Origin: Anaeromyxobacter dehalogenans 2CP-C
Lineage (GTDB): Bacteria; Myxococcota; Myxococcia; Myxococcales; Anaeromyxobacteraceae
Length of the DNA: 64,000 bases
Assembly: GCF_000013385.1 (NCBI RefSeq)
Contig: NC_007760.1
Coordinates: 3,570,001 to 3,634,000, forward strand
Direction: 5' to 3'
Every line of letters begins with the position of its first letter. Positions within the stretch are counted from its first letter, which is position 1. A program made the position numbers and the translations under genes. The notes beneath the pieces are model-generated. The model saw only the letters and a list, made by a program, of their open reading frames with translations, was not told where the DNA came from and ran no database searches. Shown piece after piece: positions 1 through 64,000 of the stretch.

Positions 1-720
1 CACGCCGATCCCCGCCAGCGCCGCCTCCACCGCGACGCGCGGGTCGGTCGCCGCGAAGCGCTCGTTCGGCGTCAGCTCGCGCACCACCCCGTCCGCACCG
101 CGGAACCGCCACGGCCGGCCCGGGTGCGTCACCACCGCCGGCGCCCGCGCCAGCGCGGCCGCGTCCACCCGCCGCCGGCCGCCCAGCTCGCGCGCGACCA
201 CCTCGGGCGAGGCTGCCAGCGCGGACGGGATCGCCCAGAGCCGGCGCGCCACCACGTCGGCCTCGGCGACCGGGCCGACCCGGAACGCCAGGTCGATCGC
301 CTCCTCCACCAGGCTCAGCACCGAGTTGGTGAGCCGCAGGTCCACGCTGACGCGCGGGTGGGCCGCCGCGTACGCGATGAGCGCCCGGCCGACCCGCTCC
401 GCGCCCGTCACCACCGGCGCGGTCACCCGCAGCCGGCCGGTGGGCTCCTCCTCGCGATCGGCCGCGTCCTCGAGCAGGTCCCGGAGCTGCTCGAGCAGCG
501 GCGCCGCGCGCGCGAGCAGCCGCGCCCCCTCGTCCGTGGCGGAGACGCGCCGGGAGGTGCGGTGCAGCAGGCGGACCCCGAGCCGCTCCTCCAGGCGCGC
601 CACCGCGCGGCTGACCGTGCTGGTGGGGACGCCGGTGCGCCGGGACGCGCCCACGAAGCTCGATTGCTGCGCCACCGCCACGAAGAGCCGCAGGTCCCCC
701 GGATCGATCATCTCGTCCAT
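1..720 (-). CDS. LysR-family transcriptional regulator (3' end outside window)
   Basis: The minus strand reads 240 codons from an ATG at 720 down to base 1 without a stop, so the C-terminal part lies outside the window. Residues about 8-65 form a LysR winged helix-turn-helix (starts DLRLFVAVAQQSSFVGASRR, later VSRAVARLEERLGVRLLHRT); the rest matches the periplasmic-binding-like effector domain expected of the family. It is divergent from a short-chain dehydrogenase at 783, and a perfect inverted repeat sits between the two start codons. LysR regulators usually control the divergent neighbour and themselves, so the SDR is the likely target. The inducer cannot be read from the sequence. Confidence 0.9.
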   Translation of the reverse strand, partial: MDEMIDPGDLRLFVAVAQQSSFVGASRRTGVPTSTVSRAVARLEERLGVRLLHRTSRRVSATDEGARLLARAAPLLEQLRDLLEDAADREEEPTGRLRVTAPVVTGAERVGRALIAYAAAHPRVSVDLRLTNSVLSLVEEAIDLAFRVGPVAEADVVARRLWAIPSALAASPEVVARELGGRRRVDAAALARAPAVVTHPGRPWRFRGADGVVRELTPNERFAATDPRVAVEAALAGIGV

Positions 721-745
721 GGGACGAAGCATACCGGATCGTCCC
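721..745. promoter_or_regulatory. Putative LysR operator: GGGACGA-N11-TCGTCCC
   Basis: A perfect 7-bp inverted repeat (GGGACGA at 721-727, TCGTCCC at 739-745) with an 11-bp spacer begins at the base next to the LysR start codon and ends 37 bp before the SDR start. Size and position fit a LysR-type binding site controlling both divergent genes. Binding itself is inferred. Confidence 0.55.
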
Positions 746-782
746 GTCGATCCGCCCCGCCGCCGCGGGCATGGTTGCGTGC

Positions 783-1523
783 ATGACGACGACGACTGGG
801 GCCGGGCTGAAGGATCGGACGGTGGTGGTGGTGGGCGGCGGGTCGGGCATCGGCCTCGCGGTGGCGCGGGAGGCGCTGGCGCGCGGCGCGGAGGTGGTGC
901 TGGCGGGGCGCTCCCGGGAGCGCCTGGCGCGCGCGCTGGGAGCGCTCGGCGCCGGCGCGCGGGCGCGGGCCGTCGCGGCCGACGTCCGCCAGGAGGACGC
1001 GGTGGTGCGCCTGTTCCGGGAGGTCCCCGCCGCCGACCACGTGGTCGCGACGGCGGTCGTGCCCGCGTACCAGCCCATCGCCGCGTTCGACCTCGAGGCG
1101 GCCCGCGCGGTGGTGGACTCGAAGCTGCTCGGCGCGCTGCTGCTCGCGAAGCACGGGGCGCCCAGGCTGCGGCCGGGCGGCTCGCTCACGTTCACCACCG
1201 GGATCGCCGCGGATCGCCCGATGCCGCGGGGCTCGGTGATCGCCGCCGTGAACGGCGCGCTGGCCGCCTTCGTGCGGGCCGCGGCGCTGGAGCTCGCCCC
1301 GCTGCGGGTGAACGCGCTCTCGCCCGGGTGGGTGGACACGGAGATCTGGGACGCGGTCGCCGGCGACGGCAAGGCGGCGACGTTCGCCGCGATGGCCGAG
1401 CGGCTCCCCGCCCGCCGGATCGGGCGGCCGGAGGACGTCGCCCACGCCGCCGCGTTCCTGATGGAGAACGGCTTCACCACCGGGAGCGTGCTCCGGGTGG
1501 ACGGGGGGCATCCGCTGGTCTAG
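783..1523 (+). CDS. SDR-family oxidoreductase, atypical active site
   Basis: A 246-residue short-chain dehydrogenase/reductase. The nucleotide-binding glycine motif GGGSGIG lies at residues 18-24 and a late motif SPGWVDTEIW near residue 180 is typical of the fold. The usual catalytic Tyr-x3-Lys is absent: the aligned positions read Ile153 and Asn157 (RGSVIAAVNGAL). Related SDRs with an NGA at this place exist, so the protein may reduce by a modified mechanism or act as a binding protein. I chose ATG 783 over ATG 771 because the reading frame after it starts like the family. It is divergent from, and probably controlled by, the LysR gene. Confidence 0.85.
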   Translation: MTTTTGAGLKDRTVVVVGGGSGIGLAVAREALARGAEVVLAGRSRERLARALGALGAGARARAVAADVRQEDAVVRLFREVPAADHVVATAVVPAYQPIAAFDLEAARAVVDSKLLGALLLAKHGAPRLRPGGSLTFTTGIAADRPMPRGSVIAAVNGALAAFVRAAALELAPLRVNALSPGWVDTEIWDAVAGDGKAATFAAMAERLPARRIGRPEDVAHAAAFLMENGFTTGSVLRVDGGHPLV

Positions 1524-1533
1524 CCCCGCGCCG

Positions 1534-1563
1534 TTGACAGCGTCGCGCCGGCTCGGCTACGGT
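1534..1563 (+). promoter_or_regulatory. Candidate sigma-70-type promoter of hemP
   Basis: A perfect -35 TTGACA at 1534-1539 is followed after 18 bp by TACGGT (1558-1563) as a weak -10. It lies directly before the Fur-like box and the hemP reading frame. The -10 match is poor, so confidence is moderate. Confidence 0.45.
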
Positions 1564-1573
1564 GTTCGCATCC

Positions 1574-1588
1574 TGAAAGTGATTCGCA
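1574..1588 (+). promoter_or_regulatory. Fur-like box at the hemP start
   Basis: TGAAAGT-G-ATTCGCA matches the 7-1-7 Fur consensus (TGATAAT-N-ATTATCA) at about 10 of 14 arm positions. It overlaps the proposed transcription start and GTG codon of hemP. Iron repression of hemP by Fur is well known in proteobacteria; its use here is inferred. Confidence 0.5.
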
Positions 1589-1791
1589 ATATCGCCTCCG
1601 GCGGCGCCGGCCCGACCGGGCCGCCGGCGCGCACGGCGGGCTCCGATGCGAGCGCCGCCGCGGCGGGGCGGCCTCGCCGCACCACCACGGCGGCGCTCCT
1701 CGGCGACGCCCGCGAGCTCGTCATCGAGCACGCCGGCGAGGCCTACCGGCTCCGCGTCACCAGCAAGGGCAAGCTCATCCTCACGAAGTGA
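1579..1791 (+). CDS. hemP: Hemin uptake protein HemP family
   Basis: A short basic protein (70 residues from GTG 1579; 85 from TTG 1534). The C-terminal half carries the HemP signature: LLGDARELVIEHAGEAYRL followed by RVTSKGKLILTK at the end. HemP proteins are small Fur-regulated factors linked to hemin uptake; in some proteobacteria they act as activators of the haem receptor gene. The start is uncertain: no in-frame ATG exists, the TTG at 1534 coincides with the -35 element, and GTG 1579 lies inside a Fur-like box with no obvious ribosome-binding site. No TonB receptor or haem transporter gene is next to it, so it stands alone here. Confidence 0.75.
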   Translation: MIRNIASGGAGPTGPPARTAGSDASAAAAGRPRRTTTAALLGDARELVIEHAGEAYRLRVTSKGKLILTK

Positions 1792-1833
1792 GCGCCCCGG
1801 CCGCGCCCGTCGCGGGCCGCCGGGGCGCCCGGC

Positions 1834-2886
1834 TCACCCGCGGTCGCGGTCGCGGTACATCCGTCGCTGCGCCTTCTTGATGGGCCGCCAGCGCAGCTTC
1901 TCCGCCCGCGCCGCCGCGCCGCCGCGGCGGGCCTCCTGGAGCGCCGCCTCGCGCTCCAGCTTGCGCAGGCTCTCGAGCCGCCCGGCGTCGAGCCGGCCCG
2001 CCTCCACCGCCCCGGCCACCGCGCAGCCGGGCTCGCCGGCGTGGCGGCAGTCCCGGAACCGGCACCCGGCGGCGAGCGCGGCGACGTCGTCGAAGGCGGC
2101 CGCGATCCCTCCGGCGTCCCACAGCCGGAGCTCGCGGATCCCCGGCCCGTCGATCACGCAGCCGCCCCCGGGCAGCTCGAACAGGCGCCGCGCGGTGGTG
2201 GTGTGGCGCCCGCGCGCGTCGCGCGCCCGGACCGCGGCGACCGGCTGCTCGGCGCGCCCGAGCAGCGCGTTCACGAGGGTGGACTTCCCCGCGCCGGAGG
2301 GGCCGACGAACACCGCCGTCCGCCCCGGCCCCACCAGGCCGGCCAGCCCGTCCAGGCCCTCCCCGCTCACGCCGGACGCGAGCAGCACCGGGGCGCCCGA
2401 CGCGGCCGCCCGCGCCTCCGCGAGCGCCGCCCCGGCGTCGGGAACCAGGTCGGCCTTGGTGAGGATCACCGCGGGCTCGGCGCCGCTCGCGTGCACCGCC
2501 GCGAGCGTCCGCTCCAGGCGCCGCGGGTGGGCGCCCTCGTCCAGGCCCTGGACCACGAGCACGAGATCGACGTTCGCCGCGAGCACCTGCTCGACGGTGG
2601 CGCGGCCGGCGGCGTTGCGAGACAGCGCCGAGCGGCGCTCCAGCACGCGCGCGACCACCGGCGGCTCGCCGGGCGCGGCGAGCACGAAGTCCCCGGCGAC
2701 CGGGGCCGGCTCGGCGCCGAGCAGGTGGCCGGGGACGATCACCAGGCGATCGCCCGCCTCGAACCGGAGGCGCAGCCGGCGGCCGCGGTCCGCGACGACG
2801 CGGCCGACGAGGAGGGTGGAGGCTTCTTCGGACGAGAGCTGCGCTGAGAAGTACGGACCCCAGCCGAGAGTTGCGAGGGTGGACAC
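1834..2886 (-). CDS. rsgA: Ribosome small-subunit-dependent GTPase A
   Basis: A 350-residue circularly permuted GTPase of the RsgA/YjeQ family, which acts late in 30S ribosomal subunit maturation. The motifs appear in the permuted order: G4 TKAD at 143-146, G5-like SGVSGEG near 171-177, G1 GPSGAGKST at 195-203, G3 DGPG at 246-249. An N-terminal OB-fold covers about 25-90 and a C-terminal zinc site has Cys275, Cys280, His282 and Cys288. The tail is very basic (LRWRPIKKAQRRMYRDRD), suited to rRNA contact. Length is normal for the family. The start is a GTG. It appears to be a single-gene unit. Confidence 0.95.
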   Translation of the reverse strand: MSTLATLGWGPYFSAQLSSEEASTLLVGRVVADRGRRLRLRFEAGDRLVIVPGHLLGAEPAPVAGDFVLAAPGEPPVVARVLERRSALSRNAAGRATVEQVLAANVDLVLVVQGLDEGAHPRRLERTLAAVHASGAEPAVILTKADLVPDAGAALAEARAAASGAPVLLASGVSGEGLDGLAGLVGPGRTAVFVGPSGAGKSTLVNALLGRAEQPVAAVRARDARGRHTTTARRLFELPGGGCVIDGPGIRELRLWDAGGIAAAFDDVAALAAGCRFRDCRHAGEPGCAVAGAVEAGRLDAGRLESLRKLEREAALQEARRGGAAARAEKLRWRPIKKAQRRMYRDRDRG

Positions 2887-3029
2887 GGTTGGACCTCGAA
2901 GGCACGAGCAGGCGGACGCGCCGCGCCGCGCCGCACGGGCGGACGCGTCGGGCGCACGGGCCGCGCGGGCGCTCAGGAGCGCGCCGCGCGACGACTCGGC
3001 TAGAGGACACGATCGGTCACGAGGCTCTT

Positions 3030-4340
3030 CTAAGCGGCCGGCCGCCGGGCGTCAACGGGGGTGGAGCGCGACCGGACGCCGCGCCGCTCGGCGGCAGGCG
3101 ACTGGGGACTCCCGCGCCCGTGCACCGCGCGCGCGTCCCGGTGCACCTTCACCACGGCGTCGGCGATCCCCTCCGGGCCGAGCCGCTTCGCGAGCACCGC
3201 GTCCACGCCGCAGGCGCGGAGGCGCGCGGCCAGCGCAGGATCGTCGCTGGCGGTGACCGCGACGATGGGGAGATCGCGCTCGCCGCCGACCTCGCGGACC
3301 CGCCGCACCAGCTCCTCGCCGTCCACCTCGGGCATCACCACGTCGGTGACGAGCACGTCCAGCGAGCCGATCTCCTCGGCCAGGCGGAGCAGCCCCGCCA
3401 GCGCGTCGCGCTCCGCCACCACCCCGAAGCCACGGCCGGCGAGCGCGTCCGCGATCAGCGCACGCGCGAGCGCGTCGTCGTCCACCAGCAGCACGCGGTG
3501 GCGCGCGCGGGTGCCGCCCGCGGCGCCTGCGTCCAGCTCGGCGCGGGGCACCTCGGGCTCGCCGGGCGCGACCTCCTCCCCGCTGCGCCCGTGGGCGACG
3601 GTGGCCTGCGCAGGGCGGCGCGGGCGCGCGACGCCCCGGCCGCCCGCTGCGCCGCCGGCGCCGCAGGCCTCGGCCAGGAGCGCGTGCAGCCCGCGGCCCT
3701 CCTCCACCGCCACGACGAACCCCGCCGGCGACGGCGCCGCCGGGTCGAAGGGGTCGCGCACCGCCACCGTACGCACGGTGCCGGCGGCGGCCACGCCCTC
3801 GCCCGGATCGCCCTTCAGCGCCAGCTCGAACCGATCTCCGGGCGGCGGCGAGAGCGGGCTCGGCAGGAACAGGCGGCGCTTCACGGGATCGTAGGTCATG
3901 GCCTCCCACCCCGGCCCGCCCAGCGCCAGCGCCAGCACCGGCCGCGGCCCCGGCGGCTCGGCGGGAGCCTCCACGCCGGCGGCCGTGGCGAGCGCCGCCA
4001 CCGCCTCGCAGATGCGGTCCGGCGCGATGGCGAGGCGCGCGTCGCTGGCGCGGAGCGCCTCGGCCACGTTCGCGCGGGTGGAGGCGGTCGCGTGCGAGAG
4101 CGGCAGCGCGAGGCCGCCGGCGCGCGCGCACCAGAACGCGAGGCGCGCCACGTGCGCGGCAGCGGCGGCCGGGCCGAGGCGCACCACGGCCAGCAGGCCC
4201 TGCGAGTCGCGGCGGAACCCCGCCTCGCAGCCCTCCAGCTCGTCGCGCACCAGCGTGAGGAGCGTGGCGAGCGCGCCCATCACCTCGCGGGCGCCGCTCC
4301 CGTGCAGCGGTCCGAAGCTCACGACGATCGACTCCGACAT
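3030..4340 (-). CDS. PilZ-like plus response-regulator receiver protein
   Basis: A 436-residue cytoplasmic protein. The N-terminal 150 residues are not recognised. A central part (about 160-230, containing PVKRRLFLPSPLSPPPGDRF) resembles the PilZ-like domain common in myxobacteria. The C-terminal third is a receiver domain: VLLVDDDALAR supplies the acidic pocket, LVTDVVMPEVDGEEL the phospho-acceptor Asp, and the conserved Lys follows in VDAVLAKRLG. A low-complexity linker joins the two. Its ATG overlaps the TGA of the upstream lipoprotein gene (TGATG), so the two are translationally coupled. No kinase is adjacent. The PilZ assignment is tentative; the receiver is clear. Confidence 0.8.
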   Translation of the reverse strand: MSESIVVSFGPLHGSGAREVMGALATLLTLVRDELEGCEAGFRRDSQGLLAVVRLGPAAAAAHVARLAFWCARAGGLALPLSHATASTRANVAEALRASDARLAIAPDRICEAVAALATAAGVEAPAEPPGPRPVLALALGGPGWEAMTYDPVKRRLFLPSPLSPPPGDRFELALKGDPGEGVAAAGTVRTVAVRDPFDPAAPSPAGFVVAVEEGRGLHALLAEACGAGGAAGGRGVARPRRPAQATVAHGRSGEEVAPGEPEVPRAELDAGAAGGTRARHRVLLVDDDALARALIADALAGRGFGVVAERDALAGLLRLAEEIGSLDVLVTDVVMPEVDGEELVRRVREVGGERDLPIVAVTASDDPALAARLRACGVDAVLAKRLGPEGIADAVVKVHRDARAVHGRGSPQSPAAERRGVRSRSTPVDARRPAA

Positions 4341-4579
4341 CAGTAGGTGACCTCCAGCACGGGGTGACGGTGGGCGCACGAGCCGCCGGCGCCGCCGGCG
4401 TCCTCGCAGGGCGCGAGCAGCCGGACGCGCGGGCGGCCGAGGTCGTCGCCGGGCCCGGCCTCGGCGCCCTGGGCGGCCACCGCGCTCGCTCGCGTGGTGG
4501 CGCGCGGCGCCGAGCAGGCCGCGAGGGCGGCGAGCAGGCAGGCGGCCGTCAGGCCGGCGACGCGGGATCGTGCGGTCAT
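4340..4579 (-). CDS. Small lipoprotein, unknown function
   Basis: A 79-residue protein with a signal peptide ending in a lipobox (LLAALAAC, Cys at about 22), so it is predicted to be lipid-anchored. The mature part is short, charged, and has two further Cys in CEDAGGAGGSC. A GGGAG ribosome-binding site precedes ATG 4579, and the stop overlaps the start of the receiver-domain gene. I do not recognise the family. Confidence 0.65.
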   Translation of the reverse strand: MTARSRVAGLTAACLLAALAACSAPRATTRASAVAAQGAEAGPGDDLGRPRVRLLAPCEDAGGAGGSCAHRHPVLEVTY

Positions 4580-4974
4580 CGACGGCTCCCGAAGCACGGA
4601 TCGCACCGCCCCGGTGAGCCCGGAATGAGGCCGCTTTCGCGGCGCGGCCCGGGTCGGCGCGCCCCACCCATGCCCGGCGAGGCGCCGCGCGCGCGTCTTC
4701 CCCCGGCGCCGGCCTGCGGCCCGGAAACCCCGCGCCCGCCGTGAACTTCGCGCTCGGTCGCGGCCTCGCCTCCGGGCCCCAGGGCGCGGCGGGTCCGCCG
4801 GCACTCGCGAGTCGCGTCCCGTGTCGGCCAGGCGTGGGACCGCCCTCGGCCGGCGTTGCGAGGGCCGCGTCAAGCCGGTGACACGGGGCGCGACGGAGAG
4901 GGTGCGACCGCCTGGCGCGCCGCCCCGTCCTCCTGGGATGGGCACGGCCCGCCCGGCCGGCTTATCCGGTGGGC
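4580..4974. other. Intergenic region without a recognisable gene
   Basis: This stretch separates the divergent lipoprotein operon and guaB1. It must hold the promoters of both, but I see no convincing -35/-10 pair, palindrome or small gene. Open frames crossing it have poor codon bias. Confidence 0.5.
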
Positions 4975-6411
4975 ATGCGCTTCCTGCACCCCGAGCACGA
5001 CGAGGCGCTCGAGCTGTCGCTCGAGGACGTGTTCCTCGTCCCCAGCTACTTCGACGGCGGCTCGCGCCTGGAGGTGGACCTCCGGCCGGTGGACTTCCCG
5101 GGCGGCTCGCACCCGGTCGTCTCCGCCAACATGAACGCCGTCACCGGCAAGCGGATGGCCGAGACCATGGCGCGCCTGGGCGGGATCGGCGTCCTGCCGC
5201 AGGACATGAGCCTCGAGACCGCGGCGCGCATCATCCAGCACATCCGCTCCGCGGACCCGCGCCACGACACGCCGCTCTCCGTCTCGCCGCGCGCCACGCT
5301 GCGCGACGTGCAGGGCATCATCCGCAAGCGTGCGCACGACATGGTGGTCGTGGTGGACGACGAGCGCCGCCCGGTCGGCATCGTCACGCACGCCGACCTG
5401 CGCGACCAGGACCAGTACTCGCCGGCCGCGTCGTTCATGTCGTCGCGGCTCGTCACGATCCCGGTGGGCACGCCGAACCGCGAGGCGTTCCTCCGCATGG
5501 AGGAGCAGCGGGTGAAGGCCGCGCCGGTGGTGGACGCGGCGGGCCGGCTGGTCGGCGTCCTCACCCGCGACGACGCCGTTCGCCTCGAGCTGCTCGCCCC
5601 GGCGCTCGACCCCGCCGGCCGGCTCATGATCGCGGCGGCGGTGGGGATCTCCGCGGACGCGGCCACCACGGCGGCGCGCCTCGCCGAGCTGGGCGCCGCG
5701 GCCATCGTGCTCGACACGGCGCACGGGCACCAGCGCCGGATGATCGAGGCGATCCGCGAGGTGCGGCGCGCCGTCGGCGACCGCCTGCCGCTCGTCGCCG
5801 GGAACGTGTGCACGCCGGAGGGCACGCGCGACCTGCTCGAGGCGGGCGCGGACGTGGTCAAGGTGAACGTGGGCCCGGGCGCGATGTGCACCACGCGCAT
5901 GCAGACCGGCGCCGGGCGGCCGACGTTCACCTCGGTGCTCGCCTGCGCCCGCGAGGCGCACCGGCGCGGGCGGCACGTGTGGGCGGACGGCGGCGTGCGC
6001 GACCCGCGCGACGTGGCGCTCTACCTCGCGGCCGGCGCGTCGCGCGTGATGATCGGCACCGCGCTCGCCGGCACCTACGAGAGCCCCGGGGACGTGAAGG
6101 AGGACCGCGAGGGGCGGCCGTACAAGGAGAACTACGGGATGGCGAGCGCGCGCGCGGTGAGCGATCGCACCGCGGGCATCGATCCGTTCGAGCGGGCGAA
6201 GAAGGGCTTCTTCCGCGAGGGCATCTCCACCTCGCGCATCTACATCCGCGAGGGCCGCGAGAGCGTCGGCGCCATCCTCGTGGACGTGATCACCGGCGTG
6301 CAGTCGGCGTTCACCTACGCCGGCGCGGCCTCGCTCCCCGAGTTCCACCGCAAGGCCGTGGTGGGCGTGCAGACCGCGGGCGGCTACGGCGAGGGCAAGC
6401 CGCGCGGGTGA
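4975..6411 (+). CDS. guaB1: GuaB1-type IMP dehydrogenase / GMP reductase family protein
   Basis: A 478-residue TIM-barrel enzyme interrupted by a tandem CBS pair (about residues 95-205). The catalytic loop reads VGPGAMCTTRMQTG at 299-312 with nucleophile Cys305, and the distal flap is RPYKENYGMASARA. The start MRFLHPEHDEALELS and the GPGAMC loop match the GuaB1 subfamily rather than canonical GuaB. Mycobacterial GuaB1 has been shown to be a GMP reductase (GMP to IMP, NADPH-dependent), so this gene may serve purine salvage rather than GMP synthesis. I chose ATG 4975 over GTG 4969 on family agreement; the ribosome-binding site is weak. No guaA is adjacent. Confidence 0.85.
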   Translation: MRFLHPEHDEALELSLEDVFLVPSYFDGGSRLEVDLRPVDFPGGSHPVVSANMNAVTGKRMAETMARLGGIGVLPQDMSLETAARIIQHIRSADPRHDTPLSVSPRATLRDVQGIIRKRAHDMVVVVDDERRPVGIVTHADLRDQDQYSPAASFMSSRLVTIPVGTPNREAFLRMEEQRVKAAPVVDAAGRLVGVLTRDDAVRLELLAPALDPAGRLMIAAAVGISADAATTAARLAELGAAAIVLDTAHGHQRRMIEAIREVRRAVGDRLPLVAGNVCTPEGTRDLLEAGADVVKVNVGPGAMCTTRMQTGAGRPTFTSVLACAREAHRRGRHVWADGGVRDPRDVALYLAAGASRVMIGTALAGTYESPGDVKEDREGRPYKENYGMASARAVSDRTAGIDPFERAKKGFFREGISTSRIYIREGRESVGAILVDVITGVQSAFTYAGAASLPEFHRKAVVGVQTAGGYGEGKPRG

Positions 6412-6613
6412 GGCCCGGCCCGTGTGCGCCGGGGCGCAGCCCGCCGCACGCCTGCGTCCTCCGGACGCGGCCATAGGGAGTCCCCCCGCTGCCTGCGCGT
6501 GCCCCGACGAGGAGTGACTACGATCGCGGGCACCGGTGTGCGCCGGGGCCGTGGCCCGGCGCGGGGGGGAGCAGGCCATCTCGCAGCGGCTACCAGCTCC
6601 CGAGGCCGGGCGC

Positions 6614-7774
6614 ATGCGCCCGCGCTGGCTCGCCGGCCGCCGCGCGCGCGCGCCGGGCCAGGCCGCGCTCGAGCTGCGCCGCGAGGGCGACGGCGCGCTG
6701 GTGATCGCGCTGGCCGGGATCTGGCGGCTCGCCGACGGCCTGCCGCCGGCCGCCGACGTCGCGCGCGAGCTGGACCGGACGCCCGCGCCGCGCGCAGCCG
6801 TGGACGCCGCCGGCGTCGCCGCGTGGGACAGCGCGCTCGCGGTCTTCGTGCACGGCGTGGCGCAGACCTGCCGCACGCGCGGCGTGCCGCTCGACCTGCG
6901 GGCCCTGCCGGCCGGGCTGGCGCGCCTGCTCGACCTGGTCCGGGAGCCGGCCGCGCCGGCGTCCCGGGCGGCCCCCGCCTCCCACGGCATCGCCCGGCTC
7001 GGCGTCCGGGCGCTCCGTCGCGAGGAGCGGCTGCGCGCAGCGGTCGCGTTCGTGGGCGAGACCGCCATCGCGTTCGCCCGGCTCGCGGCGCGGCGCGCCC
7101 GCCTCCGCCCGCAGGACCTCTGGCTGCTCGTGCAGCACTCCGGCGCGGAGGCCCTGCCCATCGTCGCGCTGGTCAGCTTCCTGGTCGGGATCATCCTCGC
7201 GTTCGTGGGGATCACGCAGCTCCGCTTCTTCGGGGCCGAGGCGTTCGTGGCGGACATCGTCGGCATCGCCATCGTCCGCGACATGGCCGCGCTCATCACC
7301 GGCGTCACGCTGGCGGGGCGGAGCGGCGGCGCGTTCGCGGCGCAGCTCGCCACCATGAACGTCACCCAGGAGATCGACGCGCTGCGCACGCTCGGGATCT
7401 CGCCGGTGGAGTACCTGGTCGTGCCGCGGGTCCTGGCGCTCACCGCCATGATGCCGCTCCTCACCCTGTTCGCCGACGCGAGCGGGATCCTGGGCGGCGC
7501 GATGGTGGGCACGACCATGCTCCACCAGCCGCTGGCCGGCTACCTGCACCAGACCGCGCTCGCGCTCGTCCCGGGCGACCTCGCCGGCGGCCTGGTGAAG
7601 GGCGCGACCTACGGGCTGCTCATCGCCCTCACCGGCGCGTTCCGCGGGATGCAGGCCGAGCGCAGCGCCGAGCGCGTGGGCGAGGCCGCGACGCAGGCGG
7701 TGGTCACCGGGATCGTGGCGATCATCTCGGCCTGCGGGGTCTACCAGTACGTGTTCTTCCTGTTCGGGTGGTGA
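6614..7774 (+). CDS. mlaE: MlaE-type permease with N-terminal STAS domain
   Basis: A 386-residue inner-membrane permease of the MCE/Mla lipid ABC transporter family. An N-terminal STAS-like domain (about 15-115) precedes the MlaE domain with five to six membrane segments and the family segment VTLAGRSGGAFAAQLATMNV, then EIDALRTLGISP. ATG 6614 is the most likely start, with GAGG about 8 bases upstream; a longer frame runs back to 6536. It heads a four-gene operon with the ATPase (GTGA overlap), the MCE protein and a lipoprotein. By analogy it moves phospholipids between inner and outer membrane. Confidence 0.9.
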   Translation: MRPRWLAGRRARAPGQAALELRREGDGALVIALAGIWRLADGLPPAADVARELDRTPAPRAAVDAAGVAAWDSALAVFVHGVAQTCRTRGVPLDLRALPAGLARLLDLVREPAAPASRAAPASHGIARLGVRALRREERLRAAVAFVGETAIAFARLAARRARLRPQDLWLLVQHSGAEALPIVALVSFLVGIILAFVGITQLRFFGAEAFVADIVGIAIVRDMAALITGVTLAGRSGGAFAAQLATMNVTQEIDALRTLGISPVEYLVVPRVLALTAMMPLLTLFADASGILGGAMVGTTMLHQPLAGYLHQTALALVPGDLAGGLVKGATYGLLIALTGAFRGMQAERSAERVGEAATQAVVTGIVAIISACGVYQYVFFLFGW

Positions 7775-8529
7775 GCGTGGACGACGGGGTCATCGGCGTG
7801 CGCGGGCTGGCGATGGGCTTCGGGGACCGGGTGCTGGTCCGGGACCTCGACTTCACCGTCCGCCGCGGCGACGTGTACGTGGTCATGGGCCCGAGCGGCT
7901 GCGGGAAGACCACGCTGCTCCGCCACCTGCTCGGCCTGCAGGAGCCCGCCGCCGGCGAGGTGCGCTACGGGGCCGAGCCGTTCACCGGCGCGCCGCCCGA
8001 CGCCCGCGAGCGGCTGCTGCGGCGGGTGGGCGTGCTGTTCCAGGGGGCCGCGCTGTGGACCTCCATGACGCTCGCCGAGAACGTCGCGCTGCCCCTCGAG
8101 CAGTTCACGGCGCTGCCGCCGGACGCGATCCGGGAGGTGGTCCGGCTGAAGCTCGCGCTGGTCGGGCTCGGCGGGTTCGAGGGGCTCTACCCGTGGGAGC
8201 TGTCGGGCGGCATGCAGAAGCGCGCCGGGCTGGCCCGCGCCATCGCGCTCGATCCCGAGATCCTGCTCATCGACGAGCCGTCGGCCAGCCTCGACCCGCC
8301 CACCGCGCGGCGGCTCGACGCGCTCATCCTCCAGCTCCGCGACGCGCTCGGGACCACCGCGGTGGTGGTCACGCACGACGTCGCGACCATCCTGGGCATC
8401 GGCACCCGGGCGCTGTTCCTCGACGCCGACCGGGGGCGGGCCGTCGCCGAGGGCCCGCCGGCGGAGCTGCGCGCCGCCGGTCCGCCCGAGGTGCGCGCGT
8501 TCTTCGGGGGCGGCGCCGTCCCGCCGTGA
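7771..8529 (+). CDS. mlaF: MlaF-type ABC transporter ATP-binding protein
   Basis: A 252-residue ABC ATPase. Walker A is GPSGCGKTT, the signature is LSGGMQKR (the form usual in MlaF), Walker B is ILLIDEPSASLDP, and the switch His follows in VTHD. The GTG start overlaps the permease stop by four bases, so the two are translationally coupled. It powers the permease encoded upstream. Confidence 0.93.
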   Translation: MSVDDGVIGVRGLAMGFGDRVLVRDLDFTVRRGDVYVVMGPSGCGKTTLLRHLLGLQEPAAGEVRYGAEPFTGAPPDARERLLRRVGVLFQGAALWTSMTLAENVALPLEQFTALPPDAIREVVRLKLALVGLGGFEGLYPWELSGGMQKRAGLARAIALDPEILLIDEPSASLDPPTARRLDALILQLRDALGTTAVVVTHDVATILGIGTRALFLDADRGRAVAEGPPAELRAAGPPEVRAFFGGGAVPP

Positions 8530-8540
8530 GGGGAGGTCGC

Positions 8541-9509
8541 ATGGCACGCAGGTTCGATCCGAGGGTGGTCGGCGCGTTCGTGCTCTCCGCGATCGCGCTC
8601 GGCGTGGTGGCCGCCGTCTACCTGGGCGCGGGCCGGCTGCTCCAGCGCCGGGTGCGGTTCGTGGCGGTGTTCTCCGAGGACCTGGCCGGGCTGGAGACCG
8701 ACGCGCCGGTCAAGTTCCGCGGCGTGCCGGTGGGCCGCGTCTCGAGCATCCACCTGTCCATGGAGTCGGCCACCGAGCCGCTGCGCGAGCTGCGCATGCC
8801 GGTGGTGATCGAGCTGAACCAGACCCGCATCCAGGAGATGGGCGGGCGGATCGACCTCGCCGACCCCGAGGCCATGCGCACGCTCATCCGCCACGGGCTG
8901 CGGGCGCGCCTGGCGCTGGAGAGCTTCCTCTCGAACCGGCGCTACGTGGACCTCGACATCCTCCCGACCGCGCCGCCGGCGACGCCGTCGCCCATCCCGC
9001 TCCCCTACCCCGAGATCCCGGTCTACGCCGAGCCGGGCTGGGCCGCGCTGCAGGCCGACGTCTCGAAGCTGCTCACGAAGCTGCACGCGCTCGATCTCGA
9101 GGGGCTGGTGGCCGACCTGCGCCGCGCGGCCTCGTCCATCGACCGCGCCGCGGCGCGCGTGGACGCGGCCGCGGCCGCGGTGCCGCCCGCGCTCGGCACC
9201 GCCCAGGCGGCGGTCGCGTCGGTGGGGGAGGCCCTCGGCGACGCGGCGCGCGCGTTCGAGTCGAACCTGCCGCCGCTGGCCACCGACGCGCGGGCGGCCG
9301 CGGTCCAGCTCCGCGCCACCCTGGAGCGCGCCGACGGGGCGCTGCGCGACGTGGGCGCGCTGGTGGACCCGGCCTCGCCGGTGGCGTGGCAGCTCGGCGC
9401 GACGCTCGCCGAGCTCCAGGGGGCCGCGCGCGCGCTGCGCCACCTGGCCGAGGACCTCGACCGCGACCCCAGCGCGCTGGTGCGCGGCCGCGCGGAGGTG
9501 CGCCGGTGA
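8541..9509 (+). CDS. mlaD: MlaD/MCE-domain substrate-binding protein
   Basis: A 322-residue protein with one N-terminal membrane anchor (VVGAFVLSAIALGVVAAVYL) followed by an MCE domain (about 38-135; TDAPVKFRGVPVGRVSSI). The C-terminal half is Ala-rich and probably helical, as in MCE proteins that form a hexameric barrel or tunnel in the periplasm. A GGGGAGG ribosome-binding site lies just before ATG 8541. It is the lipid-handling subunit of the transporter. Confidence 0.9.
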   Translation: MARRFDPRVVGAFVLSAIALGVVAAVYLGAGRLLQRRVRFVAVFSEDLAGLETDAPVKFRGVPVGRVSSIHLSMESATEPLRELRMPVVIELNQTRIQEMGGRIDLADPEAMRTLIRHGLRARLALESFLSNRRYVDLDILPTAPPATPSPIPLPYPEIPVYAEPGWAALQADVSKLLTKLHALDLEGLVADLRRAASSIDRAAARVDAAAAAVPPALGTAQAAVASVGEALGDAARAFESNLPPLATDARAAAVQLRATLERADGALRDVGALVDPASPVAWQLGATLAELQGAARALRHLAEDLDRDPSALVRGRAEVRR

Positions 9510-10108
9510 GGCCCCCGACCGCGCTCGCGGCGGCGCTGGCGCTGCTCTGCGGATGCGTGCCGCTCGGCCCGCGCCCGGACCGGACCCGCTACTACGCGCT
9601 CGAGGCGCGCGCGGCGGCGCCCCCGGCCGGCGCGATCCCGGTCGGCGCCGTCGGGCTCGGCCCCGTCCGGCTGCCGGCCTACCTCGACCGTCCCGAGCTG
9701 GTCACGCGCGGCGAGGGCGCTCGCGTGGACGTGGCCGGCGACGAGCGATGGGCGGCGCCGCTCGACGGCCTGTTCGTCGCCGCGCTGGCCGAGGACCTGC
9801 GCGCCGCGGTGCCCGCGCGCGAGGTGGTGGCGTGGCCGTGGCGGGCGGGCGCGGCGCCGGAGTGGGCCGTGTCGGTGGACGTGCTGCGGTTCGAGCGCGC
9901 GCCCGACGGGACGGCGGTGCTCGAGGCCCGCTGGGCGCTCCGCCGCGGCACCGAGGTGGTCGAGCGCGGCGTCACGCGCACCCGCGAGCGCCCGCGCGCC
10001 ACCGGCACCGCCGCCTCGGTGGAGGCGCTCAGCGACTGCGTCGGCGGGCTGGCGAGCGAGATCGCGGCCGCGGCCGCCCGGCGCCGCGCCTCGCCCATGG
10101 CCCGGTGA
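9506..10108 (+). CDS. ABC-type transport auxiliary lipoprotein (PqiC/YmbA-like)
   Basis: A 200-residue lipoprotein: signal peptide with lipobox LALLCGC (Cys near 17), then the family's DRTRYYALEARAA start and a mixed alpha/beta domain. PqiC/YmbA-type proteins are outer-membrane lipoproteins associated with MCE transporters. The GTG start overlaps the mlaD stop by four bases. No MlaC-like shuttle protein follows, so this lipoprotein and the MCE tunnel may bridge the periplasm by themselves. Confidence 0.85.
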   Translation: MRPPTALAAALALLCGCVPLGPRPDRTRYYALEARAAAPPAGAIPVGAVGLGPVRLPAYLDRPELVTRGEGARVDVAGDERWAAPLDGLFVAALAEDLRAAVPAREVVAWPWRAGAAPEWAVSVDVLRFERAPDGTAVLEARWALRRGTEVVERGVTRTRERPRATGTAASVEALSDCVGGLASEIAAAAARRRASPMAR

Positions 10109-10121
10109 GCGCGGGCGGGGC

Positions 10122-10787
10122 TCAGCGAGCCTCGTGCTTGCTCCGTCCGCGGGCGACGCCGCGGCCCGCCGTCCGCGGGCGCAGCAGCGCGTCCCACCCG
10201 GCCATGGCGGACTCCGCAATGCCGAGGAGCTCGGCGCGGGAGGCGCCGTCGCGCGCCCGCAGCGACATGCCCTGCAGCACGGTCGCGTAGAACGCGGTGA
10301 GCCCCTCCACGTCCGCCCCGGGCGGCAGGTCACCCTCATCGACCGCACGGCGGAGCCGCCCGCGAAGGTCCTCGAGCGTCCGGCCCCGGCGCGCCCGCAG
10401 CAGCGCGTCCAGCTCCGGCCCGTCGCCGGCGTCCGGTGCACCGGCCTGGCATCTGCCCAGCACGATCATGCAGCCGTGTGGCTTCCCCGCGGCCGTGAGC
10501 CCCTCCGCCGTCGAGCGAAGCATCCCGCGGATCGCCTCCCGCGCGGTGCCCTCGTCGAGCGCGCGCCGGCCGCTCGCGCCCTCGGTGGCCACGTACAGGT
10601 CCACCACCTCCCGGAACAGCGCCGCCTTGCTCCCGAACGCCGCGTAGAGGCTGGGCGAGTTGATCCCCATCGCGCGGGTGAGGTCCGCCATGGACGCGCC
10701 GTCGTAGCCGCGATCCCAGAACACCTCCACCGCCTTCCGCAGCGCCTCACCCCGGTCGAACGAGCGGGGCCGCCCGCGCGTGGCCAT
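10122..10787 (-). CDS. TetR-family transcriptional regulator
   Basis: A 221-residue TetR regulator. The N-terminal helix-turn-helix spans about 12-58 (ALRKAVEVFWDRGYDGASMA, then MGINSPSLYAAFGSKAALF). The C-terminal ligand domain contains HGCMIVLGRC, as in the TetR_C_6/AefR-like group that often regulates SDRs or efflux. It is divergent from the SDR at 10886, and two matching palindromes lie in the shared promoter. I chose ATG 10787 because the longer frame (from 10871) would translate the operators. Confidence 0.92.
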   Translation of the reverse strand: MATRGRPRSFDRGEALRKAVEVFWDRGYDGASMADLTRAMGINSPSLYAAFGSKAALFREVVDLYVATEGASGRRALDEGTAREAIRGMLRSTAEGLTAAGKPHGCMIVLGRCQAGAPDAGDGPELDALLRARRGRTLEDLRGRLRRAVDEGDLPPGADVEGLTAFYATVLQGMSLRARDGASRAELLGIAESAMAGWDALLRPRTAGRGVARGRSKHEAR

Positions 10788-10796
10788 GCCGGACCC

Positions 10797-10822
10797 CTTT
10801 CTGTGTCGTACAGCATAGAAAG
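10797..10822. promoter_or_regulatory. TetR operator O1 (26-bp imperfect palindrome)
   Basis: Half-sites CTTTCTGTGTCGT (10797-10809) and ACAGCATAGAAAG (10810-10822) are complementary at 10 of 13 positions. It lies 10 bp upstream of the TetR start codon and shares its core with O2. Confidence 0.7.
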
Positions 10823-10853
10823 ATGGGCACCTCGCTGGCAAGGCCCGTAGGCT

Positions 10854-10875
10854 TTCTGTGTCGCTCAACACAGAA
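10854..10875. promoter_or_regulatory. TetR operator O2 (22-bp palindrome)
   Basis: TTCTGTGTCGC and TCAACACAGAA form a palindrome with perfect outer 8-bp arms (TTCTGTGT/ACACAGAA), 10 bp upstream of the SDR start codon. The same TTTCTGTGTCG core appears in O1 57 bp away. Confidence 0.7.
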
Positions 10876-10885
10876 CGGAGCAGCC

Positions 10886-11626
10886 ATGGAAAACCTGAAG
10901 GGCAAGGTGGCGCTGGTGACCGGGGGCAGCCGTGGGATCGGGGCCGCCATCGTGCGGCGGCTGGCGCGGGAGGGCGCGATGGTCGCGTTCACCTACGTCA
11001 GCTCGGAGGGGCCCGCCCGCAGCCTCGCGGAGGCGGTGGAGCGCGCGGGCGGCCGCGCGCGCGCGTACCGCGTGGACAGCGCCGACCCGGTGGCGGTCGA
11101 GCGGATCGTGGACGAGGTCGCCGCCGAGCACGGGCGCCTCGACTTCCTCGTGAGCAACGCAGGCGTGGCGACGCTCAAGCCCGTCGAGGAGACCACCCTG
11201 GAGGACTTCGATCGGATCGTCGCGACCAACCTCCGATCGGTGTTCGCGGGCGCGCGCGCGGCCGCTCGCCACCTGCGCGCCGGCGGGCGCATCATCACCA
11301 TCGGCAGCGCCCACGACGAGCGGGTCCCGTTCGCGGGCATCTCCGCGTACGCGGCCAGCAAGGCCGCGCTCGTCGGCCTGACCAAGGGCCTGGCGCGCGA
11401 TCTGGGCCCGCGCGGCATCAGCGTGACGCTGGTGTCGCCGGGCCCGATCGACACCGACATGAACCCGGCCAGCGGGCCGCTCGCCTCCACCGTCCTGCCG
11501 ATGATGGCGCTGCCGCGGTACGGGACGGGCGACGACGTGGCCGGGCTGGTGGCGTACCTCGCCTCGGACGAGAGCGCGTTCGTCACCGGCGTCTCGCTCG
11601 GCATCGACGGAGGGTTCACCGCCTGA
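10886..11626 (+). CDS. SDR-family oxidoreductase (FabG-like)
   Basis: A 246-residue classical SDR with cofactor motif TGGSRGIG (12-19), NAG (91-93), catalytic Ser141, Tyr155 and Lys159 (AYAASKAAL) and the late motif SPGPIDTDMNP. The cofactor motif plus a region suited to phosphate binding suggests NADP(H). The ATG start has a GGAG ribosome-binding site overlapping the end of operator O2. Divergent from the TetR gene and very likely repressed by it. Confidence 0.92.
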   Translation: MENLKGKVALVTGGSRGIGAAIVRRLAREGAMVAFTYVSSEGPARSLAEAVERAGGRARAYRVDSADPVAVERIVDEVAAEHGRLDFLVSNAGVATLKPVEETTLEDFDRIVATNLRSVFAGARAAARHLRAGGRIITIGSAHDERVPFAGISAYAASKAALVGLTKGLARDLGPRGISVTLVSPGPIDTDMNPASGPLASTVLPMMALPRYGTGDDVAGLVAYLASDESAFVTGVSLGIDGGFTA

Positions 11627-11674
11627 CCGGCGAACGCGTCGCCAGCGCGCCCCCCGCTCCGGTAGAGTGGCGCG

Positions 11675-12637
11675 ATGGCGAACGGTCCCGGCTGCGCCTG
11701 CCCCCGCTGCGGCGCGCCGCGCGCGTCCGGGCCGGAGTGCCCGCGGTGCGGGGTGATCTATGCGAAGGCCCGGGCGCGGGCGGCGCCGTCGCCCGCGCCG
11801 TCGGGGCCCGGGACCTCGCTGCCCGATCCGGGCGCGGCGGGGCTCGCGCTCGGGATGCCGGCGCGGGCGCGCTGGTCCGGCGAGCTGGACGGCGCCCGCC
11901 GCGAGCTGTGGATCCGGGCCGTCGCGCCGCCGGCGGCGCTGCTCCTCGCCCTCGCGCTGGTCTCGAGCGGACCCGGCCATGCGCTGCTCCGTACCTTCCT
12001 GTCCATGTGGATCCACGAGCTCGGGCACGCGGTGACGGCCTGGCTGTGCGGCCACGGCGCATTCCCCGGCCCGTGGCGGACGCCGATCTCGTCGGGGCGG
12101 CTCCCGCTGGTGGTGATCGCGGTCTCCGGCGCGCTCGCCGCGCTCGCCTGGCGAGGCTGGCGCTCGGGGCGCCGGGCGATCCTCGCCGCCGGCGCGGCCG
12201 GGCTCGGCGTGCAGCTCGTCTGCACGCTGCTGCCGGCGACGACCGCCCGGGCGCTGATCACGTTCGGCGGCGACGCGGGCTGCATGGTGATCGGCGCGGC
12301 CCTCGTCGCGACGATCTGGGCGGATCCCGAGGGGCCGCTCGGCCGCGGCTCGCTGCGGTGGGGCTTCCTCGTCATCGGCGCGGCGGCGCTGGTGGACGCC
12401 CTCCACGGCTGGGTCCGCGCCTGGAGGGATCCCGGGGAGCTCCCGCTCGGCGAGATCGAGGGCGTCGGTCTCTCCGACGCGAGCACGCTCATGCAGGTGC
12501 ACCGCTGGAGCGCGTCCGCGCTCTCCGGCCGCTACGTGGCGCTCGGGCTCGCCTGCCTCGCGGCGCTCGGCGCGACCTACGCGGTGATGCTCGCGCGGGC
12601 GCGCGGCGCGGTCGCGGCGGAGCGCCGGGCCGCCTGA
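11675..12637 (+). CDS. Zinc-ribbon membrane protein with HELGH motif (M50-like)
   Basis: A 320-residue protein. The N-terminus has a zinc ribbon (CPRCG at 9-13 and CPRCG at 22-26). After a Pro-rich linker come several membrane segments, the first (about 85-100) leading to MWIHELGHAV; HELGH at 114-118 is the zinc metallopeptidase motif seen in M50 site-2 proteases. I do not see the second M50 motif (NxxPxxxxDG), so it may be a degenerate or distant member, or a membrane protein of other function. No operon partner is evident: neighbours on both sides are separated by 48 and 159 bp. Confidence 0.7.
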   Translation: MANGPGCACPRCGAPRASGPECPRCGVIYAKARARAAPSPAPSGPGTSLPDPGAAGLALGMPARARWSGELDGARRELWIRAVAPPAALLLALALVSSGPGHALLRTFLSMWIHELGHAVTAWLCGHGAFPGPWRTPISSGRLPLVVIAVSGALAALAWRGWRSGRRAILAAGAAGLGVQLVCTLLPATTARALITFGGDAGCMVIGAALVATIWADPEGPLGRGSLRWGFLVIGAAALVDALHGWVRAWRDPGELPLGEIEGVGLSDASTLMQVHRWSASALSGRYVALGLACLAALGATYAVMLARARGAVAAERRAA

Positions 12638-12796
12638 GCTGTACGTATAGTCCGCCATGACGGACGCTCCAAGGGCCTGCCCGCGCTCACTCATCGACAC
12701 AACCCGCATATAACGGATGCTCGTCCTATGAAACGGACGCCGCTTCTGGTAGGAACGTCGGCCCGGCCGCGCCCGCCCCCGGCCCCAGGAGCCGCC

Positions 12797-14077
12797 ATGA
12801 CCGAAGACGTCCACCTCGACTCCAACGTGCCCGGAAACCCGGCCTACCACTTCACCATCGTGCCGCCCGGCACGCCGGCCCGGGCCGGCTGGACGGAGCG
12901 CGCGCCGCTCGTCCCGGGCGCGGGGCTGGCCACGCAGTGCGTCCACGCGGGCGTGCAGCCCGACCCGGCCTACGGCGCGGTGATGCCGCCCATCTACCAG
13001 TCCTCCACGTTCGCGTTCCGCGACGTGTGCACCAACGCCGGCTACGACTACACGCGCAGCGGCAACCCGACGCGCGCCGCGCTGGAGGAGGCCATCGCCA
13101 CGCTGGAGGGCGGCGCCGGCGCGACCTGCACCACCACCGGCATGGCCGCGGTGCTGGTGGCGCTCAACCTGCTCCCGCACGGCAGCCACCTGCTCTGTAC
13201 CGTGGACTGCTACGGGGGCACGTTCCGGACGCTCGAGCACGCGCGGCAGGCCTACGGGCTGGAGGTCACCTACCTCGACCTCGCCGACCTCGGCGCGGTC
13301 GAGCGCGCGCTGCGCCCGAACACCGGGATGGTCTGGATCGAGACGCCGTCGAACCCGCTGCTCCGCCTCACCGACATCCGCGCGGTGACCGAGCTGGCGC
13401 ACCGGCGCGGCGCGCTCGTGGTGGTGGACAACACGTTCCTCTCGCCCGCGCTCCAGCGCCCGTTCGAGCACGGCGCCGACCTGGTGGTGCACTCCACCAC
13501 CAAGTACCTGAACGGCCACAGCGACGTGGTCGGCGGCGCCGTCGTCGCCCCGCGCGACCGCACCGCGCTCCTGCAGCGCATCCAGTCGATGAACAACCTG
13601 CTCGGCACCTCGCAGGGCCCGCACGACGCGTTCCTGGTGCTTCGCGGGCTGAAGACGCTGGCGCTCCGCGTGAAGGCGCACGAGGCCGGCGCGCGGCGCG
13701 TGGCCGCGTTCCTGGCCGGGCACCCGGAGGTCGCGCGCGTCCACTACCCCGGCCTCGCCTCGCACCCGCAGCACGCGCTGGCCCGCGCGCAGCAGCGCGG
13801 CTTCGGCGCCATGCTCAGCTTCGAGCTCCGCGACGGCCGCCCGGATCGCGTGGACCACGTGCTGCGCACGCTGCGCTGGTTCACCCTGGCCGAGTCGCTG
13901 GGCGGCGTGGAGAGCCTGGTGGCGCACCCTGCCTCCATGACGCACGCGTCGATGACGCCGGAGGCGCGGCAGCGGGCGGGCATCACCGACTCCGTGATCC
14001 GGCTCTCCATCGGGATCGAGGAGCCCGAGGACCTGCTCGGCGATCTCGACCGCGCGCTCGCGTCGCTGCCGGCGTGA
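12797..14077 (+). CDS. metB: Cystathionine gamma-synthase family PLP enzyme
   Basis: A 426-residue Cys/Met-metabolism PLP enzyme. The fold-type I core starts after an unusual 50-residue N-terminal extension: LATQCVHAG, then YTRSGNPTR, the PLP lysine in HSTTKYLNGHSDVVGG, and SLGGVESLVAHPASMTH near the end. These enzymes join cysteine to activated homoserine or cleave cystathionine; synthase versus lyase cannot be settled by eye. An AGGAG ribosome-binding site supports ATG 12797. A TATAAC element (12709-12714) could be its -10, but no matching -35 is seen. Confidence 0.85.
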   Translation: MTEDVHLDSNVPGNPAYHFTIVPPGTPARAGWTERAPLVPGAGLATQCVHAGVQPDPAYGAVMPPIYQSSTFAFRDVCTNAGYDYTRSGNPTRAALEEAIATLEGGAGATCTTTGMAAVLVALNLLPHGSHLLCTVDCYGGTFRTLEHARQAYGLEVTYLDLADLGAVERALRPNTGMVWIETPSNPLLRLTDIRAVTELAHRRGALVVVDNTFLSPALQRPFEHGADLVVHSTTKYLNGHSDVVGGAVVAPRDRTALLQRIQSMNNLLGTSQGPHDAFLVLRGLKTLALRVKAHEAGARRVAAFLAGHPEVARVHYPGLASHPQHALARAQQRGFGAMLSFELRDGRPDRVDHVLRTLRWFTLAESLGGVESLVAHPASMTHASMTPEARQRAGITDSVIRLSIGIEEPEDLLGDLDRALASLPA

Positions 14078-14126
14078 CCGCGCGGCGGCCCCGCGCCGCC
14101 GCGGTCCGTCTATACTGCGCCGCGAC

Positions 14127-14945
14127 ATGGCGGCGACCGCGACGACCCGCACCGTGTTCGCGGTGCCGAGGATGGACTGCCCCTCCGAGGAGCGGATGAT
14201 CCGCCTGGCGCTCGAGGGCGCCGGCGGCATCGCCGAGCTCCGCTTCGATCTGCAGGCCCGGACGCTCACCGTGCTCCACGCCGGCGATCCTGGGTCCCTG
14301 CTGGCCCGGCTGCAGCCGCTCGGGCTGGGCGCCGAGGTGGCGTCCTCCGCCGCGCACGCCGGCGAGCCCGCCGGCGCCGTCGCAGCTGCGCCGGACGCAG
14401 GGGCGGAGGCGCGGACGCTGCGGCTGCTCCTCGCCGTCAACGCGGCGATGTTCCTCGTCGAGGCGGTGGCGGGCTGGCTGGCCGAGTCCACCGGCCTCAT
14501 CGCCGACTCGCTCGACATGCTGGCGGACGCGCTCGTGTACGGCCTGAGCCTCTGGGCGGTCGGCCGCGCCGCGCGGGCCCAGCTGCGGGCCGCGCACGTC
14601 TCGGGCGTGCTCCAGGCGGCGCTGGCCGCCGGGGTGTTCGCCGACGTCGCGCGGCGGCTGGTCGGGGGCAGCGCGCCGGAGCCGCCGGCCATGATCGGCG
14701 TCTCGGCCCTGGCGCTCGCCGCCAACGTCGCATGCCTGCTCCTCGTCGCCCGCCACCGCCACGGCGGCGCGCACATGAAGGCGAGCTGGATCTTCTCGAC
14801 GAACGACGTGCTCGCGAACCTGGGCGTCATCGCCGCCGGCGCGCTGGTCGCGTGGACCGGCTCGCGGCTGCCCGACCTGGTCATCGGGACGGCGGTGGCG
14901 CTGCTGGTGCTCGCCGGCGCGGTCCGCATCCTGCGGCTGCGGTGA
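14127..14945 (+). CDS. HMA-like domain fused to a cation diffusion facilitator-type membrane protein
   Basis: A 272-residue protein. Residues about 8-70 resemble a heavy-metal-associated domain, but the metal site reads MDCPSEE, with one Cys instead of CxxC. A linker leads to a membrane region that starts like a CDF transporter (LFLVEAVAGWLAES, DSLDMLADALVYGLSLWAVG). The first Asp pair (DSLDMLAD) of the CDF metal site is kept, while the second half reads STNDVLANLG. It may export a divalent metal. The fusion and the altered HMA site are unusual. Confidence 0.75.
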   Translation: MAATATTRTVFAVPRMDCPSEERMIRLALEGAGGIAELRFDLQARTLTVLHAGDPGSLLARLQPLGLGAEVASSAAHAGEPAGAVAAAPDAGAEARTLRLLLAVNAAMFLVEAVAGWLAESTGLIADSLDMLADALVYGLSLWAVGRAARAQLRAAHVSGVLQAALAAGVFADVARRLVGGSAPEPPAMIGVSALALAANVACLLLVARHRHGGAHMKASWIFSTNDVLANLGVIAAGALVAWTGSRLPDLVIGTAVALLVLAGAVRILRLR

Positions 14946-15115
14946 CCCCCTGGCTCGCGCGGCTGTGACCTCGCCCGCCGCCTGACCGGCGCCTTCCGCA
15001 GCGCGCTCGGCGCTCCCTAGTCCGCGCGCCCGCCGCCCCAAGGCGGTGCGTCACCCCTCGCGAAGGTCCGGTGTCACTCCGGGCGGCCGATCTCGCGCCA
15101 GGGAGGACTCGAACC

Positions 15116-16357
15116 ATGGGACACGTGTTGCTTCGATCGCCGTCGCACGCTGCGCTGCTCGCCTCGCTCCTGCTCGCCGCCTGCGGGGGCGGGGGTTACG
15201 GAGGCGGAGGCGGCGGAGGGGGAGGCGGCGGCTACGGCGACGGTGGGGGAGGTGGCGGGGGGGGAGGGGGCGGCGGCGAGCCGGGCGCCGCGGCGCTGTG
15301 GGTGGTCCCCGAGTCGGCGCCGGCGCTGAGCGCCGCCGGCCAGGCCGCATTCACGGCAGGTGAGCTGTTCTACAACGCGCACACCGCCGCCCACGCCGGC
15401 GGCGAGCTCCGCGGCCAGCTCGACCTGGGCGGCGCGCTGCGCGTCGCCACGCTGGACGGCGCCCAGGAGACGCCGCCGGTGATCACCAACGCGTTCGGCG
15501 CCGCGGCGTTCACCGTGGACCCCGGCACGCTCCGCATGCGCGGCGTGGTGGTGACCTCGGGGGTCCCCACCGCGAACGCCGCCCACGTGCACCTCGGCGC
15601 GCGCGGCGCGCCGGGCGGGATCATCGTCCCGCTGGCCGGCGGCCCCGAGGTCTGGGTGGTGCCGGACGACGCGGCGCCGCTCACCGCGGCCCAGCGCGAT
15701 GCGTTCGAGGCGGGCACGCTGTTCGTGAACGTCCACACCCCCGCCCACGCCGGCGGCGAGATCCGCGGCCAGCTCGACCACGGCGGCACGGCGCGCCTGG
15801 CGGCGCTCGACGGCGCGCAGGAGGTCCCGGCCACCACCTCGGGCGGCTTCGGCGCGGGCCTGCTCGTGGTGGACGACGCCACGGGCCGGCCGGGCGGCTT
15901 CGTCATCTCCCGGAAGCTCACCGCCGAGTCCGCCGCGCACGTCCACCAGGCCGCGCGGGGCGCCTCCGGCGGCGTCATCGTCCCGCTGTTCGGCCGGCCC
16001 GGGCTGTGGGTGGTGCGCGACGACGCCGACCCGCTCACCGCCGAGCAGCGGACGGCCTTCGACGCGGGCGGCCTCTACTACAACGTGCACACCACCGCGA
16101 ACCCGGCCGGCGAGATCCGCGGCCAGCTCGAGCGCGGCGGCCCGATCCGCATCGCCTCGCTCGACGGCGCGCAGGAGACGCCGCCGGTGACCTCGGCCGG
16201 GCTCGGGGCCGGGCTGCTCGCGCTCGACGACGGCGGCGGCGGCGAGGTGGGCGGGTTCGTGATCGCGGGCGGCCTCACCGGCCCGACCTCGGCGCACGTG
16301 CACCAGGGCGCGCGCGGCGCCCCCGGGGACATCCTCGTGCCGCTGTCCGGCCCCTGA
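15116..16357 (+). CDS. CHRD-repeat lipoprotein with poly-Gly linker
   Basis: A 413-residue predicted lipoprotein: signal peptide with LLLAAC (Cys23), then a Gly/Tyr-rich linker (24-54). The rest is a CHRD array with a period of about 120 residues. LDGAQE begins repeats at 113, 231 and 349; AHVH occurs at 156, 274 and 393; GE[LI]RGQL at 96, 214 and 332. The array begins with a C-terminal half-domain and ends with an N-terminal half-domain, so it is out of register. CHRD domains occur in chordin and in many bacterial surface proteins; the bacterial role is unknown. A GGGAGGA ribosome-binding site supports ATG 15116. Confidence 0.85.
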   Translation: MGHVLLRSPSHAALLASLLLAACGGGGYGGGGGGGGGGGYGDGGGGGGGGGGGGEPGAAALWVVPESAPALSAAGQAAFTAGELFYNAHTAAHAGGELRGQLDLGGALRVATLDGAQETPPVITNAFGAAAFTVDPGTLRMRGVVVTSGVPTANAAHVHLGARGAPGGIIVPLAGGPEVWVVPDDAAPLTAAQRDAFEAGTLFVNVHTPAHAGGEIRGQLDHGGTARLAALDGAQEVPATTSGGFGAGLLVVDDATGRPGGFVISRKLTAESAAHVHQAARGASGGVIVPLFGRPGLWVVRDDADPLTAEQRTAFDAGGLYYNVHTTANPAGEIRGQLERGGPIRIASLDGAQETPPVTSAGLGAGLLALDDGGGGEVGGFVIAGGLTGPTSAHVHQGARGAPGDILVPLSGP

Positions 16358-16367
16358 GGCGCAGGCC

Positions 16368-17177
16368 TCACGCCGGGACGTGCACCGTCACCGCCAGGGC
16401 ATCGGCGGTGACGTCGTACGTTCCGAGCGCGCGGGTGGCCGGGCCCTGCTGCACGGTGCCGTCGAGCGCGTAGCGCGAGTCGTGGCACGGGCAGATCACC
16501 TGGCCGCGCCCCGCGTCCCAGCCCACCGTGCAGCCGAGGTGCGTGCAGATCGCGTCCAGCGCGACGTGCGCGCCGCCGGCGAGCGCCACCACCAGGAGCG
16601 CGAGCGGGCGCGGCGCGCCGCCCGGGCGCCCGACCACCGAGCCTCCCGCGGCCGCGAGCTGGGGGAAGTCGGCGAGCGGGAACACCACCGCGCCCTCGCT
16701 CCAGCGCGGGAACCCCGGGTCTCCCGCGACGAGATCCACCGCCACCTCGTCGAGCGCCGGGTCGTGGAACGCGGCGTAGGCCGTGAGCCCCTGCACGGCG
16801 GGCGGGCGCGTCACGCGGCCCTGCAGGTCGAACGTGGAGGCGTGGCACGGGCAGACCACCTCGCCGCCCTCGAAGCCCACCGGGCAGCCCTGGTGCGTGC
16901 AGGTGCTCGACATGGCCGCGAAGGTGCCGTCGGCCGCGTGGACCACGAGCACCGGGTCGGCGAGCCCCGGCGCGCGGGCCCGCACGGCGCCCCCGGGCCG
17001 CGCGAGCGCCGGGTAGCGCGACAGCGCGAGCGTGAGCCGCCCGTTCACCGGCGCCGCGACGTCCACCAGCGGGGCGGGAGCGGTGTCGGGCGCGCAGGCG
17101 GGCAGCGCCGCGGCGGCGGCGGCCCCCGCGCCACCGGCGAGGGCGCGGACGAGGAATTGACGGCGGGTGACGCTCAT
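16368..17177 (-). CDS. Double Rieske [2Fe-2S] Tat-exported lipoprotein
   Basis: A 269-residue protein with a twin-arginine signal (TRRQFLVRAL) and a lipobox-like LPAC (Cys28). It holds two complete Rieske domains in tandem: cluster ligands C93-T-H95-x2-C98 with C109-P-C111-H112, and C211-T-H213-x2-C216 with C229-P-C231-H232. Each site has the usual CTHxGC / CPCH pair. Single Rieske proteins serve quinol oxidases and dioxygenases; two in one soluble chain suggests an electron wire or a two-cluster reductase subunit. Its ATG overlaps the stop of the YceI gene (ATGA), so both form an operon. No cytochrome b partner is adjacent. Confidence 0.92.
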   Translation of the reverse strand: MSVTRRQFLVRALAGGAGAAAAAALPACAPDTAPAPLVDVAAPVNGRLTLALSRYPALARPGGAVRARAPGLADPVLVVHAADGTFAAMSSTCTHQGCPVGFEGGEVVCPCHASTFDLQGRVTRPPAVQGLTAYAAFHDPALDEVAVDLVAGDPGFPRWSEGAVVFPLADFPQLAAAGGSVVGRPGGAPRPLALLVVALAGGAHVALDAICTHLGCTVGWDAGRGQVICPCHDSRYALDGTVQQGPATRALGTYDVTADALAVTVHVPA

Positions 17178-17740
17178 GGCTCGCCCTCGAGCTCGAGCCG
17201 CGCGTCCACGTCCACGCGGTCGTCCACCTTCACGAACAGCAGCTCGGGCCGCTCCACCTGGTGCGCGTCCAGGCTCACCGGGAAGGTCGCCTCGACCCGG
17301 GCGCGGTCGGGCGCGTCGAAGTGCACGGCAGCCGCCACCTCGACCGGCCGCGGCGACTTGAGCGTCAGCTCGCCGCGCAGCGCGATCCGCAGGTCCGCCG
17401 GGTACCGGTCCGGCGGCTCGAGGTGGCCGACGCCCTTGAAGACGACGTACGGCTGCCGCGCCGCGCCGGTGACCTCGAGCATGTGCGCGTCGCGGTTCGA
17501 GTTGCCCGAATGGAAGGAGTCGAGCGGCGCGCGGACCATCACCTGCACCGTCCCGTCCGGCAGGAGGCGCGCCCTCCCCTCCACCGCGCGGGAGAGCCCG
17601 TTCACCTCGTGGAACTTGTGGACGAGCCGGTACGCCAGCGTGCTGGCCGGGCCGACGGCGAACGTGCGCGGGGTGGCCTCGACGGGCGAGGCCGAGCGGG
17701 CGAGTGCGGCGACCAGCGAGACGGCGAGCGCGGCGATCAT
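17174..17740 (-). CDS. YceI-family periplasmic protein
   Basis: A 188-residue secreted protein of the YceI/lipocalin-like family, known to bind isoprenoid chains. After a signal peptide it has the family features LAYRLVHKFHEVNGLS and SFHSGNSNRDAHMLEV. ATG 17740 is preferred over an upstream start because it opens directly into a good signal peptide. It is the first gene of an operon with the double Rieske protein (4-bp overlap), which hints at a quinone-related role for the pair. Confidence 0.85.
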   Translation of the reverse strand: MIAALAVSLVAALARSASPVEATPRTFAVGPASTLAYRLVHKFHEVNGLSRAVEGRARLLPDGTVQVMVRAPLDSFHSGNSNRDAHMLEVTGAARQPYVVFKGVGHLEPPDRYPADLRIALRGELTLKSPRPVEVAAAVHFDAPDRARVEATFPVSLDAHQVERPELLFVKVDDRVDVDARLELEGEP

Positions 17741-17861
17741 GCCGTCCAGACACCCGGCGTCGGCGGCCGGGGACACCTCGCACCCGAGGTACGCGTACCC
17801 CCGTTGGGCCCGCCGCAGCGAGACCCACGCGCCGCTCCGCGGGTGTCGTTAGGAACGTGCG

Positions 17862-18353
17862 GTGGCGATGGACGAGGAGGCGGCTGCCCGGCTGTACCGG
17901 ACCTACGGCCCGGTCGTCTACCGTCGCTGCCTGCGTCTGCTCCGGGATCGCGAGCTGGCCCGCGACGCGACGCAGGACGTGTTCGTGCAGCTCCTGCGAC
18001 ACTGGACCACCTCGACCGAGCCGGAGGCGGTGCTCCACTGGATCTACCGCGTGGCCACCAACCACTGCCTCAACCTGCTGCGCAACGCGCGGCGCCACGG
18101 CGAGCGGCCGCTGGAGCTGGCCCCGGCGCACGCGGCGGCGGGGACGGCCGCCGAGCCGCAGCGCCTGGTGGCGCAGCGGGTGCTGTCCCGGTTCGACGAG
18201 GTGACGCAGGCGGTCGCGGTGGGGGTGTTCGTGGACGGGATGGAGCACGAGGAGCTGGCGCGGGCGCTCGGGATCTCCCGGCGCACGGTGAGCCGGCGGC
18301 TCGACCGCTTCGTCGAGTCCGCGCGCGAGTACCTGGCCCGAGGTGAGGGATGA
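17862..18353 (+). CDS. ECF-family RNA polymerase sigma factor
   Basis: A 163-residue ECF sigma factor. Region 2 spans about 8-75 (DATQDVFVQLLRHW, WIYRVATNHCLNLLRN) and region 4 the last 60 residues (EHEELARALGISRRTVSRRL). GTG 17862 or ATG 17868 could be the start; AGGA at 17851 serves either. The stop overlaps the anti-sigma start (ATGA). It is divergent from the YceI/Rieske operon, which is therefore a candidate target. Confidence 0.92.
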   Translation: MAMDEEAAARLYRTYGPVVYRRCLRLLRDRELARDATQDVFVQLLRHWTTSTEPEAVLHWIYRVATNHCLNLLRNARRHGERPLELAPAHAAAGTAAEPQRLVAQRVLSRFDEVTQAVAVGVFVDGMEHEELARALGISRRTVSRRLDRFVESAREYLARGEG

Positions 18354-19099
18354 CGGCCTGCCCGTCCGACCTGAGGCTGGAGGGCCTGCTGCTCGCGCCC
18401 GACGGCGCGGACGCGGCGCACGTGACCGCCTGCCCGGCGTGCCAGGAGCGCCTCGCCGAGATGCGCGCCCAGGGCGAGGCGTTCGCGCGCGAGGTGTACC
18501 CGGCGACCGTGGACGCGGTGCTCGCGTCCGTGCGGAGCGCGCCGGTGCGGGGCGCGCCGGGCCCCCGGCCCGCGCCGCGCCTGCGCTGGCTGCGGTTCGC
18601 CGTCCCGCTCGCCGCGGCCGCCGCGGCCGCCCTGTTCCTCCTCGTGCGCCTGCGCCCGGCGCCCACGGTGGAGCTGTCGGTGTTCGTGAAGGACGCCGCG
18701 CGCGCCGCCCCGGTGGCCGACGGCGAGCCGGTCCCCGCGTCGGCCGCCCTCCGCTTCGAGGTCCACCCCAGCTCGCCCTGCTGCCTGTGGATCCTCTCGG
18801 TCGATCCCAGCGGGAACATCGCGCGGCTCTATCCGCCGAAGGGCGACAAGGCCTCCGAGGAGCTCATCCACCCGGCCGAGCCGCATGCGCTGCCCACCAC
18901 CGCCGTCCTCGACGGGCGGGCCGGCCCGGCGCGCATCTTCGCGGTGTGCACCAAGGCGCCGGTGCCGTGGCCGGCGCTGAAGGACGCCGCCGCGAAGAAG
19001 CTCGAGAAGGGCGACGACGCCGTGCGCCAGCTCCGCGCCATCAGCGGCCTGCCCAGGGGCTCGGCGCAGACGTCGGTGCTGATCGAGAAGCGCGGCTGA
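18350..19099 (+). CDS. Putative zinc-binding anti-sigma factor
   Basis: A 249-residue single-pass membrane protein. The N-terminus carries HVTACPAC (His-x3-Cys-x2-Cys), the core of the zinc-binding anti-sigma motif. One membrane segment lies at about 82-102 after an Arg/Pro-rich stretch. The outer domain is about 145 residues, contains SSPCCLWILSVDPSGNIARL and resembles the DUF4384-like sensor domains of other anti-sigma factors. Translational coupling with the ECF gene (ATGA) supports the pairing. Confidence 0.85.
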   Translation: MTACPSDLRLEGLLLAPDGADAAHVTACPACQERLAEMRAQGEAFAREVYPATVDAVLASVRSAPVRGAPGPRPAPRLRWLRFAVPLAAAAAAALFLLVRLRPAPTVELSVFVKDAARAAPVADGEPVPASAALRFEVHPSSPCCLWILSVDPSGNIARLYPPKGDKASEELIHPAEPHALPTTAVLDGRAGPARIFAVCTKAPVPWPALKDAAAKKLEKGDDAVRQLRAISGLPRGSAQTSVLIEKRG

Positions 19100-19125
19100 C
19101 CGGCGCCGCGGATCGGCCCGCCCGC

Positions 19126-19788
19126 TCAGAACAGCAGCACCGTCACCCCGATCGTCATCGCGCCGAGCGTCGCGTAGCCCACGCCCTGGTGCACCGCCGC
19201 CAGGTCGCGCTCGGAGAGGCTCCCCGCCCGCCGCCGCGCCACGATGCCGAGCACGATCTGCGTGACCATGCCGGCCGTGGCCGCGCCCATGGCGATCTTG
19301 TGCAGGAGCGCGGTGTCGAGCCGGACCGGCTCCGCGAGCGGCTTCGGGGCGAGCACGCCGAGGAGCGCGGTCGAGAGGAACAGGGCGCTCGTGCCGTAGG
19401 CGAGCCCGCGGTGCCAGGCGTGGTAGCGGCCGGTGTCGCCCCCGCCGCGGAAGCGGTCGTCGAAGTCCAGCTGGCCGACCACCGTGGTGGCGGCCAGCGC
19501 CGCCCAGGTCGCCAGGCCGATGGCGGGGTGCAGCGTCAGCATCCGGCGGCGCCGCTCGAGCTGGCGCTGGATGCGGGGATCGGCCTGCTTCGCGGGCCGC
19601 CCCAGGAGGTCGAAGTCGAGATCCGGCGGCTGCGTCGGCTCCAGGTTCGGGCGAGGCCCGGCGGGCGCGTGGCGCGGCGCCTCGTCCCCGGTCTCCTTCG
19701 CGGTCTCCCCGGCGCGCGCCGGCCCGGCGGCGGCCAGCGCCAGGGCGAGCGCCACCCCGGCGGCTCCACGCAGTGCGTTCGCGGTCAT
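19126..19788 (-). CDS. Membrane protein, cytochrome b-like, unknown function
   Basis: A 220-residue protein with a signal peptide, a charged soluble segment of about 60 residues, and four to five membrane segments. Several His sit near the membrane segments (LTLHPAIGLATWAAL, GRYHAWHRGLAYG, LLHKIAMG, AVHQGVGYATLG), a pattern seen in haem b-binding membrane proteins. It is divergent from the diheme cytochrome c gene, so a joint electron-transfer role is plausible. Haem binding is inferred only from the His pattern. Confidence 0.7.
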   Translation of the reverse strand: MTANALRGAAGVALALALAAAGPARAGETAKETGDEAPRHAPAGPRPNLEPTQPPDLDFDLLGRPAKQADPRIQRQLERRRRMLTLHPAIGLATWAALAATTVVGQLDFDDRFRGGGDTGRYHAWHRGLAYGTSALFLSTALLGVLAPKPLAEPVRLDTALLHKIAMGAATAGMVTQIVLGIVARRRAGSLSERDLAAVHQGVGYATLGAMTIGVTVLLF

Positions 19789-19915
19789 CCCGGGTTCCGA
19801 CACCCGGCGCCGCCCCCGTGCGACACCGGGCGCGTCGAACGGCCCGGATGAAGCCCGCCGAAACGCGCCGCCTCGCCCGCGCATCGGATCCACGGACCGG
19901 AACCGGAGGAGCGAG

Positions 19916-21199
19916 ATGCCTCGACGCGTGAACGCAGGAACGGCCGCCTGGCTGCTGGGCGCGACCGTCGTCACCTTCACCCTCGCCACGGCGGCGCTCG
20001 CGACGCCGAGGGGCGGCCCGAGGTCGGCCATCGCGGAGGGCCGGCAGGTGTTCCGCTACGACACCTTCGGCGACGAGGCGTTCTGGAGCGGCGTGCTGCG
20101 CCTGCACGAGCCCATCGCCACGCTGACGCCGCTCCAGGCGCTCGGCGCCGGCCTGAAGGTGGACCTCGACGCGCTGCCCGCCGCCACGGTGGACGCGCTC
20201 CGCGCTGGCCAGGTGAACCTCGACGATCCCGGCGTCACGCTGGACCTGCTCGCGCGCGACGCGGTGGTCGGCGTGAAGGCGAAGATCGAGGACGGCGCGC
20301 TCCGCTCGGTGGGCATCACCTGCGCGCTCTGCCACTCCACCGTGGACGACGCGCTCGCGCCCGGCGTCGGCCACCGGCTCGACGGCTGGCCCAACCGCGA
20401 CCTGAACGTCGGCGCCATCGTCGGGCTGTCGCCGAACCTCCAGCCCGTCGCGGACCTGCTCGGCGTGGACGTCCCGACGCTGCGCTCGGTGATCGAGGCA
20501 TGGGGACCGGGCAAGTTCGACGCGACCGTGTTCCTCGACGGGAAGGGCTTCCGACCGGACGGCAAGACCGCGGCAACGCTCATCCCGCCGGCGTTCGGCC
20601 TGGCCGGCGTGAACCTGCACACGTTCACGGGCTGGGGCCAGGTCACCTACTGGAACGCGTTCGTCGCGAACCTCGAGATGCACGGCCAGGGCACGTTCTT
20701 CGACCCGCGCCTCGACGACGCGACGAAGTACCCGATCGCCGCGCGCAACGGCTTCGGGCACGTGCGGCCGCCCGAGGGCCAGCCGGATCTCGTCACGCCG
20801 AAGCTGCCCGCGCTCCACGCCTACCAGCTCTCGCTCGACGCGCCCACGCCGCCCGAGGGCAGCTTCGACCCGGCGGCGGCCGCCCGCGGCGGCGCGCTCT
20901 TCGCCGGCGCGGCGAAGTGCGCGACCTGCCACGTCCCCCCGATCTTCACGGAGCCCGGCTGGAACCTGCACACGCCGGCCGAGATCGGGATCGACGACTT
21001 CCAGGCGAACCGGGGTCCCGAGGGGCGCTACCGGACCACGCCGCTGCGCGGCCTGTGGGCGCACGCGAAGGGCGGCTACTACCACGACGGCCGCTTCGCC
21101 ACGCTGGGTGACGTCGTGGACCACTACGACCAGCACCTCGGCCTCGGCCTCACGCCGGCGCAGCGCCAGGATCTGGTGGAGTACCTGAAGTCGCTCTGA
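19916..21199 (+). CDS. Secreted diheme c-type cytochrome
   Basis: A 427-residue protein with a signal peptide and two CxxCH haem sites, CALCH at 136-140 and CATCH at 335-339. The second half (RGGALFAGAAKCATCHVPP, later GLWAHAKGGYYHDGRFATLGDVVDHY) resembles the C-terminal domain of the diheme cytochrome c peroxidase/MauG superfamily, in which such proteins reduce peroxide or carry electrons in the periplasm. The first haem region is not typical of CcpA, so peroxidase activity is uncertain. A GGAGGAG ribosome-binding site precedes ATG 19916. Confidence 0.85.
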   Translation: MPRRVNAGTAAWLLGATVVTFTLATAALATPRGGPRSAIAEGRQVFRYDTFGDEAFWSGVLRLHEPIATLTPLQALGAGLKVDLDALPAATVDALRAGQVNLDDPGVTLDLLARDAVVGVKAKIEDGALRSVGITCALCHSTVDDALAPGVGHRLDGWPNRDLNVGAIVGLSPNLQPVADLLGVDVPTLRSVIEAWGPGKFDATVFLDGKGFRPDGKTAATLIPPAFGLAGVNLHTFTGWGQVTYWNAFVANLEMHGQGTFFDPRLDDATKYPIAARNGFGHVRPPEGQPDLVTPKLPALHAYQLSLDAPTPPEGSFDPAAAARGGALFAGAAKCATCHVPPIFTEPGWNLHTPAEIGIDDFQANRGPEGRYRTTPLRGLWAHAKGGYYHDGRFATLGDVVDHYDQHLGLGLTPAQRQDLVEYLKSL

Positions 21200-21270
21200 T
21201 CCCGTGATCGCCTGAACCTCCGCCCGCCCCTCGACACGCTCGGGGCGAGCGGAGCCTGGAACGCCGCCCC

Positions 21271-21296
21271 GCGAGCCCGGCCAGCGCCGGGCTCGC
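21271..21296 (+). terminator. Rho-independent-like hairpin
   Basis: A perfect 10-bp stem (GCGAGCCCGG, loop CCAGCG, CCGGGCTCGC) followed by a short T-containing stretch (GCCGTTCTCTCC). It lies 70 bp after the diheme cytochrome stop. Confidence 0.7.
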
Positions 21297-21346
21297 GCCG
21301 TTCTCTCCGGTTCATCCGTCAAACCGGACGATCCTCCGTTGTCCGC

Positions 21347-21376
21347 TTGACAGGATTACCGTCCGTCATCCAAGAT
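21347..21376 (+). promoter_or_regulatory. Candidate promoter of the sulfur operon
   Basis: A perfect -35 TTGACA (21347-21352), an 18-bp spacer and CAAGAT (21371-21376) as a weak -10. The predicted start of transcription, about 21383, would lie just before the leader ATG at 21386. Confidence 0.5.
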
Positions 21377-21385
21377 GCCGTCACC

Positions 21386-21478
21386 ATGCGCTCCCCCGCT
21401 CCCCGGATCGACGCGCGCGCACGGCAGGTGCGGTGCACCTGTCGCCGGCCGGCGCCTCCCGCGCGAATGCGCGGCTGA
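21386..21478 (+). CDS. Putative cysteine-sensing leader peptide
   Basis: A 30-codon frame (ATG 21386, TGA 21476-21478) between the candidate promoter and the yeiH-like gene. The peptide is Arg-rich and has Cys17-Thr18-Cys19 (codons at 21434-21442). The two Cys codons fall inside a perfect hairpin (21425-21441), and more stem-loops follow. A Cys-containing leader upstream of genes that make sulfide for cysteine is the layout expected of ribosome-mediated attenuation, known in actinobacterial cysteine-responsive leader ORFs and amino-acid operons. With a start of transcription near 21383 it would be nearly leaderless. Translation and function are inferred. Confidence 0.5.
   Translation: MRSPAPRIDARARQVRCTCRRPAPPARMRG
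21425..21441 (+). promoter_or_regulatory. Hairpin 1 over the leader Cys codons
   Basis: CAGGTGC-GGT-GCACCTG, a perfect 7-bp stem with a 3-base loop, covers leader codons 14-19 including both Cys codons. A ribosome stalled at the Cys codons would open it. Confidence 0.5.
21459..21474 (+). promoter_or_regulatory. Hairpin 2 at the end of the leader frame
   Basis: CCGCGC-GAAT-GCGCGG, a perfect 6-bp stem, lies just before the leader stop codon. It is enclosed by a possible longer pairing of CGCCGGC (21443-21449) with GCCGGCG (21481-21487). Confidence 0.45.
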
Positions 21479-21526
21479 GCGCCGGCGAGCGCCTCCCCCC
21501 TCTCCTCTGCTTCCCGCCTCAGCCCC

Positions 21527-21546
21527 GGCGCGGCCCTTGCCGCGCC
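21527..21546 (+). promoter_or_regulatory. Hairpin 3 next to the yeiH ribosome-binding site
   Basis: GGCGCGGC-CCTT-GCCGCGCC, a perfect 8-bp stem, ends 4 bases before the GGAG ribosome-binding site of the ATG at 21561. It could act as a terminator-like or sequestering element in the proposed attenuator. Confidence 0.5.
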
Positions 21547-21560
21547 CGATGGAGATCTCC

Positions 21561-22898
21561 ATGTCGAAGGCCGTCACCGCAGCCCTCCCCTGGCACCGTC
21601 GCGAGGACACCTGGGCGATCCTGATCGCGCTCGGGCTGGTCCTCGCGGTCACCACCGCGTTCTTCCTGGGCGGCGCGCGCGCCGTCTCGGCCACCGCGCT
21701 CTCGTTCCCGACCTGGTCCGACGGCGGCAAGCTCCTGGGCGCCGTCGGCGCGAACCCGCTCGCGCCGCTGGCGCTGTTCGCGACGTTCCTGGCGGCGTTC
21801 TCCGTGGCGTCCCTCGTGATCGGCTGGGACGTCGCCCGGTACGCGGCCGGGTTCGCGCTCCTGTTCGCGTTCTCGATCGTGGTGACCGCGCTCGGCTCGA
21901 ACGCCCTGCTGAAGCAGTGGCAGCTCGAGACGCCGCTGCTGGCGCTCGGGGCGGGGATGCTGCTCGGCAACGCGGTGACGCTGCCCGCCTGGTTCCAGTC
22001 GGCGCTCCGCACCGAGTTCTACGTGAAGGTCGGCATCGTGCTGATGGGCGCCACGCTGCCGTTCACCATCATCCTGGAGGCCGGCCCGCTCGCCATCGCC
22101 CAGGCCACCCTGGTCGCGGTCACCACCTTCCTCGCCATCCACCTCGCCGCCACGCGCCTGTTCGGGCTCGATCCGCGCTTCGCGGCCACGCTCGGCGCCG
22201 GCGGCTCGATCTGCGGCGTGTCGGCCGCGATCGCCATCGGGGGCGCGTGCCGGGCGGAGAAGTCCCACGTCTCGGTCGCCATCTCGTTGGTCATCCTGTG
22301 GGCGGTGGCGATGATCTTCGCGCTGCCGTTCGCCTGCCGGGCGCTCGGGCTCGCGCCCGGGGTGGCCGGCGCCTGGATCGGCACCTCCGAGTTCGCCGAC
22401 GCGGCCGGGTTCGCCGCCGCCTCGGCGCTGGGCGACGAGCGCGCGGTGAAGACCTTCACGCTCATGAAGGTGGTGGGCCGCGACATGTTCGTGGGCGTCT
22501 GGGCGCTGGTGGTGGCGTTCCTCTCGGTGACCCGCTGGGATCGCGAGCGCGCCGGCGCGCCGGAGAAGGTCGGGACGGGCGAGCTCTGGCGGCGCTTCCC
22601 GAAGTTCATCCTCGGCTTCCTGGCCGCGTCGCTGGCGGTGACGGTGATCCTCGCCTCGGTGGACTCCAGCGCCGGCACCCGCTTCGCGAAGGAGGCGATC
22701 GCGCCGCTCAAGAACCTGCGCGGCTGGGCGTTCACCTGGACGTTCCTGTCCATCGGCTTCACCACCCGGTTCCGGGAGCTGACCCGGTTCGGCTGGCGCC
22801 CGTTCGCGGCGTTCGCGGTGGGCGTGCTCGTGAACGTCCCGCTCGGCTACTGGCTGTCCACCCACGTGTTCGACGCCTACTGGCTCGCGGTGCGGTGA
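21561..22898 (+). CDS. yeiH: YeiH-family putative sulfate exporter/transporter
   Basis: A 445-residue membrane protein with about ten segments and the YeiH-family core LGAGGSICGVSAAIAIGGAC, then SEFADAAGFAAAS. YeiH proteins are annotated as putative sulfate exporters; their true substrate is not settled. Here the gene heads an operon for siroheme synthesis and sulfite reduction, which suggests a sulfur oxyanion. ATG 21561 has GGAG 6 bases upstream; ATG 21549 is an alternative. Expression is probably controlled by the leader described at 21386-21546. Confidence 0.85.
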   Translation: MSKAVTAALPWHRREDTWAILIALGLVLAVTTAFFLGGARAVSATALSFPTWSDGGKLLGAVGANPLAPLALFATFLAAFSVASLVIGWDVARYAAGFALLFAFSIVVTALGSNALLKQWQLETPLLALGAGMLLGNAVTLPAWFQSALRTEFYVKVGIVLMGATLPFTIILEAGPLAIAQATLVAVTTFLAIHLAATRLFGLDPRFAATLGAGGSICGVSAAIAIGGACRAEKSHVSVAISLVILWAVAMIFALPFACRALGLAPGVAGAWIGTSEFADAAGFAAASALGDERAVKTFTLMKVVGRDMFVGVWALVVAFLSVTRWDRERAGAPEKVGTGELWRRFPKFILGFLAASLAVTVILASVDSSAGTRFAKEAIAPLKNLRGWAFTWTFLSIGFTTRFRELTRFGWRPFAAFAVGVLVNVPLGYWLSTHVFDAYWLAVR

Positions 22899-22906
22899 GG
22901 CGCGAC

Positions 22907-23140
22907 ATGGTCCACCACGTCACCCGCATCACCGTGGACGCCGGGGCGCCCCGCGCCGCGGAGCTGGGCCGCGCGCTCGCGCAGCTCGGGTTCACCGTCC
23001 ACGCGGGGCGCCGGCGCCTGGTCGGCGAATCGAGCGAGGTGGAGGCGCACGACGCCAAGCGGCGGCTGCGCGCGCTCGGCTTCGCCGACCGGGAGTACCG
23101 CGTCTTCCTGGAGTACGTCCGCCGCTGGGGGGTGCTGTGA
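22907..23140 (+). CDS. Small conserved-looking protein of the sulfur operon
   Basis: A 77-residue soluble protein, basic in the middle and ending in YRVFLEYVRRWGVL. I do not recognise a family. It starts 8 bp after the transporter stop and its own stop overlaps the cysG start (GTGA), so it is translated as part of the operon. Codon use matches its neighbours, which supports a real gene. Size and position suggest an accessory factor, but nothing in the sequence shows which. Confidence 0.7.
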   Translation: MVHHVTRITVDAGAPRAAELGRALAQLGFTVHAGRRRLVGESSEVEAHDAKRRLRALGFADREYRVFLEYVRRWGVL

Positions 23141-24486
23141 CCGCGCCGCTCGTGCCGCTGTTCGTGAAGCTCGCCGGCCGGGACGTGGTGGTGGTGGGCG
23201 GCGGGGCCATGGCGGCGCTCCGCGTGCGCCAGCTCGCCGAGGCCGGCGCGCGCGTGAAGGTGGTCGCCCCGGAGATCCGCGAGGAGGTCGCCGCGCTCGC
23301 GACGGAGCTCGTCCGGCGGCCGTTCCGCGGCGGCGATCTCGACGGGGCCTGGTTCGCCGTGGCGGCGGCGACGCCGGAGGTGAACCGGGACGTTGCCCGC
23401 GCCGCCGAGGCGCGCCGCGTCCTGGTGAACGCGGTGGACGATCCGGAGCACGCCACCGCCTACACCGCGGGCGTGGTCCGCCGCGGCGACGCCACCGTCG
23501 CCATCTCCACCGGCGGGCGCGCCCCCGCGCTCGCCGGCCTGCTCCGGGAGGCGGTGGAGGCGCTGCTCCCGCCCGAGGTGGCCGGCTGGGTGGACGCCGC
23601 CGCGGCGGAGCGGCCGGACTGGAAGGCCGCGCGCGTCCCGCTCGCGGCGCGTCGCGGGCGCCTGCTCCGGACGCTGAACGCGCTCCACGGCGAGCCGCCC
23701 GAGGCGCCCGTGCCGCCCGGCCTGGTGTCGCTGGTCGGCGCCGGCCCCGGCGACGCGGGCCTGCTCACCCGCCGCGGCGCCGAGCGGCTCCGGACCGCCG
23801 ACGTGGTCCTGTACGACGCGCTGGTCGATCCCGCGGTGCTCGCGCTCGCGCCCTCGGCCCACCGCTTCCACGTGGGCAAGCGCGCCGGGCGCCCGAGCGT
23901 CTCGCAGCGCGCCATCGAGCGGCTGCTGGTGCGGTCGGCCCGCGCCGGCAAGCGCGTGGTCCGGCTGAAGTGCGGCGATCCGTTCGTGTTCGGCCGCGGG
24001 GGCGAGGAGGCGCTGGCGCTCGCCGCGGCGGGCGTGCCGTTCGAGGTGGTCCCCGGCGTCTCGTCCGCGGTCGCCGCGCCGGCGCTCGCGGGCATCCCGG
24101 TGACGCACCGCGGGACGGCGACCGCGTTCGCGGTGGTGGCCGGGCACGCCGAGGCGTCGTACGGCCCGGTGCTCGACGGCCTCGCGCCGGGCACGCTCTC
24201 GCTGGTGGTGCTCATGGGCGTGGGCGAGCGCGCCGGCATCGCCGCGCGGCTCCGCGCCCGCGGCTGGGCCGCGGACACGCCCGCGGCGCTCGTCCTGGGC
24301 GCGTCGGGCCAGCACGCCCACACCTGGCGCGGCCGCCTCGCCGACCTGGCCGGCCTCGCGCTCCCGCCGGACCGCGCCCACCTCCCCGGCACGCTCGTCG
24401 TCGGGGCCGTCGCCGCCCTCTCCCTCCGCTCCGCCGTCTCCACCGCACCGCAACCCGCCGCCCGCGCCGACGCGCGGCCGGCCTGA
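23137..24486 (+). CDS. cysG: Siroheme synthase (CysG-type fusion)
   Basis: A 449-residue fusion. The N-terminal half is a precorrin-2 dehydrogenase/sirohydrochlorin ferrochelatase (Rossmann motif VVVVGGGAMAALRVRQL near 15-31; NAVDDPEHATAYTAG). The C-terminal half, from about 192, is uroporphyrinogen-III methyltransferase (VSLVGAGPGDAGLLTRRG, VVRLKCGDPFVFGRGGEE). Together they turn uroporphyrinogen III into siroheme, the cofactor of the reductase encoded next. The GTG start overlaps the previous stop by four bases. A Pro/Ala-rich tail of about 15 residues is not part of the domain. Confidence 0.95.
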   Translation: MTAPLVPLFVKLAGRDVVVVGGGAMAALRVRQLAEAGARVKVVAPEIREEVAALATELVRRPFRGGDLDGAWFAVAAATPEVNRDVARAAEARRVLVNAVDDPEHATAYTAGVVRRGDATVAISTGGRAPALAGLLREAVEALLPPEVAGWVDAAAAERPDWKAARVPLAARRGRLLRTLNALHGEPPEAPVPPGLVSLVGAGPGDAGLLTRRGAERLRTADVVLYDALVDPAVLALAPSAHRFHVGKRAGRPSVSQRAIERLLVRSARAGKRVVRLKCGDPFVFGRGGEEALALAAAGVPFEVVPGVSSAVAAPALAGIPVTHRGTATAFAVVAGHAEASYGPVLDGLAPGTLSLVVLMGVGERAGIAARLRARGWAADTPAALVLGASGQHAHTWRGRLADLAGLALPPDRAHLPGTLVVGAVAALSLRSAVSTAPQPAARADARPA

Positions 24487-24498
24487 AAGGATACGCCC

Positions 24499-26319
24499 GT
24501 GACCGCCACGCCGCCGCCCGCCGAGCGCGACCGCCCCTCCTTCGCCGACGACGCCGAGATCTCCGACTTCCTCGACACGCTGGGCCGCTTCGAGCGCGGC
24601 GAGCTGGACGCGGAGGCCTGGCGCGCCTACCGCGTCGCCCGCGGCGCGTACGGACAGCGCCAGGACGGCGTCCACATGCTGCGCATCAAGCTGCCGCAGG
24701 GCGCGGTCTCCGGCGCGCAGCTCCGCGCCCTGGCCGAGGTCGCGAGCCGCTGGTCGCGCGGCTTCGGGCACGTCACCACCCGCCAGAACTTCCAGCTCAA
24801 CTACGTGCGCCCCGCCGACCTCGAGCCGGCCATGCGGCGCCTCGCCGAGGCCGGCATCACGACCTCCGGCGCCGGCGGCAACACGGTGCGCAACGTGCTC
24901 GCCTGCCCGCGCGCCGGCGTCTCGCCGGACGAGGTCTTCGACGTGACCCCGTACGCGGAGGCGTTCACCCGCCACTTCCTGCGCCACCCCCTCGGCGACG
25001 CGCTGCCGCGCAAGTTCAAGGTGGCGTTCGAGGGCTGCGCCCGCGACCACGTCGCGACCGCCATCCAGGACCTCGGCTTCCGCGCCCGCCTGCGCGACCG
25101 TGTCCGCGGCTTCGCGGTGACCGTGGCCGGCGGGACCTCGTCGGCGTGCACCGCCGGCGCGCCGCTCGTGGAGTTCCTGCCCGCGGCGGACGTCCTCGCG
25201 CTGGGCGAGGCGGTGATCCGCGTGTTCCACGCGCGCGGCGACCGCGCGAACCGCCACCGCAACCGGCTCAAGTTCCTGCTCCGCGCGCTCGGCTTCGAGC
25301 CGTTCCGCGCGCTCGTGCTGGCGGAGCTGGAGCAGGTGCGGGCCGAGGGCTCCCCGGCGCTGCCGTTCGACCCCGAGCGGCCGCCGGTCGAGGTCGCGCC
25401 CGCCGCCGCGCGCCCGCCGGCGCCGGCCGCCGCCGACCTCGCCGCGCGCGTGCGCGGCGCCCGGCTCGGCGGGCCCGGCGAGCCGCCGCCGCTCCGGATC
25501 GTCACCGAGCCCGCCCCGGGTGCGCTCGCGGCGTTCCGGGCCACCAACGTGCTCCCGCAGCGGCAGGCCGGGTATGCGATCGTCGCCGCCTCGCTCGCGC
25601 AGGGCGACGCGACCGCGGCGCAGCTCGAGGCGCTCGCCGCGCTGGCCGAGGCGTATGGCGACGGCGCGGCGCGCTTCACCAGCGGCGGGCACGTGCTCCT
25701 CCGCTGGGTCCGCGAGGAGGACGTGCCGGCGCTGCACGCCCGGCTCGCCGCCGCCGGCCTGGGGCGCGACGGCGCCGGGACCGCGGCCGACGTGGTCGCG
25801 TGCCCGGGCGCCGACGTGTGCCGGCTCGCGGTGACGCGGACCCGCGCGCTCGCGCGGCTGATCGAGGAAGCGGTGCGGCGCGCGGTCCCCGGGGCCGGGG
25901 CGGTGCCGCTGCCCGTCGCGATGTCCGGCTGCCCGAACGGCTGCAGCCAGCACCACCTCGCCGCCATCGGCCTGCAGGGCAGCGCGCGCAGGCTGGGGGG
26001 CCGCGCGGTCCCGCAGTACTTCGTGCTGCTCGGCGGCCAGGTGGACGCGGGCGGGGCCACCTTCGGCCGGCTCGCCGCCAAGGTTCCGGCGCGGCGCGTC
26101 GCGGACGCGGTGGCGCGGCTGACGTCGCTCTACCTCGCCGAGCGCCACGCCGGCGAGGACGCCGGGCCGTTCTTCGCGCGGAGCCTGGATCGCGCGAAGG
26201 CCGTCCTCGCGGAGTACGAGCACCTGCGGCTCGAGGACACCCGGCCCGAGGACTTCGTCGAGCCCGGCACCACCGAGGACTTCCGCCCGGGGGCGGACGC
26301 CGGGGAGCGCGCCGCGTAG
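24499..26319 (+). CDS. cysI: Siroheme-dependent sulfite/nitrite reductase
   Basis: A 606-residue two-repeat siroheme/[4Fe-4S] reductase. Cluster ligands are Cys435, Cys441 (CPGADVC), Cys478 and Cys482 (CPNGC). The N-terminal repeat has GHVTTRQNFQLNYV, the substrate/siroheme-binding pattern. The family includes ferredoxin-dependent sulfite and nitrite reductases, which cannot be separated by eye. The YeiH and CysG neighbours and the Cys leader favour sulfite (six-electron reduction to sulfide). The GTG start follows an AAAGGA ribosome-binding site 12 bp after cysG. No separate flavoprotein (CysJ) is present, so ferredoxin is the likely donor. Confidence 0.9.
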   Translation: MTATPPPAERDRPSFADDAEISDFLDTLGRFERGELDAEAWRAYRVARGAYGQRQDGVHMLRIKLPQGAVSGAQLRALAEVASRWSRGFGHVTTRQNFQLNYVRPADLEPAMRRLAEAGITTSGAGGNTVRNVLACPRAGVSPDEVFDVTPYAEAFTRHFLRHPLGDALPRKFKVAFEGCARDHVATAIQDLGFRARLRDRVRGFAVTVAGGTSSACTAGAPLVEFLPAADVLALGEAVIRVFHARGDRANRHRNRLKFLLRALGFEPFRALVLAELEQVRAEGSPALPFDPERPPVEVAPAAARPPAPAAADLAARVRGARLGGPGEPPPLRIVTEPAPGALAAFRATNVLPQRQAGYAIVAASLAQGDATAAQLEALAALAEAYGDGAARFTSGGHVLLRWVREEDVPALHARLAAAGLGRDGAGTAADVVACPGADVCRLAVTRTRALARLIEEAVRRAVPGAGAVPLPVAMSGCPNGCSQHHLAAIGLQGSARRLGGRAVPQYFVLLGGQVDAGGATFGRLAAKVPARRVADAVARLTSLYLAERHAGEDAGPFFARSLDRAKAVLAEYEHLRLEDTRPEDFVEPGTTEDFRPGADAGERAA

Positions 26320-26343
26320 CGCTCCCGAGCCCGAGCAGCGCAC

Positions 26344-26368
26344 GCGCCGGGCGTGGGCTGCCCGGCGC
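26344..26368 (+). terminator. Hairpin after the sulfur operon
   Basis: GCGCCGGGC, loop GTGGGCT, GCCCGGCGC: a perfect 9-bp stem 24 bp after the cysI stop, followed by a C/T-rich run. Likely the operon terminator, though without a strong U tract. Confidence 0.6.
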
Positions 26369-26452
26369 CGCGCCCCCTCTCAGGAGCCGCGCTGCGCGCC
26401 GGCCGTCGATGGGCAGCGGCGCATCGAGCCGGCCGGCGCCGCGAGGGCGCGC

Positions 26453-26788
26453 TCAGCGGGCCGCGGCCCGCCACCAGGCGTCGGTCGCGTCCCAGGCCGC
26501 CTGGTGGTCGAGCCCCTTCATCATCTCCTCCACGTGCTTCCCTGCGCGCGCGGCCATCCTCTCGCCGTCGTCGCCGGAGCGGGTCGCGTCCCACGCGGCC
26601 TGGTGATCGCTGCCCTTCATCATCTCCGCCGCGTGGCGGTACATGCGGGCGGTGACGTCGGTGCGCGAGACCGAGGCGCGCACCGCCTCGCGTGCCTCGT
26701 CGGTGCTGGTGGGCGCCTGCGCGGCGCGGGCGGCGCCGGCGCCGAGCGCGAGCGCAGCGGTGAGCGGGATCGAGTGACGGAGCTTCAT
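26453..26788 (-). CDS. Small secreted protein with a duplicated EMMKG-DHQAAWDA motif
   Basis: A 111-residue protein with a clear signal peptide (ends ALGAGAARAAQA). The mature part holds two copies of one motif: AAEMMKGSDHQAAWDATRSG and VEEMMKGLDHQAAWDATDAW, about 34 residues apart. The copies are identical at EMMKG and DHQAAWDAT. I do not recognise the family. It is next to another small secreted protein on the same strand, 29 bp apart, and both may be one unit. Confidence 0.7.
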   Translation of the reverse strand: MKLRHSIPLTAALALGAGAARAAQAPTSTDEAREAVRASVSRTDVTARMYRHAAEMMKGSDHQAAWDATRSGDDGERMAARAGKHVEEMMKGLDHQAAWDATDAWWRAAAR

Positions 26789-26817
26789 GGGCGTGTCCTC
26801 CTCGGATCGGATCGGGT

Positions 26818-27090
26818 TCAGCGCGTGCAGGCGCAGGCCATCCGCGCCGCCTCGGGGCGGACGACGCGCTCGCGCGCCGGCGCCTGCGACGGGTACCGGG
26901 TGTCGTCGTAGCCCGGGCCCGCGGCGACGGCGCCGGCGCCGCCGGTGCCGCTGGTGGTGAGGGTGGTGTGCGTGGTCTCGCCGTAGTTCACGTCGTCGTA
27001 CGAGCCCGCGCTCGGCGGCAGGTCGGCGGCGAGGGCGGAGCCTGCGAACAGGGTGGCGGCGGCGACGGCGAGGAAGGTCCGGGTGCGCAT
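26818..27090 (-). CDS. Small secreted protein, unknown function
   Basis: A 90-residue protein: signal peptide (FLAVAAATLFAGSALA), then a Gly/Thr-rich mature part with two similar acidic segments (SYDDVNYGE and GYDDTRYPS) and a Cys pair at the end (MACACTR). Family not recognised. It lies upstream of the 111-residue secreted protein on the same strand. Confidence 0.65.
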   Translation of the reverse strand: MRTRTFLAVAAATLFAGSALAADLPPSAGSYDDVNYGETTHTTLTTSGTGGAGAVAAGPGYDDTRYPSQAPARERVVRPEAARMACACTR

Positions 27091-27345
27091 GTTCTCTCCT
27101 GGTGCGGGCATCCCGCCCGCGTCTTCGTCGTGGATTCGACGCCCTCTCGGGATTGCAGCGCGCGTGCCGGACGTCGGGCCGGCGGCGGCCGCGGAAACCG
27201 CGCGGGATCGCGGCCGCTGCGGCGCCGGCACGGGCGCGCGGCGTGACCGCGGCCGTCACATCGTGATCGCGCGCGATCCGCTCGCGCGCGGTCCTCCCGC
27301 CGCCCGGCCGTTGTCCCCCGGCCGCGGGCGTGCCAAGGTCGCGGC

Positions 27346-29136
27346 GTGGACCCCGCCGCCGCACTGCGCGCGATCCCGCCGTTCGACCGGCTGCCCGAGC
27401 CGCTGTTCTCCGACGCGGTCGCCCACCTCGAGGCCTGCGCGTTCCCCGCCGGCACCTGGATCGCGCGGGCGGGGGGCGAGCCGCTCCGGCACCTGTTCGT
27501 CGTCCGCAGCGGGACGGTGCGCCTCGAGCGCCACGGCCAGAGCGTGCAGGTCCTCGAGGAGGGCGAGACGTTCGGGTTCACCTCGCTCCTCACCGGCGCG
27601 TCGGCGCTCGACGTGGTGGTCGAGGACGACCTCCTGGCGTGGCGGCTGCCGCAGGAGGTGTTCGAGCGGCTGCTCGCCGACCGCGCCTTCGCCGGCCACT
27701 TCGCGGCCGGCCTGGGGCAGCGGCTCCGCTCCAGCCTGGAGCAGTCGCCGGTGGCCGCGTTCCAGCCCGACCTGGCGGTGGCGGTCGGCGACCTGCTGCG
27801 CGGGCCGGCGGTGTGGATCGAGGCCGGGGCGCCGGTGGTCGAGGCGGCGCGGAGCATGCGCGATCACCGCATCTCGTCGGTGCTGCTCCGCACCGAGCCG
27901 CCGTCGATCCTCACCGATCGCGACCTTCGCAACCGGGTGGTGGCCGAGGGGCTCCCCGGGAGCGCGCCGGCGGCGGGCGTCGCCTCGGGTCCGCTGCGCA
28001 CGGTCGAGGCCGCGACGCCGGTGTACCAGGCGTGGCTCGCGCTCCTCGACGCGGGCGTCCACCACCTGCCGGTGGTCCGGGAGGGCGAGATCGCCGGGGT
28101 GGTGACCTCCACCGACCTGATGCGGGTCTCCGGGCACGGACCGATGGCGCTGCTGCGCCGCGTGGAGCGGCTCGCCTCGCGCGACCGCCTCGCCGGCTAT
28201 GCGGCGCAGGTCTCGGACATGGTGGGGGGCCTGCTCGCGGCGCGGCTCGACCCGATGGTGATCGCGCAGCTCGTCGCCCGGCTGAACGACACGCTGCTCC
28301 GCACCGCGGTGCGCTGGGCGGAGGCGGAGCTGGGGCCCGCCCCGGCGCCGTGGGCCTGGCTCTCGCTCGGCTCCGAGGGCCGGATGGAGCAGACGCTCCT
28401 CACCGACCAGGACAACGCGCTGGTCTTCGCGGACGAGGGGCTCCCGGCGCGCGGCTGGTACCAGGCGCTCGCGGACCGCGTGGTGGCGGACCTCCGCGCC
28501 GCCGGCTTCCCGGCCTGCCCGGGCGGCTACATGGCGACGCGCTGGAACGGGCCGATGGAGGAGTGGCGCGAGCGCTTCCGCACCTGGCTGGCCGAGCCGC
28601 GGCCGCAGGCGCTCCTCGATGCGGCCGTCTTCCTCGACTTCCGGCGCGCGGCCGGCGCGCTCGACCTGGCGCCGCTGCAGGAGGTGGTCGCGGGCGCGGC
28701 GGAGCTGCCGCTGTTCCTGCGGGGCATGGCGGAGCAGGCGATCCGGTTCCACCCGCCGCCCGCGCTGCTGCTGCGCCTGCGCGGCGCGTCCTCCACCGTG
28801 GACCTCAAGAAGCACGGCCTGGCGCCGGTGGCGTTCCTGGCGCGCTGCTACGCGCTGGAGAGCCGGGTGGCGGAGCGCGGGACGCTCGAGCGGCTCGCCG
28901 CGGCCGAGCGCGCCGGCCGGATGGATCCGGAGCTGCGCGAGATCGTCGCCGAGGCCTACCGGTTCCTCGTCGGCCTGCGGCTCCGCCTGCAGCTTCGCCA
29001 CGTCGCCGAGGGCCGGCCGCCCGGCGACGAGGTCTCGCTGTCGGCGCTCTCGCCGGTGGAGCGCACCCGGCTGAAGGAGGCGTTCCGCGCCATCCGCGGC
29101 TGGCAGGACGCGGTGGCGTTCCGGTACCGCCTGTGA
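27346..29136 (+). CDS. cNMP-binding/CBS/DUF294 nucleotidyltransferase-like protein
   Basis: A 596-residue cytoplasmic protein with an N-terminal cyclic-nucleotide-binding domain (about 10-120), a CBS pair (about 150-265), and a DUF294 putative nucleotidyltransferase domain with GSEGRMEQTLLTDQDNALV near 342-360, followed by the DUF294 C-terminal substrate-binding domain. The GS plus DxD arrangement fits the polymerase-beta fold. Such proteins are related to the GlnD uridylyltransferase layout but their substrates are unknown. The GTG start has AAGG 7-8 bases upstream. Monocistronic; a hairpin follows the stop. Confidence 0.85.
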   Translation: MDPAAALRAIPPFDRLPEPLFSDAVAHLEACAFPAGTWIARAGGEPLRHLFVVRSGTVRLERHGQSVQVLEEGETFGFTSLLTGASALDVVVEDDLLAWRLPQEVFERLLADRAFAGHFAAGLGQRLRSSLEQSPVAAFQPDLAVAVGDLLRGPAVWIEAGAPVVEAARSMRDHRISSVLLRTEPPSILTDRDLRNRVVAEGLPGSAPAAGVASGPLRTVEAATPVYQAWLALLDAGVHHLPVVREGEIAGVVTSTDLMRVSGHGPMALLRRVERLASRDRLAGYAAQVSDMVGGLLAARLDPMVIAQLVARLNDTLLRTAVRWAEAELGPAPAPWAWLSLGSEGRMEQTLLTDQDNALVFADEGLPARGWYQALADRVVADLRAAGFPACPGGYMATRWNGPMEEWRERFRTWLAEPRPQALLDAAVFLDFRRAAGALDLAPLQEVVAGAAELPLFLRGMAEQAIRFHPPPALLLRLRGASSTVDLKKHGLAPVAFLARCYALESRVAERGTLERLAAAERAGRMDPELREIVAEAYRFLVGLRLRLQLRHVAEGRPPGDEVSLSALSPVERTRLKEAFRAIRGWQDAVAFRYRL

Positions 29137-29157
29137 GCGATCCCGTCCCTCGCCGCG

Positions 29158-29191
29158 GCGCCCGCGCCGAGGCCGGGCTGCGCGCGGGCGC
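29158..29191. terminator. Bidirectional hairpin between convergent genes
   Basis: GCGCCCGCGC and GCGCGGGCGC form a perfect 10-bp stem around a 14-base loop, between the convergent stops at 29136 and 29203. Confidence 0.6.
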
Positions 29192-29202
29192 GAGGCCCGC
29201 GC

Positions 29203-29829
29203 TCACATCGCGCTGCGGGAGCGCCGGGCGCCGTCGGCCCCGGCCAGCTCCTGGAGCGCCTCGCGGGCGGCCGGGTCCGCCTCGAGCACCTGCCGCGGGA
29301 GCCGGCGCAGCGCGAGCCGCGCGAGCTCCGGCATGCCGGCGACCTCGACCGGCAGCCACACGTGCGCGCCCTGGTCGGTGGTCAGGTGGAACCAGCGCTG
29401 CGCGCCGTTGAAGGAGAGCCTGGCCACGCTGCCCCACCCCACCAGCCGGCGGCGGAACACGCCGACGCGCTCGAGGCCGGTGTCGTGCACGACCACGCGC
29501 GCGCGGGCGGCCGAGGCGAGCTGGAACGCGGCGACCGCGAGCAGGAGCAGGACCACCACCGCCCCGCCCGCCATGCCCACCAGCCCGACCCGGCGCGGCT
29601 CCGCGCCCCACGACCGGACCATGAGCGCGGCGACCAGCGCGGCGGGGACGAGCGCGGTGACGCACGAGAGGATCGCGTTCCGCGGCGGGGTCCGGAGCAC
29701 GAGCGGCTGGCCCGGCTTCCAGGGCACGTGGGCCGGCGCGACGGGGCGGCGGCGCCCCCGGCCCCGTGCTGCCTGCGCCGCGAACATCAGGACCGCGAGC
29801 ACCGCGAAGGCGATCAGGCTCTCGCGCAT
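29203..29829 (-). CDS. Membrane protein with PH-like domain, unknown function
   Basis: A 208-residue protein. One N-terminal membrane segment (SLIAFAVLAVLMFAA), a basic stretch, then two more segments (ILSCVTALVPAALVAAL; GMAGGAVVVLLLLAV). The C-terminal 100 residues look like a bacterial PH-type domain (VVVHDTGLERVGVFRRRLVG, then WGSVARLSFNGAQRWFHL). No function can be given. ATG 29829 is preferred over the upstream frame start because it opens into the membrane segment. Confidence 0.65.
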   Translation of the reverse strand: MRESLIAFAVLAVLMFAAQAARGRGRRRPVAPAHVPWKPGQPLVLRTPPRNAILSCVTALVPAALVAALMVRSWGAEPRRVGLVGMAGGAVVVLLLLAVAAFQLASAARARVVVHDTGLERVGVFRRRLVGWGSVARLSFNGAQRWFHLTTDQGAHVWLPVEVAGMPELARLALRRLPRQVLEADPAAREALQELAGADGARRSRSAM

Positions 29830-29983
29830 GCGGCCAGTGTGCACCACGGCCGGCGCCGCGGTGAAGGCCGCCCCTGGGTGCGTTCACCCTTCGAGGTGGG
29901 TCGCCCGATGACGACCGCTCCGGTCCGCCGCCGCGGCGCCGGGCAGGGGGCCGCCCCTCCCGCCCCCGGGCGGCGGCGCCGCC

Positions 29984-30730
29984 TCAGATCATGTGCGCGC
30001 CACCGCTCACCGGCAGGTAGGTGCCGCTGACGTGGCGGGCCCCCTCGCCGCACAGGAACAGGACCGCGCCCGCCACGTCCTCCGGCGCGCCCAGCCGGCG
30101 CAGCGGCGTGTGGGCGGCGATGGCGTCGTGCATGGCCTTCGGCTGGGAGGCGGTCGCGTCCGTGAGCGTCAGGCCCGGGGCCACCACGTTGACGCGGATG
30201 CCGTGCGGGCCGAGCTCCAGCGCCAGCGAGCGCGAGAACGCGTCGAGCGCCGCCTTGGCGCTGGAGTGGGCGACGAACCCGGGCCCGGGCTGGCGCGAGA
30301 GGCCGCTGCTCACGTTGACGATGCAGCCACCGCCCCGCCGGATCATCCCCGGCACCACCGCCTGGCAGGTGAGGAAGCTCGCCTTCAGCTCGCTGCAGAG
30401 CTTCCGCTCGAAGTCCTCCCACCGGTACTCGGCGAACGGCGCGATGGGGAAGCTCATGTTCGCGTTGTTGACGAGGACGTCCACCGGGCCGAGCTCCGCC
30501 TCGACCGCGCGGACCATGCCCTCCACCTCCGAGGGCACCGTCACGTCGGCGCGCGCGAGCATCGCCCGGCCGCCGCGCGCCGCGATGTCCGCGACCACCT
30601 GCTGCCCGTGCTCCTTGCTGCGCGCGTAGTTCACCGCCACCTTGGCGCCGCTCGCCGCCAGCGCCTTCGCGATGGCCGCGCCGATGCCGCGGCTCCCCCC
30701 CGTCACGATCGCCACCTTGTTCTCGAGCAT
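29984..30730 (-). CDS. SDR-family protein with His in place of the catalytic Tyr
   Basis: A 248-residue FabG-like SDR. The cofactor motif TGGSRGIG is at 10-17 and Ser141 is kept, but the Tyr-x3-Lys motif reads His155-x3-Lys159 (GFVAHSSAKAAL). The NNAG motif reads NNAN. The codon is CAC, so this is not a single-base read from TAC that can be excluded: TAC to CAC is one change. The context HSSAKAALDAFSRSLA is otherwise intact, and related SDRs with AHSSAK occur, so this is probably natural. Start ATG 30730. Confidence 0.88.
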   Translation of the reverse strand: MLENKVAIVTGGSRGIGAAIAKALAASGAKVAVNYARSKEHGQQVVADIAARGGRAMLARADVTVPSEVEGMVRAVEAELGPVDVLVNNANMSFPIAPFAEYRWEDFERKLCSELKASFLTCQAVVPGMIRRGGGCIVNVSSGLSRQPGPGFVAHSSAKAALDAFSRSLALELGPHGIRVNVVAPGLTLTDATASQPKAMHDAIAAHTPLRRLGAPEDVAGAVLFLCGEGARHVSGTYLPVSGGAHMI

Positions 30731-30802
30731 CCACCTCGCGTATCAGCCCGGCCCGGCGCCCGCGCTGATCGCCGTCACGTCCCGCGGCGGCGCACCGTCG
30801 CA

Positions 30803-30833
30803 GCCGCCGCCCGGCTCGGCGCCGGGCGGCGGC
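30803..30833 (-). terminator. Hairpin after the Cache-like gene
   Basis: GCCGCCGCCCGGC and GCCGGGCGGCGGC form a perfect 13-bp stem with loop TCGGC, 9 bp beyond the stop of the minus-strand gene at 30842. Confidence 0.6.
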
Positions 30834-30841
30834 CCCCGCCG

Positions 30842-31300
30842 TCAGTCGGTGGTGTACGCGCCCGAGCCCACCAGCACGTCCCCCACGCGCTCGGTGTAGG
30901 CCTTCTTCGGCTCGACCTTGCCGGTGGCGGGGTTCCTGAACCTGAACCGGGTCCAGCCCGCGCCCTTGGTCTTCGCGAGCTCCACGTACTCCTTCGTGTA
31001 GAGCGTGCCGTCCTCGTCGGCGACGTTCAGGTAGTTCTTGCCCACGCGCGACGGGTCCGCGCCGTGCGCCACGCACGTGCCCTCGAGGTCGTACACGAAC
31101 AGGTAGAGGTCCTTGTAGATGAACGGGCCGTTCCGGTTCTGGAACTCCTTGAACGCCCGGTCCTTGCCATGCTTCTTCAGGTAGGCGACCGCGGTCTTCA
31201 CCAGCTCCTGGGCGTCCTCGGGCGTGGCGCGGACGTCCGCGGCCCAGGCATCGCCGGTCAAGATCATCGCGACCGCGAGCGCGGCCAGCAGCTTCTTCAT
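30842..31300 (-). CDS. Secreted single-Cache-domain protein
   Basis: A 152-residue periplasmic protein: signal peptide (LLAALAVAMILTGDAWA) then a Cache_2-type domain (KTAVAYLKKHGKDRAFKEFQ, then IYKDLYLFVYDLEGTCVAHG and RVGKNYLNVADEDGTLYTK). Cache domains bind small ligands and usually sit in the sensor part of chemoreceptors. Here the domain stands alone, directly next to a chemoreceptor gene on the same strand (82 bp). It could act as a soluble ligand-binding partner; that is inference. Confidence 0.85.
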   Translation of the reverse strand: MKKLLAALAVAMILTGDAWAADVRATPEDAQELVKTAVAYLKKHGKDRAFKEFQNRNGPFIYKDLYLFVYDLEGTCVAHGADPSRVGKNYLNVADEDGTLYTKEYVELAKTKGAGWTRFRFRNPATGKVEPKKAYTERVGDVLVGSGAYTTD

Positions 31301-31382
31301 GGAGGGACCTCTTCGCAGGACGTGGGTGGAATCCCCGCGCGCCGACGTCCTCCGGCGCGACGGGCAGCTCGACTTCGCGCGC

Positions 31383-34023
31383 TCAGGCCTCGGCCCGACG
31401 CGCGGCCGCGACGACCTCACGCTCCGCCCGCCGCTCGAGGGCGCGCGGCGGCGCGGCGGACGCCGCCCCGGCCCGGGCGATGCGGAACGCGCCCACCAGC
31501 GCGGCGAGCTCCCCGGCCTGGCTGGAGAGCTCGCTGGCCGCGGAGGACGACTCCTCGGCGCTGGCCGCGTTCTGCTGCGTCACCTTGTCCATCTCGCCGA
31601 CCGCGGCGTGGACCTGCGTGACGCCGGCGGTCTGCGCCCGGGCGCTCTCCGCGATCTGCCGGACAAGGTCGGACACCTGGGTGATCGAGCCGACGATGTC
31701 GGCCAGGCGCGCGGCCGCCTGCGCGGCGACGGCGGCGCCCTCGTCCGCGCGGCCCATGGACTCGCGGATGAGCCCCTCGGTCCGGCTGGCCGCCTCCTTG
31801 GAGCGCAGCGCCAGGGAGCGGACCTCCTCGGCGACCACCGCGAAGCCGCGGCCCGCCTCGCCCGCGCGCGCCGCCTCGACGGCCGCGTTCAGCGCGAGCA
31901 GGTTCGTCTGGAACGCGATCTCGTTGATGTCCTTGATGATCTGCGAGGTGCCCTCCGCGCTCGCGCGGATGCTCGCCATCGCGCCCTGCACCTCGGCCAC
32001 CGCCGCCGCGCCCTCGCCGGCCGCGCCGCGCGCACGCTCTGCCAGGCGGCTCGCCTGCTGCGCGCCCTCCGCGGACCGCTGCGCCACGGTCGCCACCCCG
32101 TCCACGGACGCGCGCGTCTGCTCGAGCGAGGCGGCCTGCTCCGAGGCGCCGCTCGCCACCGCCTGCGACGACGAGGCGATCTGGGACGCGGCGCTCGACA
32201 CCTGGTCGGCCGCCTCCGCCACCTGCGCCAGGGCGTCGTGCAGCGCGGTGGCGGTCTCGTTGAGCGCCTCCTTCAGGCGCGCGTGGTCGCCCCGGTACGC
32301 GCCGCCCATCCGCACGCGCAGGTCGCGCTCGGCCAGGCGCCCCAGCGCCTGGGCCGCCTCGTGCACCGGCGCGAGCAGCGCGTCGAGCGTGGCGTTGACG
32401 CCCTCCAGCATGGCGCGCGACTCGTTGCGGTACCGCGCGGCGTCGGCGCGCGCCGAGAGGTCGCCGTCCGCGAGGCGGCCCAGCACCGCGGCCACGTCGC
32501 GGATGGGCGCCACCACCGCGGTGAGCGTCTCGTTCGTGCCCTCCACGATCTCGCGGTAGACGCCCTGGTGACGCGCGGCCTCGGCGCGGACGTCGAGCTT
32601 GCCGTCCAGCGCCGCGCGCGAGAGCAGGCCCGCGTCGGCGACCAGCGCGTTCACCGCGCCGATGCAGCCGTTCAGGCTCGCCTTCAGCGCGTCGAAGTCA
32701 CCCGCCCACCGCTCGTCGATCGCGGCGGGCAGGTCGCCCCGCGCGATGCGGTCCACGCACGCGGCCGCGGCCCCGATCGGCCCGATCACCGCGTCCAGGG
32801 TGGCGTTGACGCCCTCCACGATGCGCCGGAAGTCGCCCTGGTGGCGCCTCGCGTCCGCCCGGGTCGCGAGCCGGCCCTCGACGGCGGCGGCGGACAGGGC
32901 GCGCGCGTCCGCGACCAGCGCGTTCACCGCGTCCACGCAGGTGTTGAGGTTGTCGCGCAGGGGCGCGAAGTCCCCGGGGTACTCCCGCTCGATCCGCGGC
33001 GGGATGTCGCCCCGGGCGATCCGATCGACGTACTCGGCGGCCATGGCCACCGGCCCGGTCACCGCGTCGAGCGTCTCGTTCACGCCGGCCACGATGGCGC
33101 GGTAGTCCCCCTGGTGGCGGGAGAGGTCGGCGCGCGCGGAGAGCCGGCCCCGCGGCGGCGGCGCTGGCCAGGCCCTTGGCGTCGGCGACCAGGGCCTCCA
33201 CCGCGCCGGTCACGGCGTTCAGGCTGTCGCGGACGCCGTTGAAGTCCGCGCCGCGCGTCTCGACGATGCGCGCCGGCATCCTCCCGGCCGCGATCTGATC
33301 GAGCGTCGCGGCCACCTGGGCGAAGGTGGCGGTGACGTCGCGCGCCACCAGCGCCCCGACGGCCAGCACGGCGATTGCGATGAGCAGGATCGCCGCGGCC
33401 AGCGCCACCCCGGACACCACCGCCGCGCGCCTCGCCCGCGCCCCCTCCGCCGCCACCTGCGCGGCCTGGCTCGCCTTCAGGCGGTCGAGGAGCCCCATGG
33501 CGGCGTCGTAGCCGTCGCGGTGCAGCAGGAGGGCGCCCAGGATCCGGTGCTGCGCCCGCTCCACCTGCGGGTCCTCCACCGGCAGCCCCTCCGCGAGCAG
33601 CGCGTCGCGGCGCCGCTCCAGCTCGAGCACCCGCTTCACCGCGCCGGTCCAGTCGTCCAGCGGCGACTGCAGGGCCTGCCAGTGCGCGTCCTCCTCGGCC
33701 GACCTGGGCCGCGCGCCGTACTCGCTCCGCGCGCGGGCGACCGCCTCGAGCGATCGGTCCGCGTCCTGGCGGAGCGCGGCGCGGAAGTCGGCGTCGAACC
33801 GGCCGTTGGAGAGCGCGTGGATGGCGCGCGAGACGTCGGTCATCTCCGACTCGAGCGTCGCCACCGAGCTCAGGTTCGGCACGCTCACCCCGGTGAAGCC
33901 GGCGGAGATGCCCTCCAGCGTGCGGAGCGCCACGATGCTGCCCGCCAGCAGCGCGAGCAGGAGGGCGACCGAGACGGCGTAGGTGCCGACGATCTTCGTT
34001 CCGATCTTCATTCGAGCGAGCAT
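31383..34023 (-). pseudogene. Methyl-accepting chemotaxis protein, poly-HAMP, frameshifted
   Basis: Two overlapping frames make one receptor. From ATG 34023: two membrane segments (about 8-30 and 203-228) around a four-helix-bundle-like sensor, then a HAMP. The first frame leaves homology at a CCCC run (33148-33151); reading one base fewer joins it to the second frame, which runs to the stop at 31383. The joined protein would be 879 residues with at least six HAMP-type segments, in units of about 90 residues, before a full signalling domain with the hairpin tip ([20 protein letters not shown], then [20 protein letters not shown]). The shift may be real decay or a sequencing error; all domains are otherwise intact. 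Confidence 0.75.
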
Positions 34024-34473
34024 GGGCCTCCCGGGGTTGCGGCGTCGGGAGGCGGCAGCAAGCGTCGGGCCAGCGAAGTCGCTCGCGATTTCCCGGCGTC
34101 GCGCGCGGGTTCGTCCTCACCCCGGGTGACGATCGGCGCCGCGGCCGTGCGCGCGGCCCGCGCCGGCGGCGTCAACGGCGTGACGCCCTGCCTTCCCCGA
34201 GGGCGAGCCCTGGCGCCGCGGGACCGTCCGTCCACCTCGCCCGAGCGCCGGCCCCGTGCGCGGCCGGGCCGCCCCCGTGCGCGGCGGGCCACCCGGCGCA
34301 GGAGGTTCCCCGGCGTGCGTGATTGCGCAGCCAGATTGCCGCACCGGCCCGTTGGATTGATCACGGATTGTGGCGTGGCCGGCAGCCGCATTGACCGGTG
34401 GGATTGCGGGGCGTCTCATCGCACTCCGACGTTCGCGGGTTCCGTAACGCAACCCAACGTAGGAGGGGGAGTC
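34024..34473. other. Intergenic region between chemoreceptor and decaheme cytochrome
   Basis: No gene is seen. It holds five GATTG copies between 34321 and 34406 (at 34321, 34334, 34355, 34366 and 34402) and, nearer the start codon, a strong AGGAGGGGGA ribosome-binding site (34461-34470). The lower part (34140-34300) is very GC-rich and lacks clear signals. Confidence 0.5.
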
Positions 34474-37047
34474 ATGAGGAAGCTGATTGTCCTCGTCGCG
34501 ATCGCGCTCGCGACGACGCTGTCCGCCTGTCAAGGCGACAAGGGTCCGGTGGGACCGCAGGGGCCGCAGGGAGACAAGGGGGACCAGGGCGACAAGGGTG
34601 ACAAGGGGGATCCGGGCGAGCCTCCGCTCGCCACCACCGAGGCGTGCGCCGGTTGTCACGCCGGGTCGATCGGCTCGGTGCACGCGCTCGCGCCGACCGA
34701 CGCCGTCCAGGTGACGCTGTCCACGGACGACCGCTACACGATCAGAGTGAACCCGGAGACCCACGCGGTGACCTTCCGCTTCAACGTGAAGGTCAACGGG
34801 GTGAACCGGATCGACTTCACGAACAAGGCGGCCGTCATGCGGTCGCACAACGAGGACGCGTTCTGGGTCTACGACCCGGCGATCAGCGCGGGCCGCCGCG
34901 TCAAGATCCCGTGCGGCACGGTCGCGAGCGCCACCTGCGATCCGAACGTGCAGTGGGCCGTGTCGAGCAACGGCAGCGGCAACTACACCATCACCGTCTC
35001 GGGCTTCGCCGCGGATCCGGCGCCCGGCACGACGTTCATGCTGAGCACCATGGGCCCGGACGAGATGACCGCGACGGTGGTGGCCACCCTCGGCGAGTCC
35101 ACGCACGACTCGGTGAGCAACGAGGCGTGCATGAACTGCCACGGCAACCACATCTGGCGCGGCGCGGCCCACGACGTGACCAATCCGCAGGGCATCGGCC
35201 CGTGCGTCGTCTGCCACAACCGCGACGGCGCGGTCGAGACGCGCCTCACCGGCTACGTCGCCGCGAACGCGAGCGTCACGCCGCCGATCGTCGGCGTCGA
35301 TCCCGCCGAAGGGACCCGCGGCACCGGCCTCATGGGCATCGTCCACGGCATCCACAACTCGAAGAACATGCCCGACGGCGTGTACCACTGGCTCTGGACG
35401 AACGGGACCAGCTACCACGACTTCTCGAACGGCTTCCCGGGCAACATGAACAACTGCGCCACCTGCCACCAGGGTGACCGGTTGGCCGCGGCCGCGAACG
35501 CCCCGGTCTCCTTCGCGCTGTGCGTCTCCTGCCACGACGACCTGGGCGCGTTCCCTGCCGCGCCGAGCTCCGGCGCATACAACCACGCCGCCTTCACGCC
35601 GTTCTCCTCCTGCAGCCCGTGCCATGACGGCCAGACCGCCGCGATGTTCCACGACGGCCAGGTCACCGAGCGCGCCGGCCTGATCTGGGACGGCGCCGAC
35701 CAGTCGATCGTGCTCGCCTCGACGATCAAGCTGGCGATCACCGACGTCGTCGCGGACGCCTCCGGCATGACGGTCACCTGGACCGCCACCGACCCGACCA
35801 ACGCGGGCGCGGCGTGGGATCCGTGCAACGACGACTACGCGGCCGGCCCGGTGTTCTTCCGGACGCCGGCGGACCTGGCCACCGAGGGCTGCACCAACAC
35901 GGCCGCCGGCTGCGGCAACACGATGAGCATCCTCCGCTCGTACGCCCAGGCGGACGACTGGGTGAACGACGGCCTCACCGGCGCGTCCACCACCATCCTG
36001 CCCGGCCAGCCGAACGGCTCCACCACGCTCAGCACCACCAACACGACCTGCGACGCGAACCACGTCGCGACGACGGTGGTCCCGCTCCAGAACACCACCG
36101 CCACCCGCGGCATCGTCGCCCTGCAGGGCAAGCCGCAGGTCCGGTTCGACAACGGCAACGTCGTGTGGGTCCGCGCGACCACCCCGACCCGCGAGTTCAT
36201 GGTCGCGGACGGCGCGCTGCCCGACACCGCCCGCCGCCAGATCGTCTCGGTGGCCAAGTGCAACGCGTGCCACCTCGGCACGCTGTACCAGCACGGCGGC
36301 AGCCGCGTGGACAGCATCGAGCTGTGCGTGATGTGCCACAACCCGGCGTCGAGCGAGCAGAACCGCCGCGTGGACATCGGCATCAACGCCGCGAACGCGT
36401 ACGACGGCCTGGCCGGCCAGACGTACGACCTCCGCACGATGGTGCACGCGATCCACTCGGCCGGCGAGACCGGCCGCGGCCTCGTGTACTACCGCACCAA
36501 CGGCATCTACTTCTTCGGGTCCGCCGAGGCGCTGGGCGAGCTCCCGAGCTGGCCGACCGGTGACGCGTGCGTGAGCTGCGTGGACGAGGAGGACGGGCCG
36601 CTCAGCTACTGCAAGGTGTACGGCTCGGCCGCCACCGGCAAGGACTACTCGACCGTGGCGAACACCGACGGCAGCTGCAAGGCGCAGGCGGAGCTGCTCG
36701 ACAGCACCGACGGGACCTGGCGTCCGCACCGCTTCGTCGAGGTGGAGTACCCGCGCGCGCTGAACGACTGCGGCGCCTGCCACATCGACACGGACTACGG
36801 CACCACCGCGAACGTGCTGCCGGATCCGAAGCAGGTGGTCGGGGTGACCTACGACGCCGGCGTGGCGCCGTGGAACGACCTGGCCGACGACCAGCTCCTC
36901 GGGCCGTCCACCGCGTCGTGCATGAGCTGCCACCAGTCCGGTGACGCGCTCAGGCAGTTCCAGCTGCGCAAGCACGCGTACGACAACGGCTGGGCGCCGT
37001 CGGTGTTCGAGAACGGCCGCCAGACGCTGATCGACGCGGTGCCGTAG
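34474..37047 (+). CDS. OmcA/MtrC-family decaheme c-type cytochrome lipoprotein
   Basis: An 857-residue lipoprotein (lipobox LSAC, Cys19) with ten CxxCH haem sites, first Cys at 58, 219, 244, 328, 350, 380, 596, 618, 766 and 816, arranged in two groups as in MtrC/OmcA. An eleventh site at 699 reads CVSCV and cannot bind haem in the normal way. Between lipid anchor and first haem lies a collagen-like Gly-x-y stretch (about 24-48, rich in GDKGD). MtrC/OmcA proteins sit on the outer membrane and reduce metals or other external acceptors. No porin (MtrB) or periplasmic MtrA gene is adjacent. The start has a strong ribosome-binding site. Confidence 0.93.
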   Translation: MRKLIVLVAIALATTLSACQGDKGPVGPQGPQGDKGDQGDKGDKGDPGEPPLATTEACAGCHAGSIGSVHALAPTDAVQVTLSTDDRYTIRVNPETHAVTFRFNVKVNGVNRIDFTNKAAVMRSHNEDAFWVYDPAISAGRRVKIPCGTVASATCDPNVQWAVSSNGSGNYTITVSGFAADPAPGTTFMLSTMGPDEMTATVVATLGESTHDSVSNEACMNCHGNHIWRGAAHDVTNPQGIGPCVVCHNRDGAVETRLTGYVAANASVTPPIVGVDPAEGTRGTGLMGIVHGIHNSKNMPDGVYHWLWTNGTSYHDFSNGFPGNMNNCATCHQGDRLAAAANAPVSFALCVSCHDDLGAFPAAPSSGAYNHAAFTPFSSCSPCHDGQTAAMFHDGQVTERAGLIWDGADQSIVLASTIKLAITDVVADASGMTVTWTATDPTNAGAAWDPCNDDYAAGPVFFRTPADLATEGCTNTAAGCGNTMSILRSYAQADDWVNDGLTGASTTILPGQPNGSTTLSTTNTTCDANHVATTVVPLQNTTATRGIVALQGKPQVRFDNGNVVWVRATTPTREFMVADGALPDTARRQIVSVAKCNACHLGTLYQHGGSRVDSIELCVMCHNPASSEQNRRVDIGINAANAYDGLAGQTYDLRTMVHAIHSAGETGRGLVYYRTNGIYFFGSAEALGELPSWPTGDACVSCVDEEDGPLSYCKVYGSAATGKDYSTVANTDGSCKAQAELLDSTDGTWRPHRFVEVEYPRALNDCGACHIDTDYGTTANVLPDPKQVVGVTYDAGVAPWNDLADDQLLGPSTASCMSCHQSGDALRQFQLRKHAYDNGWAPSVFENGRQTLIDAVP

Positions 37048-37092
37048 CACCGCTGCGAGGCGGCGGGGAGCGATCCTCCCTGCTGCTCCCAA

Positions 37093-37124
37093 GGGGCGGA
37101 GGCGCCATCCGGCGCCTCCGCCCC
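37093..37124 (+). terminator. Strong terminator hairpin of the decaheme cytochrome gene
   Basis: GGGGCGGAGGCGCC, loop ATCC, GGCGCCTCCGCCCC: a perfect 14-bp stem 46 bp after the cytochrome stop. A near copy follows at 37141-37168 inside the 3' end of the convergent kynU gene. Confidence 0.75.
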
Positions 37125-37140
37125 GCTCGTCTGATCGCCG

Positions 37141-37168
37141 CGGAGGCGTCATCCGGCGCCTCCGCCCC
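37141..37168. repeat. Near copy of the terminator in the kynU 3' end
   Basis: CGGAGGCGTCATCCGGCG, then CCTCCGCCCC, repeats the right-hand 28 bases of the hairpin at 37097-37124 with one change (C to T). It supplies the last codons and the stop of kynU and still folds as a stem. Confidence 0.7.
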
Positions 37169-38348
37169 GCGCGCCTCGGCCGGAGAGCTCCCTCGCCGCC
37201 TCGCCCAGCCGCTCGACCGCGGCCTCGAGCTGCGCGTCGTCGAGATACGGCGCCGGCCCGAGCCGCAGGTGACGCCCGCGGCTGTCGGCGAGCACGCCCC
37301 GCGCCGCGAGGGCGCGCTGCAGGGCCGCCGCGTGGGGCGAGTCGAGCGCCAGGAATCCGCCGAGCCGGTCGAGCGAGGTGCCGCGGTCGCGCGTCACCAC
37401 CGCCTCGTCCAGCCCGAGCGCGTCGAAGCGGGCGGCGAGCAGGTCGAGCTGCCGCCGGTAGCTCGCCCGGAGCGCCTCCGGGGTCAGCCCCTGCTCGCCG
37501 AAGAAGTCCATGACGCGCGCGGCGCGGTAATGGCTGGTCGGATCGTAGGTCGAGCCGGCGAAGGCCGCGGCCCCTCGGCCGTACGGGACGAGCCCCGGGC
37601 GCGCGGCGTCCGCCAGGGCGTCGAACTCGGCGTACCACCCGGTGACCGCCGGCCGCAGCGCGCGCGCGTGCGGCGGCAGCCGCAGGAAGCAGTTCCCCTC
37701 CCCGAGCTGCAGGTACTTGTAGCCGCCGCCGACGATCCAGGCGGACCCGAGCCCGGTGGCCGGCAGCGGGAACGGGAGCGCGCCGAGCGCGTGGTAGGCG
37801 TCCACCAGCAGCTCGACGCCGGCGCGCGCGCACGCGCCCGCGAGCGCCCCGAGGCCGGGCACGATCCGGGCGTCCTCGTACAGCACCGCCGAGACCAGCA
37901 CCGCGGCGGTCCCGTCGCCGGCGCGCGCGGCGAGGCGCTCGGCGAGCGTGTCCACCGGCCGCGCGGGGAGCACCTCCACCTCGAGCCAGTCCTCGCCGAG
38001 CCGGGCGAGCTGCCGGCGCAGCGTGTGGAACTCGCCGTCGGTCGTGACCAGCCGCCGGCGCCGCCGCAGGTCGAGCGCCGAGAGGAACCGCAGGACGAGC
38101 TCGTGCGTGCTCCCGCCCAGCGCGACCTCGCCGCCGGGATCGGCGAGCAGCGCCCGGAACCCCTCCCGCACGCGCTCGGCCTTCGCGAGCGCCCGCCCCC
38201 ACTTCTCGTCCACCTCGCGCGCGGCGTCGTCGAACGCCTCGAGCTGTCCCTCCCGCGCGACGTCCGGCCAGGCCTGGTGCGAGTGGCCGGTGAGCAGCAG
38301 CCGCTCCGCCACCCGGAACCGCGCGTAGTGGCGCGCGAGCGGGTTCAC
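37149..38348 (-). CDS. kynU: Kynureninase-like PLP enzyme
   Basis: A 399-residue class V aminotransferase-fold protein. The PLP lysine is in WIVGGGYKYLQLGEGN; HALGALPFP and STYDPTSHYRAARV are typical of kynureninases. The enzyme splits kynurenine into anthranilate and alanine. Its GTG start overlaps the kynA stop by four bases, so the two are one operon for tryptophan breakdown. No kynurenine formamidase is adjacent; it must lie elsewhere or another hydrolase does the step. The last residues (GRGARGGGAG) are encoded by a terminator-like repeat. Confidence 0.88.
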   Translation of the reverse strand: MNPLARHYARFRVAERLLLTGHSHQAWPDVAREGQLEAFDDAAREVDEKWGRALAKAERVREGFRALLADPGGEVALGGSTHELVLRFLSALDLRRRRRLVTTDGEFHTLRRQLARLGEDWLEVEVLPARPVDTLAERLAARAGDGTAAVLVSAVLYEDARIVPGLGALAGACARAGVELLVDAYHALGALPFPLPATGLGSAWIVGGGYKYLQLGEGNCFLRLPPHARALRPAVTGWYAEFDALADAARPGLVPYGRGAAAFAGSTYDPTSHYRAARVMDFFGEQGLTPEALRASYRRQLDLLAARFDALGLDEAVVTRDRGTSLDRLGGFLALDSPHAAALQRALAARGVLADSRGRHLRLGPAPYLDDAQLEAAVERLGEAARELSGRGARGGGAG

Positions 38349-39142
38349 AGCGCGCCCCGCACCGCCCAGAGGTCCGGGAACGCGGGGGTGAACAGCGTCG
38401 AGCGCAGGTACCGTGCGCCCGCCGACCCGCCGGTGCCCGGCTTGTCGCCGATGGTCCGCTCGACCATCTTCACGTGCCGGTAGCGCCACTCCTGGACGCC
38501 CTCGTCGAGATCCACGAAGCGCTCGCACACCAGGGCCGCCTCGCCGTCGGCGCGGTAGACCTCGAGCAGGACGCGCTGCACCGCCTCCGACGGCTGGCGC
38601 CAGCCCGCCGGGCGAGGCTCCGGGACGACCGGCGTCTCGAACCCCTGCGTGGCGAGGTAGCGCAGGAGGGAGTCGAACAGCGAGGGCGCCGCCATCGCCG
38701 CGGCGATCCGCGCGTACCCCGGGCCGTCGGGCGGGTACGGCGCGAGCATCCGGTCGTCGCGGCGTCCGAGCATCGCCTCCAGCACCCGGAACTGCGCCGA
38801 CTGGAACCCGCTCGCCGCCTCCAGGCGGCTGCGGAACGCGGTGAACTGGCGCGGCGTCATGGTCTCGATGACGTCCACCTGCGCCACCACGGTCTTCAGG
38901 ATGGTGAGGACGCGCTTCAGCGTCGCGAGCGCGTGGCCGCCCTCGCCGCGGTGCAGCCGCTCCTGCAGCCAGGTCAGCTCGTGGACGACCTGCTTGAACC
39001 AGAGCTCGTAGACCTGGTGCACCACGATGAAGAGCAGCTCGTCGTGCTCCTCGGAGCGCGGCCGCTGCGCCGCGAGGAGCTCGTCGAGCGCGAGGTAGGA
39101 GCCGTAGGTCAGCGCCGCAGAGTGGGCCGAGGGGTCGGTCAT
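38345..39142 (-). CDS. kynA: Tryptophan 2,3-dioxygenase
   Basis: A 265-residue haem enzyme that oxidises L-tryptophan to N-formylkynurenine. Family motifs include HDELLFIVVHQVYELWFKQV near the N-terminus, ETMTPRQFTAFRSRL in the middle, and RYRHVKMVERTIGDKPGTGG with the proximal haem His and the substrate loop. Length is normal. It is the first gene of the kynA-kynU operon. Confidence 0.96.
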   Translation of the reverse strand: MTDPSAHSAALTYGSYLALDELLAAQRPRSEEHDELLFIVVHQVYELWFKQVVHELTWLQERLHRGEGGHALATLKRVLTILKTVVAQVDVIETMTPRQFTAFRSRLEAASGFQSAQFRVLEAMLGRRDDRMLAPYPPDGPGYARIAAAMAAPSLFDSLLRYLATQGFETPVVPEPRPAGWRQPSEAVQRVLLEVYRADGEAALVCERFVDLDEGVQEWRYRHVKMVERTIGDKPGTGGSAGARYLRSTLFTPAFPDLWAVRGAL

Positions 39143-39260
39143 CGCGTCCTCCGGCGGGGATGCCTAACACGGGCCGGCTCGGGCCGCCCCGGCGCGCTCC
39201 CTCGGTGACGCAGCGCCTCGCGCGGGTGGGACGCCCGCCCCGCGCGCCCCGCCGGCCGAT

Positions 39261-39300
39261 CGTGAAGCTTTCCTGAACGGCCCATGCGCGTTCCGCGCGT
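39261..39300 (+). promoter_or_regulatory. 40-bp shared promoter element, copy 1
   Basis: Identical at 35 of 40 positions to 44061-44100, and at exactly the same distance (123 bp) from its gene's ATG. It contains the inverted repeat GAACGG-CCCATGC-GCGTTC and the stretch GTGAAGCTTTCC. A likely binding site of the LysR regulator encoded at 44184. Confidence 0.6.
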
Positions 39301-39383
39301 TTCGCGGTGCCGCGCCCGCGCGTAGCTTCCCCCCGCACCCCGGCTCCAGGCGGAGCCGGGAGAAGCCCCGGAGGAAGAGACCC

Positions 39384-40442
39384 ATGTTCCACGCCAAGGC
39401 CTACGCCGCCACCAGCCCGACGTCCCCGCTCGCCGCCACCACCATCCCGCGCCGCGACCCCACGCCGCGCGACGTCCAGATCGAGATCCTCTACTGCGGC
39501 ATCTGCCACTCGGACCTGCACACCGTGCGCGACGAGTGGAGCAGCCTCGCGTCCACCGTCTACCCGTGCGTCCCCGGCCACGAGATCGTCGGCCGGGTCA
39601 CGCGGGTCGGCGCCGAGGTCACGCGGTTCACCGCCGGCGACCTCGTCGGCGTCGGGTGCATGGTGGACTCGGACCGGACCTGCCCGGAGTGCCGCGCCGG
39701 CCTCGAGCAGTTCTGCGCCGGCCAGACCCTCACCTACGGGGCGCCGGACCGGCACCTCGGCGGCGTGACCTACGGTGGCTACTCCGGCAGCGTGGTGGTG
39801 GACGAGCACTTCGTGCTGCGCGTGCCCGAGCGCCTCGACCCGGCCGCGGCCGCCCCGCTCCTGTGCGCCGGCATCACCACCTGGTCGCCGCTCCGCCACT
39901 GGGGCGTCGGGCCCGGCAAGAAGGTCGGCGTGGTCGGGCTCGGCGGCCTCGGCCACATGGGCGTGAAGTTCGCGCGCGCGCTCGGCGCGCACGTGGTCGT
40001 GTTCACGACCTCGCCGGGCAAGCGGGAGGACGCGCTCCGGCTCGGCGCGCACGAGGTGGTGCTCTCGCGCGACGCGAACGCGCTGCGCAAGCACGCCGGC
40101 AGCTTCGACTTCATCCTCGACGCGGTCGCCGCCGAGCACGACCTCAACGCGTACGTGAACCTGCTCCGCCGCGACGGCAACCTGACGCTCGTCGGCGCGC
40201 CGGAGAAGCCGCTCCCCGTGGCGGCCTTCGGCCTGCTCCTCGGCCGGCGCAGCATCTCCGGGTCGCCCATCGGCGGCATCGCCGAGACGCAGGAGATGCT
40301 CGACTTCTGCGGCGAGCACGGCATCACCGCCGACGTGGAGGTGATCCCGATGCAGAAGGTGAACGAGGCCTACGAGCGGATGCTCCGCTCGGACGTGAAG
40401 TACCGCTTCTCGATCGACATGGCCTCGCTGCAGGCGGGATGA
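39384..40442 (+). CDS. Zinc-dependent NAD(P) alcohol dehydrogenase (YahK/CAD-like)
   Basis: A 352-residue medium-chain dehydrogenase. Catalytic zinc ligands lie in CGICHSDLHT and PGHEIVG; structural-zinc Cys in CPECRAGLEQFC; Rossmann motif GLGGLGHMGVKFA. The pattern matches the cinnamyl-alcohol-dehydrogenase-like group (YahK, AdhA), NADPH-dependent broad aldehyde reductases. A GGAGGAAG ribosome-binding site precedes ATG 39384. Its promoter carries the 40-bp element shared with the LysR gene at 44184, which suggests common regulation. Confidence 0.92.
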   Translation: MFHAKAYAATSPTSPLAATTIPRRDPTPRDVQIEILYCGICHSDLHTVRDEWSSLASTVYPCVPGHEIVGRVTRVGAEVTRFTAGDLVGVGCMVDSDRTCPECRAGLEQFCAGQTLTYGAPDRHLGGVTYGGYSGSVVVDEHFVLRVPERLDPAAAAPLLCAGITTWSPLRHWGVGPGKKVGVVGLGGLGHMGVKFARALGAHVVVFTTSPGKREDALRLGAHEVVLSRDANALRKHAGSFDFILDAVAAEHDLNAYVNLLRRDGNLTLVGAPEKPLPVAAFGLLLGRRSISGSPIGGIAETQEMLDFCGEHGITADVEVIPMQKVNEAYERMLRSDVKYRFSIDMASLQAG

Positions 40443-40500
40443 GCCGGCGCCGGCGCCCGCGCGGCGGTAGGATCCAGCCGCCGGGGGCCGGGCCCCGCGG

Positions 40501-40792
40501 TGAGACGGACGGCTGGCCGCGGTCCGCGCGCCTGAGCGCCGAGTACGAGCGGATCCACGCGGCGCTCGGGGCCGACGCCTGGATCATCGGGCGCATCTCG
40601 ATGGAGCCGTACGCCGGCCGGGCGCCGCTCCCGTCGCGGGGCCCCGGGCCCGCATCCCTCGCCCCGACTTCGTCGCGCGGGCGGACGCGCCCTCGTACGC
40701 CATCGCCATCGACCCCTCCGGCAAGCTCCGCTGGGAGTCGGGCGCCATCGACGAGGACCACGCCGTCACCGTCCTCACCGGACGCGTCGCGG
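40501..40792 (+). pseudogene. Remnant of a RibD C-terminal/dihydrofolate reductase-like gene
   Basis: Two adjacent frames hold pieces of the family: DGWPRSARLSAEYERIHAAL, then GADAWIIGRISMEPYAGR in one frame to about 40625, then RPDFVARADAPSYAIAIDPS and DEDHAVTVLT in another to about 40790. The N-terminal strand is unrecognisable and the C-terminal half is missing, ending where the convergent ABC permease gene ends. A frameshift near 40625-40650 plus both truncations make it a decayed gene. Confidence 0.65.
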
Positions 40793-41605
40793 TCAGCTCA
40801 CCGTCTCGGCGCTGTAGCGCGCCAGGAGCCCGGTGCGGACCGCGTAGCGGTAGACGCGGACGAACGCCCAGCCGGCGAGCACGATGGTCCCGGCCGCCAG
40901 GAGCGCCCCCTGGCCGAGCGCCGCCCACGACACCGGGCGGCCGGCGGTGAGCGCACGCAGCTGCTCGAACACGTACGACGGCGCGAGCAGCCACGAGACG
41001 GCCTGCATCCAGCGCGGCAGCGTGGCGATCGGGTAGAACACGCCCACGAACGGCGAGAGCACCGCCGGGATGGGCCAGATCAGCCACTCGGCCGCCGGGC
41101 CCAGCCGGAGCACGATCGCGCAGCCCAGGATGCCGAGCGCGATCCCGAACATGAACAGGATCAGCAGCGCCGGGACGATCGCGAGCCCGTAGCCCGCGAA
41201 CGACAGCCCGAACGCCGCCGCGGCGAGGCCGAGCATGACGGCGAGCCCGAGCGTGCTCGTGAGGACGGCCGAGACCACCAGCCCCGAGACGTACTCGCCG
41301 GTGGTGATCGGCGTCGCGAACACGTTCAGGAAGTTGCGCGACCACACGTCCTCGAAGAACGCCATGCTCACGCCGTGCATCACCCGCGAGAAGAAGTCCC
41401 ACAGCAGGACGGCGCCGAGGAGGAGCGGGACGAAGTCGAGCCCGGACGCGGCGACCCGGTTCAGGTAGCGGGAGATGAAGCCCCACAGCACGACGTCGAT
41501 GGCCACCCAGGCGAAGAGCGGCAGGATGCGCGCCGGGCTGCCGCGCAGCAGGTACGCCTGCCGCAGCACGACCGCCGCCACCCGCCGGGCGCGCGGCCCG
41601 ATCAC
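40793..41605 (-). CDS. ABC-2-type transporter permease
   Basis: A 270-residue membrane protein with six predicted segments and the ABC-2 features RVMHGVSMAFFEDVWSRNFLN and a late periplasmic segment (GVFYPIATLPRWMQAVSWLL). The GTG start overlaps the ATPase stop by four bases. With that ATPase it forms an exporter; the substrate is unknown. Confidence 0.88.
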   Translation of the reverse strand: MIGPRARRVAAVVLRQAYLLRGSPARILPLFAWVAIDVVLWGFISRYLNRVAASGLDFVPLLLGAVLLWDFFSRVMHGVSMAFFEDVWSRNFLNVFATPITTGEYVSGLVVSAVLTSTLGLAVMLGLAAAAFGLSFAGYGLAIVPALLILFMFGIALGILGCAIVLRLGPAAEWLIWPIPAVLSPFVGVFYPIATLPRWMQAVSWLLAPSYVFEQLRALTAGRPVSWAALGQGALLAAGTIVLAGWAFVRVYRYAVRTGLLARYSAETVS

Positions 41606-42354
41606 GGCTGCTCCAGCGCGAGCGGCTCGCGCGCGACGGTGATGAACAGGTCCTCGAGCGACGCGCGCCCGTGCTCGCCGGGCAGCGTGCGCGGATCGCC
41701 CTCCAGCAGGATCCGGCCGTGGGACAGGAACAGCACGCGGTCGCAGACCTCCTCGACCTCGCGCATGTTGTGCGAGGTCCAGAGCACGCCCTGCCCCTCG
41801 CGCGCGGCCACCCCCCGGATCCGCGCGCGCAGCTCGCGCGCGACGGCCGGGTCGAGGGACGCGGTGGGCTCGTCGAGCAGGAGCAGCCGCGGCGCGTTCA
41901 GCATGGCCTTCGCGATGGTGACCCGCGACTGCTCGCCCGACGAGAGCACGCCGGTCTTCGTGTCGCGGAACGCGACGAGGTCCAGCTCCGCGAGCAGCGC
42001 CTCGACGCGGGCGCGGACCTCGCGCACGCCGTAGAGCAGGCCGAACACGGTGAGGTTCTGGGAGACGGTCAGGTTCCCGGGGAGCGGCGCGTACACCGCC
42101 GCGAAGTTCGTGCGCTCGAGCGCCTCGGAGCGGCGGCGCGCCAGGTCGATGCCGTCGATGCGGATCCCGCCCGCGGACGGCGCGAGCACGCCGAGGATCA
42201 TGCTGATGGTGGTCGTCTTGCCCGCGCCGTTCGGGCCGAGCAGCCCGACGATCTCGCCCGGCGCCACCTGGAAGGAGAGCTCGTCCACCGCGCGCGTCGT
42301 GCCGTAGGACTTGCACAGGCGCTCGACGCGCAGGATGGGGCCGTGAGCCGTCAC
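41602..42354 (-). CDS. ABC transporter ATP-binding protein
   Basis: A 250-residue ABC ATPase of the ABC-2 exporter type. Walker A GPNGAGKTT, a modified signature LSSGEQSR, Walker B LLLLDEPTASLDP and the switch His in TSHN. The GTG start overlaps the antiporter stop by four bases, and the permease start overlaps this gene's stop, so all three are translationally coupled. Confidence 0.92.
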   Translation of the reverse strand: MTAHGPILRVERLCKSYGTTRAVDELSFQVAPGEIVGLLGPNGAGKTTTISMILGVLAPSAGGIRIDGIDLARRRSEALERTNFAAVYAPLPGNLTVSQNLTVFGLLYGVREVRARVEALLAELDLVAFRDTKTGVLSSGEQSRVTIAKAMLNAPRLLLLDEPTASLDPAVARELRARIRGVAAREGQGVLWTSHNMREVEEVCDRVLFLSHGRILLEGDPRTLPGEHGRASLEDLFITVAREPLALEQP

Positions 42355-43979
42355 GAAGCCTCCCGCGCCCCGTCGCGCGCCAGCCGCCGCAGGCTCAGCT
42401 CCTCGAGGTCGAGCTCCTCCTCGACGCGCTGGAACGCCGCGTCTCCGATGGTGCCGTCCGACCGGAGCGCCAGGAGCCGCCCGCGCTCCGCCTCGACCGC
42501 CCGGCGCGCCACGGCCGCGCCGGCGCGCGGGTCCACGTCGCCGCCGGCCGGCGGCGCCTGCGGGGCCGCGCCGCCGCGCAGCTCCGCCTCGGCGCCCCGG
42601 AGCAACAGCTCGTACCGTCGCCGCAGCACGTCGGAGAGCGGATCGCCGGCGGCCCCGTCGGTCGCCGACAGGCCGGCGCGCAGCGTCTCGACCCTCGCGA
42701 GCCGGACCTCCCGATCGACCGAGCGGTCTCCTTCGAGGCGGAGCGCGCGCATGAGCGGCCGCAGCGTCATCCCCTGGAGGACGAGCGTCCCGAGCACCAC
42801 CGCGAACGCGGTGAACACGACCAGGTCGCGGTGCGGGAACGGCGGCGCGCCCCGGGCTCCGGTGGGCAGCGCGAGCGCGGCGGCGAGGGTGACGATGCCG
42901 CGCATCCCGCACCAGCCGACCACCGCGGCGCCGCGTGGCGAGAGCCCGATCGTGTCCGGCCGCGCCTTCGAGCCGTCCTCCGTGGGCCGGCAGCGCAGCC
43001 GGCTCACCGCGGCCGTCCCGGAGACCCAGGCGATGCGCGCGACCACGGCGGCGAGGCACACCGCCCCGGCCACGCCGGCGTACCGCAGGAGCGTGGGCGC
43101 GTCGATCCGGCCGAGGATGGCCTTCAGCTGGAAGCCGACCAGGATGAACGCGAGCACGTTCAGCACGAAGACGGCGAACCCCCAGACCGCGTACGAGGGG
43201 ATGCGGACGCGCGCGGCCATCTGGCCCGCCGCCCGCTGGGCGCTCGCCATCGCGAAGACGACGACCGTGAGGATGCCCGAGAGGTGGAGCCGCTCGGCGA
43301 CGATCCAGACCGCGAACGTCCCGCAGAACTGGACGACCACCGCGATGGGGACGTCCTCGATCCGCGCGATGAGCGGTGGGATCACGCGGGAGAGCCCGTA
43401 CCCGAGCGCCACGCTCCCCGCCGTCGAGGCCAGCAACGGCGGGAGGACCTCGACCGGCGAGAGCGCGCCTGCCAGCGCGGCCCCGACCGCGAGGCGGTAC
43501 ACGAGGAGCGCGCTCGCGTCGTTGAAGAGGCTCTCGCCCTCGAGGATGACCATGAGGCGGTGCGGTGGGCGGAGCTGCCCGAGCACCGCGGTCGCGGCCG
43601 CCGCGTCCGGGGGCGCCACGATCGCCCCGAGCGCCACCGCCACGGCCCACGGCATGCCCGGCACGAGCGCGCGGGCCACCACGGCGACGACCACGACCGT
43701 CAGGGCGACCGCGCCCACCGCGAGCCCGGCCACGGTGCGCCAGCTCGCCCGGAGGTCGCGCTGCGAGGCGTCGTAGGCCGCGTCGAGGAGCACCGGCGCG
43801 ACGAAGAGCGTGAGCGCGAGGTCCGGCTCGAGGACCAGGGTCGGCGTGCCCGGCACGAGCGCGAGCGCCGCGCCGGCGAGCGCCACCAGCGCCGGGTACG
43901 GGGTCCCGATCCGGCGCGAGAGCGCCGTGAGGGCCGCGCCGGCGAGCAGCAGCCCGATGATGATCTCGAACACGAGCAT
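42351..43979 (-). CDS. CPA1-family sodium/proton antiporter
   Basis: A 542-residue antiporter: twelve or so membrane segments, with the CPA1 core APPDAAAATAVLGQL and LEGESLFNDASALLVYRLAV (ND motif), and a later GWCGMRGIVTLAAALALP. A C-terminal soluble tail of about 130 residues follows (helical, charged). It should exchange Na+ or K+ for H+. It heads an operon with an ABC exporter, and is divergent from a LysR gene 204 bp away, with the 40-bp element between them. Confidence 0.92.
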   Translation of the reverse strand: MLVFEIIIGLLLAGAALTALSRRIGTPYPALVALAGAALALVPGTPTLVLEPDLALTLFVAPVLLDAAYDASQRDLRASWRTVAGLAVGAVALTVVVVAVVARALVPGMPWAVAVALGAIVAPPDAAAATAVLGQLRPPHRLMVILEGESLFNDASALLVYRLAVGAALAGALSPVEVLPPLLASTAGSVALGYGLSRVIPPLIARIEDVPIAVVVQFCGTFAVWIVAERLHLSGILTVVVFAMASAQRAAGQMAARVRIPSYAVWGFAVFVLNVLAFILVGFQLKAILGRIDAPTLLRYAGVAGAVCLAAVVARIAWVSGTAAVSRLRCRPTEDGSKARPDTIGLSPRGAAVVGWCGMRGIVTLAAALALPTGARGAPPFPHRDLVVFTAFAVVLGTLVLQGMTLRPLMRALRLEGDRSVDREVRLARVETLRAGLSATDGAAGDPLSDVLRRRYELLLRGAEAELRGGAAPQAPPAGGDVDPRAGAAVARRAVEAERGRLLALRSDGTIGDAAFQRVEEELDLEELSLRRLARDGAREAS

Positions 43980-44060
43980 GCGAGCGGGACGCCCCCTCCC
44001 GGCGAACCCGCCGCGGAGACGTCCTCGCCACCATTCTGTCGCGGGTCGCCCGCGCCGTGC

Positions 44061-44100
44061 CGTGAAGATTTCCCGAACGCCCCATGCGCGTTCCGGGCGC
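44061..44100 (+). promoter_or_regulatory. 40-bp shared promoter element, copy 2
   Basis: Starts 123 bp before the LysR ATG and matches the element upstream of the alcohol dehydrogenase. Here the inverted repeat is perfect: GAACGC-CCCATGC-GCGTTC (44075-44093). It also lies 81 bp from the divergent antiporter start codon. Confidence 0.6.
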
Positions 44101-44183
44101 GACTCCGTCCCCGGCGGCGGCCCGGGGGATCGTAGGATCGGGCCAGCCGCCGCACCCGCGCCGGCGGGGAGAGGACGCCCACC

Positions 44184-45101
44184 ATGGCCTTCACGCCGCT
44201 CAACGCGCTCAACTCGTTCATCGCGGTCGCGCGGCGCCGGAGCTTCGCCGCGGCGGCCCGGGACCTCGGCGTCTCCACCTCCGCGCTGAGCCAGTCGGTG
44301 CGGCAGCTCGAGGCGCGCCTCGGCGTCACGCTGCTCACGCGGACGTCGCGCACGGTGGCGCTCACCGACGCGGGCCAGCGCCTGCTCGAGAACGCCGGCG
44401 CGGCGGTGGACCAGGCGGTGGAGTCGCTGAAGACCGTGTCGGTCCGGCCCGGCGAGGTCACCGGCCGCGTGCGGCTCACCGTGCCCAGCACCGCGGTGAC
44501 GCCCGTCCTCGCCCGCCTGCTGCCCCGCTTCATCGAGCGGCATCCGCGCGTCGAGGTGGAGGTGCGGGTGGAGAACCGGTTCGTGAACATCGTCGCCGAG
44601 GGGCTCGACGCCGGGATCCGCCTCACCGAGGCCATCGAGCGGGACATGATCCAGGTGCGCCTGACCGAGCCCGGCCGCTTCGTCGTGGCCGGCGCGCCCT
44701 CGTACCTCGCGCGGCGCGGGACGCCGGAGCGGCCGCAGGACCTGCTCCAGCACGACTGCCTGTGCATCCGCTCGAGCACGCACGGCGGGCTCTACGCCTG
44801 GGAGCTCGAGCGCGGGAGGAAGTCCTGGCGCGTTCCCGTCCGGGGGACCGTGACCACGAACGACCCCGAGCTGATGCGCGCCCTGGCCGTGGCCGGCGTC
44901 GGCCTCCTCTACATGTTCGAGCCGGAGCTCCAGGACGACCTGCGCGGCGGGCGCCTCCGCCTGGTCCTCGAGCCGTACGCCGCGGCGGTGCCCGGCTTCT
45001 TCCTCTACTTCCCCAGCCGCGCCCAGGTGTCGCCCGCGCTCAGGGCGTTCGTGGACGTGGCGCGGGAGCTGGCGGGCAAGCCGAGGCAGCGGGCGGGCTG
45101 A
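44184..45101 (+). CDS. LysR-family transcriptional regulator (CrgA-like group)
   Basis: A 305-residue LysR regulator. The HTH covers about 5-62 (LNSFIAVARRRSFAAAARDL, then STSALSQSVRQLEARLGVTL). The effector domain has the GLDAGIRLTEAIERDMIQVR segment common in regulators of aldehyde/alcohol and quinone reductases. An upstream 40-bp element is shared with the alcohol dehydrogenase at 39384, so autoregulation plus control of that gene is likely. The divergent antiporter operon may be a third target. Confidence 0.92.
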   Translation: MAFTPLNALNSFIAVARRRSFAAAARDLGVSTSALSQSVRQLEARLGVTLLTRTSRTVALTDAGQRLLENAGAAVDQAVESLKTVSVRPGEVTGRVRLTVPSTAVTPVLARLLPRFIERHPRVEVEVRVENRFVNIVAEGLDAGIRLTEAIERDMIQVRLTEPGRFVVAGAPSYLARRGTPERPQDLLQHDCLCIRSSTHGGLYAWELERGRKSWRVPVRGTVTTNDPELMRALAVAGVGLLYMFEPELQDDLRGGRLRLVLEPYAAAVPGFFLYFPSRAQVSPALRAFVDVARELAGKPRQRAG

Positions 45102-45203
45102 GCCCCGCGAAGGAGGAGGCTCGCCTGAGTTGCCAGCCGTGGGCCGAGGCCGACTACGATCGGCGCGGCACGTGGCCCGCTCCACGGAGACCGCGAGGGA
45201 GAC

Positions 45204-46466
45204 ATGACGGACGCTCGAGGGTTGGATGGGCTGCTCGCCCCGCTCGACGGACTGCTGCCGGACCTGGAGAGGCTCTACACCGACCTCCACGCGCACCCGG
45301 AGCTCTCGATGCAGGAGACCCGGACCGCCGGGATCGCGGCGGAGCGGCTTCGCGCGGCGGGGTACGAGGTGACGACCGGGATCGGGAAGACCGGCGTGGT
45401 CGGCCTGCTCCGCAACGGCGACGGCCCCACCGTCATGCTGCGCGCCGACATGGACGCGCTGCCGGTGAAGGAGCTGACCGGGCTGCCCTATGCGAGCGAC
45501 GTCACGGCGACCGACGCGGAAGGCAGGGGGGTCCCGGTGATGCACGCCTGCGGCCACGACATGCACGTGGCGTGGCTGGCCGGCGCGGCGGCGCTGTTCG
45601 GCCGCGCGCGCGACGCCTGGCGGGGCACGCTGCTCGCCGTGTTCCAGCCGGCCGAGGAGATCGCCACCGGCGCCCAGGCGATGATCGACGACGGGCTGTT
45701 CTCGCGCTTCCCCAGGCCCGACGTCGTGCTCGGGCAGCACGTCATGGTCGGCGCAGCGGGCGTGCTGGGCTGGCGCGCCGGCGTCATGACCTCCGCCGGC
45801 GACAGCCTGCAGATCCGGCTGTTCGGGCGCGGGGCGCACGGCTCGATGCCCCAGGCCAGCATCGACCCGGTGGTGATGGCGGCGGCCACGGTGCTCCGCC
45901 TCCAGACGATCGTCTCCCGCGAGCTCGCGGCGAGCGAGGCGGCGGTCGTCACCGTGGGCGCGCTGCAGGCCGGCACGAAGGAGAACGTCATCCCCGACGA
46001 GGCGCTCATCAAGCTGAACGTCCGCACGTTCGACGAGGGCGTCCGCACGCGCGTGCTCGCCGCCATCGAGCGCATCGTGAAGGCCGAGGCGGCCGCGTCG
46101 GGGGCGCCGAAGCCGCCCGAGATCACGCCGCTCGACCGGTACGGGGCCGTCCGGAACGACGCGGAGGCGACCCGCCGCGTGGTCGAGCGGTTCCGCGGGA
46201 GCTTCCCGGCGGAGCGCGTGCAGGAGGTGGCGCCGACCTCCGCGAGCGAGGACTTCGGCTGCTTCGGCGCCCAGTGGCACGTGCCGTCCGTGTTCTGGTT
46301 CGTGGGCGGGACGGATCCCGAGACCTACCGGAAGGCCCAGGCGGCGGGCCGGATGGGAGAGCTCCCCACCAACCACAACCCGCGCTTCGCGCCGGTGGTC
46401 CACCCGACGCTGCGCACCGGCGTGGAGGCCGCGGTGTCGGCGGCGATGGGCTGGCTCGCGCCGTGA
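45204..46466 (+). CDS. M20-family amidohydrolase
   Basis: A 420-residue metallopeptidase-like hydrolase of the hippurate hydrolase/IAA-amino-acid hydrolase group. Metal ligands lie in MHACGHDMH, PAEE and near the C-terminal NHNPRFAP; the dimerisation domain begins at about FGRGAHGSMPQASIDPV. It cleaves an N-acyl amino acid; the substrate is unknown. The next gene overlaps its stop (GTGA). Confidence 0.92.
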   Translation: MTDARGLDGLLAPLDGLLPDLERLYTDLHAHPELSMQETRTAGIAAERLRAAGYEVTTGIGKTGVVGLLRNGDGPTVMLRADMDALPVKELTGLPYASDVTATDAEGRGVPVMHACGHDMHVAWLAGAAALFGRARDAWRGTLLAVFQPAEEIATGAQAMIDDGLFSRFPRPDVVLGQHVMVGAAGVLGWRAGVMTSAGDSLQIRLFGRGAHGSMPQASIDPVVMAAATVLRLQTIVSRELAASEAAVVTVGALQAGTKENVIPDEALIKLNVRTFDEGVRTRVLAAIERIVKAEAAASGAPKPPEITPLDRYGAVRNDAEATRRVVERFRGSFPAERVQEVAPTSASEDFGCFGAQWHVPSVFWFVGGTDPETYRKAQAAGRMGELPTNHNPRFAPVVHPTLRTGVEAAVSAAMGWLAP

Positions 46467-47101
46467 CCGTCACGCAGTTCACGGTGGACCTGGGCGTGCT
46501 CCCGGTGGCGCTCGACCTGGGCGGCACCTTCGTGTTCGCGCTCAGCGGCGCCGCGGCGGCCGTGAAGCACCGGCTCGACGTCTTCGGGGCGCTCGTGCTG
46601 TCCCTGGTGGCGGCGAGCTCGGGCGGGATCCTCCGCGACGTGCTCATCGGCGCCATCCCGCCCGCCGCGCTCGCCGACTGGCGGTACCTCGCGGTCTCGC
46701 TCCTCGCCGGCGCGGTCGTGCTCGCCGCGCACGCCACGGTGGACCGGCTCCGGAACCCGGTGCAGCTCTTCGACGCCGCCGGCCTCGCGCTGTTCGCGGT
46801 GGCCGGCACGCACAAGGCGCTCGTGTACCACCTCGGGCCGCTCCCGGCCGCGCTCCTCGGCACGCTGACCGGGATCGGCGGCGGCGTCGTGCGCGACCTG
46901 CTGGTGGCGGAGGTCCCCACGGTGCTCCGGGCGGAGGTCTACGCCGTGGCCGCGCTGGCCGGCGCGACGGTGGTGGTGGTCGGGAGCTGGCTCGGGATCC
47001 CGTCGCCCATCGCCACGACCGCCGGCGCGCTCCTCTGCTTCGGCCTCCGCTTCATGGCCCTGCGCCGCGGCTGGCGGCTGCCCGTCGCCGGCGCGCCGTA
47101 G
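46463..47101 (+). CDS. TRIC/YadS-family membrane protein (UPF0126)
   Basis: A 212-residue membrane protein with seven segments in two repeats, each having the family Gly motif: SSGGILRDVLIGAIPP and GIGGGVVRDLLVAEVPTVL. Prokaryotic TRIC proteins form trimeric cation channels; the YadS branch is sometimes linked to glycine transport. The GTG start overlaps the amidohydrolase stop by four bases, so export or import of the product of that enzyme is a possible link. Confidence 0.9.
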   Translation: MTVTQFTVDLGVLPVALDLGGTFVFALSGAAAAVKHRLDVFGALVLSLVAASSGGILRDVLIGAIPPAALADWRYLAVSLLAGAVVLAAHATVDRLRNPVQLFDAAGLALFAVAGTHKALVYHLGPLPAALLGTLTGIGGGVVRDLLVAEVPTVLRAEVYAVAALAGATVVVVGSWLGIPSPIATTAGALLCFGLRFMALRRGWRLPVAGAP

Positions 47102-47110
47102 TGCTTTCGC

Positions 47111-47138
47111 TTGATCGGCGCATTCCCCCGCTTATACG
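47111..47138 (+). promoter_or_regulatory. Candidate promoter of the CurA-like gene
   Basis: TTGATC (47111-47116), 16-bp spacer and TATACG (47133-47138). Start of transcription would be about 95 bp before ATG 47240. Confidence 0.4.
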
Positions 47139-47239
47139 CGGAGCCAACTTCCGGTCGTCGGGATGGCGGCGCGACGCTCTCGCCCTGCGCAAGGCCCTTC
47201 CTCGACGACGCCTCTCCGCCACGCCTCCTGGAGCACGTC

Positions 47240-48268
47240 ATGCCGCAGGCCCCCACGATCAACCGCCGCATCGTCCTCGCCGCCCGCCCGCGCGGCGCGC
47301 CCGTCCCGCGGGACTTCCGCCTCGAGGAGGCGCCGGTCCCGTCGCCGGCGGACGGCCAGGTGCTCCTTCGCACCCTGTACCTGTCGCTCGACCCGTACAT
47401 GCGCGGTCGCATGAGCGAGGCGCCCTCCTATGCGCCGCCGGCCGCGCTGGACGAGCCGATGGTCGGCGGCACCGTGAGCCGCGTGGTCGCCTCCAGGCAC
47501 CCGCGGCTTCGCGAGGGCGACCTGGTCCTGGGCACGTCGGGGTGGCAGGACTACGCGCTGTCGGACGGCCAGGATCTCGTGCCGCTCGCGGACACCGCGC
47601 ATCCTTCGTATGCGCTGGGCGTGCTCGGCATGCCCGGGTTCACCGCGTATCACGGCCTGCTGAACATCGGGCAGCCCAGGCCCGGCGAGACCGTGGTCGT
47701 CGCCGCCGCGAGCGGCGCGGTCGGCGCGGTGGTCGGCCAGCTCGCCAAGCTCCGTGGCGCTCGCGCGGTCGGCATCACCGGCGGCGCCGAGAAGTGCCGG
47801 TACGTGACCGAGGAGCTCGGCTTCGACGCCTGCCTCGACCGCCACGCCCCGCACCTGGCGGAGCGGCTGGCCGGCGCCTGCCCGGCCGGCATCGACGTGT
47901 ACTTCGAGAACGTCGGCGGCCCGGTGCTCGACGCCGTGCTGCCGCTCCTGAACGAGGGCGCGCGCGTGCCGGTGTGCGGGGGGATCGCGCACTACAACGA
48001 CGAGGCGCCGCCGCCCGGCCCGGACCGCCTGCCCATGCTCATGTCCCTCGTGCTCCGGAAGCGCCTCCGCGTCCAGGGCTTCATCATCCTGGACCACTAC
48101 GCGGACGGCCACGCGCCGTTCCTGCGCGACATGAGCGCCTGGGTCGCCGGCGGCCAGGTGAGGCTGCGCGAGGACGTCGTCGCCGGCCTGGAGAACGCGC
48201 CGGCTGCGCTCATCGGGCTGCTCGAAGGCAAGAACTTCGGGAAGGTGATCGTGCGCGTCGCGGAGTGA
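47240..48268 (+). CDS. NADP-dependent oxidoreductase (CurA/LTB4DH-like)
   Basis: A 342-residue medium-chain reductase without zinc: NRRIVLAARPRGAPVPRDFR at the start, LSLDPYMRGRMSE, Rossmann region AAASGAVGAVVGQLAKLRGA, and YFENVGGPVLDAVLP. These match the CurA/leukotriene-B4 dehydrogenase group, which reduces alpha,beta-unsaturated carbonyls with NADPH. ATG 47240 was chosen because the family starts here; an upstream frame runs to 47111. Confidence 0.92.
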   Translation: MPQAPTINRRIVLAARPRGAPVPRDFRLEEAPVPSPADGQVLLRTLYLSLDPYMRGRMSEAPSYAPPAALDEPMVGGTVSRVVASRHPRLREGDLVLGTSGWQDYALSDGQDLVPLADTAHPSYALGVLGMPGFTAYHGLLNIGQPRPGETVVVAAASGAVGAVVGQLAKLRGARAVGITGGAEKCRYVTEELGFDACLDRHAPHLAERLAGACPAGIDVYFENVGGPVLDAVLPLLNEGARVPVCGGIAHYNDEAPPPGPDRLPMLMSLVLRKRLRVQGFIILDHYADGHAPFLRDMSAWVAGGQVRLREDVVAGLENAPAALIGLLEGKNFGKVIVRVAE

Positions 48269-48284
48269 CGCCCGCCCGCGAGGC

Positions 48285-48506
48285 TCAGCCCTCCCGGACC
48301 GACCGTCCGAGCAGCTCCGCCTTGTCGATGGCCGCGCGCAGCGCCTCGGACGGCTCGCGCGTGCGGTCCCCGTCGCGCAGGAGCCGCTGTGCCTGGCTCA
48401 CCGCGCGCGCGAACTCGAGGTTCCCGAGCATGCGGTCCGGCTCGCCGGTGAGCCGCTCGGTGAGCTTCCGGAGCCGCGCCTTCATCTCGCCGAAGTTCTC
48501 GTTCAT
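48285..48506 (-). CDS. Small hypothetical protein, helical
   Basis: A 73-residue soluble protein predicted to be helical and charged (MKARLRKLTERLTGEPDRML, later AIDKAELLGRSV). Family not recognised. It is convergent with the CurA-like gene (16 bp apart) and has good codon bias. Confidence 0.55.
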   Translation of the reverse strand: MNENFGEMKARLRKLTERLTGEPDRMLGNLEFARAVSQAQRLLRDGDRTREPSEALRAAIDKAELLGRSVREG

Positions 48507-48618
48507 GTCTCTCTTGTAGGCTCGAAGCGGGTCGTGCGCCGCTCGTCGCCGCGGAACTGGCCCTTGCCGGGTAGGCGCGCGCCCGAGCGGCCGGCGCGCT
48601 CGAGCCCAGGAACGGCGA

Positions 48619-48642
48619 AGCCCGGCCTGTCGAGGCCGGGCT
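48619..48642 (-). terminator. Terminator of the cold-shock gene
   Basis: AGCCCGGCCT, loop GTCG, AGGCCGGGCT: a perfect 10-bp stem 38 bp beyond the csp stop on the minus strand. Confidence 0.7.
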
Positions 48643-48679
48643 CCGTCTCCGCTGCGAAGCGGATCAACAGGTCAGCAGA

Positions 48680-48883
48680 TCAGAGCGGGCGGACGTTGGC
48701 CGCCTGCAGGCCCTTCGGGCCCTTGGCGACGTCGAACTCGACCTTCTGGCCCTCGGCGACGCTCCGGAAGCCCTCGGCCTGGATGGCGGTGTGGTGGCAG
48801 AACACGTCCTCGCCGCCGCCGTCCTGGGTGATGAAGCCGAAGCCCTTCGCATCGTTGAACCACTTCACGGTACCGGTAGCCAT
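48680..48883 (-). CDS. cspA: Cold-shock protein (CspA family)
   Basis: A 67-residue single CSD protein with RNA-binding motifs KGFGFIT (RNP1) and DVFCHHTAI (RNP2), where the usual VFVHxS is VFCHHT. Such proteins are RNA chaperones. The long leader (about 75 bases) with a stable hairpin is typical of csp messages. No strong ribosome-binding site is visible before the ATG. Confidence 0.96.
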
Positions 48884-48908
48884 CTATGTCACGACACTTT
48901 CTCGTTCT

Positions 48909-48932
48909 CGAGCGGCGATGTGGCGCCGCTCG
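48909..48932 (-). promoter_or_regulatory. Stem-loop in the csp 5' leader
   Basis: CGAGCGGCG and CGCCGCTCG form a perfect 9-bp stem with a 6-base loop, 26 bases before the csp ATG. It is a candidate for temperature-dependent folding, as known for cspA leaders. Confidence 0.5.
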
Positions 48933-48963
48933 CGCCCTGCCCAGAGTGGGCCGGGGAGCGGAG

Positions 48964-48992
48964 TGTATAGCCTTAACTTTCTGTAAAGTCCA
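48964..48992 (-). promoter_or_regulatory. Candidate csp promoter
   Basis: On the minus strand: TGGACT (48992-48987), 17-bp spacer, TATACA (48969-48964). Predicted leader about 75 bases. Confidence 0.55.
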
Positions 48993-49134
48993 CCCGCGGC
49001 GCCGCGCGCGGTGAGTTGCCCCTTCGGAGGCGGCCGTGGCCGCGCGGCCGCGGTGAGCGCCGGCGGCTTCGCGCCTCGCGCTCCGATCGGGGCCGACGCG
49101 ATGAGATCCCGCCGGCCGCGCCGTCGAACGCCAC

Positions 49135-50100
49135 ATGATGACCCACCACGACGCGGTCGCCGCGCACCGTCACCGCGCCGGGGCGCGCACGGCAACCCAC
49201 GCCGGCGCCGTCCTCGCCACGATTTTCTGCGCCTGCGCGGCGACCGGCACCCCGCCCCCCTTCGCCCCCGAGAAGACCGCCATGACCGCCCCCGCACGCC
49301 CGCCCTCCTCCGGATACGCCGACGTGGACGGCCTTCGCCTCTACTACGAGATCCGCGGCGCCGGCGGCACGCCGCTGGTGGTGCTGCACGGCGGCCTGCA
49401 CAACACGGCGCTCGACGCGCCGGTCGCCGAGCGCCTCGCCGCGCACCGGCAGGTGATCTCGGTGGACCTGCAGGCCCACGGCCGCACCGCCGACGTGGAT
49501 CGCCCGCTGCGGTTCGAGCGGCTCGCCGACGACGTCGCCGCGCTGCTCGCCCACCTCCGGATCCCGCGCGCCGACGTCCTCGGCTATTCGTTCGGCGGCG
49601 GCGTCGCGCTCCGGACCGCGGTCCAGCACCCGGAGCGCGTTCGCCGGCTGGTGCTGGTCTCGGTGCCGTTCGCGGACACCGGGTGGTACCCCGAGGTGAA
49701 GGTGGGGTTCCAGCACCTCGGGCGCGCGCTCGCCGGGCCGATGCGACCGTCGCCCGCCTACCAGACGTACGCCGCCATCGCCCCGCAGCCCGAGCGCTTC
49801 CCGGACCTGCTCGACAAGATGGGCGAGCTCGGGACCCGGCCCTACGACTGGTCGGCGGAGCTCGCGCGCCTCGCCGCACCCACCCTGCTCGTCTTCGGCG
49901 ACGCCGACGCCGTCCGGCCCGAGCACGTCGTCCAGTTCTTCCAGCTGCTCGGCGGCGGCCACCGCGACGGCGGCCTCGACCGGAGCGGCGTGTCGAAGGC
50001 GCGGCTCGCGATCCTGCCCGGCCTCACCCACTACGAGGTGTTCGAGTCGCCGGCCATGACCGCGGCCGTCGAGCCGTTCCTCGCCGCGGAAGGCGGGTGA
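49135..50100 (+). CDS. Alpha/beta hydrolase
   Basis: A 321-residue protein from ATG 49135 (272 from ATG 49282, which has GAGAAG upstream). The hydrolase core starts at GYADVDGLRLYYEIRGAGG; oxyanion motif VLHGG, nucleophile elbow GYSFGG (Ser), acid DAD and the terminal His in GLTHYE. The N-terminal 49 residues look like a weak export signal (VLATIFCACAATG); relatives are often secreted, so the longer form is possible. Substrate unknown. Confidence 0.85.
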   Translation: MMTHHDAVAAHRHRAGARTATHAGAVLATIFCACAATGTPPPFAPEKTAMTAPARPPSSGYADVDGLRLYYEIRGAGGTPLVVLHGGLHNTALDAPVAERLAAHRQVISVDLQAHGRTADVDRPLRFERLADDVAALLAHLRIPRADVLGYSFGGGVALRTAVQHPERVRRLVLVSVPFADTGWYPEVKVGFQHLGRALAGPMRPSPAYQTYAAIAPQPERFPDLLDKMGELGTRPYDWSAELARLAAPTLLVFGDADAVRPEHVVQFFQLLGGGHRDGGLDRSGVSKARLAILPGLTHYEVFESPAMTAAVEPFLAAEGG

Positions 50101-50127
50101 CGACGCGCGCGCAGCCGCTCGGCGCGC

Positions 50128-52437
50128 TCACAGCCTCCGCGGCGCGGCGTGCCCTCCGGACGCCCCCTCGGCCGCCGCGCCGGGGCCGTCCACGTCGCTG
50201 AAGAGCGGGCTCTCTCCGGCCGGCGCGGTGGTGGGACGCGGCGCCGCCCGGATCCCCCGCCAACACAGCACCACGAGCGGCAGCACGCCGCCCACGATGA
50301 AGAGCGCGTCGCCCGGGAGCCTCCACCACTCGAAGAACGTGAGCGGGCGCGCCGTCACGTACTCGAGCTGGCGCGCCTCGAAGTACCCGACCGTCACCGA
50401 CCGGTAGAGCTGGAGCACGCCGATCGGGAAGAGCGTCGCGAACACCATCCAGCCGAGCCCGAGGTTGAGCGACCAGAAGCTCACCCCGGCGAGCCGCTCG
50501 GACCAGCGCTCCGGCGCGACCAGGTAGCGGACCGCGAAGAGCGCCAGCGCCACCGCCAGCATGCCGTACACGCCCATCATGGCGGCGTGCCCGTGGTTCG
50601 CGGTGAGCGCGGTGCCGATCTGGTAGTAGGAGACGATGGGGAGGTTGATGAGGAAGCCGAAGATCCCCGCGCCCACGAAGTTCCAGAAGCCCACCGCCGC
50701 GAGGAACATGACCGCCCAGCGGTGCGGGAACGGCGCCGCGCCCTCGCGCTGCTGCGCCTTCGCGAGCGACAGGAAGCTCCAGGCCTCGACGGTGAGGAAC
50801 GTGAGCGGGATGACCTCCGCGGCGGAGAAGAACGCGCCGAGCGCCATGTGCTCGGCCGGCTCGCCGGAGAAGTACACGTGGTGCATCGTCCCGACCACGC
50901 CGCCCACCGAGTAGAGGATGATCTCGAGGTAGACCAGCCGCACCGCCGCCTTCTCCGCGACCACGCCGAGCAGGACGAAGAGGTAGGCGACGATCGCCGT
51001 GGTGAAGAGCTCGAGGAAGTCCTCGACCCACAGGTGCACCACCCAGAACCGCCAGTAGTCGGTGACGGTGAAGTGGGCGCGCGGGTGCGCGAGCAGGCCC
51101 ACCGCGTAGAACGCCGGGATCGCGAGCGCGGCGAAGAAGAAGAGCCAGGGCATGTTGCCGAGGTGCTCGCGGACGAGGCGCGGCCGGAGCGTCCGGTACA
51201 GCATGGCCGCCCAGGCGAAGAGCCCGGCGACGAGGAGCACCTGCCAGAAGCGCCCGAGCTCCAGGTACTCGAACCCCTGGTTCCCGAGCCAGTAGCCGCG
51301 GATCCAGCCGTGGATCCCGGCCAGCTCGCCGAGCAGGCTGCCCACCACCACCACCGCGAGCGCCCCGAGCAGCGCGAACGCGAGCGTCCGCTGCCCGCGG
51401 GGCTCGCGCCCGGCGATCATCGGCGCGACGAAGATGCCGGCCGCGAGGTAGGACGTCGCCACCCAGAAGATGGCGAGCTGCAGGTGCCAGGTGCGGACCA
51501 CGTTGAACGGGAGCAGCGCCGCCAGGTCGATGCCGAAGAAGCCCTCCAGCTCGGCGCGGTAGTGCTGCGACGCGCCGCCGGCCAGCGTCTGGGCGAGGAA
51601 CAGCAGCGCCATCACGAGGAAGTACCACCCGGTGGCGCGCTGGCCCGGCGTGAGGGGGACGTCCTGCGGCCGGCGGAACGTGAGCGTCTGGGTCTCGCGC
51701 CCCTGCCAGCCGAGGAACCGCCACCGGCCGAACGCGGCGAAGAGGAGCCCGGTCCCGCCGAGCAGCGCCACCAGCGAGAGCACGCTCCACACCACCATCG
51801 AGCCTGTGGGGCGGTTCAGGACGAGCGGCTCGGGGGGCCAGTTGTTCGTGTACGAGTAGTCGGCGCCGGGGCGCTGCGCGGAGGCGGCCCAGGCGGTCCA
51901 CGCGAAGAACGCCGTCAGCTGCCGGAGGTCCTCGGGGCTCGAGACGAGCCCCGGCGAGAGCCCCGTCCTCGCGCTCGGCTGCGAGAAGAACGCGCGCAGC
52001 GACTCGCGCGCGTGCTCGAACGCCGCCGCCTGGCCCTCGGTGAACCGCAGCACCCCCGTGGCCGGGTCGTAGCGGTTCTCGCGGAATTCGGCCCACGTCC
52101 GCGGGCCCCCCTCCCGCTCCGACTCGCCGTTCCGCGCGGCGACGAAGCGGGCCGACCGCCGCAGGTACTCGGCGGTGAAGTCCGGGCCGAGGTAGCCGCC
52201 GTGCCCGAGCACCGAGCCGTAGTCCATCAGGCCGCGGGTGAGGAACAGCTCCTGGCCCGCGAGGATGTCCTCGCGGTCGAACACCACCCGGCCGCGCGGA
52301 TCGACGGTCTTCTCCGGGATGGGGGGCGAGGCCGTGTAGGTCCGGTAGGCGAGGACGCCGAGGATCCCGAACCCGACGACCATGACGAGGAGCGCGGCCT
52401 GCGGCCACGCCCTGGAGACGAGCAGTCCTCGGCGCAT
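50128..52437 (-). CDS. norZ: Quinol-dependent nitric oxide reductase (qNOR)
   Basis: A 769-residue qNOR. An N-terminal membrane segment and a periplasmic, haem-free cytochrome-c-like domain (about 40-240) precede a twelve-segment haem-copper oxidase-like domain. Haem b, b3 and FeB ligands lie in RTWHLQLAIFW, HLWVEDF, GTMHHVYFSG and ALTANHGHAAMMGVYG. The enzyme reduces NO to N2O with quinol electrons, used in denitrification or NO detoxification. GGAG lies before ATG 52437. No NO-sensing regulator is adjacent. Confidence 0.95.
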   Translation of the reverse strand: MRRGLLVSRAWPQAALLVMVVGFGILGVLAYRTYTASPPIPEKTVDPRGRVVFDREDILAGQELFLTRGLMDYGSVLGHGGYLGPDFTAEYLRRSARFVAARNGESEREGGPRTWAEFRENRYDPATGVLRFTEGQAAAFEHARESLRAFFSQPSARTGLSPGLVSSPEDLRQLTAFFAWTAWAASAQRPGADYSYTNNWPPEPLVLNRPTGSMVVWSVLSLVALLGGTGLLFAAFGRWRFLGWQGRETQTLTFRRPQDVPLTPGQRATGWYFLVMALLFLAQTLAGGASQHYRAELEGFFGIDLAALLPFNVVRTWHLQLAIFWVATSYLAAGIFVAPMIAGREPRGQRTLAFALLGALAVVVVGSLLGELAGIHGWIRGYWLGNQGFEYLELGRFWQVLLVAGLFAWAAMLYRTLRPRLVREHLGNMPWLFFFAALAIPAFYAVGLLAHPRAHFTVTDYWRFWVVHLWVEDFLELFTTAIVAYLFVLLGVVAEKAAVRLVYLEIILYSVGGVVGTMHHVYFSGEPAEHMALGAFFSAAEVIPLTFLTVEAWSFLSLAKAQQREGAAPFPHRWAVMFLAAVGFWNFVGAGIFGFLINLPIVSYYQIGTALTANHGHAAMMGVYGMLAVALALFAVRYLVAPERWSERLAGVSFWSLNLGLGWMVFATLFPIGVLQLYRSVTVGYFEARQLEYVTARPLTFFEWWRLPGDALFIVGGVLPLVVLCWRGIRAAPRPTTAPAGESPLFSDVDGPGAAAEGASGGHAAPRRL

Positions 52438-52528
52438 GCGGTCTCCTCGAGGCGAACGCCTGACGCTGGCGACCGGGCGGCCGCCCGGCAAGGCTCCGCC
52501 CCGAGGGGGAAGCCCCCCGAGCGAGGCC

Positions 52529-55354
52529 TCAGCCCCGGCGACCGCGCAGGACCCGCTTCTTCAGCTCGCCGATCCAGACGACGGAGCTCGCCACGGCGAC
52601 GCAGAGGAGCCAGTCGCCGGCGTCGAGCGGGACGGTGCGGAACGGGCGCTGCAGGAAGGGCAGGTGGACGACCGCGACCTGCAGCGCCGCCGAGCCGGCC
52701 ACCGCCAGCCACAGCCACCGGTTCGCGAAGAGCCGGTGGAACGTGCTGTGGTGCTCGAAGCGGCAGTTGAAGGTGTTGAAGAGCTGGAAGAACACGAGCG
52801 TCGTGAAGCCCATCGTCCGCGCGCGACCGATCCCCTGCCCCGCGTCCGCGCCGGAGACGAGGCCGCCGGGGAGCTCCCAGTCCATCACCAGCAGCGTGCC
52901 GACCGCCATGACGACGCCGATGAAGACGATGTCGAGCCAGGCGCGGCCGGGGAGGACGCGGCTGCGTGGATCGCGCGGCGGCCTCAGCATCACGTCGTGA
53001 TCGGGCGGCTCGACCCCAAGCGCCAGCGCCGGCCCGGAGTCGGTCAGCAGGTTGATCCACAGGATCTGCGTGGCGAGGAGCGGCACCACCAGCGCGGAGC
53101 CCTGCTCCGGCACGAGGCCGATCGTCCCGGCGAAGACCACGCCCAGGAACATGACCAGCACCTCGCCGATGTTCGACGACAGCAGGAAGCGGAGGAAGCG
53201 CTGGATGTTGGCGAAGATCGACCGCCCCTCCTCCACCGCGGCCACGATCGACGCGAAGTCGTCGTCGGCCAGCACCATGTCCGCGGCGCCCTTCGCCACG
53301 TCGGTGCCGGTGATCCCCATCGCCACGCCGATGTCGGCGGCCTTCAGCGCCGGCGCGTCGTTCACGCCGTCGCCGGTCATCGCGGCGATCTCGCCGTTCG
53401 CGTGCAGCGCCCGGACGATCCGCAGCTTGTGCTCCGGGGCGACGCGGGCGTAGACCGCGACCTCGCGCACGGTGTCGCGCAGCTCCGCCTCGTCCATCCC
53501 TTGCAGCGCCGTGCCGGTGACCGCCGCGGCGCCGGGCGCCGCGATCCCGAGCTCCGCCGCGATCGCGGAGGCCGTGGCCGGGTGGTCGCCGGTGATCATG
53601 ACGGGACGCACCCCGGCGCGCTTCGCCCGCGCGACCGCGTCGCGTGCCTCGGGCCGCGGCGGGTCGATCATCCCCACCACCCCGAGGAACACGAGCGCCT
53701 GCTCCAGCTCCTCGGTCACCGCCTCCGCCGCCGCGTCGCGGCCGAGGGCGCGGTAGGCGACGCCGAGCGTGCGCAGCGCCTCCGCGGCGAGCGCGTCCAC
53801 CGCGCGCCCGAGCTCCTCGCGGCGGGCCGGCGTGAGCGGTCGCGTCCCCGCGCCGACGCGCTCCTCGGTGCAGCGCGCCAGCAGCACGTCGGGCGCGCCC
53901 TTGGAGAAGACCATCGTCCGGCCCGGGTCCTGGGCGTCGGTGTGGGCCGTGCTCATGAGCTTGCGCTCGGACGAGAACGGCACCTCGCCGACGCGCGGGT
54001 AGCGGCCGTGGAGCGCCTCCGACGCGTGGCCGACCTTCCGCGCCGCGACGACCAGCGCGCCCTCCGTCGGATCGCCCTGGACCGTCCAGCGCCCGCCTTC
54101 CTGGCGGAGCGCCGCGTTGTTCGCCAGCTCCCCGGCCGCCAGCGTCCGGGACACCTCCTCCAGCAGCGCCGGGTCCTCGACCGGCTTCCCGCCCTGCTGC
54201 ACCTCGCCCGCCGGATCGTAGCCGGTCCCGGTGAGGTCCACGCGGCCGCTCGCCGTCACCACGGCGCGGACCGTCATCTCGTTGCGGGTGAGCGTCCCGG
54301 TCTTGTCCGAGCAGATGGTGGTGGTCGAGCCGAGCGTCTCGACCGACGACAGCTTGCGGACGATGACGTTCCGCTCCGCCATGCGCCGCGTCCCGAGCGA
54401 CAGCACGATGGTGGTGATGGCGGTGAGGCCCTCCGGCACCGCCGCCACCGCGAGCGACACCGCGAGCAGCAGCACGTCCAGGAGGTCCGCCAGCGCGCTC
54501 AGGTGCTCCACCAGCACCAGCGTCGCGCCGATCACGACGGCGATCGCGACCACCGCCGCGCCGAGCAGCTTCCCCACCCGGTCGAGCTCCTTCTGCAGCG
54601 GCGTCGGGGCCTCCTCCGTCGCCTGCAGGGAGGCCGCGATCCTGCCGATCTCGGTGGCCCGCCCGGTGCCGGTGACCACCGCGCGGCCACGCCCCGCCGC
54701 GATCGCCGTCCCGCTGAACACCATGTTCGTCCGATCGCCGATCCCCACCTCGTCGGCGAGCGGCGCGGGGTCCTTCGAGGCGGCGGTGCTCTCGCCGGTG
54801 AGCGCCGACTCGGCGGCGCGGAGCGCGATGGACTCGACCACCCGCGCGTCCGCCGCGATCGTGTCGCCCTCCTCGAGCAGGAGCAGGTCGCCCGGCACGA
54901 GCTCGGGCGTCGGCACCATCCGCTGCTCGCCGTCGCGCAGCACGCGGGCGCTCGGGGCCGACATCGCCTCGAGCGCCGCCAGCGCCTGCTCGGCGCGGCT
55001 CTCCTGCGCGAACCCGAGCACGCCGTTCAGGAGCACGACCGCGAGGATGGTGAGCGCCTCGTACGGCACGGGCCCCTCGGGCTCGAGCCACCAGGCGGCG
55101 AACGACACCGCGGTCGCGACGAGCAGGAGGCCGGTGAGGACGTCCTTGAACTGGGCGAGGAACCGGCGCCAGGCCGGGACGGGCGGCGCGGACGGCAGCT
55201 CGTTCCGCCCGTACCGCCGGAGTCGGTCCCGCGCCTCTCCGTCCGTCAGCCCGCGCTTCGCGTCCCCGGCGAGCGAGGCGACGACGTCGCGGGCGCTGCG
55301 GCGGTACGGCGGGCGATCCTGGGGCGCGGCGGCGGCTTCCGGGAGTGCGACCAT
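52529..55354 (-). CDS. P2-type cation-transporting ATPase (calcium ATPase-like)
   Basis: A 941-residue P-type ATPase. Actuator motif TGES, M4 motif VAAVPEGLTAI, phosphorylation site CSDKTGTLTRNEM, hinge TGDGVNDAPALK, and M6 motif LWINLLTDSGPALALG in place of the NLVTDG of SERCA. The M4 PEGL matches P2A calcium pumps; ion specificity needs care since M6 differs. It follows the qNOR gene's upstream region on the same strand, 91 bp from it. Confidence 0.92.
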   Translation of the reverse strand: MVALPEAAAAPQDRPPYRRSARDVVASLAGDAKRGLTDGEARDRLRRYGRNELPSAPPVPAWRRFLAQFKDVLTGLLLVATAVSFAAWWLEPEGPVPYEALTILAVVLLNGVLGFAQESRAEQALAALEAMSAPSARVLRDGEQRMVPTPELVPGDLLLLEEGDTIAADARVVESIALRAAESALTGESTAASKDPAPLADEVGIGDRTNMVFSGTAIAAGRGRAVVTGTGRATEIGRIAASLQATEEAPTPLQKELDRVGKLLGAAVVAIAVVIGATLVLVEHLSALADLLDVLLLAVSLAVAAVPEGLTAITTIVLSLGTRRMAERNVIVRKLSSVETLGSTTTICSDKTGTLTRNEMTVRAVVTASGRVDLTGTGYDPAGEVQQGGKPVEDPALLEEVSRTLAAGELANNAALRQEGGRWTVQGDPTEGALVVAARKVGHASEALHGRYPRVGEVPFSSERKLMSTAHTDAQDPGRTMVFSKGAPDVLLARCTEERVGAGTRPLTPARREELGRAVDALAAEALRTLGVAYRALGRDAAAEAVTEELEQALVFLGVVGMIDPPRPEARDAVARAKRAGVRPVMITGDHPATASAIAAELGIAAPGAAAVTGTALQGMDEAELRDTVREVAVYARVAPEHKLRIVRALHANGEIAAMTGDGVNDAPALKAADIGVAMGITGTDVAKGAADMVLADDDFASIVAAVEEGRSIFANIQRFLRFLLSSNIGEVLVMFLGVVFAGTIGLVPEQGSALVVPLLATQILWINLLTDSGPALALGVEPPDHDVMLRPPRDPRSRVLPGRAWLDIVFIGVVMAVGTLLVMDWELPGGLVSGADAGQGIGRARTMGFTTLVFFQLFNTFNCRFEHHSTFHRLFANRWLWLAVAGSAALQVAVVHLPFLQRPFRTVPLDAGDWLLCVAVASSVVWIGELKKRVLRGRRG

Positions 55355-55507
55355 GTCCGTGGCTCTTGCCCACCGCGGCCACCGGGCCCCTGCCGCGGCC
55401 GTGGGTCCGCGTCAACGTACGCCGGCCGCGGCCGGATCCGGGCGCCGACATGGGGGGTGGGGCATTGCGCAGCAGGGCCGGCGCCCACCGGCACGACCTC
55501 TCCCAGC

Positions 55508-56734
55508 TCAGGGGACGGTTGCTCGATCCGCCATCCCCCCGGACGCGGGCGCCGTCGCGGCGTGCGTCTCCGGCAGGAGCGGGAGCCTGACGACGAGCTC
55601 GGTGCCGCGGCCCCCGTCGTCGCCGCCGGCGGCGATGGTGCCGCCGTGGAGGTCCACCAGCCCCTTCGCGAGCGCGAGCCCGAGCCCGAGCCCGCCTCGA
55701 TTGCGATCGAACGTGTCGGCCCCCTGGGCGAACGGCTCGAAGAGGCGGGAGCGGACCTCCGGCGCGATCCCGACCCCGTCGTCGCGGACGCGCACGACCG
55801 CGATCCCCGGCTCCTCGCGCGCGACCGACACCTCGGTCCGCCCGCCGGGGCCCGCGAACTTGGCCGCGTTGGAGAGCAGGTTGCCGACCACCTGCGCGAG
55901 CCGGACGGCGTCGCCGTCCACCCACAGCGGCCCGTCGGCCACCCGCAGGTCGAGATCGCCGCGGACGAACAGGGATCTGTGGTCGTCCACGGTCCGGCGG
56001 ACGATCTCGGCGAGATCCATTCGCGCCCGGCGGACCTGCACCTTGCCGCTCGCGAGGCGAGTCGCGTCGAGCAGGTCGTTCACGAGCCTCGTCAGGTGAC
56101 CGAACTGCCGGCCCATGATGGCGCGCGCGCTCGCTGCGCGCTCGCTGCCTGGCGCCACGCGGTCGAGCAGGTGAAGCGCGTTGCCGATGGAGCCGAGCGG
56201 GTTCCGGAGCTCGTGCGAGAGCATGCTCAGGAAGTGGGTCCGCCTGCCGATCGCGTCACGGAGCTCCTGCGCGACCCGGCGCTCCTCGTCGTGCAGCCGG
56301 AGGGACGCGAGGTAGGCGCCGAGCAGCGAGGCGACCACCGAGAGCAACTGGAGATCCTGTTCACCGTACGCGCCGTCGTCGCGCTCGACCACGAGGACGC
56401 CGGCGACCGCGTCCAGCGCGACGAGCGGCACCGCGAGGTGCGACGTCGGCCCGGCGGGGATCGACGGGACCGCGGCAGGGCCGTGGTCGAAGAGCGACGC
56501 GAGCAGCGCCTCCGCCTTGGTCTCCAGGCGCCGGCGCGCGGGCTCGGGGAGCGGCGGCTCGAGCAGGAGCCGCGGCGCGGCCGCCGCCGTGGCGTTCACG
56601 AGCGCGCACCGATCGTGGGGTACGAGGCGGCGGAGGGCAGCGAGCGCCCGCCGGACACGCGCCTCCGCGTCCTGACCGGACTCGAGCGCGTGCGCGAGGT
56701 CGGCGAGGACCGAGGCCGTGGGGAGCGAGGTCAC
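55508..56734 (-). CDS. Sensor histidine kinase with GAF domain
   Basis: A 408-residue cytoplasmic kinase. GAF domain (about 15-150), then the dimerisation/phospho-acceptor helix FLSMLSHELRNPLGS (H-box), N-box NLLSNAAKF, G1 RDDGVGI and G2 GGLGLGLAL. No membrane segments. The GTG start overlaps the stop of the KaiC-like gene by four bases, so the kinase is translated with it and may use it as partner or input. No response regulator is in the operon; the hybrid kinase across the divergent promoter has a receiver. Confidence 0.92.
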   Translation of the reverse strand: MTSLPTASVLADLAHALESGQDAEARVRRALAALRRLVPHDRCALVNATAAAAPRLLLEPPLPEPARRRLETKAEALLASLFDHGPAAVPSIPAGPTSHLAVPLVALDAVAGVLVVERDDGAYGEQDLQLLSVVASLLGAYLASLRLHDEERRVAQELRDAIGRRTHFLSMLSHELRNPLGSIGNALHLLDRVAPGSERAASARAIMGRQFGHLTRLVNDLLDATRLASGKVQVRRARMDLAEIVRRTVDDHRSLFVRGDLDLRVADGPLWVDGDAVRLAQVVGNLLSNAAKFAGPGGRTEVSVAREEPGIAVVRVRDDGVGIAPEVRSRLFEPFAQGADTFDRNRGGLGLGLALAKGLVDLHGGTIAAGGDDGGRGTELVVRLPLLPETHAATAPASGGMADRATVP

Positions 56735-58215
56735 GGCGTGGGCTTCCCGGCCGCGACGGGGATGCCGGTGAGCACGCCGCGCAGCTCCTTGAACGGCGCC
56801 CGCTCCGAGACGTCCACGCCGCCCGGCCCGATGGTCATCCCGCGCACCTCGGTGTTCACATCGACGCCGCGCGCCTTGATGCCCGACACGGCGCGGTCGA
56901 GCCGGCCGCCGAGCTCGACGTAGCGGAGCTGGACGACGTTGTCGCTCGCGAACGACACGCCGTGGCCGGACAGCTGCCCGGTCCCGAGGAGCTCGGTGAT
57001 CTCGAGCGTCATCACCAGCGTCGCGCCGGCCCCGCGCAGGTGCTTCGCGAGCGCGTAGACGAGCTCGCGGTACCGGCGCTCCGAGACGGCCCCGAGCGCC
57101 AGGCTCGTGAGGCTGTCGATGACGACGCGCCTCGCGCCGAGGCGCTCGACCTCCCGGCGCACCTCGTGGAGGAAGCGGTCGGTGGAGAGCTCGATGGGCG
57201 GCGCGTAGCGGAGGTGTACGAGCCCCTGCTCCTCGAGCCCCGCGAAGCCGAACGGGAACTTGCTCGCGATGTCCCGGAGCTGGTCGGGGGTCTCCTCGAG
57301 CGTGAACAGCACGCCCGGCTCACCGCGGCGCGCGCCCTCCACCAGGAAGTGGAGCCCGAGCAGCGTCTTGCCGGTTCCCGTCCCGCCCATGACGGTGGTG
57401 CTGCTCGCCGGCGGGATGCCGCCGTGGAAGAGGGCGTCGAGCTGCGCGACGCCGGTGGACAGCAGCGCGCGCTGCGCCCCGGGGGGTGGCTCGGCGGCGG
57501 CGGGGGCCGCCGGCGAGCTGACGCGCGGGAAGAACGAGATGCCGTCCCCGCCGATCTCGAAGAGGTGGACGCCGGGCACGAACGCGGAGCCGCGGAGCTT
57601 CTGGATCTCCAGCTCGCGGATGCGGTTCAGGTCCTGCGGCGCCGTCCCGAGCCGCACGATGCCATCGGCGATCGCGAACTCCGGCAGCTGCCCCGCGTCG
57701 GCGGCCGCGTACTCGCCGACGAGGAGCGTCGTCGCGCCCCAGCTCGCCATCTGGACCGCGAAGTCGTAGGTGAGGGTGCGCTCCCGCTCCGGCTCCCTGG
57801 ACAGATCGTGCAGCGCCTTGAAGCTGTCGATCACGACGAGGTCGGGCTCGCTCTCCTCGACGCGCTCGACGACCGTCGCGAGCGCGGCCGCCGGGTCGTG
57901 GGCGCGGAGCCTCGAGCCGAGGTCCACGATGCGGACCTTCTCGTCGAGGAGCCGGGGGTCGAAGAAGCGGAACCCCTGCATGTGCCGCACGAGCTTCAGC
58001 GACGGCTCGGAGAGCGTGGTGAAGTAGAGCGAGCGCTTCCCCTGGCGGGCCGCGTGGAACAGCATCTGGAGGGCGAGGACCGTCTTCCCGGATCCGGGCT
58101 CGCCCGAGACGACCGTGATCGACTTCGCCGGGATGCCGCCGCCCAGGACCTGGTCGAGCCCCTCGACGCCGGTGCTGACGCGCTCGAGCCGAAGCGCCTG
58201 GCCGTCACCGCTCAT
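56731..58215 (-). CDS. KaiC-like double-RecA ATPase
   Basis: A 494-residue protein with two KaiC domains. Domain 1: Walker A GEPGSGKT (38-45), Walker B DLVVIDS (125-131). Domain 2: Walker A GGTGTGKT (277-284). The catalytic Glu pair of KaiC reads Ser-Glu in domain 1 (TTLSE, 67-71) but Glu-Glu in domain 2 (TLEE, 305-308). This is the non-clock KaiC family, found with kinases in many bacteria; no kaiA or kaiB is present. It overlaps the upstream small gene by 11 bp and the kinase gene by four, so the three are coupled. Confidence 0.92.
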   Translation of the reverse strand: MSGDGQALRLERVSTGVEGLDQVLGGGIPAKSITVVSGEPGSGKTVLALQMLFHAARQGKRSLYFTTLSEPSLKLVRHMQGFRFFDPRLLDEKVRIVDLGSRLRAHDPAAALATVVERVEESEPDLVVIDSFKALHDLSREPERERTLTYDFAVQMASWGATTLLVGEYAAADAGQLPEFAIADGIVRLGTAPQDLNRIRELEIQKLRGSAFVPGVHLFEIGGDGISFFPRVSSPAAPAAAEPPPGAQRALLSTGVAQLDALFHGGIPPASSTTVMGGTGTGKTLLGLHFLVEGARRGEPGVLFTLEETPDQLRDIASKFPFGFAGLEEQGLVHLRYAPPIELSTDRFLHEVRREVERLGARRVVIDSLTSLALGAVSERRYRELVYALAKHLRGAGATLVMTLEITELLGTGQLSGHGVSFASDNVVQLRYVELGGRLDRAVSGIKARGVDVNTEVRGMTIGPGGVDVSERAPFKELRGVLTGIPVAAGKPTP

Positions 58216-58597
58216 CGTTCGCCTCCTCGCCGGCGAGGCCCGCCTCGACCAGCTCCGGCGCCTGCGCGAGCCGGCGCGCGATCACGAGTCCGGTGAGCTC
58301 ACGGAACAGCGGGTGGAGATCGTCGCGCACCAGCCTCCGCAGCTGCTCGACGGCGTCGCGCTGCGCGGGGTCGTGCCACGCGCCGGGGAGCACCCAGGCG
58401 TACCCGAGCCCCTCGCGCCTCAGGACGACCGCGGCGAGCTCCGGCTGCTTCGCCGATGCACGCTTCAGCGCCCGCCGTAGCAGCGCGGCGGTCGCCGCCG
58501 AGCCGACGAGGTCCGCCACCTCGTCCCACAGCCGCTGGAACAGCTCGGCGGCGGACGCGCGGCGGGGCGAAGCAGGCTCTCGGCTCGGGGACGACAT
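58205..58597 (-). CDS. Small protein of the KaiC operon, unknown function
   Basis: A 130-residue soluble, helical protein (AELFQRLWDEVADLVGSAAT, then ALLRRALKRASAKQPELAAV, later LVRDDLHPLFRELTGLVIAR). Family not recognised by me. Its 3' end overlaps the KaiC-like gene by 11 bp, and the group (small protein, KaiC, GAF kinase) looks like one module. The helical layout could serve protein contact with KaiC; inference only. Confidence 0.75.
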   Translation of the reverse strand: MSSPSREPASPRRASAAELFQRLWDEVADLVGSAATAALLRRALKRASAKQPELAAVVLRREGLGYAWVLPGAWHDPAQRDAVEQLRRLVRDDLHPLFRELTGLVIARRLAQAPELVEAGLAGEEANDER

Positions 58598-58919
58598 GCC
58601 GCGGCACTCCGGGTGAAGCTCGCGTCGTGAGGCGTCACGCTACCACCCCGGTCCGCAGCCGCGCGGGCTGCCCCAAGAAGCCAGCCGGGGCCGCCGAGCA
58701 CGGGCCGGGGCGGCGCGAACGGGGGATCGCCGGAGCGGGCACACGCCGGCACGCCCCCTGCGACCGGGACGGCACCTCGGGTGCGCACTAAGATCTGGAG
58801 CCACGCAGGTGCAGACAGTCGGATCGCCGCCGGTGGGCGGGAGGCGTGCAGCCGCACCACCCCTCACCGCCGGGCTGGCTGCTTCTCACCCGCCGAGCAC
58901 GGAGCACCGAGGCTTGACC
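58598..58919. other. Divergent promoter region of the KaiC and CheB-CheR operons
   Basis: No gene is seen. It should hold promoters for both directions. I found no clear -35/-10 pair or palindrome; both ends are GC-rich. Confidence 0.5.
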
Positions 58920-61900
58920 ATGGCCACGCCGAAGCCCGAGCCTGCCGCGAGCGACGCGCAAGAAGCCGAGTGGCGCGCCAGGGAGGGCGAGCGTCTCCTC
59001 GTCGTCGGCATCGGCGCCTCGGCTGGCGGCCTCGAGGCGCTCGAGCGCTTCCTCCGGCGGGTACCGCCGGACAGCGGCCTCGCCTACGTCGTCGTGCAGC
59101 ACCTCTCCCCGGAGCACGAGAGCAGCCTCGCCGACATCCTGGCGCGGGCCACGCAGCTGCCGGTCGAGCTCGCGTCGGAGGGGAAGCGCATCGAGCGCGA
59201 TCACGTGTACGTCATCCCACCGGCGGCGGGGCTCGTCGTGGAGCGCGGCGCCCTGCGGCTCGTCCCCTTCGACCACAAGGGTGCTCGCCTGCTGGTGAAC
59301 ACCTTCCTGACCTCGCTCGCGGAGGACCAGCGCGAGAACGCCGTCGGCATCGTGCTCTCGGGGACGGGCTCCGACGGTGCGCTCGGCATCGCTGCCGTGA
59401 AGCGCCACGGCGGCCGGACCTTCGCGCAGGCCCCCGGCGACGCCCGGTACGAGAGCATGCCCGCCGCCGCGATCGCGACGGGGATGGTGGAGCAGGTCCT
59501 CCCCGCCGAGGAGATCCCGGCAGCGCTCGTCAAGCTCGCCGCCGAGCGGCGGCACCATCCGCCCGAGAGCGCGCGGGGCGAGGCGGAGGGCCTCGGGCAG
59601 GCGCTCGAGGCGGTCGGCCGGACGACGGGACACGACTTCAGCCGCTACAAGCGGACCACGATCCTCCGCCGGCTCCACCGGCGGATGGCCGCCACCGGGG
59701 TCGGCACCGTCCGGGAGTACGCCGCCCTGCTCCAGGGGGACGCCGACGAGACCCGCCTCCTCGCCGAGGACCTGACGATCAACGTGACGAGCTTCTTCCG
59801 GGACGACGCGCCATTCCGGGTGCTCGAGCAGGTCGTGATCCCCGACCTCCTGAAGCGCCGACGGGCCGAGGGAGTCCGGCTCTGGGTGCCGGCCTGCTCC
59901 TCCGGCGAGGAGGCCTACTCGCTCGCGATCCTCTTCTGCGAGCGCGGCGACGAGCTGCCGCGCCCGCCGCAGATCCAGGTCTTCGCGACGGACATCGACG
60001 CCTCGGCCCTCGCGGAGGCGCGGCGCGGCCAGTACACGAGCGTCGTCGAGCGGCAGGTGAGCGCCGAGCGGCTGGCCCGGTTCTTCACGAGGCGCGGGGA
60101 CTCGTACTCGGTCACGCGGCCGCTCCGCGACCTCTGCATCTTCACGGAGCACGATCTCGTCAGGGATCCGCCGTTCTCGCGGATGGACCTCGTGTCCTGC
60201 CGCAACCTGCTCATCTACCTGGAGCCCGCGCTCCAGAAGCGGGTCATCGAGCTCCTCCACTACGCGCTCCGCCCGGGCGGCTACCTGCTCCTCGGCAAGG
60301 CCGAGATGATCGACGCGCAGGAGCTGGAGCTGTTCGAGGTCGTGGACAAGACGGAGCGCGTGTTCCGCCGGCGCGAGGTGGACCGGCGCCCGGCGATCCT
60401 TCCGCCGGGGAGGCGGGCGCTGCCCCTCGAGCTGGCGGCGCCCAGCCGGCGGGGCGATCCCGAGGTGAGGAGCGCCGCCGATCGCTCGCGCAGCATCGTG
60501 CTCGAGGAGTACGCGCCGCCGTCGGTGGTGGTCGATGCCCGCGGCGAGATCCGGTACTACTGGGGGACGAAGCTGGCCTTCTTCCTGCCCCCCCGCGCCG
60601 GCGCCCCCTCGACGAACCTGATGCACGTCGCCCGGCGCGAGCTCCGGGTCGAGCTCTCCGCCGCCCTCCACAACGCCGCGCGCCAGGCGAAGCCCGTCAC
60701 GTACAAGGACGTGGTGGTGGAGGCGGAGGGCGTCCAGCGCCGGCTGAACATCGTCGTCCGGCCGCTCCCTCCCTCGGAGCGGGATCCAGACGAGCTGTTC
60801 CTCGTCGTGTTCGAGGAGCTGCAGTCCGTTCCCATCGCGCACGGCACGCCGCTCGACGCGCCGACGCTGGAGCGCCACCAGCAGCTCCAGCGCGACCTCG
60901 AGAGCACCCAGGAGCGCCTCCAGGTCACGATCGAGGAGCTCGAGAACGCGAACGAGGCGCTCCGCAGCTCCAACGAGCAGCTGCAGGCGATGAACGAGGA
61001 GATGCACTCCGCCAACGAGGAGCTCCAGACCTCCCAGGAGGAGCTGCAGTCGGTGAACGAGGAGCTCAACACCCTCAACGCCGAGCTGAACAAGAAGGTG
61101 GACGAGCTCGAGCTGCTCTACGGCGACATCCAGAACCTGTTCCAGAGCACGCAGATCGCGACCATCTTCCTCGACCGTCAATCCCGGATCGCGCGGTTCA
61201 CGCCGGCCGCGACGGCGGTCTTCCGGCTCGCCGACGGCGACGTGGGGCGGCCGCTGTCCGACTTCGCGGCCCGGTTCGACGCCCAGGGCGTGCCCCAGGA
61301 GGTGGCGAGGGTGCTCGAGACCCTCGCGCCCATCGAGCGCACCGTCGGGCTGGTGGACGAGAAGCGGTCGTTCCTCATGCGGATGAACCCGTACCGCACC
61401 CCATCCAACGTGATCGCGGGGGTGGTGGTCTCCTTCATCGACATCACCCAGCTGAAGGAGACGGAGGCGGCCCTGCGGCGGGCGGTGGAGGAGCGCGAGC
61501 GCGCGGAGCAGTCGCTCCGAGACGAGGACCGGAGGAAGGACCAGTTCCTCGCCGTCCTGTCGCACGAGCTCCGGAACCCGCTCGCGCCCATCCTGAGCAG
61601 CCTCCACGTCCTCGAGCATGGGACGGCGGACACCGGCGCGGCGGCCAAGGCGCACGCGATCATCGCCCGCCAGGTGGGGTACCTCGCCCGGCTCGTGGAC
61701 GACCTCCTCGACGTGACGCGGATCGCGAACGGCAAGCTCCAGGTCGAGCGCCGGCCGCTGGACCTCCGCGAGCTCGCGCGGCGTACGGCCGAGGACCACC
61801 GGGTCACCTTCACCACACGTGAGGTGGCGCTCGAGGTCGCGCTCCCGCACGAGCCGGTGTGGGTCGAGGGGGACTCGACCCGCCTCGCGCAGGTGATCGG

Positions 61901-62648
61901 AAACGTGCTCCAGAACGCGGCGAAGTTCACGCCCGGCGGCGGCTCGGTCCGGCTGTCCCTCGAGGCCGCCGATCCCGTCGCGGTGCTGCGCGTCCGGGAC
62001 ACCGGCGTCGGGGTCGATCCCGCGATGATCCCGCGCCTGTTCCAGCCGTTCTCGCAGGCCGACACGACCCTCGATCGCCGCCTCGGCGGGCTCGGGCTCG
62101 GCCTCGCGCTCGTGAAGGGGCTCGTCGAGACGCACGGCGGCACGATCGCGCTGTCGAGCGGCGGCAAGGGGATGGGCACCGAGGTGACCGTGCGGCTCCC
62201 GCTCGTGGCAGCGCCGGCAGGGGTCGCGGTCGCACCGGCGGCGGCGCCGCCGCGACCGCGCCGCATCCTGGTGATCGAGGACAACGTCGATGCCGCGGAG
62301 AGCCTGCGGCTCGCGCTCGAGCTGGAGGGCCACGAGGTGGCCGTCGCGCACGACGGTCCGCAAGGGATCCGTCGAGCGCACGAGCTCACGCCGGAGGTCG
62401 TGCTCTGCGACATCGGGCTCCCGGAGATGGACGGCTACGCGGTCGCGAGGGCGCTCCGCCGCGAGCCCGGCCTCAGGAACACGCTCCTGATCGCGCTCAC
62501 CGGCTACGCGCTCCCGGATGACCATCGGCGCGCCGCCGAGGCCGGGTTCGACGCGCACCTGACCAAGCCCACGACCCTCGAGGGGGTGCAGGAGGCCATC
62601 GATCGTGCGCCACCGCCGGCGTCACCGGGCGGCGGCGCGCCGCCGTGA
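58920..62648 (+). CDS. CheB-CheR-PAS-histidine kinase-receiver fusion
   Basis: A 1242-residue cytoplasmic hybrid. CheB methylesterase (about 25-200) with Ser34 (GIGASAGGLEAL), His61 and Asp152 (SGTGSDGALG). CheR methyltransferase (about 215-475; TSFFRD, PACSSGEEAYSLAILF, NLLIYLEPALQKR). A coiled coil (about 650-740) rich in Glu/Asn leads to a PAS domain (IATIFLDRQSRIARFTPAA). Histidine kinase with phospho-acceptor His882 (SHELRNPLAPI) and a C-terminal receiver with Asp1164 (CDIGLPEMDG). Such fusions replace the separate adaptation enzymes of chemotaxis and signal by phosphorelay. ATG 58920 was chosen because CheB follows; a longer frame starts at 58809. Confidence 0.93.
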   Translation: MATPKPEPAASDAQEAEWRAREGERLLVVGIGASAGGLEALERFLRRVPPDSGLAYVVVQHLSPEHESSLADILARATQLPVELASEGKRIERDHVYVIPPAAGLVVERGALRLVPFDHKGARLLVNTFLTSLAEDQRENAVGIVLSGTGSDGALGIAAVKRHGGRTFAQAPGDARYESMPAAAIATGMVEQVLPAEEIPAALVKLAAERRHHPPESARGEAEGLGQALEAVGRTTGHDFSRYKRTTILRRLHRRMAATGVGTVREYAALLQGDADETRLLAEDLTINVTSFFRDDAPFRVLEQVVIPDLLKRRRAEGVRLWVPACSSGEEAYSLAILFCERGDELPRPPQIQVFATDIDASALAEARRGQYTSVVERQVSAERLARFFTRRGDSYSVTRPLRDLCIFTEHDLVRDPPFSRMDLVSCRNLLIYLEPALQKRVIELLHYALRPGGYLLLGKAEMIDAQELELFEVVDKTERVFRRREVDRRPAILPPGRRALPLELAAPSRRGDPEVRSAADRSRSIVLEEYAPPSVVVDARGEIRYYWGTKLAFFLPPRAGAPSTNLMHVARRELRVELSAALHNAARQAKPVTYKDVVVEAEGVQRRLNIVVRPLPPSERDPDELFLVVFEELQSVPIAHGTPLDAPTLERHQQLQRDLESTQERLQVTIEELENANEALRSSNEQLQAMNEEMHSANEELQTSQEELQSVNEELNTLNAELNKKVDELELLYGDIQNLFQSTQIATIFLDRQSRIARFTPAATAVFRLADGDVGRPLSDFAARFDAQGVPQEVARVLETLAPIERTVGLVDEKRSFLMRMNPYRTPSNVIAGVVVSFIDITQLKETEAALRRAVEERERAEQSLRDEDRRKDQFLAVLSHELRNPLAPILSSLHVLEHGTADTGAAAKAHAIIARQVGYLARLVDDLLDVTRIANGKLQVERRPLDLRELARRTAEDHRVTFTTREVALEVALPHEPVWVEGDSTRLAQVIGNVLQNAAKFTPGGGSVRLSLEAADPVAVLRVRDTGVGVDPAMIPRLFQPFSQADTTLDRRLGGLGLGLALVKGLVETHGGTIALSSGGKGMGTEVTVRLPLVAAPAGVAVAPAAAPPRPRRILVIEDNVDAAESLRLALELEGHEVAVAHDGPQGIRRAHELTPEVVLCDIGLPEMDGYAVARALRREPGLRNTLLIALTGYALPDDHRRAAEAGFDAHLTKPTTLEGVQEAIDRAPPPASPGGGAPP

Positions 62649-62670
62649 CGCGCGAGGTCGCTCCGCCGGG

Positions 62671-62874
62671 TCACGGCGCGCGGTCCGCGTCCGCGGTGCT
62701 CTCCAGCTCCTCCGCGCAGGCGACGAGCGCGTCCGCCATGATCCGGCGCCGCCGTCGATTCCACCAGCGCGCGTGGTCGGTCAGCTCGAGCGCGGCGAGG
62801 CGCGCGACGCACGCAGCCACTCGCGTGCCGGAGTCCTGCCCTGCGGAAAAGCTCGTGGCGTCGTAAGCGGTCAT
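62671..62874 (-). CDS. Small hypothetical protein
   Basis: A 67-residue protein, helical with a basic run (ARWWNRRRRRIMADALVACA). Convergent with the hybrid kinase. Codon bias is acceptable, but nothing else supports it; it could be spurious. Confidence 0.45.
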   Translation of the reverse strand: MTAYDATSFSAGQDSGTRVAACVARLAALELTDHARWWNRRRRRIMADALVACAEELESTADADRAP

Positions 62875-63087
62875 GACCGTCGCCCTCCGGCGGCCTCGCG
62901 GCGGAGCAACGGCTTCGGTTCGAGGCGGCCCTGATCTCCTAGCGCCCGGCGCGCGCCCCTGCCCGCGCTTCCCCCTTCGCCGGGCTCGGGGCGAGCGGCC
63001 CGGCGCTGCCGCGCGCGCCGTGTTAGATCCATTGCACAGCCCGCCGCATCTCCCGATGACGCGCCGACTGCGTCCCGGGAGGGTGCA

Positions 63088-64000
63088 TTGTTCGTTGCGT
63101 CCAGGCTCGAGTCGTCCTTCTTCGGCAGGTCGCGCGGCGGCGCGGCCGCCGCTCCCCTGAAGCCGTTCCGCGACGAGCTGCTCAGCCTCGAGCGGCTCGA
63201 CGAGCGCGCCCGCTCGCTCGCCGCGCGCTTCACCGTGGACCCGTCGGGTCGCGCGGCGCGGACCGTCCTGCCGCGCTTCGAGGACAACGTCCGGGCGCTG
63301 CGCGACGGCTACCGCTCGCTCGCCGACGACGTGCGCCGCGGCGAGTTCGTCACGCCCGCCGCCGAGTGGCTCCTCGACAACTACCACCTCGTCGCGTCCG
63401 AGAGCCGCGACGTCCGCCACAACCTGCCGCGGCGCTACTACCGCGAGCTGCCCAAGCTCGCCGCCCGCGAGGAGGCGGGGAACGCCCGCGTCTACGCGCT
63501 CGCGGTCGAGCTCATCCGCCACAGCGACAGCCGCCTCGACCGCGCCCAGCTGGCGCGCTGGCTCGACGCGTTCCAGACCGTCGCGCCGCTCACCATCGGC
63601 GAGCTCTGGGCCTGGCCGAGCATGGTGAAGCTGGCGCTCGTCGAGAACCTCCGGCGGCTCGCGGACGAGACGCTCGTCGCCCGCGCGGCCCGGCGGGCGG
63701 CGGACGCCTACGTGGCGCGCTTCGACGCCGCGGGGCACGGCTCGGCGCCGCCGCTGCCACGCGTGCTGCACCCGGCGCTCGTCGTGCAGCTCCTCCAGCG
63801 GCTGCGCGAGTACGGGCCCCGCCTCTCGTCGGTCCGGAGCGACCTCGACGCGCACCTCGCCGCGGAGCGCCGGACGGCGGAGGAGGCGATCCGGAGCGAG
63901 CACCAGCACGAGGCCGTCGCCCAGGTCTCGGTGGCGAACGTCGTCACGAGCCTGCGCCTCTGCGCCACGCTCGACTGGACCAGCTTCGTCGAGAGCGTGA
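63088..64000 (+). CDS. Cyclic beta-glucan synthase-like (NdvB-like) protein, 5' part
   Basis: The frame is open from TTG 63088 to the window end (304 codons). A CGGGAGGG ribosome-binding site precedes the TTG, and no better start is seen. The sequence has the N-terminal pattern of cyclic beta-1,2-glucan synthases: VTPAAEWLLDNYHLVASESR, then RDVRHNLPRRYYRELPKLA. These very large enzymes make periplasmic cyclic glucans or hydrolyse glucans. The rest lies outside the window, so the assignment rests on the N-terminus. Confidence 0.75.
   Translation, partial: MFVASRLESSFFGRSRGGAAAAPLKPFRDELLSLERLDERARSLAARFTVDPSGRAARTVLPRFEDNVRALRDGYRSLADDVRRGEFVTPAAEWLLDNYHLVASESRDVRHNLPRRYYRELPKLAAREEAGNARVYALAVELIRHSDSRLDRAQLARWLDAFQTVAPLTIGELWAWPSMVKLALVENLRRLADETLVARAARRAADAYVARFDAAGHGSAPPLPRVLHPALVVQLLQRLREYGPRLSSVRSDLDAHLAAERRTAEEAIRSEHQHEAVAQVSVANVVTSLRLCATLDWTSFVESV

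Follow-up and report, generated by a model that had tools for sequence, protein, structure and literature searches.

We propose that a conserved three-gene envelope set of Myxococcota, encoding a four-helix membrane protein (TM), a YceI protein and a lipid-anchored protein with two Rieske domains, is probably a route by which electrons leave the cell membrane one at a time. In the Anaeromyxobacter dehalogenans clade the set is interrupted by an ECF sigma/anti-sigma pair. Our main reading, to which we assign a probability of about 0.6, is that the membrane protein and its carrier form an electron-transfer module fed by quinol or the YceI protein, and that the inserted ECF factor drives both halves of it. 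The window is the whole stretch of DNA that was analysed, 64,000 nucleotides of A. dehalogenans 2CP-C (NC_007760.1, positions 3,570,001 to 3,634,000). Its relevant features are:

16368..17177, minus strand: double-Rieske [2Fe-2S] Tat/lipobox protein, 269 aa (sites, Pfam, alignment, AF2 model)
17174..17740, minus strand: YceI-domain exported protein (ATG at 17740; a longer ORF runs from GTG 17776)
17749..17777, minus strand: putative promoter element GGTGTC-N17-GGTGTC (core TGTCCC-N15-GGTGTC, 17775-17749), 8 nt before the yceI ATG
17821..17847, plus strand: degenerate copy AGACCC-N15-GGTGTC, upstream of the ECF gene
17862..18353, plus strand: ECF sigma factor, 163 aa (TIGR02937)
18350..19099, plus strand: ZAS anti-sigma factor with a transmembrane segment and a DUF4384-like C-terminal domain (motif, Pfam)
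19126..19788, minus strand: four-helix membrane protein, b561-like; its gene opens the ancestral operon (His H87, H126, H163, H200)
19799..19827, minus strand: putative promoter element GGTGTC-N17-GGTGTC (core TGTCGC-N15-GGTGTC, 19825-19799), 10 nt before the TM ATG

Gene content and conservation of the operon

The exported lipoprotein carries two full Rieske sites (C93-T-H95...C109-P-C-H112 and C211-T-H213...C229-P-C-H232), as had been read from the window before, and PF00355 matches two stretches of it (7.7e-26). Its N-terminus has the sequence RRQFL and its lipobox Cys is C28. Conservation was counted on dereplicated rows after short rows had been dropped (44, 24 and 25 kept from 84, 74 and 74). 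Among the 25 Rieske rows, R5, R6 and C28 are conserved in 23, 23 and 24, the ligands of site 1 in all and those of site 2 in 24, and domain 1 always has a Phe (F116) at the Tyr position. The AF2 model (mean pLDDT 89.6) shows two Rieske folds, at residues ~44-154 and ~160-269, each with counterparts among solved Rieske structures (Z up to 14.7). The fold of domain 1 is nearest to Rieske ferredoxins and that of domain 2 to the bc/b6f type (Z 14.7, rmsd 2.1 and 102 aligned residues against the bc-type soluble domain 8hn2). In the open literature, our search for double-Rieske proteins returned complex III work only.

The Rieske gene is overlapped by 4 nt by yceI, whose start at ATG 17740 was picked by motif position and reading frame, and the YceI identity first read from the sequence is confirmed by the PF04264 match (7.1e-10; 39.9 bits vs a cut-off of 23.7); the domain is matched by 20/20 members at 0.001. 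The divergent ECF and zinc anti-sigma genes are likewise as described: the ECF protein, with sigma-70 regions 2 and 4, exceeds the TIGR02937 cut-off (6.2e-20; 71.5 vs 42.9 bits), and the H-x3-C-x2-C (ZAS) motif is kept in 33/33 anti-sigma orthologues, the window's included. The two genes overlap by 4 nt, and the DUF4384-like match at the anti-sigma C-terminus (2e-5) lies slightly below cut-off.

Of 195 Myxococcota genomes, 70 encode a relative of the double-Rieske protein (E <= 1e-15), a few of these matches spanning a single domain. We took 74 double-Rieske loci and mapped the window's genes onto each; the genomes are of uneven completeness, related genomes are not independent counts and gene starts are our own choice. 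On the same strand, a YceI gene lies within 300 nt in 59/74 loci and a TM gene within 1.5 kb in 60/74, and all three occur together in 55, to which four loci split by the ECF/anti-sigma pair can be added. No YceI gene is nearby in 15/74 loci, some of which have contig ends close by. Hence the natural unit across Myxococcota is a three-gene operon with the order TM-YceI-double Rieske.

The sigma pair sits inside the operon, between the TM and YceI genes and in the opposite direction, only in four A. dehalogenans-like genomes (G000, G036, G031 and G035), which we call the A. dehalogenans clade because they have this arrangement in common and their ECF proteins form one group (100/100). In A. oryzae, of the same genus, the operon is intact and the ECF gene is absent from inside it, and the module of Myxococcus xanthus likewise lacks the insertion. 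The only other double-Rieske locus with ECF and anti-sigma orthologues is G039, where the pair is not within the operon and the Rieske gene encodes a single-domain protein. The four genes were therefore rejected as a conserved unit, with ECF orthologues in 5/74 double-Rieske loci: conservation of the set across myxobacteria, which the first reading had put forward as a check, is not supported, and the gene pairs occur independently in relatives, an outcome it had itself named as speaking against it. The other outcome that it named, a YceI/Rieske operon indifferent to the sigma factor, is at odds with the motif evidence at the sequence level. Any ECF gene within 3 kb is seen in 10/93 modules, counting the four insertions and G039, so that there is no general ECF-module association.

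Elsewhere the ECF pair keeps other company. A caspase-like gene directly follows the anti-sigma gene in 7/10 family loci outside the clade (one confirmed as PF00656), and such a gene is present at 26/29 ECF-bearing loci outside the clade but at 0/4 within it. Several ECF loci outside the clade adjoin glnA, while beside this genome's glnA an anti-sigma-like remnant alone remains (G000 4884677-4885204). The pair therefore has a history of its own and reached the module in one clade. A gene for a MauG-like diheme protein adjoins the module (19850-21199, plus strand).

The membrane protein, the carrier slot and the proposed electron path

The TM gene (19126-19788, minus strand) is a member of the module that the first reading had overlooked. 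Its residues H87, H126, H163 and H200 are invariant in 44/44 dereplicated proteins and each starts a predicted helix, so that with alternating topology the first and third His lie on one side and the second and fourth on the other. In cytochrome b561, His pairs facing this way ligate two b hemes. A bis-His, two-heme description of b561 is given in PMC9113575. Weak matches to the b561 families recur among 30 TM members (PF03188 in 13, PF01292 in 8; best E 0.0002), and cytochrome b6/bc families are absent from the 17 Pfam families listed for them. The window's protein has no PF03188 or PF01292 match at 0.5, none of ten members scanned singly exceeds either cut-off, and a Foldseek search with the TM model gave no match at E <= 0.001. 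For the four-helix model, VIA-align scored designed four-helix bundles (Z 14) above b561 (Z 10.5). Plain membership in PF01292 was rejected, the profile comparison with PF01292 homologues not being significant (probability 2.6). We therefore describe the protein as b561-like rather than as a b561, and heme binding as predicted. These non-significant fold and profile matches would also suit a heme-free four-helix scaffold in which the invariant His serve another role, but a His opens each of the four helices, on alternating sides, in 44/44 proteins and sub-threshold b561 matches recur, and we regard such a scaffold as very improbable.

An indication of electron transfer comes from the third gene. 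We compared 99 loci, 76 with and 23 without a Rieske gene, for same-strand genes within 2 kb; the search for Rieske-less loci drew on 19 TM-match loci beyond the double-Rieske set, a part of all such matches. A lipoprotein with two CXXCH motifs occurs in 0/76 loci with Rieske and in 16/23 loci without it, four of the CXXCH query sequences having come from the Rieske-less loci counted here; no same-strand CXXCH lipoprotein was found in the other 7/23. The same exchange is seen in metagenome-assembled genomes (L172, L175 and L176). That two unrelated redox proteins fill one slot argues that the slot belongs to a periplasmic one-electron carrier, and lends sequence-level support to the envelope electron-transfer module that had been suggested.

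In the mechanism that we favour, the four-helix protein would sit in the inner membrane with two b hemes at its predicted facing His pairs, and would draw electrons either from pool quinol or from YceI-bound quinone, acting as a relay between the membrane quinol and the periplasmic face. The YceI lipocalin would hold an isoprenoid quinone, as a Neisseria YceI homologue has been reported to do (cited in PMC9113575), and the lipid-anchored double-Rieske protein would move single electrons to or from it. In other myxobacteria the two-CXXCH lipoprotein would occupy the carrier slot. The likely job would be to keep an isoprenoid-quinone or lipid-radical defence of the envelope reduced, or to discharge it, as proposed for LcoA-BcnA. 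A search of the open literature for YceI together with b561 and Rieske found nothing, and for YceI with Rieske only unrelated titles.

Two end uses have to be weighed. The module may be a lipid-peroxyl or quinone-radical defence equal to LcoA-BcnA, with the Rieske protein as an accessory carrier outside any respiratory path. The b561-YceI pairing of Burkholderia has been connected with the protection of membrane lipids from peroxidation (PMC9113575), and in E. coli the neighbours yceJ-yceI are listed under CpxR (PMC2731931). However, the module has no known stress phenotype, and the description of LcoA-BcnA, in its passages on the pair, has no dedicated double one-electron carrier; we judge full equivalence to be a serious candidate at somewhat less than even odds. 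Alternatively, the module may branch off respiration towards acceptors in the periplasm or outside the cell, like the YceJ-YceI chain proposed for Shewanella decolorationis from co-expression (PMC8981235), and the MauG-like diheme gene next door would be in line with this. But that path, as presented in PMC8981235, rests on co-expression and cited work, and the MauG-like gene was undetected in G035, one of the four ECF-insert loci, and in the other double-Rieske loci, so we think a respiratory role unlikely. Given the LcoA-BcnA precedent, an antioxidant end use would seem a better bet than a respiratory one.

The promoter-like element and the ECF link

A GGTGTC repeat was spotted by aligning the intergenic regions. 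Exact GGTGTC-N17-GGTGTC occurs twice in the window vs 0.01 expected, and these are the only two matches in the 5.01 Mb genome (0 in the reversed control). With two mismatches allowed, the loose pattern gives 5 matches in the window vs 9.5 expected, and therefore only exact matches carry weight. The unrefined motif is also found exactly upstream of one A. oryzae ECF orthologue, a result reached by 0/1000 shuffles, and of the 29 regions that precede orthologous ECF genes outside the clade, 18 contain GGTGT vs 3.9 expected; on the opposite strand of these 29 regions the loose form is absent. Between genomes the hexamers are constant and the spacers vary.

The motif was refined to TGKCVC-N15-GGTGTC with the ECF upstream regions in view, so the counts that follow are partly fitted. 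This form lies upstream of 4/84 TM and 4/74 YceI genes, in both cases in the same four ECF-insert genomes, and upstream of 0/80 other TM genes, 0/70 other YceI genes, 0/74 Rieske genes and 5/29 ECF orthologues outside the clade. In 24 family genomes there are 55 matches vs 24 in the reversed control (~24 expected by chance). Of the refined matches, 14 fall in the four clade genomes, 8 of them being the TM and yceI sites. This genome has five matches, and the three that lie elsewhere have no convincing target gene.

We inspected 18 of the 55 match regions in relatives, two of which are ECF promoters. Clear genes downstream of the 16 others are a YceI gene in G045 (48.4 bits; match 9 nt before the gene, on the contig that also carries the ECF gene of G045) and a DUF5666 lipoprotein gene in G046, and several of these matches lie inside coding frames or have no close gene. 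In A. oryzae (G032) a match precedes a run of three genes, of which the first encodes a cupredoxin-like lipoprotein (0.00024, under cut-off), the second a further lipoprotein and the third a YceI protein (66.1 bits); an ECF-anti-sigma-caspase locus lies ~5 kb away. Of the 30 YceI genes in eight genomes, the element would serve four (G000, G035, G032 via the gene run, and G045). This suggests that YceI genes and redox proteins of the periplasm are recurrently linked to the ECF family.

The sigma pair could instead be a chance neighbour without control, the repeats belonging to another regulator of both halves. An ECF orthologue is absent from 69/74 double-Rieske loci, the ECF gene's own upstream copy is degenerate, with two mismatches, and a dimeric factor could recognise direct repeats spaced by 23 bp. 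On the other hand, the element is restricted to the four insertion genomes among the TM and YceI genes, it also lies upstream of ECF orthologues elsewhere, and its layout resembles a known ECF promoter type, that of ECF41 (given as TGTCACA-16-CGTC in PMC3426412), and we consider mere chance distinctly less plausible. Because the element precedes both split halves and no other TM or YceI genes of the operon, and because it also precedes relatives' ECF orthologues and YceI units in two other lineages, control of both module halves by the sigma factor is well supported in silico. The ECF factor, inserted with its partner between genes one and two of the operon, would drive both halves, and weakly itself, from TGKCVC-N15-GGTGTC promoters, after the anti-sigma factor has sensed an envelope signal through its DUF4384-like domain and released the sigma factor. 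The interpretation first given to this locus is accordingly retained for electron transfer and sigma control and is abandoned for the four-gene set, which moreover left the TM partner out.

A further idea, offered as speculation that we think rather doubtful, is that the module represents a minimal quinol oxidiser unlike bc1: a di-heme membrane protein would pass one electron each to two tethered Rieske clusters, YceI would present the quinol, the carriers would be interchangeable (Rieske, CXXCH, perhaps cupredoxin), and one ECF family would repeatedly have taken over YceI-carrier units.

Comparison with known systems

The sigma pair shares with ECF41 a TGTC-type -35 and a TGTC/CGTC-type -10 at similar spacing. 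Unlike ECF41, this ECF protein is short (163 aa), has region 4 near its C-terminus and no long C-terminal extension, and is partnered by a ZAS anti-sigma factor. Both Rieske domains have the C-x-H...C-x-x-H ligands and the extra disulfide Cys pair of cytochrome bc1/b6f Rieske proteins, but here two clusters are held in one lipid-anchored chain, and the module otherwise consists of YceI and the four-helix protein (220 aa), with neither a cytochrome b nor a c1 gene found in it.

The closest known system is LcoA-BcnA of Burkholderia cenocepacia and YceJ-YceI of E. coli, of which the module is a new variant. They have in common a membrane four-helix gene followed by a YceI gene and a location in the envelope. 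The LcoA-BcnA order, with b561 directly upstream of YceI, is seen in relatives as adjacency, b561 identity being only a candidate. The module differs in its far diverged TM protein, the window copy of which has no Pfam match, in having a third gene, for a carrier of the double-Rieske or CXXCH type, and, in this clade, in its interruption by an ECF pair whose sigma factor probably drives it. Since yceJ-yceI are listed under CpxR, there is precedent for envelope-stress control of such pairs, by another regulator. In four genomes, the order of the genes and the copies of the promoter-like element make it possible to read how a sigma factor took over an older operon. YceI proteins occur widely, with a b561 partner tied to envelope antioxidant defence, and the puzzle of such pairs is where electrons enter and exit; with a dedicated third partner that comes in either of two interchangeable types, that path becomes testable.

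Genes flanking the module

The module (a four-helix membrane protein, TM, with YceI and double Rieske proteins) is flanked in the window by three genes:

14127-14945, + strand, cation efflux protein whose N-terminal part weakly matches a heavy-metal-associated domain
15071-16357, + strand, protein with multiple CHRD domains, encoded convergently to Rieske
19850-21199, + strand, protein of MauG-like/diheme cytochrome c peroxidase type, encoded divergently from TM

The multi-CHRD-domain gene is convergent with the Rieske gene at all four loci of the clade, in which an ECF/anti-sigma pair separates TM from YceI, and weak CHRD matches adjoin Rieske at two more loci (L058 and L063). When window genes were placed on fetched loci, the MauG-like gene was present at three of the four clade loci and was not detected at that of G035.

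Variants of the module

Second Rieske sites are degenerate in two proteins:

L062:9483-10280, ligands lost
L053:9073-9801, extra Cys pair lost

The Rieske protein of G039, a relative outside the clade, has one domain (locus L055), and a different ECF gene lies there on the same strand as the TM gene:

L055:10955-11692, - strand, ECF sigma gene distinct from the clade ECF, directly upstream of TM

The myxobacterial module was also found in a record titled Comamonas sp. KCTC 72670 (L164); this title may be wrong, since the contig is as long as G125:C18, which is grouped with the genus of the Myxococcus-like genomes.

Motif and ECF neighbours outside the module

Three further features concern the promoter-like motif or ECF-related loci:

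L272:1795-3306 (G046), + strand, DUF5666 lipoprotein, 46 nt downstream of the motif
L085:671-1117 (G045), - strand, lipoprotein of plastocyanin/azurin type, encoded divergently from the ECF (PF00127, 21.4 versus 21.2 bits)
G000:C1:4884677-4885204 (L269; genome of the window), - strand, anti-sigma/DUF4384-like remnant adjoining glnA

The DUF5666 gene lies about 4 kb from an ECF-anti-sigma-caspase locus. The remnant is accompanied by neither an ECF nor a caspase gene, and its position beside glnA is occupied in relatives by the full ECF-anti-sigma-caspase locus.

Follow-up and report, generated by a model that had tools for sequence, protein, structure and literature searches.

Leader peptides containing Cys codons have been described before the cys operons of actinobacteria, where a run of Cys codons lies near the stop codon, no conserved hairpin was found, and Rho has been proposed to act where no intrinsic terminator is obvious (PMC1262725). 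Mycobacteria carry leaderless polycysteine attenuators whose signal is the cysteine-dependent speed of elongation (Canestrari et al. 2020, as relayed in PMC9094748 and PMC9031893). In Rhodobacterales, uORFC-8-2 is a predicted Cys uORF attenuator before cysS, with tandem Cys codons at positions 14–15, hairpins of which the first covers the Cys codons, and, at its end, an intrinsic terminator carrying a U run (PMC8632094).

We analyzed 64,000 nucleotides of the Anaeromyxobacter dehalogenans 2CP-C genome, a single contig of 5,013,479 bp (G000); this whole stretch, G000:C1:3570001-3634000, is referred to as the window. The cysteine leader at the locus examined here is real, conserved, and confined to the family; it is a new variant of a known switch type, of which we found no earlier report in this group. 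Like the actinobacterial leaders, it stands before cys operons with no obvious intrinsic terminator; unlike them, it has a conserved hairpin (hairpin 2) and either 7 or 11 codons from the last Cys codon to the stop. It shares with the mycobacterial frames, as the relayed accounts describe them, a short Cys frame heading Cys-metabolism operons at or near the transcript 5′ end (a position predicted here), and we propose the same signal. It differs from those frames, within the same accounts, in showing no homology that we could see, in usually having C-x-C with an invariant UGU instead of a poly-Cys run, in a conserved hairpin that encompasses the leader stop, in the lack of computational support for sequestration of the Shine-Dalgarno (SD) sequence, and in belonging to another phylum. 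The likeness to uORFC-8-2 lies in a Cys-codon uORF accompanied by hairpins, of which the first lies across the Cys codons; the position before cysS, the tandem Cys codons at positions 14–15, and the U-run intrinsic terminator of that motif have no counterpart here. As in trp- and his-type attenuation, regulatory codons lie in the leader and a hairpin is placed under the putative stalled ribosome, whereas neither an intrinsic terminator nor a supported antiterminator pair is present. Our literature search, conducted without most subscription journals, found no report of a Cys-codon leader in Myxococcota. A sequence-only reading of this DNA knew of no described case in this lineage; this holds for Myxococcota in the literature searched but must be qualified by the predicted alphaproteobacterial uORFC-8-2 (PMC8632094).

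Promoter, leader frame, and operon in the window

The features of the locus, in window coordinates, are the following.

21315..21328, + strand: palindromic operator-like site TCCGTCAAACCGGA, upstream of the −35 element (identified by sequence only)
21347..21376, + strand: promoter TTGACA - 18 nt - CAAGAT, within the conserved block TCCGCTTGACAGGA-N6-TCCG
21386..21478, + strand: leader ORF MRSPAPRIDARARQVRCTCRRPAPPARMRG followed by a stop, 30 codons (open frame, conservation)
21422..21444, + strand: hairpin 1, over the Cys codons (folding; partly conserved)
21434..21442, + strand: Cys-Thr-Cys codons TGC ACC TGT, with the TGT invariant in 15/15 copies
21448..21486, + strand: hairpin 2, outer stem 21448-21455/21479-21486, inner stem 21459-21464/21469-21474 (folding, conservation)
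21489..21525, + strand: C-rich, G-poor linker, rut-like by composition only (C 60%, G 14% in the 35 nt tested)
21527..21546, + strand: hairpin 3, GGCGCGGC-CCTT-GCCGCGCC, before the SD sequence (folding)
21561..22898, + strand: yeiH-like transporter (PF03601), operon gene 1 (Pfam)
22911..23140, + strand: small ORF of no family, with a relative in G012 (frame)
23137..24486, + strand: cysG-type siroheme synthase (family match)
24499..26319, + strand: siroheme sulfite reductase with an LPRKFK motif (substrate partly from established knowledge)

The closest PDB relatives of the operon's reductase are plant nitrite reductases, which have LPRKWN where the window protein has LPRKFK. We take K-x-K at this motif to mark the sulfite type of siroheme reductase and K-x-N the nitrite type; the motif therefore argues against a nitrite reductase identity, which we rejected, and the locus had been rightly described as a sulfur operon. 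Proteins of PF01507, the family of PAPS reductase and CysD, are absent from the whole G000 genome. The operon thus cannot serve CysH-type sulfate assimilation there, and the sulfite must have another source. Despite this absence, G000 retains both the sulfite reductase operon and the Cys leader before it, and cysD apparently lies under the same promoter in the relatives G001 and G004.

The promoter named in the sequence-only reading is present in the window (−35 TTGACA at 21347-21352, −10 CAAGAT at 21371-21376, spacer 18 nt), and the element is kept at 15/15 leader copies. A generic promoter scanner made no call at 21347-21376 because the −10 element is weak. Allowing at most one mismatch, the class TCCGCTTGACARGA-N6-TCCG has about 53 sites in 23 of the 24 family genomes, where a reversed-pattern control gave zero matches, and a single weak site with one mismatch (G055) in the rest of the phylum. 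The genes behind the other sites resemble cysK, cysD, metY, metQ-like genes, a sulfate-binding protein, osmC, and threonine-synthase-like genes; these names come from sequence resemblance, and some were checked against Pfam. A TCCGTTATAACGGA-like palindrome often accompanies the class, and in relatives similar TCCG-N6-CGGA elements occur near it at genes that include cysK and cysD. Judged by its sites, TCCGCTTGACARGA-N6-TCCG is a family-specific sulfur promoter/operator class before many cysteine and methionine genes.

The leader start lies 6–10 nt past the −10 element in all 15 copies (9 nt in the window), and no copy has room for an SD sequence before it. A transcription start 6–8 nt past the −10 element would leave 0–4 nt untranslated before the leader frame, which is probably near-leaderless. 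At G000:C1:526882 (L183), an OsmC-like gene behind this promoter also begins 6 nt past its −10 element; this promoter class may commonly give near-leaderless starts.

Leader copies and their target operons

Leader copies were gathered through yeiH orthologues, then with a covariance model, and then with the promoter pattern; cysK, cysE, and promoter sites were also inspected for Cys leaders. This yielded 15 copies in 14 of 24 Anaeromyxobacteraceae genomes (G000, G001, G002, G004, G005, G006, G007, G009, G011, G012, G014, G017 with two, G022, and G023), always directly after the common promoter. The copies are related by descent, and their counts are not independent events. Across 195 phylum genomes, the covariance model R1 gave strong matches in the family only, and the weaker matches that we inspected were without the leader layout. 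Scanning about 85,000 species with a sequence pattern returned nine family contigs, with named matches in Anaeromyxobacter terrae, soli, oryzae, and PSR-1, and one Bordetella match, which we rejected as a copy on account of its missing leader layout. Matches to GCGAATGCGC before genes of G035 and G039 fall on the C-terminus of an upstream protein and were set aside as coincidence.

The leader precedes yeiH-cysG-sir in the window and close relatives, and osmC-yeiH-cysG-sir in G012, G014, G017a, and G023. In G007 it is followed by cysG-sir and then by threonine-synthase-like, ThiF/rhodanese-like, and cysK-like genes; in G009 by a PAPS reductase (PF01507), an ATP-sulfurylase-like frame, and, further on, cysG-sir (cysH-sat-cysG-sir); and in G022 by osmC and a cysK-like gene. 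All copies therefore head sulfite-reduction or cysteine-synthesis operons. That the region is simply an N-terminal extension of yeiH, as the open frame 21375-22898 running into yeiH in the window might suggest, is extremely unlikely: the length of this open extension differs between relatives, and elsewhere the same leader precedes osmC, cysG, or cysH. The promoter stands without a leader before cysG in G003 (L138) and before yeiH in G010 (L047), indicating that the leader is dispensable in some lineages.

Two further arrangements were observed near this promoter. Behind the second G017 leader (L173, contig C23), the first gene looks like an osmC N-terminus fused in frame to yeiH, and this fusion, LSDQIQQAIQSS...ILPWHRREDTWA, has the appearance of a naturally arisen deletion between osmC and yeiH. 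Six relatives carry a SAM-II riboswitch (RF00521) after the same promoter and before a threonine-synthase-like gene (L154, L155, L159, L180, L189, and L192; 39–48 bits, all above the gathering score), and in several of the six the element lies directly behind sulfite reductase. Rfam labels the SAM-II class alphaproteobacterial.

The sequence-only reading had named failure of relatives to conserve the frame or its Cys codons as a refutation; conservation was examined directly, and no such failure was seen. The 30-codon frame with Cys-Thr-Cys that had been read from the window is present at 21386-21478 (TGC at 21434-21436, TGT at 21440-21442); its counterpart is kept in every copy, across leader lengths of 30–36 codons, always with at least one Cys codon. 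Cys accounts for 32/500 leader codons, compared with 130/15360 in gene-like frames across the window. UGU serves as the last Cys codon in 15/15 copies but makes up only 7 of the 130 Cys codons of the window genes. At least two Cys codons occur in 14/15 copies (CxC, CCC, CC, or C5C); the remaining copy, from the incomplete draft genome G022, has one. The patterns include CTC, CAC, CMC, CIC, and CPC, with CCC in G012 and G014, CC plus an early C in G007, and C-5-C in G017b, so that contiguous Cys codons are found in G007, G012, and G014 only. The intervening codon varies freely (T, A, M, I, P, or C), while the Cys codons themselves are retained.

The two close Cys residues of most copies could instead belong to a metal- or thiol-sensing nascent peptide of the CruR/CutF kind, with C-x-C acting as a motif and not as codons that sense cysteine. 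We consider this very improbable, as the number (1 to 3) and spacing of the Cys residues vary, unlike in a chelating motif, the targets serve sulfite reduction and Cys synthesis rather than metal handling, and the peptides match no family; an NCBIfam search with them gave no match.

Outside the Cys codons, the peptide drifts among copies. Mean pairwise identity is 0.78 in hairpin 2, 0.74 in the Cys codons, 0.41 in the 5′ part of the ORF, and 0.39 downstream. A peptide-level requirement for the PARMRG ending was considered and rejected. The conserved leader C-terminus probably reflects the RNA rather than the peptide, because G009 and G022 lose PARMRG yet retain hairpin 2.

RNA structures and the proposed mechanism

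Because this DNA is so GC-rich, folding of a single sequence proves little, and conservation is the test. The whole 201-nt leader is not significantly more stable than its shuffles (z −1.39). Hairpin 2 alone exceeds dinucleotide shuffles (z −1.9 to −5.5, p ≤0.07 across copies; z −4.6 in the window), and the second hairpin of the sequence-only reading is thus borne out at 21448-21486 and conserved in relatives. It encloses or abuts the leader stop codon across copies; in the window, the stop (21476-21478) sits on its 3′ side. The motif UGU-C-N4-GCCGG, found in 15/15 copies, means that the outer arm always begins 8 nt after the initial U of the UGU codon. Among the 12 copies found first, hairpin 2 is paired in 98% of alignment cells (24–55% in slid controls) with no double changes; this alignment varies hardly at all there and so cannot test covariation. 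In four of the more divergent copies, found later, the inner stem has changed with pairing kept, which does provide such a test: CCGCGC/GCGCGG is replaced by GCGGAC/GUCCGC in G009, GCCGG/CCGGC in G022, GGCCGC/GCGGCU in G007, and a bulged variant in G012.

The strong nucleotide conservation of hairpin 2, which extends to a rare CGA codon for Arg within the loop, is what one would also expect if the RNA were a structured element to which a protein or ligand binds, with an incidental frame and an irrelevant peptide and Cys codons. This alternative appears improbable. The frame and its start distance are kept through changes in length, the Cys codons persist at variable spacing outside the conserved stem while the codon between them varies, and no Rfam family matches. 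Rfam 15 gave no relevant match at the gathering threshold or at E up to 10.

The remaining structures are less uniform. Hairpin 1 had been placed exactly over the Cys codons; it is present in the window, but only 68% of alignment cells are paired, with some compensation, and it may matter among close relatives only. The alternative pairing of 21443-21449 with 21481-21487 did not survive comparison, with five of seven pairs broken without compensation in 1–4 of 12 sequences. The third hairpin was correctly located just ahead of the SD sequence of the first gene (21527-21546). Nearly all relatives have a strong hairpin of differing sequence at this position, which in many of them ends well ahead of the SD. 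The stretch behind the leader stop has a C/G ratio of 1.3–2.3, strongest in parts of the genus and G011 and mild elsewhere. No intrinsic terminator lies between the leader and the first gene in the window, and the relatives' leaders contain no U tracts.

Taken with the conserved frame, codons, and targets, these features make it probable that the locus encodes a cysteine-sensing translated leader peptide that acts by ribosome-mediated attenuation of the operon; translation, stalling, the sign of regulation, and the Rho read-out are parts of this model that we infer. The transcript would start only a short distance upstream of the leader ATG, by a few bases, and its short frame would be translated. 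With plentiful Cys-tRNA, ribosomes would move past the Cys codons and be released at the leader stop within hairpin 2; the hairpin would then refold, the C-rich untranslated stretch would be exposed, and operon expression would be cut back. With scarce Cys-tRNA, a ribosome would stall at the Cys codons, above all at the rare UGU, cover the 5′ outer arm of hairpin 2, and hold it open, allowing the operon to be expressed. A stalled ribosome covers about 12 nt ahead of its codon, and such a stall should keep hairpin 2 open because only 8 nt separate the start of the hairpin from the initial U of the UGU codon.

Among several possible read-outs, we rank a Rho-type mechanism first and an SD-based one second. 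Rho is the most likely single candidate, though a tentative one, and the C-rich linker hints at it. The same sensor could act by translational attenuation, with the stall exposing the SD of the first gene, as has reportedly been proposed for the mycobacterial leaderless polycysteine frames. The near-leaderless layout resembles that case, and hairpin 3 adjoins the SD in the window. We nevertheless regard this read-out as rather unlikely: SD accessibility showed no consistent change in constrained folds of the free, Cys-stalled, and stop-codon states, pairing between linker and SD did not exceed shuffles in any copy (p 0.17–0.97), and hairpin 3 lies well before the SD in many relatives. Pairing of the 3′ arm of hairpin 2 with downstream sequence was also not above shuffles overall, with G002 as the exception. 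The earlier attenuation logic thus stands in its conserved frame, codons, and targets, whereas its switch between mutually exclusive hairpins is not supported: relatives do not conserve the alternative pairing, and no consistent switch emerged from constrained folds or shuffle controls.

A probable cysteine leader in a putative sulfur regulon of the family

With a Cys-rich frame conserved before Cys genes, the locus would belong to the broad kind of amino-acid leader-peptide attenuators. It appears to work like the known Cys leaders yet fits the definition of none, having no intrinsic terminator, a mostly C-x-C arrangement, and a stop-enclosing hairpin. We tentatively suggest that it could represent a separate Anaeromyxobacteraceae class, defined by a near-leaderless frame, an invariant UGU, and a stop-codon hairpin with no terminator or antiterminator, and forming one layer of a two-layer sulfur regulon. 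If so, the same promoter/operator would be followed by a Cys leader at some operons and by a SAM-II riboswitch at others.

The unusual layout, with its near-leaderless start, fixed rare UGU, and stop codon inside a hairpin, yields predictions that are sharp and cheap, and the leader losses in G003 and G010 with the promoter kept provide useful natural controls. The occurrence of the leader before different cys operons and its loss in some relatives offer a natural experiment in switch evolution. Overall, these results suggest that Cys-codon attenuation has arisen again, outside actinobacteria and alphaproteobacteria.
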